Below are positions 1-26,048 of a stretch of 26,048 bases of DNA, piece after piece. The position numbers and the translations under genes were made by a program. Location of the stretch: positions 1 to 26,048 of the forward strand of contig CALMLK010000234.1 of assembly GCA_937868035.1 (NCBI GenBank), written 5' to 3'. Source of the DNA: an uncultured Alphaproteobacteria bacterium. GTDB taxonomy: Bacteria > Pseudomonadota > Alphaproteobacteria > Rhizobiales > Aestuariivirgaceae. The notes below the pieces were generated by a model. It saw only the letters and a program-made list of their open reading frames with translations. It had not been told where the DNA came from and ran no database searches. Numbering within the stretch: position 1 is the first letter of the stretch; each line of letters starts with the position of its first letter.

Positions 1-119
1 GCGGGCAAACTTGGTACCCGGACTGCGCGGCCTACCCAAAAACAAATTGCCGCACCAATTGTAAAAATAGCGAGGCAGACCACTAAATCATTCACGGACT
101 CAGGGACCGTATTTATCAC
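1..119 (-). CDS. N-terminal fragment of a membrane protein, last visible gene of the EPS operon
   Basis: The frame is open from a GTG at 119 to the window edge, about 39 residues. The GTG overlaps the stop of the upstream dehydratase gene in a GTGA arrangement, matching the ATGA overlaps elsewhere in this operon. A GGAGAG ribosome site lies seven bases upstream. The fragment contains one clear hydrophobic segment, about DLVVCLAIFTIGAAICFWVG, followed by basic residues (GRAVR), as expected for an N-terminal transmembrane helix. A second in-frame GTG at 95 is possible but has no good ribosome site. Too little is present to name the product. A membrane glycosyltransferase (WecA/MraY-like) or a flippase would fit the position, but this is only inference. 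Confidence 0.45.
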   Translation of the reverse strand, partial: MINTVPESVNDLVVCLAIFTIGAAICFWVGRAVRVPSLP

Positions 120-1993
120 TTGGTCGCTCTCCGGAGCTTCATTCCGCCTGCCAAGGAGAGCAAGTTCTCTTCACTTACGTAAGATTCCTGCATTTTCCCG
201 AGAGATGCAGTCAATACACGACGCGAAACACACGTTTCCCTGCTCCGCATGATGCGGGGATGGTGCGTGGGTTGGATATCGGTGCCGATCTGAAGCTCCT
301 CGTAGAGCTTCTCGCCGTCCTTCAGCCCCGTGATACGGATTGCGATGTCGCCGTCGGGGTTTTCTTCGTTCTTCACCGTAAGGCCCGCCAACTCGATCAT
401 TGATCTTGCGAGCTGCATGATCTTGACGGACTCACCCATGTCGAGAACGAAGACCTCCCCGCCCTCGGCCATGGCTGCGGCCTGGATGACAAGCTGTGCG
501 GCTTCCGGAATGAGCATGAAGAAGCGTGTGACATCCGGGTGCGTGACATTGACAGGACCGCCCGCCGCGATCTGCTCGCGGAACAGCGGCACCACGGAGC
601 CCGTCGAACCCAATACGTTTCCAAAGCGCACCATCGCGAAGATCGTCTGCGGCATCTCGGCGGCAAGCGCCTGCACGACCATTTCGGCCACCCGCTTGGA
701 CGCACCCATGATGCTGGTGGGGCGCACGGCCTTGTCCGTCGAGATCATGACGAAGCGCTTCACCTTGTTGTCCATCGCCGCTTCCGCAACAGCCTTCGTG
801 CCAAAGATATTGTTTTCGATGCCTGCAGCCGCATTCTCCTGCACCATGCGCACATGCTTGTAGGCCGCGGCATGGAAGACAATATCAACCCCATGCTCGC
901 GCATGATTGCCGACATGCGGGACTTGTCGCGGATATCGGCAAGCATCGGAACGGCGGAACACGTTGCTCCCTCGTGGGATTTCAGTTGCGCCTCGATCGC
1001 GCGATGAATTTCAAACAAGGCAAATTCACTGTTGTCGATGAGGACGAGCTTGCGGGGCTGATACACCATGGCCTGCCGCACCAGCTCCGAACCGATGGAG
1101 CCACCTGCGCCCGTCACCATCACGACCTGGTCCTTGATGACCTTTTCCATGAGGAAGCGGTCCGGCGGAACAGGGTCGCGGCCCAGCAGGTCTTCCACCT
1201 TGATGGCGCGCAGTTCGGTGAGCTTGAGTTCACCATCCACAAACTCGCCCGGGGGCGGCGCCATCTTCACCGTGAGGCCCTGCGACAAGAGATGATCCAC
1301 CAGCAGGCGCCTGCTGCTGCGGCCGAGGTCTGAGCGCGCGACGATGACCTCCCGCGGCTGCCTGCGCTCCATCACTGCCGGAAGGTCTTCGGGAGAATAG
1401 ACCTTCAGTCCGGCGATGGTGCGCCCGATCAAGGTGTAGTCCGTGTCCACAAAGGCCACGGGCCTGTAGGTGCGATTGCGGCGCATTGCCTCTAGTACGG
1501 TCTGGCCTTCATGGCCTGCACCATAGATCAGGGCCGGCACCATGGGCCGCTGCCGCACCGGATTCGTTCCCGCGCCGAATATCAGCGCCGCGGCCTTCCG
1601 CAGCAGGATCATCAGGGCAACAGCCAACAGAAGATAGATGAGCACGACGGAGCGCGCAAAACCGGGTGTGCCGACAAAGAACACCAACGTGATCCATCCC
1701 GCAGCTGCGATCACCTGCGACGTGAGGATGCGCTGCTCGAGAATGTTGGAGTAGTTGCGCGAGGCAGACCAGTAGATGCCGAAAGGGAAGGCGCTCGCCA
1801 CACTCAAGACCGGCGCAACGAGGTAGAGAACGATGCGCTCGCTGTCCGGAAATTCCAGCGACGACAGGCGCAAGGCATAGGCGAGGAACACTGCGAGATT
1901 GAGAACGAGGAAATCCGCCAGCGCAATGATGGCAACCTTGCCCTGGCTGGGCAGCCCTTGCAGGAAAGAAGCCAATGTCCGCACCGCTGTCAT
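116..1993 (-). CDS. Membrane-anchored nucleotide-sugar 4,6-dehydratase/epimerase (CapD/WbpM family)
   Basis: 625 residues, the usual length of the long WbpM/CapD-type enzymes. The first ~125 residues carry about four hydrophobic segments. A CoA-binding-like Rossmann domain follows (YGAGHEGQ near 160), then the catalytic SDR domain with GAGGSIGSE near residue 291. The active-site region reads STDKAVRPTSIMGASK (around 418-433): a Met replaces the usual SDR Tyr four residues before the Lys, the S-M-K variant known in the WbpM/FlaA1 subfamily. Family members convert UDP-GlcNAc to a 4-keto-6-deoxy sugar, feeding polymer synthesis at the inner membrane. The ATG overlaps the preceding gene's stop by four bases (ATGA). 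The exact sugar substrate cannot be told from sequence. Confidence 0.93.
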   Translation of the reverse strand: MTAVRTLASFLQGLPSQGKVAIIALADFLVLNLAVFLAYALRLSSLEFPDSERIVLYLVAPVLSVASAFPFGIYWSASRNYSNILEQRILTSQVIAAAGWITLVFFVGTPGFARSVVLIYLLLAVALMILLRKAAALIFGAGTNPVRQRPMVPALIYGAGHEGQTVLEAMRRNRTYRPVAFVDTDYTLIGRTIAGLKVYSPEDLPAVMERRQPREVIVARSDLGRSSRRLLVDHLLSQGLTVKMAPPPGEFVDGELKLTELRAIKVEDLLGRDPVPPDRFLMEKVIKDQVVMVTGAGGSIGSELVRQAMVYQPRKLVLIDNSEFALFEIHRAIEAQLKSHEGATCSAVPMLADIRDKSRMSAIMREHGVDIVFHAAAYKHVRMVQENAAAGIENNIFGTKAVAEAAMDNKVKRFVMISTDKAVRPTSIMGASKRVAEMVVQALAAEMPQTIFAMVRFGNVLGSTGSVVPLFREQIAAGGPVNVTHPDVTRFFMLIPEAAQLVIQAAAMAEGGEVFVLDMGESVKIMQLARSMIELAGLTVKNEENPDGDIAIRITGLKDGEKLYEELQIGTDIQPTHHPRIMRSRETCVSRRVLTASLGKMQESYVSEENLLSLAGGMKLRRATK

Positions 1994-3255
1994 TGCGCAC
2001 CATCCCCGGCAGCAGGCACCTTTGCGGTCACGGGCTCCAGCGCCACATCATCGATGAAGATCTGGCCCGACAACCGCGTATCAAGGATGTTGCGCGCGGC
2101 CGTTTCAAGCTGGAGCAATTGCGTGGCACAATTGCCATCCGGAACCGTGACAAGCGCGTTGGCGGAGGTCCACGGGCCATTCGCGATGATTTCGGCACTC
2201 TCGCCAATGGCCGCTTTCGTTTCCACACACTTCAAGCGCCACACCAGACCACGCGTCGCAACGAGGTTCTGCACCTGCACATCGTAGTGCAAGACATATT
2301 GTCCGGGCGACAGACGCAGGTGTTGCGAGACGTGGGAGAAGGCGCCCTGGTAATTGGCGAAGTCGAGCCTCAACGCCCGATTGGTGGAATTGCCGGGGCG
2401 ATTCAGGATATCGATCTGCGCATTCTTCACCCGGCGCAGCGTCCAGTCGAAGAACAGTCCCTGGGGTTCCATGTCGAAACCGCCATCATACACATTCTGC
2501 ACGCGCGCCAGCCCGCTGGCATCCAGCGAATCCAGCCAGACAAAATAGGCCTGCTCAAAATTCCCCTGGCTTTCCAGCGACGACAGCAGCAGCCGCATCT
2601 CGCTGGCAGGCGTTTCGTCTCCCGCCTTTCGCAGGCTCTCGAAGAGACGCTGCATCACCGCCCAGCCTTGCGGCTCCTGCGCGAGAAAGGAGATAAGGTT
2701 GCGGCGCCAGGGCGGCGAGGCAGCGAGCACCTTCGTGAGCGCGGGCAACGCCTCGTTGCTGGAAATCAGCGCCGCCAGCGTTCCATAGAATTGCTGTCCA
2801 AGGTCCGGCCGCGCCCGCAACAGGCCGTCGAGGTGGAAGAACGCATCGTCATACTTCTTCTTCTGCAGCGCGATGTTGACCGCCGTCAGTTGCGTGCGGG
2901 AGTCACGCATGGTGTAGCGCGCGGCATTGAGGGCCAGAACCTCCTGGCGCTGCGTATCCTTTTTCAGACCGGCCGCGACGACGAGATATTGCAGCGCCTC
3001 TGTATCCAGCGCGTTCTGCTGGAGCAGCATGAAGGCATAGTCTTCAAGGCGGCGGATGCCCGGGGCATCCAGTGCATTCAGATAATCGGCAATGCCCTGC
3101 CCGCTCAGCGCTTCGGGCACCGGATTTTGCGGTGGCAAACGCCAGACGGACGGCAACCCCACGCCGGCGGCAATCACCACGCCACATGCGGTGGCCGCCA
3201 AGAGGGCATACCTCCGGACGCGGCGCCACGGGTGATGGGCGTGCTGCGGCATCAT
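1990..3255 (-). CDS. Anchored helical-repeat protein with a C-terminal carbohydrate-binding-like domain, EPS operon
   Basis: 421 residues from the ATG at 3255, chosen because it overlaps the upstream J-domain gene's TGA in an ATGA junction; the frame stays open upstream but that part is antisense-like and implausible. Residues ~13-33 form a single membrane anchor after a basic His/Arg-rich start. Residues ~50-240 are mostly helical with TPR-like spacing (for example LQKKKYDDAFFHLDGLLRARPDL). From about 265 the sequence turns to a beta-rich pattern: it opens with NVYDGGFDMEP and closes with SGQIFIDDVALEP, ends seen in carbohydrate-binding-like jelly-roll modules. A periplasmic scaffold touching the nascent polysaccharide would fit, which is inference. 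No catalytic motif is seen. Confidence 0.75.
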   Translation of the reverse strand: MMPQHAHHPWRRVRRYALLAATACGVVIAAGVGLPSVWRLPPQNPVPEALSGQGIADYLNALDAPGIRRLEDYAFMLLQQNALDTEALQYLVVAAGLKKDTQRQEVLALNAARYTMRDSRTQLTAVNIALQKKKYDDAFFHLDGLLRARPDLGQQFYGTLAALISSNEALPALTKVLAASPPWRRNLISFLAQEPQGWAVMQRLFESLRKAGDETPASEMRLLLSSLESQGNFEQAYFVWLDSLDASGLARVQNVYDGGFDMEPQGLFFDWTLRRVKNAQIDILNRPGNSTNRALRLDFANYQGAFSHVSQHLRLSPGQYVLHYDVQVQNLVATRGLVWRLKCVETKAAIGESAEIIANGPWTSANALVTVPDGNCATQLLQLETAARNILDTRLSGQIFIDDVALEPVTAKVPAAGDGAQ

Positions 3256-3887
3256 AAGCCTCCCTGCGGGCCGAAACGCAGCCAGGCAAAACTCGCGAGA
3301 ACCGTGACGCAGACTGCAAGGACAAAAGGCATGATGAGCAACTTCACGATATCCCGCTTGCGCAACTTGTAGTGACGCAAGCCGCCTGCGGAGGGCCTTG
3401 ACGATGCCGACTGGAAGCGCCGCAGCGGCGGCGGTTTCCTGCGTTGAAAGGCAACGGCGGCAGCAGGATCGGCGCTGTCCTTGGCGGTCCCGTTCTCGAT
3501 CCGGTCGGACGCCTCTTTCACGCGATGGAACAGGTTGGCTTCCCATGCGCTCGGATTGCGGTCAGGGTGCAGCCACTTCAGCATCCAGCGCTTGTGCTCC
3601 CGCACATCCTGGCTGGACCAATTCTGCGGCAGCGCCAGCACCATGCGGTCACTGCCATTGGCGTGGGTGATGATATGCTGGAGATAGACGCGGGCGGCAT
3701 CACTGATCTTCTGCGCGCTGAGGTTCCGGTCTGACGCCAGGGCCGTCAATGTAACCTCATCGCCGGCGGCGCATTTGATCACCTCCAGCATGTCGGCCGG
3801 CAAAGGTCCGGTGAACTTGCGTGCCAGTTGCTTCGGTTGCCGCGCGGCTTCAAGGGCACGGTCGATCGCATGCATTCCGCCACCCAT
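3252..3887 (-). CDS. J-domain-like protein with C-terminal membrane anchor, EPS operon
   Basis: 211 residues. The ATG at 3887 shares one base with the stop of the BY-kinase gene (TGATG); a TTG one codon earlier (3890) is an alternative. The central part reads REHKRWMLKWLHPDRNPSAW, followed by an amphipathic helix (FHRVKEASDRIE). This matches helix II, the HPD loop and helix III of a J domain, the part that stimulates DnaK ATPase. The J-domain helix I is not clear and no Gly/Phe or zinc-finger region exists. The first ~90 residues are helical and unrecognised. A hydrophobic segment (LLIMPFVLAVCVTVLASFAWL) near the C-terminus should anchor it with the J-like region in the cytoplasm, next to the BY-kinase. 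Function in polysaccharide assembly is inferred only from the operon. Confidence 0.75.
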   Translation of the reverse strand: MGGGMHAIDRALEAARQPKQLARKFTGPLPADMLEVIKCAAGDEVTLTALASDRNLSAQKISDAARVYLQHIITHANGSDRMVLALPQNWSSQDVREHKRWMLKWLHPDRNPSAWEANLFHRVKEASDRIENGTAKDSADPAAAVAFQRRKPPPLRRFQSASSRPSAGGLRHYKLRKRDIVKLLIMPFVLAVCVTVLASFAWLRFGPQGGL

Positions 3888-6187
3888 CAACTGCGCTGCG
3901 ACGGCAACTGCGGTGTGTCGCCGTAGCTGTGATAGTCATAGTCGCCGTAGCCATAACCATAGCCGTACCCGTAGCCCGTCTCCTTCGCATCGAACTTGTT
4001 CAACAGTGCACCGATGATGTTGGCCCGCGCCATCTGCAGGCGCTTCAGGGCAATGCGGGCCGTGCTGCGGCGGGTTTCATTGGCTGCAACCACCAGCACG
4101 GTGGCCTGCACAAGCCGCGACAGCAACGGCGCATCGGCAAGGCCCATTATCGGCGGCGAATCCACGATGACGATATCAAAGGACTCGTTGGCCAGCGTCA
4201 GCAGCGACGGCATGCGCGCGCCGGTGAGCAATTCCGCGGGGTTAGGCGGAAGCGGCCCGGACGTCATCAGCACCAGACCTTCGGTCGTCGAGGCCTGCAC
4301 CACCTCCTCAGGCAGCTTTGCACCCGAGAGATAGCTGCTCAGGCCCACCTCGTTGCTGATGCGCAGCCGCTTGTGCAGCGAGGCATTGCGCAGGTCGGCG
4401 TCGATCAGCAGCACATGCAAGCCGATCTGCGCCAGCGAAATGGCAAGCGAATGCGCCGTTGTTGATTTTCCTTCGGCGGGCTGGCTGCTGGTGATCAGCA
4501 TTGTGCGCGGCAGGCCTTCGCTCGTCGCGAATTGAAGTCCCGTGCGCAGCGAACGGTAAGCCTCGGCGATGCTCGACCTCGGGTCCGACAATTCCTGCTC
4601 GAGCGCCTTGCCCGTCTTCGGCTTTGGAATGATGCCCATCACGGGCAGGCTGAATTCGCGCTCGATATCTTCCGGCGACTTGAAGCTGTCGTCGAGGAAA
4701 TCGAGTCCCAGAGCCGCCATGACGCCGAGCAGCACACCCACGACCAGCGCCAGCGCCATGTTCAGGAGAAGGTTGGGCGAACGCGGGAACAGAGGCTTGA
4801 TGGCGCGGTCCACGATGGAGATGTTGTTGGTGCCCACGCCGCCGGCAACGCCGATTTCCTTGTAACGCTGCAATAGCCCGTCATAGAGCTGGCGGTTCGT
4901 GTCCACCTCGCGCTGGATGATGTTGTACTGGATGCTGCGGTTGCGCTGGTCGACGACTTCCGCCTTGCTGCCCTCCAGCTGCTGGGCCAGTGTTTCTTCT
5001 TCCTCTTTCGCGGCAATGTATTGCGCTTCAATGGAGTTCTTGATGGCCGCAACTTCGGTCTGCACCTGCCGGTCCAGTTCCTTGATCTGGTTGCGGAGCT
5101 GGACCATCAGCGGGAACGCGGGTTTGTAGATGGCGAGCTTCTGCTGGTATTCCGCCGCGAGTTCGGTCCTGAGTTTGCGGTTGGCCTTGATGGCGTCACT
5201 GTCGAGGATTTCCTTCAGTCCCAGTCCATCAGTCGCCTGCGCCTGCTTCCACAGCAGTTCCTTCTTGATGCGCTCGCTGTGCGCCGCAGCCAGCTTGTCG
5301 TTGACCGCCTGCAGGTCTGACGCGGAAAGATTCTTGTTGTCGTCGAGCCGGATGATGCCCTGGTCTTCCGCATACTTGACCAGTTGCTTCTCCGACTCCT
5401 CCAGCTTCACCTTCAGCTGCTGAAGGCGCTCTTCCAGGAACTTGCGCGCATAGGAAGTCGCCTCATACCGCCGGTCAAGATTGTCGGCGATGAAGACGTC
5501 CGCGTAACCATTGGCGATGGTCTGGGCCACACCCGGGTTCGCATGATCGATGTTGATCTTGACGATACGGGAACCGCGCACCGGCGCAATGCTGACGATG
5601 CGCTGCAGCCGGTCCACCGCCGAACGCGTCAGGTTTTCCTGGCTGACCTCGGGAGCGGAGGGGGTTTCGGTGTTCTCTTCCCCGCTCAACAGCGACCACA
5701 TCACATCAATCAATGATTTCTGGCGCTTGTTGAAGGCGTCGCTATTCCCCAGCCCGAGCGTCGTGGAGACCCGGTCGGCAAGCGCGCGGCTGGCCAGCAA
5801 TTCATATTCGGTCTGATAGAATTCCATGCCGCCCGCGCCTTCCTCGGGCTGCACGCCGTCCATCTTGACGATGTTCATGGCTTCGCGGTCGATCTGGATC
5901 GACGCTGTCGCCCGGTAGATGGGCGTCATGAGGAAGGTGACGACGGCGGCAATCAGCAGCGACGTGAGGACAATGCCCGTAATCATCCAACGGTACTTGA
6001 GCGCGACACGGATATAGCGGCGGAAGTCGAAACCCTGCTCGCCAGCGCCGTCGTCCGTATTGGGGAAATAGGGATAGGGGTTGCCGCCATAACGGAAATT
6101 CTGCGGCACCATGCCCGCCGGCGCTTCGACGACCGACTGGCTCTGCGGCAGTGGCGGCGGGGGTTGCTGCGAATTGCGGTCCATCAT
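3887..6187 (-). CDS. Wzc/ExoP-type polysaccharide co-polymerase with BY-kinase domain
   Basis: About 766 residues. A Pro/Gln-rich cytoplasmic start is followed by a membrane helix at ~67-87, a periplasmic Wzz-type chain-length domain with long coiled-coil stretches (~250-430), a second helix at ~470-492, and a cytoplasmic tyrosine-kinase domain. The kinase has Walker A SSQPAEGKSTT (~566-577), Walker A' LLIDADLR (~592) and Walker B IVIVDSPP (~674). The C-terminus carries eight tyrosines in a Gly/Tyr cluster, the autophosphorylation tail of this family. Cycling of this phosphorylation controls polymer length and export together with Wza. Start: GTAGG directly abuts the ATG at 6193 and is correctly spaced (six bases) from the ATG at 6187, so 6187 (or 6184) is preferred. 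The partner phosphatase gene, two genes upstream, is frameshifted. Confidence 0.95.
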   Translation of the reverse strand: MMDRNSQQPPPPLPQSQSVVEAPAGMVPQNFRYGGNPYPYFPNTDDGAGEQGFDFRRYIRVALKYRWMITGIVLTSLLIAAVVTFLMTPIYRATASIQIDREAMNIVKMDGVQPEEGAGGMEFYQTEYELLASRALADRVSTTLGLGNSDAFNKRQKSLIDVMWSLLSGEENTETPSAPEVSQENLTRSAVDRLQRIVSIAPVRGSRIVKINIDHANPGVAQTIANGYADVFIADNLDRRYEATSYARKFLEERLQQLKVKLEESEKQLVKYAEDQGIIRLDDNKNLSASDLQAVNDKLAAAHSERIKKELLWKQAQATDGLGLKEILDSDAIKANRKLRTELAAEYQQKLAIYKPAFPLMVQLRNQIKELDRQVQTEVAAIKNSIEAQYIAAKEEEETLAQQLEGSKAEVVDQRNRSIQYNIIQREVDTNRQLYDGLLQRYKEIGVAGGVGTNNISIVDRAIKPLFPRSPNLLLNMALALVVGVLLGVMAALGLDFLDDSFKSPEDIEREFSLPVMGIIPKPKTGKALEQELSDPRSSIAEAYRSLRTGLQFATSEGLPRTMLITSSQPAEGKSTTAHSLAISLAQIGLHVLLIDADLRNASLHKRLRISNEVGLSSYLSGAKLPEEVVQASTTEGLVLMTSGPLPPNPAELLTGARMPSLLTLANESFDIVIVDSPPIMGLADAPLLSRLVQATVLVVAANETRRSTARIALKRLQMARANIIGALLNKFDAKETGYGYGYGYGYGDYDYHSYGDTPQLPSQRS

Positions 6188-6194
6188 GCCCATC

Positions 6195-6965
6195 CTACAG
6201 CAACATCAACTGGAAGAGGCCGGAGAGCGGCAGTGCGTCCTTGATGTCGCGCAGCGTCGTGCGGGCCGCGCTTTCATCGACCATCACGATATCGCCCGCC
6301 TGCAGCATCGGATCGGACACCTTGCCGCTGCGCACTTGACGAATGTCAAAGCGTGCGGCCATGCGCTTGTTGTCGACAGTGCGGAACAACAGGACGCCGC
6401 TCGGATCCGCCACCGTGGAAAGTCCTTCGGCAAGCGCAATCGCCTGCATCAGCGAGATCTGTCCCGTTGTCGGGAAGATGCCGGGTTTCTTCACGGCGCC
6501 ATCCACCGTGATGCGCTGGCTGTTGTATTCCTTCACGAAGACGGAGACTTGCGGCGATTGCAGGTAGCCCGCTTCCAGTTTCGCCGCGATGTCACGTTCA
6601 AGCTGCGCCTGCGTGCGGCCCCCCGCCTTCACAGTCTTGATGAGGGGCATCGTGATGATGCCGCTGCTGTTCACTTGCACAGTGCGGTTCAGCTCCTGGA
6701 CGCCGAAGACCGAGATGTCGAGCACATCAAGCGGCGCGATCTTGTAGTCTTCCTTGTTGGCCGTGGCGCTTTCGGAATTCTCCGCGAAGATTTTCTTTGC
6801 GCTGTTGGCGGCTTCACCATTGATGGACGTCGCTCCTGAGCCACCGCCAGTGGTCTGGAAAGAGCCATCCGCATTTCCGTCCAGACCGCCGCCCGCGCAG
6901 GCGCTGAGAAGCCCCGTGAGGAGGAGCACGAGAAGAAAGGTGAGATGTGTCCGTAACCGTGTCAT
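6195..6965 (-). CDS. Wza-like outer-membrane polysaccharide export lipoprotein (OPX family)
   Basis: 256 residues. The N-terminus is a lipoprotein signal with lipobox LLSAC (Cys ~23) followed by a Gly-rich linker. The Poly_export domain starts near KIAPLDVLDISVFGVQEL (~78) and is followed by an SLBB-type domain (QRITVDGAVKKPGIFP, ~155-170). It is shorter than E. coli Wza and has only a short hydrophobic C-terminus (LPLSGLFQLMLL), so the typical outer-membrane helix may be absent or reduced. Members of this family form the export channel that docks with the Wzc-type protein encoded just downstream. The ATG overlaps the preceding stop (ATGA); GGAG lies about ten bases upstream. Confidence 0.93.
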   Translation of the reverse strand: MTRLRTHLTFLLVLLLTGLLSACAGGGLDGNADGSFQTTGGGSGATSINGEAANSAKKIFAENSESATANKEDYKIAPLDVLDISVFGVQELNRTVQVNSSGIITMPLIKTVKAGGRTQAQLERDIAAKLEAGYLQSPQVSVFVKEYNSQRITVDGAVKKPGIFPTTGQISLMQAIALAEGLSTVADPSGVLLFRTVDNKRMAARFDIRQVRSGKVSDPMLQAGDIVMVDESAARTTLRDIKDALPLSGLFQLMLL

Positions 6966-7764
6966 TGTGCTGAGGCTCCAAACAGCCGCCGCCAGAAACC
7001 CGGCTCGCGGCTGTCCACCGGGAATTGCACGCTGATCTGCGGCGCTGATTCCGGTGGTTCGTTCTGAAGGATGAGGGCGGGTCTTGTCCGCACCAGATGG
7101 CCTGCTTCTTCGCTCCCGACACGTGTGCAGGCGAGGTCATGCGCCTCCGCCAGCAGGGGCGGGCGCGACTTCGTGTTGTGCGCATCGGTGGCAAGGATGC
7201 TCACCAGGCCTTCGGACAACATGCGCTCCGCCCAATACTGCGGCGCTTGCCGAAGCGGCCCGCGAGCGAACCTGCCGTGATCTGCATCCATACGCCGGAG
7301 GCAGCAAGCTTCTGCATCACCGCATAGTTGCCTTCGATCCATTTCAGCCGCTCGGGATGCGTCAGCACGGGCACGAAACCCGAGACCGCAATGTTGAACA
7401 TGAATTCTTCAAAGCGAGGCGGAAGAACATGATGCGGCGGCTCCACCAGAACGTAGCGGCTGTCATGCAGGGTGAGGATCTGGCCCGCCTTCAGGCATTG
7501 CGTGAAGTCGGGTCGGATATGGGCATCGGCGCCGACGACAAGGGCGAGCTGCAGCCCCTCCCGTTCGAACACGGCGTTGAGATGCTTGACGCGGGCGCGA
7601 ATGTCGGCAGCCTGATTGTCATACATGCCCGGCATGAAATGCGGCGTGCAGGCCATGACCTCAATGCCGTCCGTCTCCGCCATGCGGCCGATGGCGAGCG
7701 AGTCATCCAGCGATTGCGCGCCATCATCCACGCCAGGCAGGATATGGGAGTGAAGGTCAATCAT
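6962..7764 (-). pseudogene. CpsB/YwqE/Wzb-like PHP-type protein-tyrosine phosphatase, disrupted by a frameshift
   Basis: Two frames together make one phosphatase of about 266 residues. The first frame starts at the ATG at 7764 with MIDLHSHILPGVDDG and contains TPHF and THPER metal-binding motifs. It runs to WMQITAGSLAGRFGKR and then drifts to a stop at 7201. The other minus frame picks up at once with QYWAERMLSEGLVSILATDAHN and continues normally to the stop at 6962. One missing base near 7240-7247 (or two extra) explains this, and restoring one base gives GKRRQYWAERM. No homopolymer is present at the break. The family removes phosphate from the tyrosine tail of Wzc-type kinases using a metal-dependent PHP fold. 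As written, the product loses the TDAHN metal ligands and is probably inactive. A sequencing error is the main alternative. Confidence 0.85.
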
Positions 7765-7837
7765 GGGCCGCACCCGGAAGCCCTGCGTGGTGTTGCGCGC
7801 GGCCACTGATGCCGGGCAGGAGCGAACGCACCGTCAT
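7757..7837 (-). CDS. Possible 26-codon coupling ORF between ligase and phosphatase genes
   Basis: An ATG overlaps the ligase gene's TGA in an ATGA junction and opens a 26-codon frame. The frame stops at 7757, just past the phosphatase start at 7764 in another frame. The peptide (begins MTVRSLLPGISG) has no recognisable features. It could carry ribosomes across the 69-base gap to the phosphatase start, which lacks a clear ribosome site. It could equally be chance. A GTG at 7806 in the phosphatase frame is an alternative phosphatase start. Confidence 0.2.
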   Translation of the reverse strand: MTVRSLLPGISGRAQHHAGLPGAAHD

Positions 7838-9297
7838 GCTTGCACCTTGGGGGCATTGCGCGTTCCAAACGCGCCCGGCACGAAGGGACGCGGGGTGTGT
7901 GACGCCGCGGCAGGATCGGGCTGAGAGGTCGCGTGATGGCGGTGATTGTGCAGCGCCGCGCCTGCCAGCGTTGCAAGACCAAGGCAGACCGAGAAGACCG
8001 ACAGCAAGGCCGGCGTGCGCAGGCCGAAATCCACGGCGGCATGGAGCAACAGAAGAAACGCCGCCACGCCCCCGGCACGGTACAAAGCGCCGCCGTGCCT
8101 GAACATGCTCAAGCGCATCAGGCGCACGAAGGTGACCGCGAACAGCACCACGAAGGCCACAAGCAGGATCAGCGCAGGCAGACCCCCGGCAAAGACGATT
8201 TCCAGCCAATCATTGTGGGCGTGGTTCACATAGTTGTCGATGATGTCGGCGGGCCGCTCGAACATTTGGTAGGCCGAGGCAAAACTTCCAAACCCGCTTC
8301 CCGCCGGAAAGAACGCCTTCACCCCGTCGAGGGACACGGCGAAAATCGTGGCGCGGAAATCGTCCAGCGGGTCTTTCTGCACGAGTCGCAGGATGCCCAC
8401 CATGCTGGCCTGGCCGATCACGAACAGGGCCGCAAGCGCTGCGAGGATGGCGGCACCGGACTGCGCAAAACGGCGCCAGCGAAACACTACTGCAAAGGCG
8501 AGAAAGACTGCGAGCATGGCAAGCAGGACCCCTGCCCGGGATCCGACAGCCGCAAGGGCCGCGAGGAGGATGCCCATGTAGATCACCGCAAACAGCGACA
8601 TCAACCAGGGCTTCATCCGCCACGCATCCGTTGCCGTCGTGGCGAGCGCGGCCACAAAGGGCACAGCCGTGAAAAGTTGCGCGGCAAGGAAATTGCGGTT
8701 GGAAAACGTGCCCATGGCAATATTGCCGGCGGGTGTGGTGTAGAAATACAGCCCCTGTCCGGGGCCCGCAAACTTCTGGGTGAGCGCCAGCACAGCGCCC
8801 GCAAGGGCACACAGCAGCAGTGCTGTCCCAACCATCATGGCATTGCGCCAATCCAGCGTGAGGGCAGCCAGGAAACCAGCGAACGCGGGGATCAGCGCAA
8901 GCGCCGATGCATATCCTTCTACCGGTTGCAGATTGAGGGGAAGCCAAGGTGCGGCTTCTCCTGACGCCTGATAAGTTGCAGCAACAAGTCCGCGGCCTGG
9001 CAACGACATCCAGATCCCGGGCGGCAGGGGAATGAGTTGCACCAGCGTCAGCACAAGAGCCAGCAGCAGGAGAATGAGACCGGCAAGGCCCGTCCAGGTG
9101 GGGAAGCCTGTCCGCAACCGCCAGGCCGCAAGAAGCGCGAGGCCCGCGCTCAACAGCGTTTGAACGGTCAGCACGGCTGGTGACGGCACTGATGTCCCGC
9201 CTGCCAGAATCATGACCGCGAGCCACAGGGAAACAGCCATGCCCCACCACAGGGAATGCAGCGATGGACGCTCATTTCCTTGGACCGTGTGCGGCAT
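7834..9297 (-). CDS. O-antigen ligase / Wzy-type polymerase family membrane protein
   Basis: 487 residues from the ATG at 9297, which has a strong AGGAG-rich ribosome site upstream; the longer frame to 9339 lacks one. About ten to twelve hydrophobic segments span the protein. The large loop contains NHAHNDWLEIVFAGG near residue 360, the Wzy_C signature whose His is important in WaaL-type ligases. The family transfers or polymerises lipid-linked glycans on the periplasmic face. In an EPS operon with Wzc and Wza it more probably acts as the repeat-unit polymerase, but ligase and polymerase cannot be separated by sequence alone. It lies 128 bases after the FecR-like gene. Confidence 0.9.
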   Translation of the reverse strand: MPHTVQGNERPSLHSLWWGMAVSLWLAVMILAGGTSVPSPAVLTVQTLLSAGLALLAAWRLRTGFPTWTGLAGLILLLLALVLTLVQLIPLPPGIWMSLPGRGLVAATYQASGEAAPWLPLNLQPVEGYASALALIPAFAGFLAALTLDWRNAMMVGTALLLCALAGAVLALTQKFAGPGQGLYFYTTPAGNIAMGTFSNRNFLAAQLFTAVPFVAALATTATDAWRMKPWLMSLFAVIYMGILLAALAAVGSRAGVLLAMLAVFLAFAVVFRWRRFAQSGAAILAALAALFVIGQASMVGILRLVQKDPLDDFRATIFAVSLDGVKAFFPAGSGFGSFASAYQMFERPADIIDNYVNHAHNDWLEIVFAGGLPALILLVAFVVLFAVTFVRLMRLSMFRHGGALYRAGGVAAFLLLLHAAVDFGLRTPALLSVFSVCLGLATLAGAALHNHRHHATSQPDPAAASHTPRPFVPGAFGTRNAPKVQA

Positions 9298-9425
9298 AAA
9301 CCCCCTGCTCCTGAATAGCACGAAGGGGCCGCACAGCATGCGACCCTGATTCGCTTATCCAACTTTTAGTTCAGCCGATTCCACCATGCGAGAAAGTTCC
9401 GCAGGAGACGTCAAACCGGTGGGAA

Positions 9426-9890
9426 TTAGTTTCCGCTGACGGGGTCGTCGCCGAACCAATCATCACACTTGACGGCGCAGGCCACGGCGGCAGGACCCAC
9501 GAACGCCAGCGTCGTGACGATCGGTGGCAAGCCGCCAGCTGCCGGAAGCCCGGCACCCGGGACGCCACCGGTTGCACCGGAAGCCGTTTGGCCCGTTCCC
9601 GCAGGGATTTCGCAAGGCGCAGCCACTGTGACGACAAAAACCGAAGATTGTGACAGCGGGAGCGTACACGACTGATACGTGATTTTGGCGAAAGAACCCT
9701 TGCCGACCATGACCTTGTCGCCGGGCTTAAGGGCCAAGGCATCGGTTGCAGGAACAAACCCGTGCCCGGTATTGACCAGAACCTTGCCTTGCATTCCAGA
9801 AATGGTAGCAACGCTGGCATTTGCGGCACTTGCAGAATGTGCGTGCGAAGACAGAACGGCGCACAGCAACGCAATTGTAAATCGCTTCAT
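9426..9890 (-). CDS. Secreted FecR-domain-like protein, first gene of the EPS operon
   Basis: 154 residues from the ATG at 9890, which has a GGGGGA ribosome site; the in-frame extension to 10043 is not needed. The N-terminus (MKRFTIALLCAVLSSHAHSASA) is a Sec signal peptide. Residues ~25-75 read as a FecR-like beta domain (VATISGMQGKVLVNTGHGF, LKPGDKVMVGKGSFAKITY). Two Cys in the middle and two near the end could form disulfides. A Gly/Pro/Ala-rich linker and a short hydrophobic patch precede an acidic end (DDWFGDDPVSGN). Its role is unknown; the position suggests a periplasmic accessory of polysaccharide export. Confidence 0.75.
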   Translation of the reverse strand: MKRFTIALLCAVLSSHAHSASAANASVATISGMQGKVLVNTGHGFVPATDALALKPGDKVMVGKGSFAKITYQSCTLPLSQSSVFVVTVAAPCEIPAGTGQTASGATGGVPGAGLPAAGGLPPIVTTLAFVGPAAVACAVKCDDWFGDDPVSGN

Positions 9891-10200
9891 AAAATATCGT
9901 CCCCCGACTTCGGCACTCAACTGGGAGTCACATAGCGTATTAGGGTTGAGAGGGTCAAGGCACGCACCCAGAAAATGTAAGGATTCGCGGATTCCAATAA
10001 ATTTGTCGCAAGACCGAAAATTGAAACCAGCTGAAATAATCAATCAAAAATCACAGATTGCCGAGGCTGCGATACAACTTAAAAATGTATTTCCACAGCG
10101 TCTCTGTCTCGGTGTTGGTCATCCCGCAGAAAAGGCGATTCTGCGCATGCCGGGCAAATTCGAAACACTATAAAAAACAATAGATTACAAATTTCGTCGG
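9891..10200. other. AT-rich intergenic region upstream of the EPS operon
   Basis: About 310 bases between the end of maeB and the start of the FecR-like gene, clearly richer in A and T than its surroundings. No convincing coding frame is seen. No clear hairpin plus T-run for maeB was found. It should hold the promoter and any regulator sites of the EPS operon. Confidence 0.6.
9929..9958 (-). promoter_or_regulatory. Possible sigma-70-type promoter of the EPS operon
   Basis: On the minus strand TTGACC (9958-9953) is followed after 18 bases by TATGTG (9934-9929), about 39 bases upstream of the FecR-like start codon. The -35 is good, the -10 is weak. No EcfG-type motif is present here. Confidence 0.25.
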
Positions 10201-12489
10201 CTAGTTTCGCTCCAGCGCAAGCGCTTCCGTGACTGCAATGGCCGACATGTTCACAACGCCGCGGGATGTGACCGACCCGGTCAGGATATGGGCGGGCTTT
10301 GCCGTTCCGAGCAGGATCGGCCCGACCGGCAGGGAATCACCGAACACTTTGATCGTCTGGTAGGCGATGTTGGCGGAGGCAAGGTCCGGCATGACCAGCA
10401 GGTTGGCATCCCCGCTCAACGTAGAGGTTGGCAGCTTGCGCTGGCGCACGGCAGCAATGAGCGCCGTATCCGCCTGCATCTCACCATCCACTTCGAGCTG
10501 CGGGGCCCGCTGCCGGACAATGCCCAAGGCATCGCGCATTTTCGTGGACGAGGGCGTGTCGAAATCGCCGAAGTCGGAATGCGTGACCAGCGCCACCTTC
10601 GGCACCAGCCCGAAGCGCGCAACATGATCGGCACAGAGCAACACATTGTCGGCAATCGCGGCCGCGCTGGGATCGGGCTGCACATGCGTATCCGCAAGGA
10701 AGACGATGCCGCGCGACGTGATCATCAGGCTCATGGCGGCGAACTCGTTCACGCCCGGCGCCAGCCCGATGATGTCGCGGATCAGGCGGAGCTTCGACCG
10801 GAAGCGCCCTTCCAGCCCGCAGATCATCGCGTCAGCCTCGCCGCGGTGCACGGCGAGCGCCGCAATCACGGTCGTCGAAGTGCGGACGAGCGTCCGCGCC
10901 GCATCCGGCGTGATGCCCTTGCGTCCCGCCAGTTCCACCAGGGTGGCCACATAGTCGCGATAACGCGGATCATCTTCCGGGTTGATGATCGCCACGTCGG
11001 TGTGGAGCGCAAGCGATAGTCCGTAGCGTTTGATGCGCGTCTCGATGACGGCAGGCCGGCCCACCAGAATGGGTTTTGCAATACCCTCTTCGATCAGCAC
11101 TTGTGCCGCCCGCAGCACGCGCTCGTCTTCGCCGTCGGCATAGATCACCCGCCTCGGCTGCTTGCGCGCCTCGGCAAAGATGTTGCGCATGATGAAGCCT
11201 GACTTGAACACGAAGCGCTGCAGGCTTTCGCCATAGGCGTCGAGATCGGCGATGGGCCGCGTGGCGACACCGCTTTCCATGGCAGCCCGCGCGACAGCAG
11301 GCGCCACCCGCAGGATAAGACGCGGATCGAAGGGCGAAGGAATGAGCGACTCCCGCCCGAACACGCGGGTTTCTCCGCCCGACGCGCGCGCCACGATGTC
11401 CGACGGCGTATCACGCGCCAGTTCCGCGATGGCCTGGACGGCGGCCCGCTTCATCTCCTCGTTGATGGCGGTGGCGCCCACATCAAGTGCGCCCCGGAAG
11501 ATATAGGGAAAGCACAGCACGTTGTTGACCTGGTTCGGATAGTCGGAGCGGCCCGTGCAGATCATGGCGTCAGCCCTGGCCTCCAGCGCCGCCTCCGGCA
11601 TGATTTCGGGGAAGGGATTGGCCAGCGCCAGGATGAGCGGATGCGGCGCCATTGTCTTCAGGTGCTCGGGCTTCAGCACACCGCCTGCCGACAAACCGAG
11701 GAACACATCCGCATCCGGAATGATGTCCGCGAGGGTGCGCGCCGCTGTCTTCTGCGCAAAGACCGCCTTCCAGGCGTCCATCAGCACCTCGCGGCCCTCA
11801 TGCACCACGCCCTCGATGTCGCAGACCCAGATGTTTTCGCGCGAGGCCCCGAGGCTCACGAGCTGGTTGAGGCAGGCAAGGGCGGCGGCACCCGCACCCG
11901 ACGCCACGATCTTGATGCGGGAAATGTCTTTCCCCGTGAGGCGAAGCGCGTTGGTGACGGCCGCCCCGACGATCACCGCCGTGCCATGCTGGTCGTCGTG
12001 AAAGACGGGGATCGCCATGCGTTCCCGCAAGCGCTGTTCCAGTTCGAAGCACTCCGGTGCCTTGATGTCTTCCAGGTTAATGCCGCCGAAAGTCGGTTCC
12101 AGCGCGGCAATCGTCTCCACCAACGCGTCGACATTGGTTTGCGCGAGTTCAATGTCGAAGACATCAATATCCGCGAACTTCTTGAAGAGGACGGCCTTGC
12201 CTTCCATCACAGGCTTTGCCGCCAGCGGCCCGATGTTGCCCAGCCCCAGCACCACCGTGCCGTTGGAGACGACCGCCACGAGATTGCCGCGCGCCGTATA
12301 GCGCGAGACACTCGCGGGATCGGCATGTATCGCTTCGGACACGGCGGCGACACCCGGCGAATAGGCCAGCGCCAGATCACGCTGGTTGCCGAGCGGCTTG
12401 GTGGCGCGGACCTCGAGTTTCCCCGGCCGTGCCCCCTCATGGTAAATGAGTGCGCCGCTCTTCAGGTCCGTGGACAGTGTCGTAGCCAT
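10201..12489 (-). CDS. maeB: NADP-dependent malic enzyme with C-terminal phosphotransacetylase-like domain
   Basis: About 762 residues. The malic enzyme part covers ~1-420: [23 protein letters not shown] with the catalytic Tyr, the [16 protein letters not shown] region with the Lys, DDQHGTA, and the nucleotide-binding [13 protein letters not shown] near 195. The remainder is the phosphotransacetylase-like domain (for example [17 protein letters not shown]) typical of MaeB/Tme hybrids, where it is thought to be regulatory. The enzyme decarboxylates malate to pyruvate with NADP. The ATG at 12489 is preferred because GGAAAG lies upstream; an ATG at 12510 has no ribosome site. It follows the allantoinase gene closely and may be co-transcribed with it. 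Confidence 0.96.
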
Positions 12490-12528
12490 CGGGAGTGGTC
12501 TTTCCGTCATGAAAACAGGTGGACAGGA

Positions 12529-13434
12529 TTATGCAAAGGTGGCGTGCCAATGCCGGGCAATGTCGATGCGGCGCGGGATCCACACCTTCTCCTTCGATTG
12601 CACGTAGTCCATGAACTTCGCCAGGCCGAGCGCGCGCCCGGGCCGGCCCACGAGGCGGCAATGCAGCCCAACCGACATCATCTTCGGTGATCCGCGGCGG
12701 CCCTCTTCATAGAGGCAGTCAAAGCTGTCCTTGAGATACTGATAGAAGTGTTCGCCGGTATTGAAACCCTGCGGCGTTCCGAAGCGCATGTCATTGGCAT
12801 CAAGCGTGTAGGGAATGATGAGATGCTTTTCGCCGCCAGCCTTCTTCAGGAAGTAGGGCAGGTCGTCGGCATAGTCATCGGAGGAATAGAGAAAGCCCCC
12901 TTCTTCCATCACCAGCTTGGTGGTGTTCATGGAACACCGGCCGGTGTACCATCCGAGCGGCCTCTCCCCCGTCACCTCCGAATGCACGCGGATGGCCTCG
13001 GCAATCTGCTGGCGCTCCACCTCTTCCGGCATGTCCTTGTGTTCCACCCACTTGTAGCCGTGGCTGGCGATTTCCCAATCCGCCTCCTTCATCGCCTTCA
13101 CCTGATCGGGAGAGCGCATCAGCGCGGTTGCAACGCCATAGATCGTGGGCCGGATCTTGCGTTCGGTGAACATGCGCCACAGCCGCCAGAAACCTGCGCG
13201 TGCCCCGTACTCGTAAATGGACTCCATGTTCCAGTGCCGCTGCCCGGGCCAAGGGGCCGCTCCGACGATCTCGGACAGGAAGGCCTCCGAGGCCGCATCA
13301 CCGTGGAGGATGTTGTTCTCGCCACCTTCTTCATAGTTGAGAACGAACTGCACCGCGACCCGTGCGCCATCCGGCCACTTGGGATCAGGAATGGCACGGC
13401 CGTAGCCTTTCATGTCTCGCGCATAAGTGGTCAT
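12529..13434 (-). CDS. puuE: Allantoinase, PuuE type (polysaccharide-deacetylase fold)
   Basis: 301 residues, the normal size for PuuE. The ATG at 13434 has GAGGAG five bases upstream; a GTG one codon earlier is possible. Conserved stretches of the family are visible: VAVQFVLNYEEGGENN near the start, GDAASEAFLSEI, EIASHGYKW, and GWYTGRCSMNT near 161-171. PuuE enzymes hydrolyse allantoin to allantoate in urate breakdown and differ from metal-dependent amidohydrolase allantoinases. No other purine-catabolism gene is in the window. A related NodB-like amidase is the alternative. Confidence 0.88.
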   Translation of the reverse strand: MTTYARDMKGYGRAIPDPKWPDGARVAVQFVLNYEEGGENNILHGDAASEAFLSEIVGAAPWPGQRHWNMESIYEYGARAGFWRLWRMFTERKIRPTIYGVATALMRSPDQVKAMKEADWEIASHGYKWVEHKDMPEEVERQQIAEAIRVHSEVTGERPLGWYTGRCSMNTTKLVMEEGGFLYSSDDYADDLPYFLKKAGGEKHLIIPYTLDANDMRFGTPQGFNTGEHFYQYLKDSFDCLYEEGRRGSPKMMSVGLHCRLVGRPGRALGLAKFMDYVQSKEKVWIPRRIDIARHWHATFA

Positions 13435-13552
13435 CACGGCTCCTCGCTCAGCAATACGGCAGGCATATCACCAGATAGCTCAACTGCAGCAGGAGGCAAA
13501 GCCCGCGTCTGGAGGCGAGCGCTCAACTTCTTCCAATTGCGCATCACCGGCC

Positions 13553-13577
13553 GGAACATTCCGGAAATGTCATCGTT
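13553..13577 (+). promoter_or_regulatory. EcfG-type promoter upstream of the four-cysteine protein gene
   Basis: GGAAC (13553-13557), 16 bases, CGTT (13574-13577): exact match to the general-stress sigma consensus. It lies 75 bases upstream of the start at 13653. Confidence 0.85.
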
Positions 13578-13652
13578 CTCTCTCTGCACGCCAGATCACT
13601 GGTGTGCACCCTCATCCGCACAAGACCGTCAGCAGCGTTTAGGAGGTACATC

Positions 13653-14087
13653 ATGTGCGATTACAGCTTGGAATCCCTCGTCAGCCGCGAAGCCGAAGTC
13701 GGCGATGTTCTCGTGACCTGCAGCTTCAGCACCACAACCACGCGCGGTTTCTGCGCACCCGGAAAGCCGGAGGTGGCGGTGTGCCTGAAACCCGGCACCG
13801 AGCTTGCCTTTGAGCAGCCAGTGCAGACCTCCGGCATCTGGGGCTACGTGGAGCAGGCCTTCAGCCAGGAAGCGCGTCTTGCCCGCTTCCGCCAGGTCGA
13901 CGTCGACAAACCCGGCACGCATCACGATGCCGTGGAATTGGCGGATGGCCGCATCTTCAAGGTCAATGCGCTCCGCGAAGGCCAGCGCGCCACCGTGATC
14001 CAGCTTCCTGCCATGGAAGACGGAACACGCGAAGAGAAGCCGCACGTTCACGTCAATGAAACTGCTCGCGAGAGCGAACTGATCTGA
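13653..14087 (+). CDS. Conserved protein of unknown function, predicted EcfG regulon
   Basis: 144 residues from the ATG at 13653, preceded by a strong AGGAGG ribosome site. No signal peptide or membrane segment is seen. It starts MCDYSLESLVSR and has Cys at ~2, 23, 34 and 44. The N-terminal part is Thr-rich (SFSTTTTRGFCAPG), and the C-terminal part is charged and soluble (DGTREEKPHVHVNETARESE). I know MCDYSL-type proteins as conserved in alphaproteobacteria but know of no assigned function. An exact EcfG promoter places it in the stress regulon. The four Cys might bind a metal or act in redox chemistry; this is inference. Confidence 0.8.
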   Translation: MCDYSLESLVSREAEVGDVLVTCSFSTTTTRGFCAPGKPEVAVCLKPGTELAFEQPVQTSGIWGYVEQAFSQEARLARFRQVDVDKPGTHHDAVELADGRIFKVNALREGQRATVIQLPAMEDGTREEKPHVHVNETARESELI

Positions 14088-14103
14088 CCGTGTGATTGCT
14101 GCT

Positions 14104-14136
14104 TGCCGTCCCATCTTCACCGCGGATGGGGCGGCA
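14104..14136 (+). terminator. Stable hairpin downstream of the four-cysteine protein gene
   Basis: A 12-pair stem (TGCCGTCCCATC with GATGGGGCGGCA, one G-U pair) with a nine-base loop begins 16 bases after the stop codon. There is no T-run after it, so it may be a weak terminator or an mRNA-stabilising stem. Confidence 0.4.
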
Positions 14137-14174
14137 GGAAGCACTTGTGGGCGCAAGCGAGAGAGGGAGCCGGG

Positions 14175-14199
14175 GGAACCTTTGACCGAGCGAGGCGTT
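14175..14199 (+). promoter_or_regulatory. EcfG-type promoter of the exported PRC-barrel gene
   Basis: GGAAC (14175-14179), 16 bases, CGTT (14196-14199), an exact match 31 bases before the ATG at 14231. Confidence 0.88.
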
Positions 14200-14230
14200 T
14201 CCACACTGCACAGCGACAAGGAGATTTGCC

Positions 14231-14896
14231 ATGTCACGAACACTGTATTCCACAGCGGTGATTGCACTGCTCCTCGGAACCGGCGGCGCATTTGCGCAGA
14301 GTTCCACGACGACACAGCAGCCCGGTGCTGCCCCCGCCGTCGATTGCCCCGTGCCGGGTTCCGTTCCCGATGACCAGCTTCCGGCAAATTGCAAGCCCGG
14401 CACCACAACCGGCGCAATTCCTGCCACACCGGATGCAAACAGCTCTGCGCAGCAGCAGCCCGATCCCAATGCGACGCCTGACGTGAACACGGGATCGACG
14501 ACGCCAGCCGACAATTCCACCGCCACTGCACCGGCAGCTGGCAGCACTGATACCGCTGCTACACCGCCCGACAATGCAACTGGCGAGGCCATGGCGCCCA
14601 TGCCAGCGGGCGCTGAGTTCCTCGCGTCCCAATTCATGGGCCGCACGGTCTACACCGCGGCCAATGAGAACGTCGGCGAAATCAACGATCTCGTGATGAA
14701 CAAGGAACTCGACACCATCGTCGCCGTGATTGGCGTCGGCGGCTTCCTGGGCATCGGCGAGAAGGACGTTCTGGTGCCGATCGACCAAATCACCATTTCG
14801 AAGGATGCCTCCAACAAGCCCCTGCTCACCATTGCGTCGACCAAGGAGCAGCTGGAGGCTGCTCCCGCCTTCGACCGCACCGCTCTCGCCCGCTGA
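14231..14896 (+). CDS. Exported PRC-barrel domain protein
   Basis: 221 residues; the ATG is preceded by AAGGAG. Residues 1-22 are a Sec signal peptide ending GGAFAQ. Residues ~25-130 are a low-complexity Pro/Thr/Ser/Ala/Asn/Gln linker with two Cys (DCPVPG, NCKPG). The PRC-barrel domain covers ~135-205 (FMGRTVYTAANENVGEINDLV, VIGVGGFLGIGEKDVLVPIDQI). PRC-barrel domains are small beta folds found in RNA-processing, photosynthetic and many stress proteins; the biochemical role of such exported versions is not established. It likely acts in the periplasm or cell wall. A direct EcfG promoter precedes it and the next gene probably shares the transcript. Confidence 0.88.
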   Translation: MSRTLYSTAVIALLLGTGGAFAQSSTTTQQPGAAPAVDCPVPGSVPDDQLPANCKPGTTTGAIPATPDANSSAQQQPDPNATPDVNTGSTTPADNSTATAPAAGSTDTAATPPDNATGEAMAPMPAGAEFLASQFMGRTVYTAANENVGEINDLVMNKELDTIVAVIGVGGFLGIGEKDVLVPIDQITISKDASNKPLLTIASTKEQLEAAPAFDRTALAR

Positions 14897-14938
14897 CGGC
14901 AGCTCAGCAAACTCAACCCCCGTTAGGAGACTATAGTG

Positions 14939-15313
14939 ATGAAAACGACGCTTCTCAGTTCGGCGCTTGCGTCAGCAATCATGCTCAGCACGCCGATGAT
15001 GATCCCCATGGGCGCTGCGACCCCGGCAAAGGCCGAAGTTTCGCTTGGCGTGTTCTTCGGTGTGCCGCACTACCGCCACCGGATGGGACCCGACTACATG
15101 TATCGCCGCGGTTATGGCTGGTATCTTCCCCGCCACCACGCCCGCTTCAAGATGTCTTGTGGTGAGGCCAAGTGGTCGGTTCGCAATCGCGGCTACCGGA
15201 ACGTGTCCACGGTGGAGTGCAATGGCGCCACCTACACCTTCCGTGCGTCGCGCAACGGCCACCGCATCCTCGTCTACGTCAATGCCCGCAGTGGCGCGGT
15301 ATGGCGCGGCTGA
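14939..15313 (+). CDS. Small exported basic protein of unknown function
   Basis: 124 residues from the ATG at 14939 (a GTG one codon earlier is possible); TAGGAG lies nine bases upstream. A Sec signal peptide ends near ATPAKAEV. The mature protein is rich in Arg, His, Tyr and Gly (HYRHRMGPDYMYRRGYGWYLPRHHARF), then has a compact C-terminal part with two Cys (MSCGEAKWSV, TVECNGATYTF) ending ILVYVNARSGAVWRG, which resembles a PepSY-like ending. It lies 42 bases after the PRC-barrel gene with no promoter between, so it probably shares that EcfG-driven transcript. A strong terminator follows. Confidence 0.8.
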   Translation: MKTTLLSSALASAIMLSTPMMIPMGAATPAKAEVSLGVFFGVPHYRHRMGPDYMYRRGYGWYLPRHHARFKMSCGEAKWSVRNRGYRNVSTVECNGATYTFRASRNGHRILVYVNARSGAVWRG

Positions 15314-15334
15314 GGCCAAAGCTCACATGAACTT

Positions 15335-15374
15335 GCCCGGGTGCCGCCGCGATGCGGTGCCCGGGCTATTTTTT
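15335..15374 (+). terminator. Intrinsic terminator after the exported protein genes
   Basis: A 13-pair stem (15335-15347 with 15354-15366, including two G-U pairs), a six-base loop, then TATTTTTT. It ends the PRC-barrel / exported-protein transcript. Confidence 0.92.
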
Positions 15375-15446
15375 CTGCCGTGTGATCCTCCTGCCTTCTT
15401 CATGCGGAATGATGAACATTGAAGGACGCGCAACCCGGAAGCCGTC

Positions 15447-17522
15447 ATGCCCTCACGTGATGATGCACAGCGTTTGGAAGACGCATCGGCCTCAGCCCGA
15501 ATTGTCAGTTACTATTGCGAGTCCGCGTCAGGGCACACACTCCGTTCCCCCAACTGCACGGCCCTGCTCGGACTGCCCACCCATGGCCCCACCGAAGCGT
15601 GGTCGGCCTTGATCGATCCGGAGGACTTGCCGTATTTCGAAAATGCGCTTCATTCCACCACGCCGGCCAATCCGGACTTCGAGGTGGAATACCGCATCGC
15701 CCATGCCGCCACGCGGCGGCGGATGTGGGTGCTGGATCGTGGAACATGCGAATTCGGCCCGGACGGCCACAAACTGTCCGTGCGCGGAGCAATCGTTGAC
15801 ATCAGCGACCGGATCGGGGCCGAGATGGCCATGCGCCAGTCCGCCCAGATGAGCGCTGTGGCCTTCGAGGCTGCCCGCATGGCCACCTGGCACCTCGACA
15901 TGGCCACCAATGTGTTCACCTGTACCGACGAACTCCTGCGCCTGCTGGGCACGGACAAGGGCCAGTTTGGCGGCACGCCCCAGGCGCTCGAGAAATTCAT
16001 CCACCCCGCCGACACGGAGACCTGGCGGAGCTTCTACCGCATGGCCTTTGCCATATCGGGCCGCCATGAAGTGGAGTTCCGCGTGCTGCGCCCCAATGGC
16101 GCCGTGCGATGGATCCTCACCCGTGGCGAAATCAGCCGCCGGAGCGACGGCACCGTGCGTGAAGCCTTTGGCATCATGATGGACATCACCGAGCGCAAGT
16201 CCAGCGAGGAAGCCGCCGCGCGCCTCGCGGCCATCGTCACCCATTCGGAAGAAGCAATCCTGAGCAAGACGTTGTCAGGCATCGTGACAAGCTGGAACCG
16301 CGGTGCCGAAACCTTGTTCGGATACACGGCCGCCGAAATGATCGGCGAACCCGTGATGAAAATCGTGCCCGTCGAGAATGCCGGCGAGGAAGCGCGCATT
16401 CTCTCCACCATCAGCAGGGGCGAAACGATTGCGCCTTATGAATCCGTCCGGCTTCGCAAGGATGGTACGCGCGTGCATGTCTCGGTTGCGGTGTCTCCCA
16501 TTCGCAACGCCGCAGGCCAGGCCGTGGGTTGTTCCACCATCGCACGCGATATCACCGAGCGCCGGCGGTATACGGAGATCGTGCGGCAGAACGAAGCCCG
16601 TCTCCGTCTCGCCCTGCGCAGCGCCCGCGCCGGTGCCTGGGACATCGATCTCGTCCGCGACCACCTCCATTGGACACCGGAAATGTTCGTGATCTACGGC
16701 CATGATCCGGCGCGGGGCGTGCCTTCCCGCGAAGCCCGCGACTCGCAGATTGACCCGGCACACCGCTCGCGGGTGAAGCGTCAGTTCGACCAGGCCCTTG
16801 AAGCAGGTGGCTCCTTCGCACTGGAGTTCCCCATCACACGGCCGGACGGTTCACTGATCTGGACGTCCGTTGTTGGTGACGTGGTGAAGGACGAGAATGG
16901 ATTGGCGATCGGCGCACGGGGTATCGACCAGGACATCACGGAGCGCAAGAATTGGGAGAAGCGGCAGGCGATGCTCCTGAAGGAACTATCCCACCGGGTG
17001 AAGAACACCCTTGCCGTCATCCAGTCGATGACGCGGCAGACGCTGCGCTCCAACAGCGATCCGGAGAAATTCGTCACGGCCTTCGAAGGCCGCATCCGCA
17101 GCCTTGCCGCCTCCCACAGTCTCCTCACTGATGTTGACTGGAAGGGCGCGGGGCTGGTGGACATTCTGCGCAGCCAGCTGGAAGGCATGGTGGACAGCAT
17201 GGATGAGAGTTTCACCCTGCGTGGCCCCGACGTCACCGTGCCGGCGGGTGCAGCTACGCAGTTGGGCCTCGTGCTGCATGAGCTGGGCACCAATGCGAGC
17301 AAGTATGGTGCGCTGTCACGGCCCGGCGGCCACATCGACATCGTCTGGACGCTCTACGGCAACAAGCTGCGCCTCTCCTGGCGCGAACGGGGCGGCCCGC
17401 GCGTGACGGGAACGTCACGAGAGGAAGGATTTGGCACTTCACTTCTGCTTTCCAGTGCGGACAAGGTCACACGCCGCTTCCTCCGCAACGGATTTTCCTG
17501 CCGTCTCGAATTCATGCTGTGA
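15447..17522 (+). CDS. Soluble multi-PAS HWE-family sensor histidine kinase
   Basis: 691 residues with no membrane segment. Four PAS/PAC units can be followed by their endings: GAIVDISDR (~115), GIMMDITERK (~250), STIARDITERR (~370) and GIDQDITERK (~495). The HWE kinase domain follows: phospho-acceptor His516 in ELSHRVKN, an N-box HELGTNASKYG (His611, Asn616) and the diagnostic WRE at 645-647 (LSWRERGG). HWE/HisKA_2 kinases are the usual activators of PhyR, whose gene lies 2.8 kb away, so a role in this stress pathway is a fair inference. The start has only a weak GGAAG site. No good EcfG promoter is present upstream. A terminator begins one base after the stop. Confidence 0.92.
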   Translation: MPSRDDAQRLEDASASARIVSYYCESASGHTLRSPNCTALLGLPTHGPTEAWSALIDPEDLPYFENALHSTTPANPDFEVEYRIAHAATRRRMWVLDRGTCEFGPDGHKLSVRGAIVDISDRIGAEMAMRQSAQMSAVAFEAARMATWHLDMATNVFTCTDELLRLLGTDKGQFGGTPQALEKFIHPADTETWRSFYRMAFAISGRHEVEFRVLRPNGAVRWILTRGEISRRSDGTVREAFGIMMDITERKSSEEAAARLAAIVTHSEEAILSKTLSGIVTSWNRGAETLFGYTAAEMIGEPVMKIVPVENAGEEARILSTISRGETIAPYESVRLRKDGTRVHVSVAVSPIRNAAGQAVGCSTIARDITERRRYTEIVRQNEARLRLALRSARAGAWDIDLVRDHLHWTPEMFVIYGHDPARGVPSREARDSQIDPAHRSRVKRQFDQALEAGGSFALEFPITRPDGSLIWTSVVGDVVKDENGLAIGARGIDQDITERKNWEKRQAMLLKELSHRVKNTLAVIQSMTRQTLRSNSDPEKFVTAFEGRIRSLAASHSLLTDVDWKGAGLVDILRSQLEGMVDSMDESFTLRGPDVTVPAGAATQLGLVLHELGTNASKYGALSRPGGHIDIVWTLYGNKLRLSWRERGGPRVTGTSREEGFGTSLLLSSADKVTRRFLRNGFSCRLEFML

Positions 17523-17523
17523 T

Positions 17524-17562
17524 CCGGCTGGCGGGAACATCACCCGCACGCCGGCGTTTTTT
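17524..17562 (+). terminator. Intrinsic terminator of the HWE kinase gene, overlapping the next promoter
   Basis: A 12-position stem (17524-17535 with 17543-17554, ten pairs and two central mismatches) with a seven-base loop, followed by CG and six T. The same DNA carries the EcfG promoter of the next gene: its -35 spans the stem/loop edge and its -10 runs into the T-run. Confidence 0.7.
17534..17558 (+). promoter_or_regulatory. EcfG-type promoter of the cytoplasmic PRC-barrel gene
   Basis: GGAAC (17534-17538), 16 bases, CGTT (17555-17558), an exact match 46 bases upstream of the start at 17605. Confidence 0.87.
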
Positions 17563-17604
17563 CTCCATGGGCGCAATCCCGCGCCGCGAGAGGAGAAGAC
17601 CGAC

Positions 17605-17970
17605 ATGGCAACCGCACGACCCAATCATGCCCTTGTCTCCAGCGAAGACGTGGAAGGCACAACCGTATACGACAAGGCCGGCGAGAAGATCGGTGAAGTC
17701 GAACGGCTCATCATCGACAAGATCTCCGGCCGCGTTCACTACGCCGTCGTCAGCTTCGGCGGCTTCCTGGGGCTTGGCCACAGCCACTATCCCTTGCCAT
17801 GGGATGCGCTGTCCTACGACACGTCCCTTGAAGGCTTCCGCACCAACGTCAGTGAGCAGCAGGTGCGCGACGCGCCGGAATTCAGCGACGATTCATGGAA
17901 AGACCGCAATTGGGAGCGGAACATCCACACCCACTACCAGGTGGAACCCTACTGGGGCGCAGACATCTGA
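17605..17970 (+). CDS. Cytoplasmic PRC-barrel domain stress protein
   Basis: 121 residues from the ATG at 17605, with AGAGGAG upstream. The PRC-barrel covers ~10-85 (SSEDVEGTTVYDKAGEKIGEVERLIID, YAVVSFGGFLGLGHSHYPLPWDAL). The GGFLG(I/L)G turn is shared with the exported PRC-barrel protein at 14231. The acidic tail is Trp/Tyr-rich (SWKDRNWERN, YQVEPYWGADI). It has no signal peptide. Proteins of this form are common and often duplicated in Hyphomicrobiales general-stress regulons, but the biochemical role is unknown. It has its own EcfG promoter and terminator. Confidence 0.9.
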   Translation: MATARPNHALVSSEDVEGTTVYDKAGEKIGEVERLIIDKISGRVHYAVVSFGGFLGLGHSHYPLPWDALSYDTSLEGFRTNVSEQQVRDAPEFSDDSWKDRNWERNIHTHYQVEPYWGADI

Positions 17971-17998
17971 TCTGATCTTCCGCCACGCGCACAAACGA

Positions 17999-18035
17999 AA
18001 GAGGAGAAGCCCAATGCTTCTCCTCTTATTTGTTT
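17999..18035. terminator. Bidirectional intrinsic terminator between convergent genes
   Basis: A perfect 12-pair stem (17999-18010 with 18016-18027) with a five-base loop. ATTTGTTT follows on the plus strand and TTCGTTTG on the minus strand, so it can end both the PRC-barrel gene and the YciE-like gene. Confidence 0.9.
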
Positions 18036-18048
18036 CGTGGCTTAGAGA

Positions 18049-18540
18049 TCAGGCGGCGGCGCGCTGGTTCACCGCGTCTTCGGCAATGTCAGAAAGCTTC
18101 TGGTCAGCCGACTCTTCTTCATCGAGCGTTTCCTGCATGATGTCGGCCGCCTCGTTCCAGCCCAGCTCCTTGGCCCAGGCGATCAGGGCGCCGTAGCGGG
18201 CCATCTCGTAGTGCTCCACGGTCTGCGCCGATGAAATGATCGCGGCATCCATGGCGCGGTCATCCTTGATGTCTTCGAGGACTCCATTGGCTTCTTCCAG
18301 CAGACCCTCCAGCGCTTCGCACTTCTTGGCCTGCGGCTTGATTTCACAGGCCTCGAAGACCTGCTCGAGGCGGGCGACGTGAGTTTCCGTTTCGGCGGCG
18401 TGGCTGTTGATGGCGTCCTTGAGCTCCTGGTCCACGGCCTTCTTCTCCATGGACGGCAGCGTCTTCACCAGTTTCTTCTCGACATAGTACATGTCCTTGA
18501 GCGTTTCGGTGAACAGGTCTTCAAGCGTCTTGATGGGCAT
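18049..18540 (-). CDS. YciE/YciF-like ferritin-fold protein (DUF892)
   Basis: 163 residues from the ATG at 18540, with AGGAG upstream. The all-helical sequence fits the DUF892 four-helix bundle: TLEDLFTETLKDMYYVEKKLVKTLPSM, then SHAAETETHVARLEQVFE with the Glu/His pattern of a ferritin-like di-metal site, and a second half EHYEMARYGALIAWAKELG. Members are induced by osmotic or general stress; a metal-binding role is inferred from fold. It lies 81 bases after the DUF3008 gene on the same strand and has no EcfG motif of its own, so the two are probably one transcript. A small stem spans the stop of the DUF3008 gene (18615-18632). Confidence 0.92.
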   Translation of the reverse strand: MPIKTLEDLFTETLKDMYYVEKKLVKTLPSMEKKAVDQELKDAINSHAAETETHVARLEQVFEACEIKPQAKKCEALEGLLEEANGVLEDIKDDRAMDAAIISSAQTVEHYEMARYGALIAWAKELGWNEAADIMQETLDEEESADQKLSDIAEDAVNQRAAA

Positions 18541-18621
18541 TTTACTTCTCCTGGTGGGTTTTCAGTTGTGATGGACGGCAGGGTGGCGTGACCGCCGTGT
18601 ACGACCGGCAGGCTGCAAGGG

Positions 18622-18813
18622 TCAGTCCTTGCGATCGGCGTGTTCGGGCAGTTTCGACCGTTTCGTCTCGGCGAATTCCTCAAGTTCCTGGATCGACATG
18701 GAATCATACATTCCGCGCGAGGCACCCTTGAGTTCGCTCACCGGGGCCTCGCCCCGCTTTGCGGCGAGTGCGGCTCCGGCTGCCTTTTGCTGGGCCTTGG
18801 ATTTCGCTGGCAT
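18622..18813 (-). CDS. DUF3008 family small stress protein
   Basis: 63 residues from the ATG at 18813, which has AAGGAG nine bases upstream; the longer frame to 18864 runs into the promoter and is rejected. The protein is highly charged: a Lys/Ala-rich start (MPAKSKAQQKAAGAALAAKRG), then SELKGASRGMYDSMS and ELEEFAETKRSKLPEH, the pattern of DUF3008. Function is unknown. It has a divergent EcfG promoter (18875-18850) and probably leads a two-gene unit with the YciE-like protein. Confidence 0.85.
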   Translation of the reverse strand: MPAKSKAQQKAAGAALAAKRGEAPVSELKGASRGMYDSMSIQELEEFAETKRSKLPEHADRKD

Positions 18814-18849
18814 GACACGGTCTCCTTTCAGCTTGCAGGTCTGAGGAGA

Positions 18850-18875
18850 AACGCCGCAATTCACCGTTCCGTTCC
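18850..18875 (-). promoter_or_regulatory. EcfG-type promoter (17-base spacer) of the DUF3008-YciE unit
   Basis: On the minus strand GGAAC (18875-18871), 17 bases, CGTT (18853-18850). A second GGAAC is directly adjacent (18870-18866) but its spacing (12) is too short. Confidence 0.78.
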
Positions 18876-18885
18876 TCTCAAAACA

Positions 18886-18910
18886 GGAACCAAGTCTGCG
18901 GGCTGACGTT
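18886..18910 (+). promoter_or_regulatory. EcfG-type promoter of the 25-residue membrane peptide gene
   Basis: GGAAC (18886-18890), 16 bases, CGTT (18907-18910). It faces away from the DUF3008 promoter with only ten bases between the two -35 elements. Confidence 0.85.
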
Positions 18911-18941
18911 TTTGGCTGCGTAACAGCAAAAGGAGAAGCCC

Positions 18942-19019
18942 ATGCGCGGCGTTGTCTTGTGGTTCCTGGGAGTGCCGATTTCCGTGATCATCCTGCTCTA
19001 TCTGTTTCACGTGATCTGA
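18942..19019 (+). CDS. 25-residue single-span membrane microprotein
   Basis: ATG at 18942, TGA at 19017-19019, with AGGAG seven bases upstream. The peptide begins MRGVVLWFLGVP and continues as one hydrophobic helix ending LYLFHVI. A positively charged residue precedes the helix, so the N-terminus should face the cytoplasm. Its own exact EcfG promoter and a hairpin directly behind it argue that it is a real gene. Tiny proteins beginning MRG..LW..GVPI are, from memory, recurrent in alphaproteobacteria. Function is unknown. Confidence 0.75.
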   Translation: MRGVVLWFLGVPISVIILLYLFHVI

Positions 19020-19025
19020 AAACGA

Positions 19026-19057
19026 ATGGGGCGGCTTGCTTTCGCAGGCCGCCCCAT
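19026..19057. terminator. Hairpin terminator between convergent microprotein genes
   Basis: A ten-pair GC-rich stem (19026-19035 with 19048-19057), with a possible inner TGC/GCA extension. The minus-strand side is followed by TCGTTTTC, so it best serves the DUF3309 gene, and the plus strand gene ends seven bases before it. Confidence 0.7.
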
Positions 19058-19074
19058 CTGAAAACCGGACCGGA

Positions 19075-19233
19075 CTAGATGCGGCCGGTCAGCGCCAGGA
19101 TCACCACAATCAAAAGCAACAAACCAAGTCCGCCCGACGGGCCGTACCCCCAACCGCGGCTGTAGCCCCAGCTGGGCAATGCACCAATCACGACGAGGAT
19201 CAGGAGGATAATCAGAATTGTACCCAAGGTCAT
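19075..19233 (-). CDS. DUF3309 family small membrane protein
   Basis: 52 residues: ATG at 19233, TAG at 19077-19075, with a GGGAGAAG ribosome site. Two hydrophobic helices (TLGTILIILLILVVIGALP and GLGLLLLIVVILALTGR) flank a Trp/Tyr/Gly-rich turn (SWGYSRGWGYGPSGG), the DUF3309 pattern. Function is unknown. It lies downstream of ecfG but has its own exact EcfG promoter starting eight bases after the ecfG stop. Confidence 0.88.
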   Translation of the reverse strand: MTLGTILIILLILVVIGALPSWGYSRGWGYGPSGGLGLLLLIVVILALTGRI

Positions 19234-19263
19234 TGTCAGCTTCTCCCTGTTGACTGAATGCCT

Positions 19264-19288
19264 AACGACATCCGCCGAAAAAAGTTCC
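19264..19288 (-). promoter_or_regulatory. EcfG-type promoter of the DUF3309 gene
   Basis: Minus strand GGAAC (19288-19284), 16 bases, CGTT (19267-19264), an exact match lying between ecfG and the DUF3309 gene. Confidence 0.87.
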
Positions 19289-19295
19289 CGTGCGA

Positions 19296-19877
19296 CTACG
19301 TGTCGGACGTGTCGCTGTCGCCGCTCTTTCCCGACTGCGACATGTCGATGTCGAGGAGAGCTGCAAGGCGAACGCGGGCACGGTTGACGCGGCTCTTGAC
19401 AGTGCCGACCGCGACCTGCGTGATCTCGGCCACTTCCTGGTAGGAGAAGCCTGAGGCACCGACGAGGATGATGGCCTCGCGCTGGTCATCCGGAAGTTGC
19501 TGCATGGCGACGCGCAAGTCCGCCACATCGAGGTGGGACTCCTGGTTTGCCGGGGATGCCAGCTGATTGACCAGCTCACCATCCACGTCCTCAACTTCGC
19601 GCTTCCGCTTTTTTTTGCGAAGCTGGCTGAAGTATTCGTTACGCAGGATTGTGAAAAGCCAAGCCTTCATATTGGTGCCGGGCTGGAAATCGTTCTGGTG
19701 ATTCCACGCCTTCATCAGCGTTTCCTGGACGAGGTCGTCGGCGTAATCCGATTTCGCCGATAGAGACAGGGCAAAGGCCCGCAGACGCGGAACCACAGAG
19801 AGCATCTGCTTCTGGAATTCGTTCTGCACCTCATCAGTGGCAGGCGGGTTTGCGGTCTTCAAAACCGGAACTGTCAA
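19296..19877 (-). CDS. ecfG: General stress response sigma factor EcfG (ECF family)
   Basis: 193 residues. Region sigma-2 covers ~28-95 (YADDLVQETLMKAWNH, MKAWLFTILRNEYFSQLRKKKRK) and sigma-4 covers ~117-172 (LPDDQREAIILVGASGFSYQEVAEI, VGTVKSRVNRARVRL). A Ser/Asp-rich tail follows. EcfG directs RNA polymerase to GGAAC-N16/17-CGTT promoters, of which this window holds eight exact copies. The start is a TTG at 19877, chosen because GGAGG lies seven bases upstream and no ATG occurs before residue 25, where sigma-2 begins. nepR lies just upstream with a two-base gap, the usual anti-sigma/sigma arrangement. Confidence 0.95.
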   Translation of the reverse strand: MTVPVLKTANPPATDEVQNEFQKQMLSVVPRLRAFALSLSAKSDYADDLVQETLMKAWNHQNDFQPGTNMKAWLFTILRNEYFSQLRKKKRKREVEDVDGELVNQLASPANQESHLDVADLRVAMQQLPDDQREAIILVGASGFSYQEVAEITQVAVGTVKSRVNRARVRLAALLDIDMSQSGKSGDSDTSDT

Positions 19878-19879
19878 TG

Positions 19880-20092
19880 TCAGTCCTCCGTTCCCGGTGG
19901 GCGCTTCTTGTCAAGCTGCTTCAACAGGTCGATGAACCTGTCCGGAACGGGTTGATTGGCGACATCCTCGTAATAGTCCTTCAAACGCCGTCCGATCAGA
20001 TTGAAAATCTTGGAATTGGGAGGAGATTGGGTTGCCGGTTTCAATTGCGGTTTTTTCCTGTTTTTAGGATCGTCGTCCTCGCGAGTCGTCAT
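19880..20092 (-). CDS. nepR: Anti-sigma factor NepR
   Basis: 70 residues from the ATG at 20092; the longer open frame to 20164 is not family-like. A charged, disordered start (MTTREDDDPKNRKK) precedes the conserved core IGRRLKDYYEDVANQPVPDRFIDLLKQLD, the two-helix NepR signature that binds EcfG and, competitively, the sigma-like domain of PhyR~P. It is the first gene of the nepR-ecfG unit, divergent from phyR. A GGGG stretch about six bases before the ATG may serve as ribosome site. Confidence 0.95.
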   Translation of the reverse strand: MTTREDDDPKNRKKPQLKPATQSPPNSKIFNLIGRRLKDYYEDVANQPVPDRFIDLLKQLDKKRPPGTED

Positions 20093-20177
20093 GGAAAACC
20101 CCAGCTTCGTCCGGCTCACAGCCGACGTTTTTTCTTGGAACCGTACCGCATTTAAGCCGATCACAGCGTTTCATAAG

Positions 20178-20203
20178 AATGCCCGGGGGTGCCCCGGGGT
20201 TCC
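20178..20203 (-). promoter_or_regulatory. Candidate weak EcfG-type promoter of nepR-ecfG
   Basis: Minus strand GGAAC (20203-20199), 17 bases, CATT (20181-20178): one mismatch from consensus. It lies 85 bases upstream of the nepR start. The spacer is the 17-base inverted repeat region. Confidence 0.45.
20182..20198. repeat. GC-rich inverted repeat between nepR and phyR
   Basis: CCCGGGG (20182-20188), three bases, CCCCGGG (20192-20198): a perfect seven-base inverted repeat. It fills exactly the spacer of the candidate nepR promoter. An A-run lies at about 20211-20218 on the plus strand. Confidence 0.7.
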
Positions 20204-20229
20204 ACGGTCAAAAAAAATTCTGTCAGACC

Positions 20230-20254
20230 GGAACCCGAACGCAGGAGTTGCGTT
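20230..20254 (+). promoter_or_regulatory. EcfG-type promoter of phyR
   Basis: GGAAC (20230-20234), 16 bases, CGTT (20251-20254), an exact match 41 bases before the phyR start, implying positive feedback. Confidence 0.88.
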
Positions 20255-20295
20255 TTAGACCCACGCCATGTGTCATGGCTGCAGAGGGAGGTCGC

Positions 20296-21096
20296 ATGGG
20301 TCTGTCTACACAGGTGGCAATGTATTTGCCGCAACTTCGCAGGTTTTCCAGAGCCTTAACGGGCAGCCAGCAATCCGGGGATGCCTACGTCGCAGCCGTC
20401 TTGGAGGCGCTGATAGCCGAGCCCACAGCCTTGAATCCGGAGTCCAACATTCGCGTGGAACTCTACCGGATCTTCTGCAAGTGGTGGGAATCGATTTCCC
20501 TCAACCTTCAGTCGGCCCCTGCGGGTTCGGAACCGAGCTGGATCGCCGCGGCGCAAAAGCGCCTCTCCGGCATGCCGCCCCTGGCGCGCGAGGCCTTCCT
20601 GTTGATGACCGTTGAAGGCTTCTCGGTCGACGAGATATCCACAGTGCTCGGCCGCACTGTTCCCGATGTGCAGACACTCATCGAGGAAGCATCGAGCGCC
20701 ATCGTCGAACAGGTCGCCACCAATGTCATGATCATCGAAGACGAACCGATCATTGCCATGGACCTCCGTGAAATCCTGGAGAGTCTGGGCCACGCCGTGA
20801 CAGGTGTGGCACGCACGCGCCGTCAGGCCGTGGAGCTTGCTGCACAGAAGAAGCCCGGCCTCATCCTTGCCGACATCCAGTTGGCGGATGGAAGCTCCGG
20901 CATCGATGCTGCGAACCAGATCCTGGCGGACTTCGAAGTGCCGATCATCTTCATCACGGCGTTCCCCGAACGCCTGCTGACAGGCGAGCGGCCCGAGCCC
21001 GCGTTCCTCATCACCAAACCATTCACGCCAGACATGGTGAAGGCTGTGGTGAGCCAGGCCCTGTTCTTTGAAACCAAGGCGCGCGCGGCGGCCTGA
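20296..21096 (+). CDS. phyR: PhyR anti-anti-sigma response regulator
   Basis: 266 residues from the ATG at 20296, preceded by GGGAGG; an ATG at 20275 is less well placed. Residues ~1-130 form the sigma-like domain: sigma-2-like (QVAMYLPQLRRFSRALTGS) and sigma-4-like (LPPLAREAFLLMTVEGFSVDEISTVLGRTV-type). The receiver covers ~140-260 with acidic pocket MIIEDEP, phospho-acceptor Asp193 in LADIQLADGSSG, ITAFPE and the TKPF lysine motif. When phosphorylated, PhyR exposes its sigma-like domain to NepR and frees EcfG. It is divergent from nepR-ecfG, the classic layout in this class. A GC-rich stem surrounds the stop codon (about 21088-21103) without a T-run. Confidence 0.96.
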   Translation: MGLSTQVAMYLPQLRRFSRALTGSQQSGDAYVAAVLEALIAEPTALNPESNIRVELYRIFCKWWESISLNLQSAPAGSEPSWIAAAQKRLSGMPPLAREAFLLMTVEGFSVDEISTVLGRTVPDVQTLIEEASSAIVEQVATNVMIIEDEPIIAMDLREILESLGHAVTGVARTRRQAVELAAQKKPGLILADIQLADGSSGIDAANQILADFEVPIIFITAFPERLLTGERPEPAFLITKPFTPDMVKAVVSQALFFETKARAAA

Positions 21097-21109
21097 GCCG
21101 CCCCGCCGG

Positions 21110-21134
21110 GGAACTTTTCTGCACCCTCCGCGTT
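21110..21134 (+). promoter_or_regulatory. EcfG-type promoter of the small hydrophobic protein / CsbD unit
   Basis: GGAAC (21110-21114), 16 bases, CGTT (21131-21134), an exact match 19 bases before the ATG at 21154 and only 13 bases after the phyR stop. Confidence 0.86.
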
Positions 21135-21153
21135 TAATTGGCAGGAGGATGAG

Positions 21154-21315
21154 ATGGTCAGATTTTGCACATTGTCCGCGGTGGCTGCGACAACCCTGTT
21201 GCTGGCAGCCACTGGCCTTGCGGGCGCTTTTGCCAGCGTTGCAATGCTCGCAGGCGCAGTCACGCTCTTCGGCGTGGCCGTGGCGCTCTGCAATTCAGGT
21301 CTCAGCGAAAGCTGA
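21154..21315 (+). CDS. 53-residue hydrophobic (membrane or exported) protein
   Basis: ATG at 21154 with AGGAGG five bases upstream; TGA at 21313-21315. It begins MVRFCTLSAVAATTLLLAATG and is rich in Ala, Leu, Val and Gly almost to its end (NSGLSES). It could be one long or two short membrane helices, or a signal peptide with a very short product. No family recognised. The close EcfG promoter and ribosome site support it as a gene. It is followed after 52 bases by the csbD-like gene, probably on the same transcript. Confidence 0.65.
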   Translation: MVRFCTLSAVAATTLLLAATGLAGAFASVAMLAGAVTLFGVAVALCNSGLSES

Positions 21316-21367
21316 CAGGCAAGACACACATCTCATCCGTTTCACATCAACAGGAAGGATCAGTGCC

Positions 21368-21565
21368 ATGAACTGGGATCGCATTGAAGGCAATTGGAAG
21401 GAATTCAAGGGCAAGGTCAAGCAGCAGTGGGGCAAGCTCACTGATGACGACCTGACCACGATCGACGGCAATCGCGATGAGCTCGAAGGGCTCCTCCAGC
21501 AGCACTACGGCTATGCACGCGACAAGGTGCAAAGCGACGTGGACAACTGGCTGACCCGCATGTGA
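21368..21565 (+). CDS. CsbD family stress protein
   Basis: 65 residues from the ATG at 21368 with AGGAAGG upstream. The sequence is typical of CsbD: MNWDRIEGNWKEFKGKVKQQWGKLTDDD, then DGNRDELEGLLQQHYGYARDKV and a final DVDNWLTRM. It is small, charged and helical, without signal peptide. The family is a common member of general stress regulons (first described as a sigma-B-dependent protein in Bacillus); molecular function is unknown. No separate EcfG motif lies in front of it. A strong terminator follows. Confidence 0.95.
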   Translation: MNWDRIEGNWKEFKGKVKQQWGKLTDDDLTTIDGNRDELEGLLQQHYGYARDKVQSDVDNWLTRM

Positions 21566-21590
21566 ACGATGTTTCCTCCCCCACCTGAAC

Positions 21591-21619
21591 GGCGGAACCG
21601 CAAGGTTCCGCCTTTTTTT
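21591..21619 (+). terminator. Intrinsic terminator after the CsbD gene
   Basis: A perfect nine-pair stem (GGCGGAACC with GGTTCCGCC), GCAA loop, then seven T. It closes the stress island and separates it from the convergent glucan synthase gene. Confidence 0.95.
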
Positions 21620-21650
21620 GTATGCCGGCATGGAGCACGCGCCGCTCAGC

Positions 21651-24600
21651 CTACAGCGACGGAAGTTCGACCTCTCGCACGCGCTCGTCTTGCGGAAATG
21701 AGATACGCCACTGGGTATCGTTTAATTTCTGAAGGCCGTCGATCGCCCCAGGCTCCGCTGCGCCGCGCACGACCGTGATCTGCAGACGCGCCTTGCCTCG
21801 CCGTACCGTCACACGCGTGCGGTCCCAGCCCGTGGGGAGGCGCGGAGACACCCGAACAGAATCTCCATCCCAAGTGAGGCCGAGCACCGCTTCGATGCCA
21901 GCGCGATAAAGCCAGGCAGCCGCACCCGTGTACCACGTCCACCCCCCGCGGCCGACGTGCGGTGCAACGGAATAGATATCGGCCACCATCACATAGGGCT
22001 CAACCTTATAACGCGCCGCCTCTTCGGCCGTGCGCGCATGATTGACGGGATTGAGCTGGTTGAACAGCGCCGCGGCCTCATCCACTTCCCCCATCTGCAT
22101 CAGTGCGAACACCGACCAGATTGCACCATGGCTGTACTGGCCACCGTTCTCGCGCAAACCCGGCGGATAGGCACGGATGTAGCCAGGATCAGGTTGCGAT
22201 GAATCAAACGGCGGCGTGAACAGCAGCGCCAGGCCATCCTCGGGCCGTATCAGTTGCTTGCGCACCTCCGCCATGGCGGATGCCGCACGATCGGGTGCTG
22301 CCGTTCCCGCCAGCACCGACCATGACTGTGCGATGGCATCGATACGGCACTCGTCGCTCTCCTTGGATCCAAGCGGCGTACCGTCATCAAAATATCCACG
22401 CCGGTACCACGCCCCGTCCCAGGCGTGTTTCTCCACGGCTGTGGTCAAGGATTTGATCGCGTCCCTCCAGCGCGTGACGCGCGCCGTATCGCCGCGGCGT
22501 TCGCTTTCCGGCAGGATTGTCTTCAGTGTGGCAATGAGGAACCAGGCCAGCCACGTGCTCTCGCCCTTTCCCTTTTCGCCGACGCGATTGAGCCCGTCAT
22601 TCCAGTCGCCGCCGCCAATCAGCGGCAAGCCGTGCGGCCCGCGCGTGAGGCCATGTTCCAGCCCGATGCAGCAATGTTCATACAGCGACGCCATCCGGTC
22701 CGACACGTGCGGCGGGAAATATGCATCATGCTCCGCCGGCTCCAACATACGCCCTTCCAGGAACGGCAGCATCTCATCGAGGATGGTCGCGTCGTTGGTG
22801 ACATTGACGTAGTGCATCGTACAGTATGTCAGCCAGGCCACATCATCGCTGATGCGCGTGCGTGTGCCCGCACCGGTTTCCGGCAGCCACCAATGCTGCA
22901 CGTCCCCCTCCGGGAACTGCCGCGATCCGGCCCGCAGTATGTGGGCACGCGCGATTTCCGGGCGTGAAATGCACACGGCCATCGAATCCTGCAATTGATC
23001 CCGGAAGCCATAGGCACCACTGGCCTGATAGGTGCCTGAGCGCCCGAGCATGCGGCACGCCAATGCCTGATACATCAGCCAACCATTGAGCATCACGTTC
23101 ATCGCACCATCGGGGGTTTCAACCTGAACGGCGGAGAGGGTATCGTCCCAGAAGGTGCGAACCTCCTTCAACAGCGCCTCGACATCCGCGCCACGGTATT
23201 TCCGGACCAGCGCGCGCAGGCCTTCCACGCTCGGCGATGCCCCGATCAGTACGATCACCTCGGCAGGTGCGGAGGCGGACACCGTGATCACCTGCTGCAG
23301 GGCCGCACACGGATCGAGTCCGGCGCCGAAACCGCCGGAGAGCTCCGCTCCCGACGTCACCTCGGCAGGAGCGGCGGGCGTGCCATAGGCGCCGAGGAAA
23401 GCATGCCTGTCGCCCGTCATGCTGGTCTGCCTGCCGGCAAGATCGAAGAACACGGCCTGGTCGCCGAATTCCGGAGTCCAGGGATTGCGCACCATGAGTG
23501 CGCCAGTCTCGGCATCCACCGTTGTCTGGATATGGAAAGCGGTCGCTCCGCGCGAAGCCCCCAACACAAGCTCGGCGAAGAACGTCACCGACAAGGTTTG
23601 TGGCGATGGTGATGTGGAACGGAGCCGCAAGCGGCTCACCTTCACCGCCCCATGCACCGGCACGAGATGAGTCAGTTCCATCCCCAGCGCGCCGTGCTGC
23701 GATTCATGCACGGTGTATCCAAAGCCGTGGCGCGTGCGGAATGTCGCGTTCGCCTGCTTCAGCGGCGCACTGCAGGGACTCATGAGTTGTCCGCTGCGCA
23801 CATCCCGCACGTAGAAGATTTCCGACGGCGGATTGGCAACAGGATCATTGGCCCACGGCGTGATCTGCCGTTCGCGTGCGTTGGCGCACCACGTATAACC
23901 ACCGCCATCCGCCGCGGCATGCGTGCCGAATTCACCATTGGCAATGACGTTGATCCACGGCGCGGGCAATGGCTTCGCCAGGTCATGCGGAATGACATAC
24001 TCCCGCCCATCGGCACTGAACCCGCCCCATCCATTGAAGAACTGCAGATCGGGAGCCGCAACAGCGAGACGCGCCGGCTTCAGGTAGGCGGGGTCGCCGG
24101 CAGGGAGACGCTCCGGCACGCGAGCCGGAAGCTGCATGCGCGAGACCTGACGCGACAAGGCCCCGGCCCGGGCATGCAAAGTGACGCGCGCCACCGCAGG
24201 CAACAGGGCCACTGTCTCGGCTGGCAAGAGATCGGCCCGCAAGGCGAACACTTGCCCGCTGCCCTCTGTCGTGCCCATCGCCGTCTGGGATTTGCGGACC
24301 AGTTCCTCGATCGCCGCTTGCAGGTCCTGCATGTAGGAAGCGCGCCGTTCATTGAGAATGACAAGATCGACAGCAAAGCGCTTGGCGGACCAGTAGCCAT
24401 GGCCACGCAGCAACTGCCGGATGATGTCCAGGTCTTCCACCGCATCAATCCGGATCAGGATGATCGGCCGCACGCCGGAAACGCCCGACGCCCACAGCCG
24501 CGTCTGTTCGCGCGCCTGCTGCTGCAACGCGGTGGATGACGGCCGTGCGGCTGCCGATGCATAGACGATCAGGTTGGCCAGGCGGCGGAAGACCTCCGCC

Positions 24601-26048
24601 TCACTCCCTTCCACCGCAAAATGGCGGAGTTGCACGCGCGCATGCGTCCAGGCGAGGACGCTGGCCCGCTCGTAGGCGGCGCGCTGCCGGTGACTGTCCA
24701 CAAGATCAAGAACGCCTTCGCGGCTCTCGGCTACCACGGTCCACACGCTCCAGCACGCCTGCTGGCCTGCCGCGACACGCAGGCGCTGGCGGAGCGCAAA
24801 CACGGGATCAAGAACGGCGCCCGTCGCACCGTCCAGCGTCTTGCCGGGTGTGAAGGCCTGCGCCGCGGTCAGCGTATTGCCCGGGCCGAGGAATTGCGCG
24901 CGCGATGTCTCAAACTCAATCGCGCTGGCGCCGTCGCTGTAGGGCACAAGGAATTGCGCAACCCACACACTGGGGTCCGAGTCCTCCCGCCGCCGCCGCA
25001 TGGCGAGAACGGCGCCCAATTCCGGTACGAATTCCGTGACGACAAAGAGTTTCGAAAACGCCGGATGCGCCGCATCCGCCGCAGGCGGCGCCAAGGCCAG
25101 CTCCATGTAGCTGGTGATTTCAATGATCTGCGAACGCGAAGAGTTATTCACCACATTGACACGGCGAACTTCTGCATCGCTCTCGTTCGAAACGACGCAA
25201 TGCAGCGTGGTGGTGAACGGCCCATCCACCCGCCTGAGGGCAACCTTGTCTTCGGAGAACTCCGCCCCGTAGTCCTCGGGCTCGCGGACACGGGGGCTGT
25301 AACCCGCCGACCAGCGCTTGCCGCCCCGCATTTCGCGCAGGAAAATAAAATGGCCCCACGGATCGCAGACCGGATCCTCGCGCCAGCGGCTGATGGCGAT
25401 GCCGCGCCACGAAAGCGAGCCGCTGCCGGTCGCGGTGATCATGGTTGTGAGTTGCCCGTTGGACAGCAACTGCACATCCGGATTGCCTGTCCGCCGCGGA
25501 TCGACAGCGCGCGGCGCCGCGGCCTCGGCCTCGCTCTGCATGTCCGGCGGTGCGGTGGCAATGCCGGCAAGTGGCACGGGCACTTCCTCCGGCGCACGCT
25601 CCTGCAGCAGCAACTCCGCCGCACGCACGATGTTTTCCTCATGGAAGCTGTTGCGGATGCGGTGACCCATGACCGTATTCAGGATGGCGGTAATCGTCAT
25701 CCCCTGGTGATGGGCGAAATAGGCCTTCACCACCACATGGGTATCGCCTTCGGGCAGGCGCGCAGGTGTATAGTCAACGGACTCGTAGAAGCCGTAACTG
25801 CCGCGTGCGCCGGCCCCATGCAATGTGCGCAGGTTGGCGGCGGCCTCCTGTGGCGCGAACATGGAGGCGAGAGCCGTTGCATAAGGTGCCACCACGACAT
25901 TGGCGGCAAGGCCCCGCTTCAACCCCAGACCCGGCACGCCAAAGTTTGAGTACTGGTATGTCAGATTGCGGTCGCGCGCGCTGAAGGCCGATTCCGATAT
26001 GCCCCACGGCACGCCGAGCTTCTTGCCGTATGCAATCTGCTGCTGCAC
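21651..26048 (-). CDS. ndvB: Cyclic beta-1,2-glucan synthase (NdvB/Cgs type), C-terminal part
   Basis: The visible 1,465 residues reach the right edge without a start; whole family members have roughly 2,800 residues, so the membrane glycosyltransferase half lies outside. Domains seen: the end of a glycoamylase-type domain (GVPWGISESAFSARD, HHQGMTITAILN, ~1-130); a first GH94-type beta-sandwich (NPDVQLLSNGQLTTMIT, SLSWRGIAISRWR, from ~190); a second (FFNGWGGFSADGREYVI, NVIANGEFGTHAA, from ~680); and the helical GH94 barrel (GAYGFRDQLQDSMA, GGGDWNDGLNRVG with DWND at 1148-1151, GWTWYTGAAAWLYRAG). In Cgs/NdvB the C-terminal phosphorylase-like region controls chain length. The product is a periplasmic glucan linked to osmotic adaptation and host interaction. 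A similar GH94 protein of other specificity is possible. Confidence 0.93.
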   Translation of the reverse strand: MQQQIAYGKKLGVPWGISESAFSARDRNLTYQYSNFGVPGLGLKRGLAANVVVAPYATALASMFAPQEAAANLRTLHGAGARGSYGFYESVDYTPARLPEGDTHVVVKAYFAHHQGMTITAILNTVMGHRIRNSFHEENIVRAAELLLQERAPEEVPVPLAGIATAPPDMQSEAEAAAPRAVDPRRTGNPDVQLLSNGQLTTMITATGSGSLSWRGIAISRWREDPVCDPWGHFIFLREMRGGKRWSAGYSPRVREPEDYGAEFSEDKVALRRVDGPFTTTLHCVVSNESDAEVRRVNVVNNSSRSQIIEITSYMELALAPPAADAAHPAFSKLFVVTEFVPELGAVLAMRRRREDSDPSVWVAQFLVPYSDGASAIEFETSRAQFLGPGNTLTAAQAFTPGKTLDGATGAVLDPVFALRQRLRVAAGQQACWSVWTVVAESREGVLDLVDSHRQRAAYERASVLAWTHARVQLRHFAVEGSEAEVFRRLANLIVYASAAARPSSTALQQQAREQTRLWASGVSGVRPIILIRIDAVEDLDIIRQLLRGHGYWSAKRFAVDLVILNERRASYMQDLQAAIEELVRKSQTAMGTTEGSGQVFALRADLLPAETVALLPAVARVTLHARAGALSRQVSRMQLPARVPERLPAGDPAYLKPARLAVAAPDLQFFNGWGGFSADGREYVIPHDLAKPLPAPWINVIANGEFGTHAAADGGGYTWCANARERQITPWANDPVANPPSEIFYVRDVRSGQLMSPCSAPLKQANATFRTRHGFGYTVHESQHGALGMELTHLVPVHGAVKVSRLRLRSTSPSPQTLSVTFFAELVLGASRGATAFHIQTTVDAETGALMVRNPWTPEFGDQAVFFDLAGRQTSMTGDRHAFLGAYGTPAAPAEVTSGAELSGGFGAGLDPCAALQQVITVSASAPAEVIVLIGASPSVEGLRALVRKYRGADVEALLKEVRTFWDDTLSAVQVETPDGAMNVMLNGWLMYQALACRMLGRSGTYQASGAYGFRDQLQDSMAVCISRPEIARAHILRAGSRQFPEGDVQHWWLPETGAGTRTRISDDVAWLTYCTMHYVNVTNDATILDEMLPFLEGRMLEPAEHDAYFPPHVSDRMASLYEHCCIGLEHGLTRGPHGLPLIGGGDWNDGLNRVGEKGKGESTWLAWFLIATLKTILPESERRGDTARVTRWRDAIKSLTTAVEKHAWDGAWYRRGYFDDGTPLGSKESDECRIDAIAQSWSVLAGTAAPDRAASAMAEVRKQLIRPEDGLALLFTPPFDSSQPDPGYIRAYPPGLRENGGQYSHGAIWSVFALMQMGEVDEAAALFNQLNPVNHARTAEEAARYKVEPYVMVADIYSVAPHVGRGGWTWYTGAAAWLYRAGIEAVLGLTWDGDSVRVSPRLPTGWDRTRVTVRRGKARLQITVVRGAAEPGAIDGLQKLNDTQWRISFPQDERVREVELPSL

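Follow-up and report, generated by a model that had tools for sequence, protein, structure and literature searches.

A dense cluster of putative EcfG promoters and effector genes around phyR in a relative of Aestuariivirga

The phyR locus and its core genes

The window analysed here, a stretch of 26,048 nucleotides, belongs to a bacterium related to Aestuariivirga, and our results support the existence within it, around 13553..21134, of a 14-gene island made up of a stress-response core and its effectors. The core comprises phyR (20296..21096, +), whose product, a response regulator and anti-anti-sigma factor, combines sigma-like and receiver domains (PF22029, PF22233, PF00072) and scores 358.6 bits against NCBIfam NF006623 (cut-off 240), and, divergent from it, the genes for the anti-sigma factor NepR (19880..20092, -; PF18557, 56.0 bits against a cut-off of 25.7) and, directly downstream, the sigma factor EcfG (19296..19877, -; Sigma70 r2 and r4_2 matches). 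A matching sigma factor was present in 32 of 33 PhyR genomes, and in the 31 other PhyR-bearing genomes having one the best match to EcfG was 52-80% identical.

As the first-pass annotation had claimed, phyR itself stands behind an exact EcfG-type site, GGAAC-N16-CGTT (20230..20254, +), which in 34 loci of relatives is exact in 24, has one mismatch in seven and is missing in three. The nepR-ecfG unit is preceded, 111 bases before its start, by a variant, GGAAC-N17-CATT (20178..20203, -); of 29 loci of relatives, 13 likewise have CATT before nepR. Divergence of nepR-ecfG from phyR, with both units EcfG-dependent, is the usual order in the portions of two reports available to us (PMC8103513, PMC4814048). 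Going by published descriptions, the core loci of Rhizobium etli and Sphingopyxis granuli share with ours PhyR-NepR-EcfG, the divergent order, the GGAAC-N16/17-CGTT signal and autoregulation, the last judged by sequence; ours differs in using CATT before nepR-ecfG, and carries some ten effector genes within 7.6 kb together with seven additional EcfG-type promoters. We are confident that this is the alphaproteobacterial general stress response core, enlarged by adjacent effector genes.

Effector genes and their putative promoters

Seven further exact sites precede the effector genes. The first (N16; 13553..13577, +) lies before the gene for a 144-aa protein starting MCDYSL (13653..14087, +), which has no Pfam or NCBIfam family and for which 6496 homologues were found at E<=1e-3 (120 of the 6496 are listed). 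The second (N16; 14175..14199, +) precedes a gene for a 221-aa PRC-barrel protein (14231..14896, +; PF05239), with which the following gene, for a 124-aa protein without a family in the profile search (14939..15313, +), is probably co-transcribed, as no exact site of its own was found for it in the window. The third (N16; 17534..17558, +) belongs to a second PRC-barrel gene (121 aa; 17605..17970, +), separated by a terminator-like hairpin on both strands (17999..18027) from the convergent gene for a DUF892 protein (18049..18540, -; PF05974), which we take to be ferritin-like. The DUF3008 gene (18622..18813, -) is probably the first of a unit with DUF892, and the site before it (N17; 18850..18875, -) is divergent from that (N16; 18886..18910, +) of a gene for a 25-aa membrane-like peptide without a family (18942..19019, +), similar peptides being found in six other loci. 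The remaining two sites, both N16, precede the gene for a 52-aa DUF3309 protein (site 19264..19288, -; gene 19075..19233, -) and a pair (site 21110..21134, +) that encodes a 53-aa protein without a family in the profile search (21154..21315, +) and a CsbD-like protein (21368..21565, +; PF05532), followed by a terminator-like hairpin (21591..21612, +).

Between the two PRC-barrel genes lies the gene for a PAS-HWE histidine kinase (15447..17522, +; PF08447, PF07536), set off from the 124-aa gene by a terminator-like hairpin of 13 pairs with a T run (15335..15366, +). It is a candidate PhyR kinase, a link that is a guess: its score against the PhyK equivalog is 20.0 bits (cut-off 750), and as a kinase of HWE type it may still act on PhyR. 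We found no EcfG-type site of its own before it. Most genes of the island share this promoter signal; the earlier view that almost every gene of the interval is covered leaves out the kinase, beyond the terminator-like hairpin, and the fact that nepR-ecfG has only the CATT variant. Elsewhere in our searches of the window, an Rfam scan gave no match, and one sigma-70-type promoter was found against 2.1 expected.

Site counts and chance

All eight exact sites of the first-pass annotation are present with the coordinates, strands and spacer lengths it gave, and, provided that phyR starts at 20296, they do lie 19-75 bases before a start codon (75, 31, 46, 36, 31, 30, 41 and 19 bases from the end of CGTT, by position). 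It had missed a ninth, GGAAC-N17-CGTT at 19867..19892 (+). That match spans the nepR/ecfG junction, antisense to both genes, and no plus-strand site 300-700 bases before phyR was found in any of 34 relatives' loci; we therefore read it as incidental, and dropped antisense control of nepR from this site as a candidate.

Dinucleotide-shuffled windows contained on average 0.26 exact matches, and none of 100 reached the observed nine. Scanning the host assembly (2.64 Mb in 474 contigs, 79% complete) gave 48 exact matches, nine in the contig and 39 outside it, so that the outside density predicts 0.11 sites per 7.6 kb and the island is far denser, as had been supposed; at that density the Poisson probability of eight or more in 7.6 kb is 6e-13, for a stretch picked after the fact. 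One may nonetheless consider that GC-rich DNA produced the sites by chance, since 29 of the 39 outside matches were called inside reading frames, and the reversed pattern is commoner still, with 91 matches genome-wide, so that the genome shows no general excess of the motif. The shuffles, together with the orthologous placement of sites despite changed spacers (see below), make this scarcely credible, and we judge that it should be retained for the match at 19867 and set aside for the other eight. When one mismatch was allowed anywhere (N16), the window held 12 sites against 5.7 expected, a number reached by two of 100 shuffles, so that such degenerate sites rest on conservation rather than on the window alone.

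Conservation of the sites in relatives

In the nearest relative that has this locus (G032), all seven testable genes retain exact GGAAC and CGTT at a similar distance, while the spacers have changed in length in four of the seven and agree in 26 of 48 bases in the remaining three. Because they were kept there although the spacers diverged, the sites behave like promoters. The site of the 144-aa gene, compared in this one relative, whose locus is the only other with the gene, is at -102 there and at -100 here; those of DUF3008-DUF892 (as N16) and of the 53-aa gene and csbD (as N17) are kept in G032 and G024, the DUF3008 and 53-aa genes being compared in two relatives each. The 14175 site is kept in G032 (as N17) and G016, and the 17534 site is exact in G032, G024, G016 and G029, but not before four more distant PRC matches. 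For the 25-aa gene we found exact sites in G023, G013 and G014, CATT in G029 and none in G037 and L070, and for DUF3309, among 12 other loci with the gene, seven exact sites, four with one mismatch and one without.

The motif might also serve another ECF sigma factor of similar specificity, as sequence alone does not reveal specificity and the AAC core is common to ECF promoters (PMC7083833, in the part available). However, the consensus is that described for EcfG of R. etli and S. granuli (PMC3892343, PMC7083833, likewise in part), and csbD genes lack the site in all five cases in genomes where PhyR was not found. By comparison, of 16 csbD rows from phyR loci 15 have an exact site and one has TGTT, and in PhyR genomes, csbD away from phyR has an exact site in 10 of 20 cases, CATT or TGTT in two and none in eight. 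Upstream of flanking control genes, sites with CGTT, CATT or TGTT were all absent (MaeB, 38 rows; PDA, 6; NdvB, 10; with some overlap between rows, and MaeB paralogues among them). We thus consider a different sigma factor very improbable, whereas the listed sites, judged by their conserved placement and density, are very probably EcfG promoters, as first proposed.

Clustering around phyR in other genomes

Our survey of named genomes yielded 14 of 23 loci (L061-L074) with a PhyR-like match over most of the protein; partial matches (L075-L083) were excluded from the counts, as was L061, which is identical in length, sites and matches to contig L085 of G024. The rpoB tree includes 48 of 48 rows, with G009, a short fragment, omitted.

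The first-pass annotation had set the island against a usual arrangement of core locus and scattered regulon, a contrast that our results do not support. With the core promoters left out, extra exact sites occur near phyR in 32 of 33 PhyR genomes, at a median of 17-fold, with enrichment in 28 of 33 at P<0.05 and in 20 of 33 at P<1e-3; G040 had no further exact site near phyR, and G046, G026, G020 and G008 did not reach P<0.05. Counting the phyR and nepR promoters, 33 of 33 loci are enriched about 8-fold or more, a figure that is inflated, as these two alone raise any phyR locus. We therefore dropped the idea of the island as a unique feature.

Another proposal makes the cluster a peculiarity of the host lineage, in which a self-contained cassette would hold nearly the whole regulon. 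Indeed, the 33 loci are at their densest in the host and in G032, with nine exact sites per 7.6 kb each, and eight of roughly 20 promoter-positioned exact sites fall in 0.3% of the genome. Yet there is the clustering in 32 of 33 genomes, and a 7.6-kb stretch of Maritalea porphyrae (L062) contains eight exact sites. In the host genome itself, about 12 exact sites outside the island are promoter-positioned (by a crude gene call in an incomplete genome), and of ten proteins scanned behind outside sites seven have Pfam matches: PMSR (msrA), Ferritin, CMAS, AI-2E transporter, DUF305, glycosyltransferase-like and 3-dmu-9_3-mt. A lineage-specific cassette is thus unlikely, and a scattered EcfG set, including msrA, ferritin-like and CMAS genes, probably exists too, the island's share of the regulon being uncertain in a genome that is 79% complete.

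The host locus is instead the dense end of a continuum within a known system, with clustering in relatives similar but usually looser. L062, G032, G016, G048 and G037 have 6 to 9 exact sites in their densest 7.6 kb, and all five have csbD and PRC- and HWE-kinase-like matches near phyR. Gene order and effector set differ from the host in L062, G016, G048 and G037, whereas most of the window's gene order is common to G032 only, plus G024 within its 4.5-kb contig.

A proposed mechanism

By analogy with the known mechanism, stress would lead a histidine kinase, possibly the one of HWE type in the island, to phosphorylate PhyR, which would remove NepR from EcfG. RNA polymerase with EcfG would then fire nine EcfG-type island promoters, eight with CGTT and that of nepR-ecfG with CATT, so that DUF892, DUF3008, DUF3309, CsbD, the two PRC-barrel proteins and the four unnamed small proteins would be induced together, and the scattered set elsewhere in the genome alongside them. 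Transcription starts and promoter strengths are likewise predicted from that mechanism. Since nepR-ecfG carries CATT, its induction is predicted to be weaker than that of phyR: in the part of the S. granuli study available, in vitro transcription was lower with CATT or TGTT as the -10 box (PMC7083833). Some promoters with other -10 boxes were transcribed more than some CGTT ones in the same study (PMC7083833), and the order of strength of two different promoters is therefore uncertain.

Congeners with and without the system

In 15 of the 37 congeners we found no PhyR system, and a number of effectors are absent along with it. Site density is 16.8 per Mb in PhyR-bearing congeners (n=22) and 11.9 in those without (n=15; rank test p=3e-4, uncorrected for kinship and composition). 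Loss of the effector DUF3309 together with the system was considered (23 of 33 versus 3 of 28) but rejected, since independent pairs did not reach significance (median p 0.125). In a search for empty sites in PhyR-less genomes ndvB was unmatched in 11 of 14. One such genome (G025) has PDA-maeB without the island, with 13.7 kb read beyond PDA; in another (G007) the contig begins inside PDA, exactly at the expected island position, and the island's absence there may therefore be an assembly gap.

It is a real possibility, though short of an even one, that in this genus the stress response is a dispensable module, with switch, promoters and effectors lost together, repeatedly, and any remaining effectors left without EcfG promoters. 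If so, the gathering of effectors near phyR would have brought about this all-or-none fate or resulted from it. Close congeners that have or lack the switch would serve as natural knock-outs for tracing effectors and promoters, so that sequence comparison can address which effectors are wholly EcfG-dependent. The island also supplies a set of probable direct EcfG targets, four unnamed small proteins among them, in a group that has been little studied.

Exact EcfG sites in the window and the genome

An exact motif search returned nine matches to GGAAC-N16/17-CGTT in the window, against a mean of 0.26 in shuffled windows. They comprise all eight sites that the first-pass annotation had listed in the island of about 7.6 kb around phyR, nepR and ecfG (13553..21134), and a ninth at 19867 (+). 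Widening the spacer to N15-18 added a single match (14022, inside the gene for a 144-aa protein), and with one mismatch tolerated the window was barely above expectation (12 matches vs 5.7 in shuffles). The organism's own assembly (2.64 Mb in 474 contigs, 79% complete, the window being one entire contig) holds 48 exact matches, 39 of them outside this contig and at most two on any other. At that outside density 0.11 matches would be expected in 7.6 kb, and the comparison of local with genome-wide density that had been proposed as a check shows the island to be far denser.

According to a crude gene caller, 29 of the 39 outside matches fall within reading frames, leaving 10 in free positions, although two of the 29 still lie ahead of likely genes, for a ferritin-like protein (35 bases) and CMAS (55 bases). 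Ten of the 15 candidate downstream proteins were scanned for families: seven had a Pfam match above cut-off, one a pyridoxamine-oxidase-like match slightly below it, and two no Pfam match. PMSR (msrA) and an AI-2E transporter are encoded 34 and 53 bases, respectively, from their outside sites. A rough estimate from the gene calls and Pfam matches puts the exact sites in promoter-like positions at about 12 outside the island vs eight within it.

Likely transcription units and a putative nepR-ecfG promoter

The likely transcription units, as judged from gene calls and a terminator scan, are the 144-aa gene by itself; PRC-221 with a 124-aa gene, behind which lies a 13-pair terminator-like hairpin (15335-15366); the PAS-HWE kinase; PRC-121, closed by 17999-18027; DUF3008-DUF892 (-); a 25-aa gene; DUF3309 (-); nepR-ecfG (-); phyR; and a 53-aa gene with csbD, closed by 21591-21612. 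Since the window has 14 terminator-like sites vs 8.5 in shuffles, weak ones carry little meaning. The left flank encodes a polysaccharide deacetylase (PDA) and a malic enzyme-phosphotransacetylase, and the right-flank gene (21651-26048) is presumably ndvB. The 144-aa MCDYSL protein (13653-14087) has thousands of homologues and no Pfam or NCBIfam match; of the 120 homologues listed, the five whose names give an organism are all from Aestuariivirga, which would put the genome in that genus or close to it.

The earlier statement that almost every gene is covered by a promoter is right for most units, but the PAS-HWE kinase has no EcfG site and nepR-ecfG has only a variant, GGAAC-N17-CATT at 20203-20178 (-), which the exact search missed. 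Upstream of nepR in 29 relatives' loci, 11 sites were exact, 13 were CATT, one AGTT and one TGTT, with none in three loci; 54 control rows had no CATT, TGTT or CGTT site upstream. CATT is often found on one of the two divergent promoters in nepR/phyR intergenic regions (relatives' loci L084-L117), and in the genomes G033, G022 (second locus) and G012 the arrangement is swapped, with CGTT at nepR and CATT at phyR. Because a given promoter in S. granuli was transcribed less strongly in vitro when its -10 box was CATT or TGTT, although other promoter features count as well (PMC7083833), we would expect, with reserve, the phyR promoter to be stronger here than that of nepR-ecfG. In the nepR promoter the 17-base spacer (20182-20198) forms a perfect inverted repeat, seven G+C pairs around a loop of three bases; by reading, the corresponding spacers in two relatives, G032 and G024, have no such repeat.

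Conservation of the sites among relatives

In G032, whose PhyR is 75% identical, an exact site precedes all seven testable genes, the 25-aa gene not being found in that locus. Spacer length differs from the window in four of the seven, and the three spacers of equal length share 26 of 48 bases. No EcfG site was found upstream of the flanking genes in 38 MaeB, six PDA and 10 NdvB rows, which partly overlap and include MaeB paralogues.

Exact sites around phyR, counted against the rest of the same genome at one locus per genome, were about 8- to 70-fold enriched in all 33 PhyR genomes (median 20), in stretches of 4.5 to 26 kb, many ending at contig ends, and with rounded genome sizes; this enrichment is partly built in, since phyR and nepR themselves carry such sites. 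When the core promoters were excluded by dropping any site up to 450 bases ahead of phyR, further sites remained in 32 of the 33 (median 17-fold; P<1e-3 in 20 and P<0.05 in 28), G040 being the one with no further site. The densest 7.6 kb around phyR holds nine sites in our genome and in G032, six in five others and one to five in each of the other 26; in a set of 13 named loci the count is eight for Maritalea porphyrae and zero for two. Judged from these sequences, clustering near phyR is common and variable in degree. Where a core locus with a scattered regulon had been called the usual description and set against the island here, the dense island stands, but clustering is widespread and scattered sites probably exist here too.

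Several papers describe the core locus and its autoregulation (PMC8103513, PMC7083833, PMC3892343, PMC6599016, PMC4814048), and one describes the motif as genome-wide, yet accumulating upstream of EcfG-regulated genes (PMC6599016). Among the titles and abstract openings listed we found no report of a promoter island around phyR or of repeated within-genus loss of the system, which leaves novelty unproven, as subscription papers were largely outside coverage.

Co-occurrence of the effectors with PhyR

Of 61 genomes compared, 33 have PhyR, scored as a near full-length match (E <= 1e-80). Within the genus these are 22 of 37, counting the window's own genome, and among the order's other families 11 of 24. 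In 15 of the 37 congeners neither PhyR nor NepR nor their sigma factor was found; seven of the 15 are at least 95% complete, and absence of PhyR is doubtful in G007, because of a contig edge, and in G009, which is 66% complete. NepR occurs in 32 of the 33 PhyR genomes and in none of the 28 others; in the exception, G026, 311 bases separate phyR from the end of its contig. The sigma factor (E <= 1e-30) is likewise found in 32 of 33; a match in PhyR-less G002, 41% identical and with an internal stop, was not counted. In G001:C6, G017:C26 and G029:C98 a second ecfG, adjoined by DUF3309, is 69-71% identical to that of the window and nearer to it than the copy beside their own phyR.

CsbD is present in 33/33 PhyR genomes vs 5/28 PhyR-less ones, DUF892 in 28/33 vs 0/28 and DUF3309 in 23/33 vs 3/28. 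None of the five csbD genes of PhyR-less genomes has an EcfG site; among 20 csbD genes that PhyR genomes carry elsewhere than at phyR, 10 have an exact site, two CATT/TGTT and eight none, so that promoterless csbD is commoner without PhyR, yet not limited to PhyR-less genomes. The weaker recounts leave unchanged the odds of our main reading, a general stress response core locus enlarged by adjacent EcfG-driven effector genes, because it is not based on enrichment or on the csbD control.

On one contig in each of three PhyR-less genomes (G002:C33, G006:C340, G028:C32) CsbD and a weak DUF3309 match lie about 0.2 to 1.1 kb apart, with no exact EcfG site upstream of csbD, and NdvB lies 1.2 kb from the pair in G006 and 4.6 kb in G002. 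The presumed ndvB has a match in three of 14 PhyR-less congeners and in all five PhyR genomes searched, a biased contrast, as those five were chosen after ndvB had been seen beside their phyR.

Kinship was taken into account with a midpoint-rooted tree of one gene, the rpoB domain, in 48 genomes (12 of the 61, own included, had no rpoB match at threshold, and G009 was also left out). PhyR presence changes at least eight times on well-supported branches. In eight independent pairs DUF892 differed in the same direction as PhyR in a mean of 7.2 and never oppositely (median p 0.016), and CsbD in 6.2 (median p 0.031); with PhyR-less genomes restricted to at least 95% completeness, seven pairs gave 6.3 for DUF892 (p 0.031) and 5.0 for CsbD (p 0.06). 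G005 (100% complete), which clusters with G010 and G026 with full support, has no match to PhyR, NepR, CsbD, DUF892 or DUF3309. DUF892 and CsbD are largely absent along with PhyR, NepR and the sigma factor, and we infer that the changes in PhyR represent loss rather than gain.
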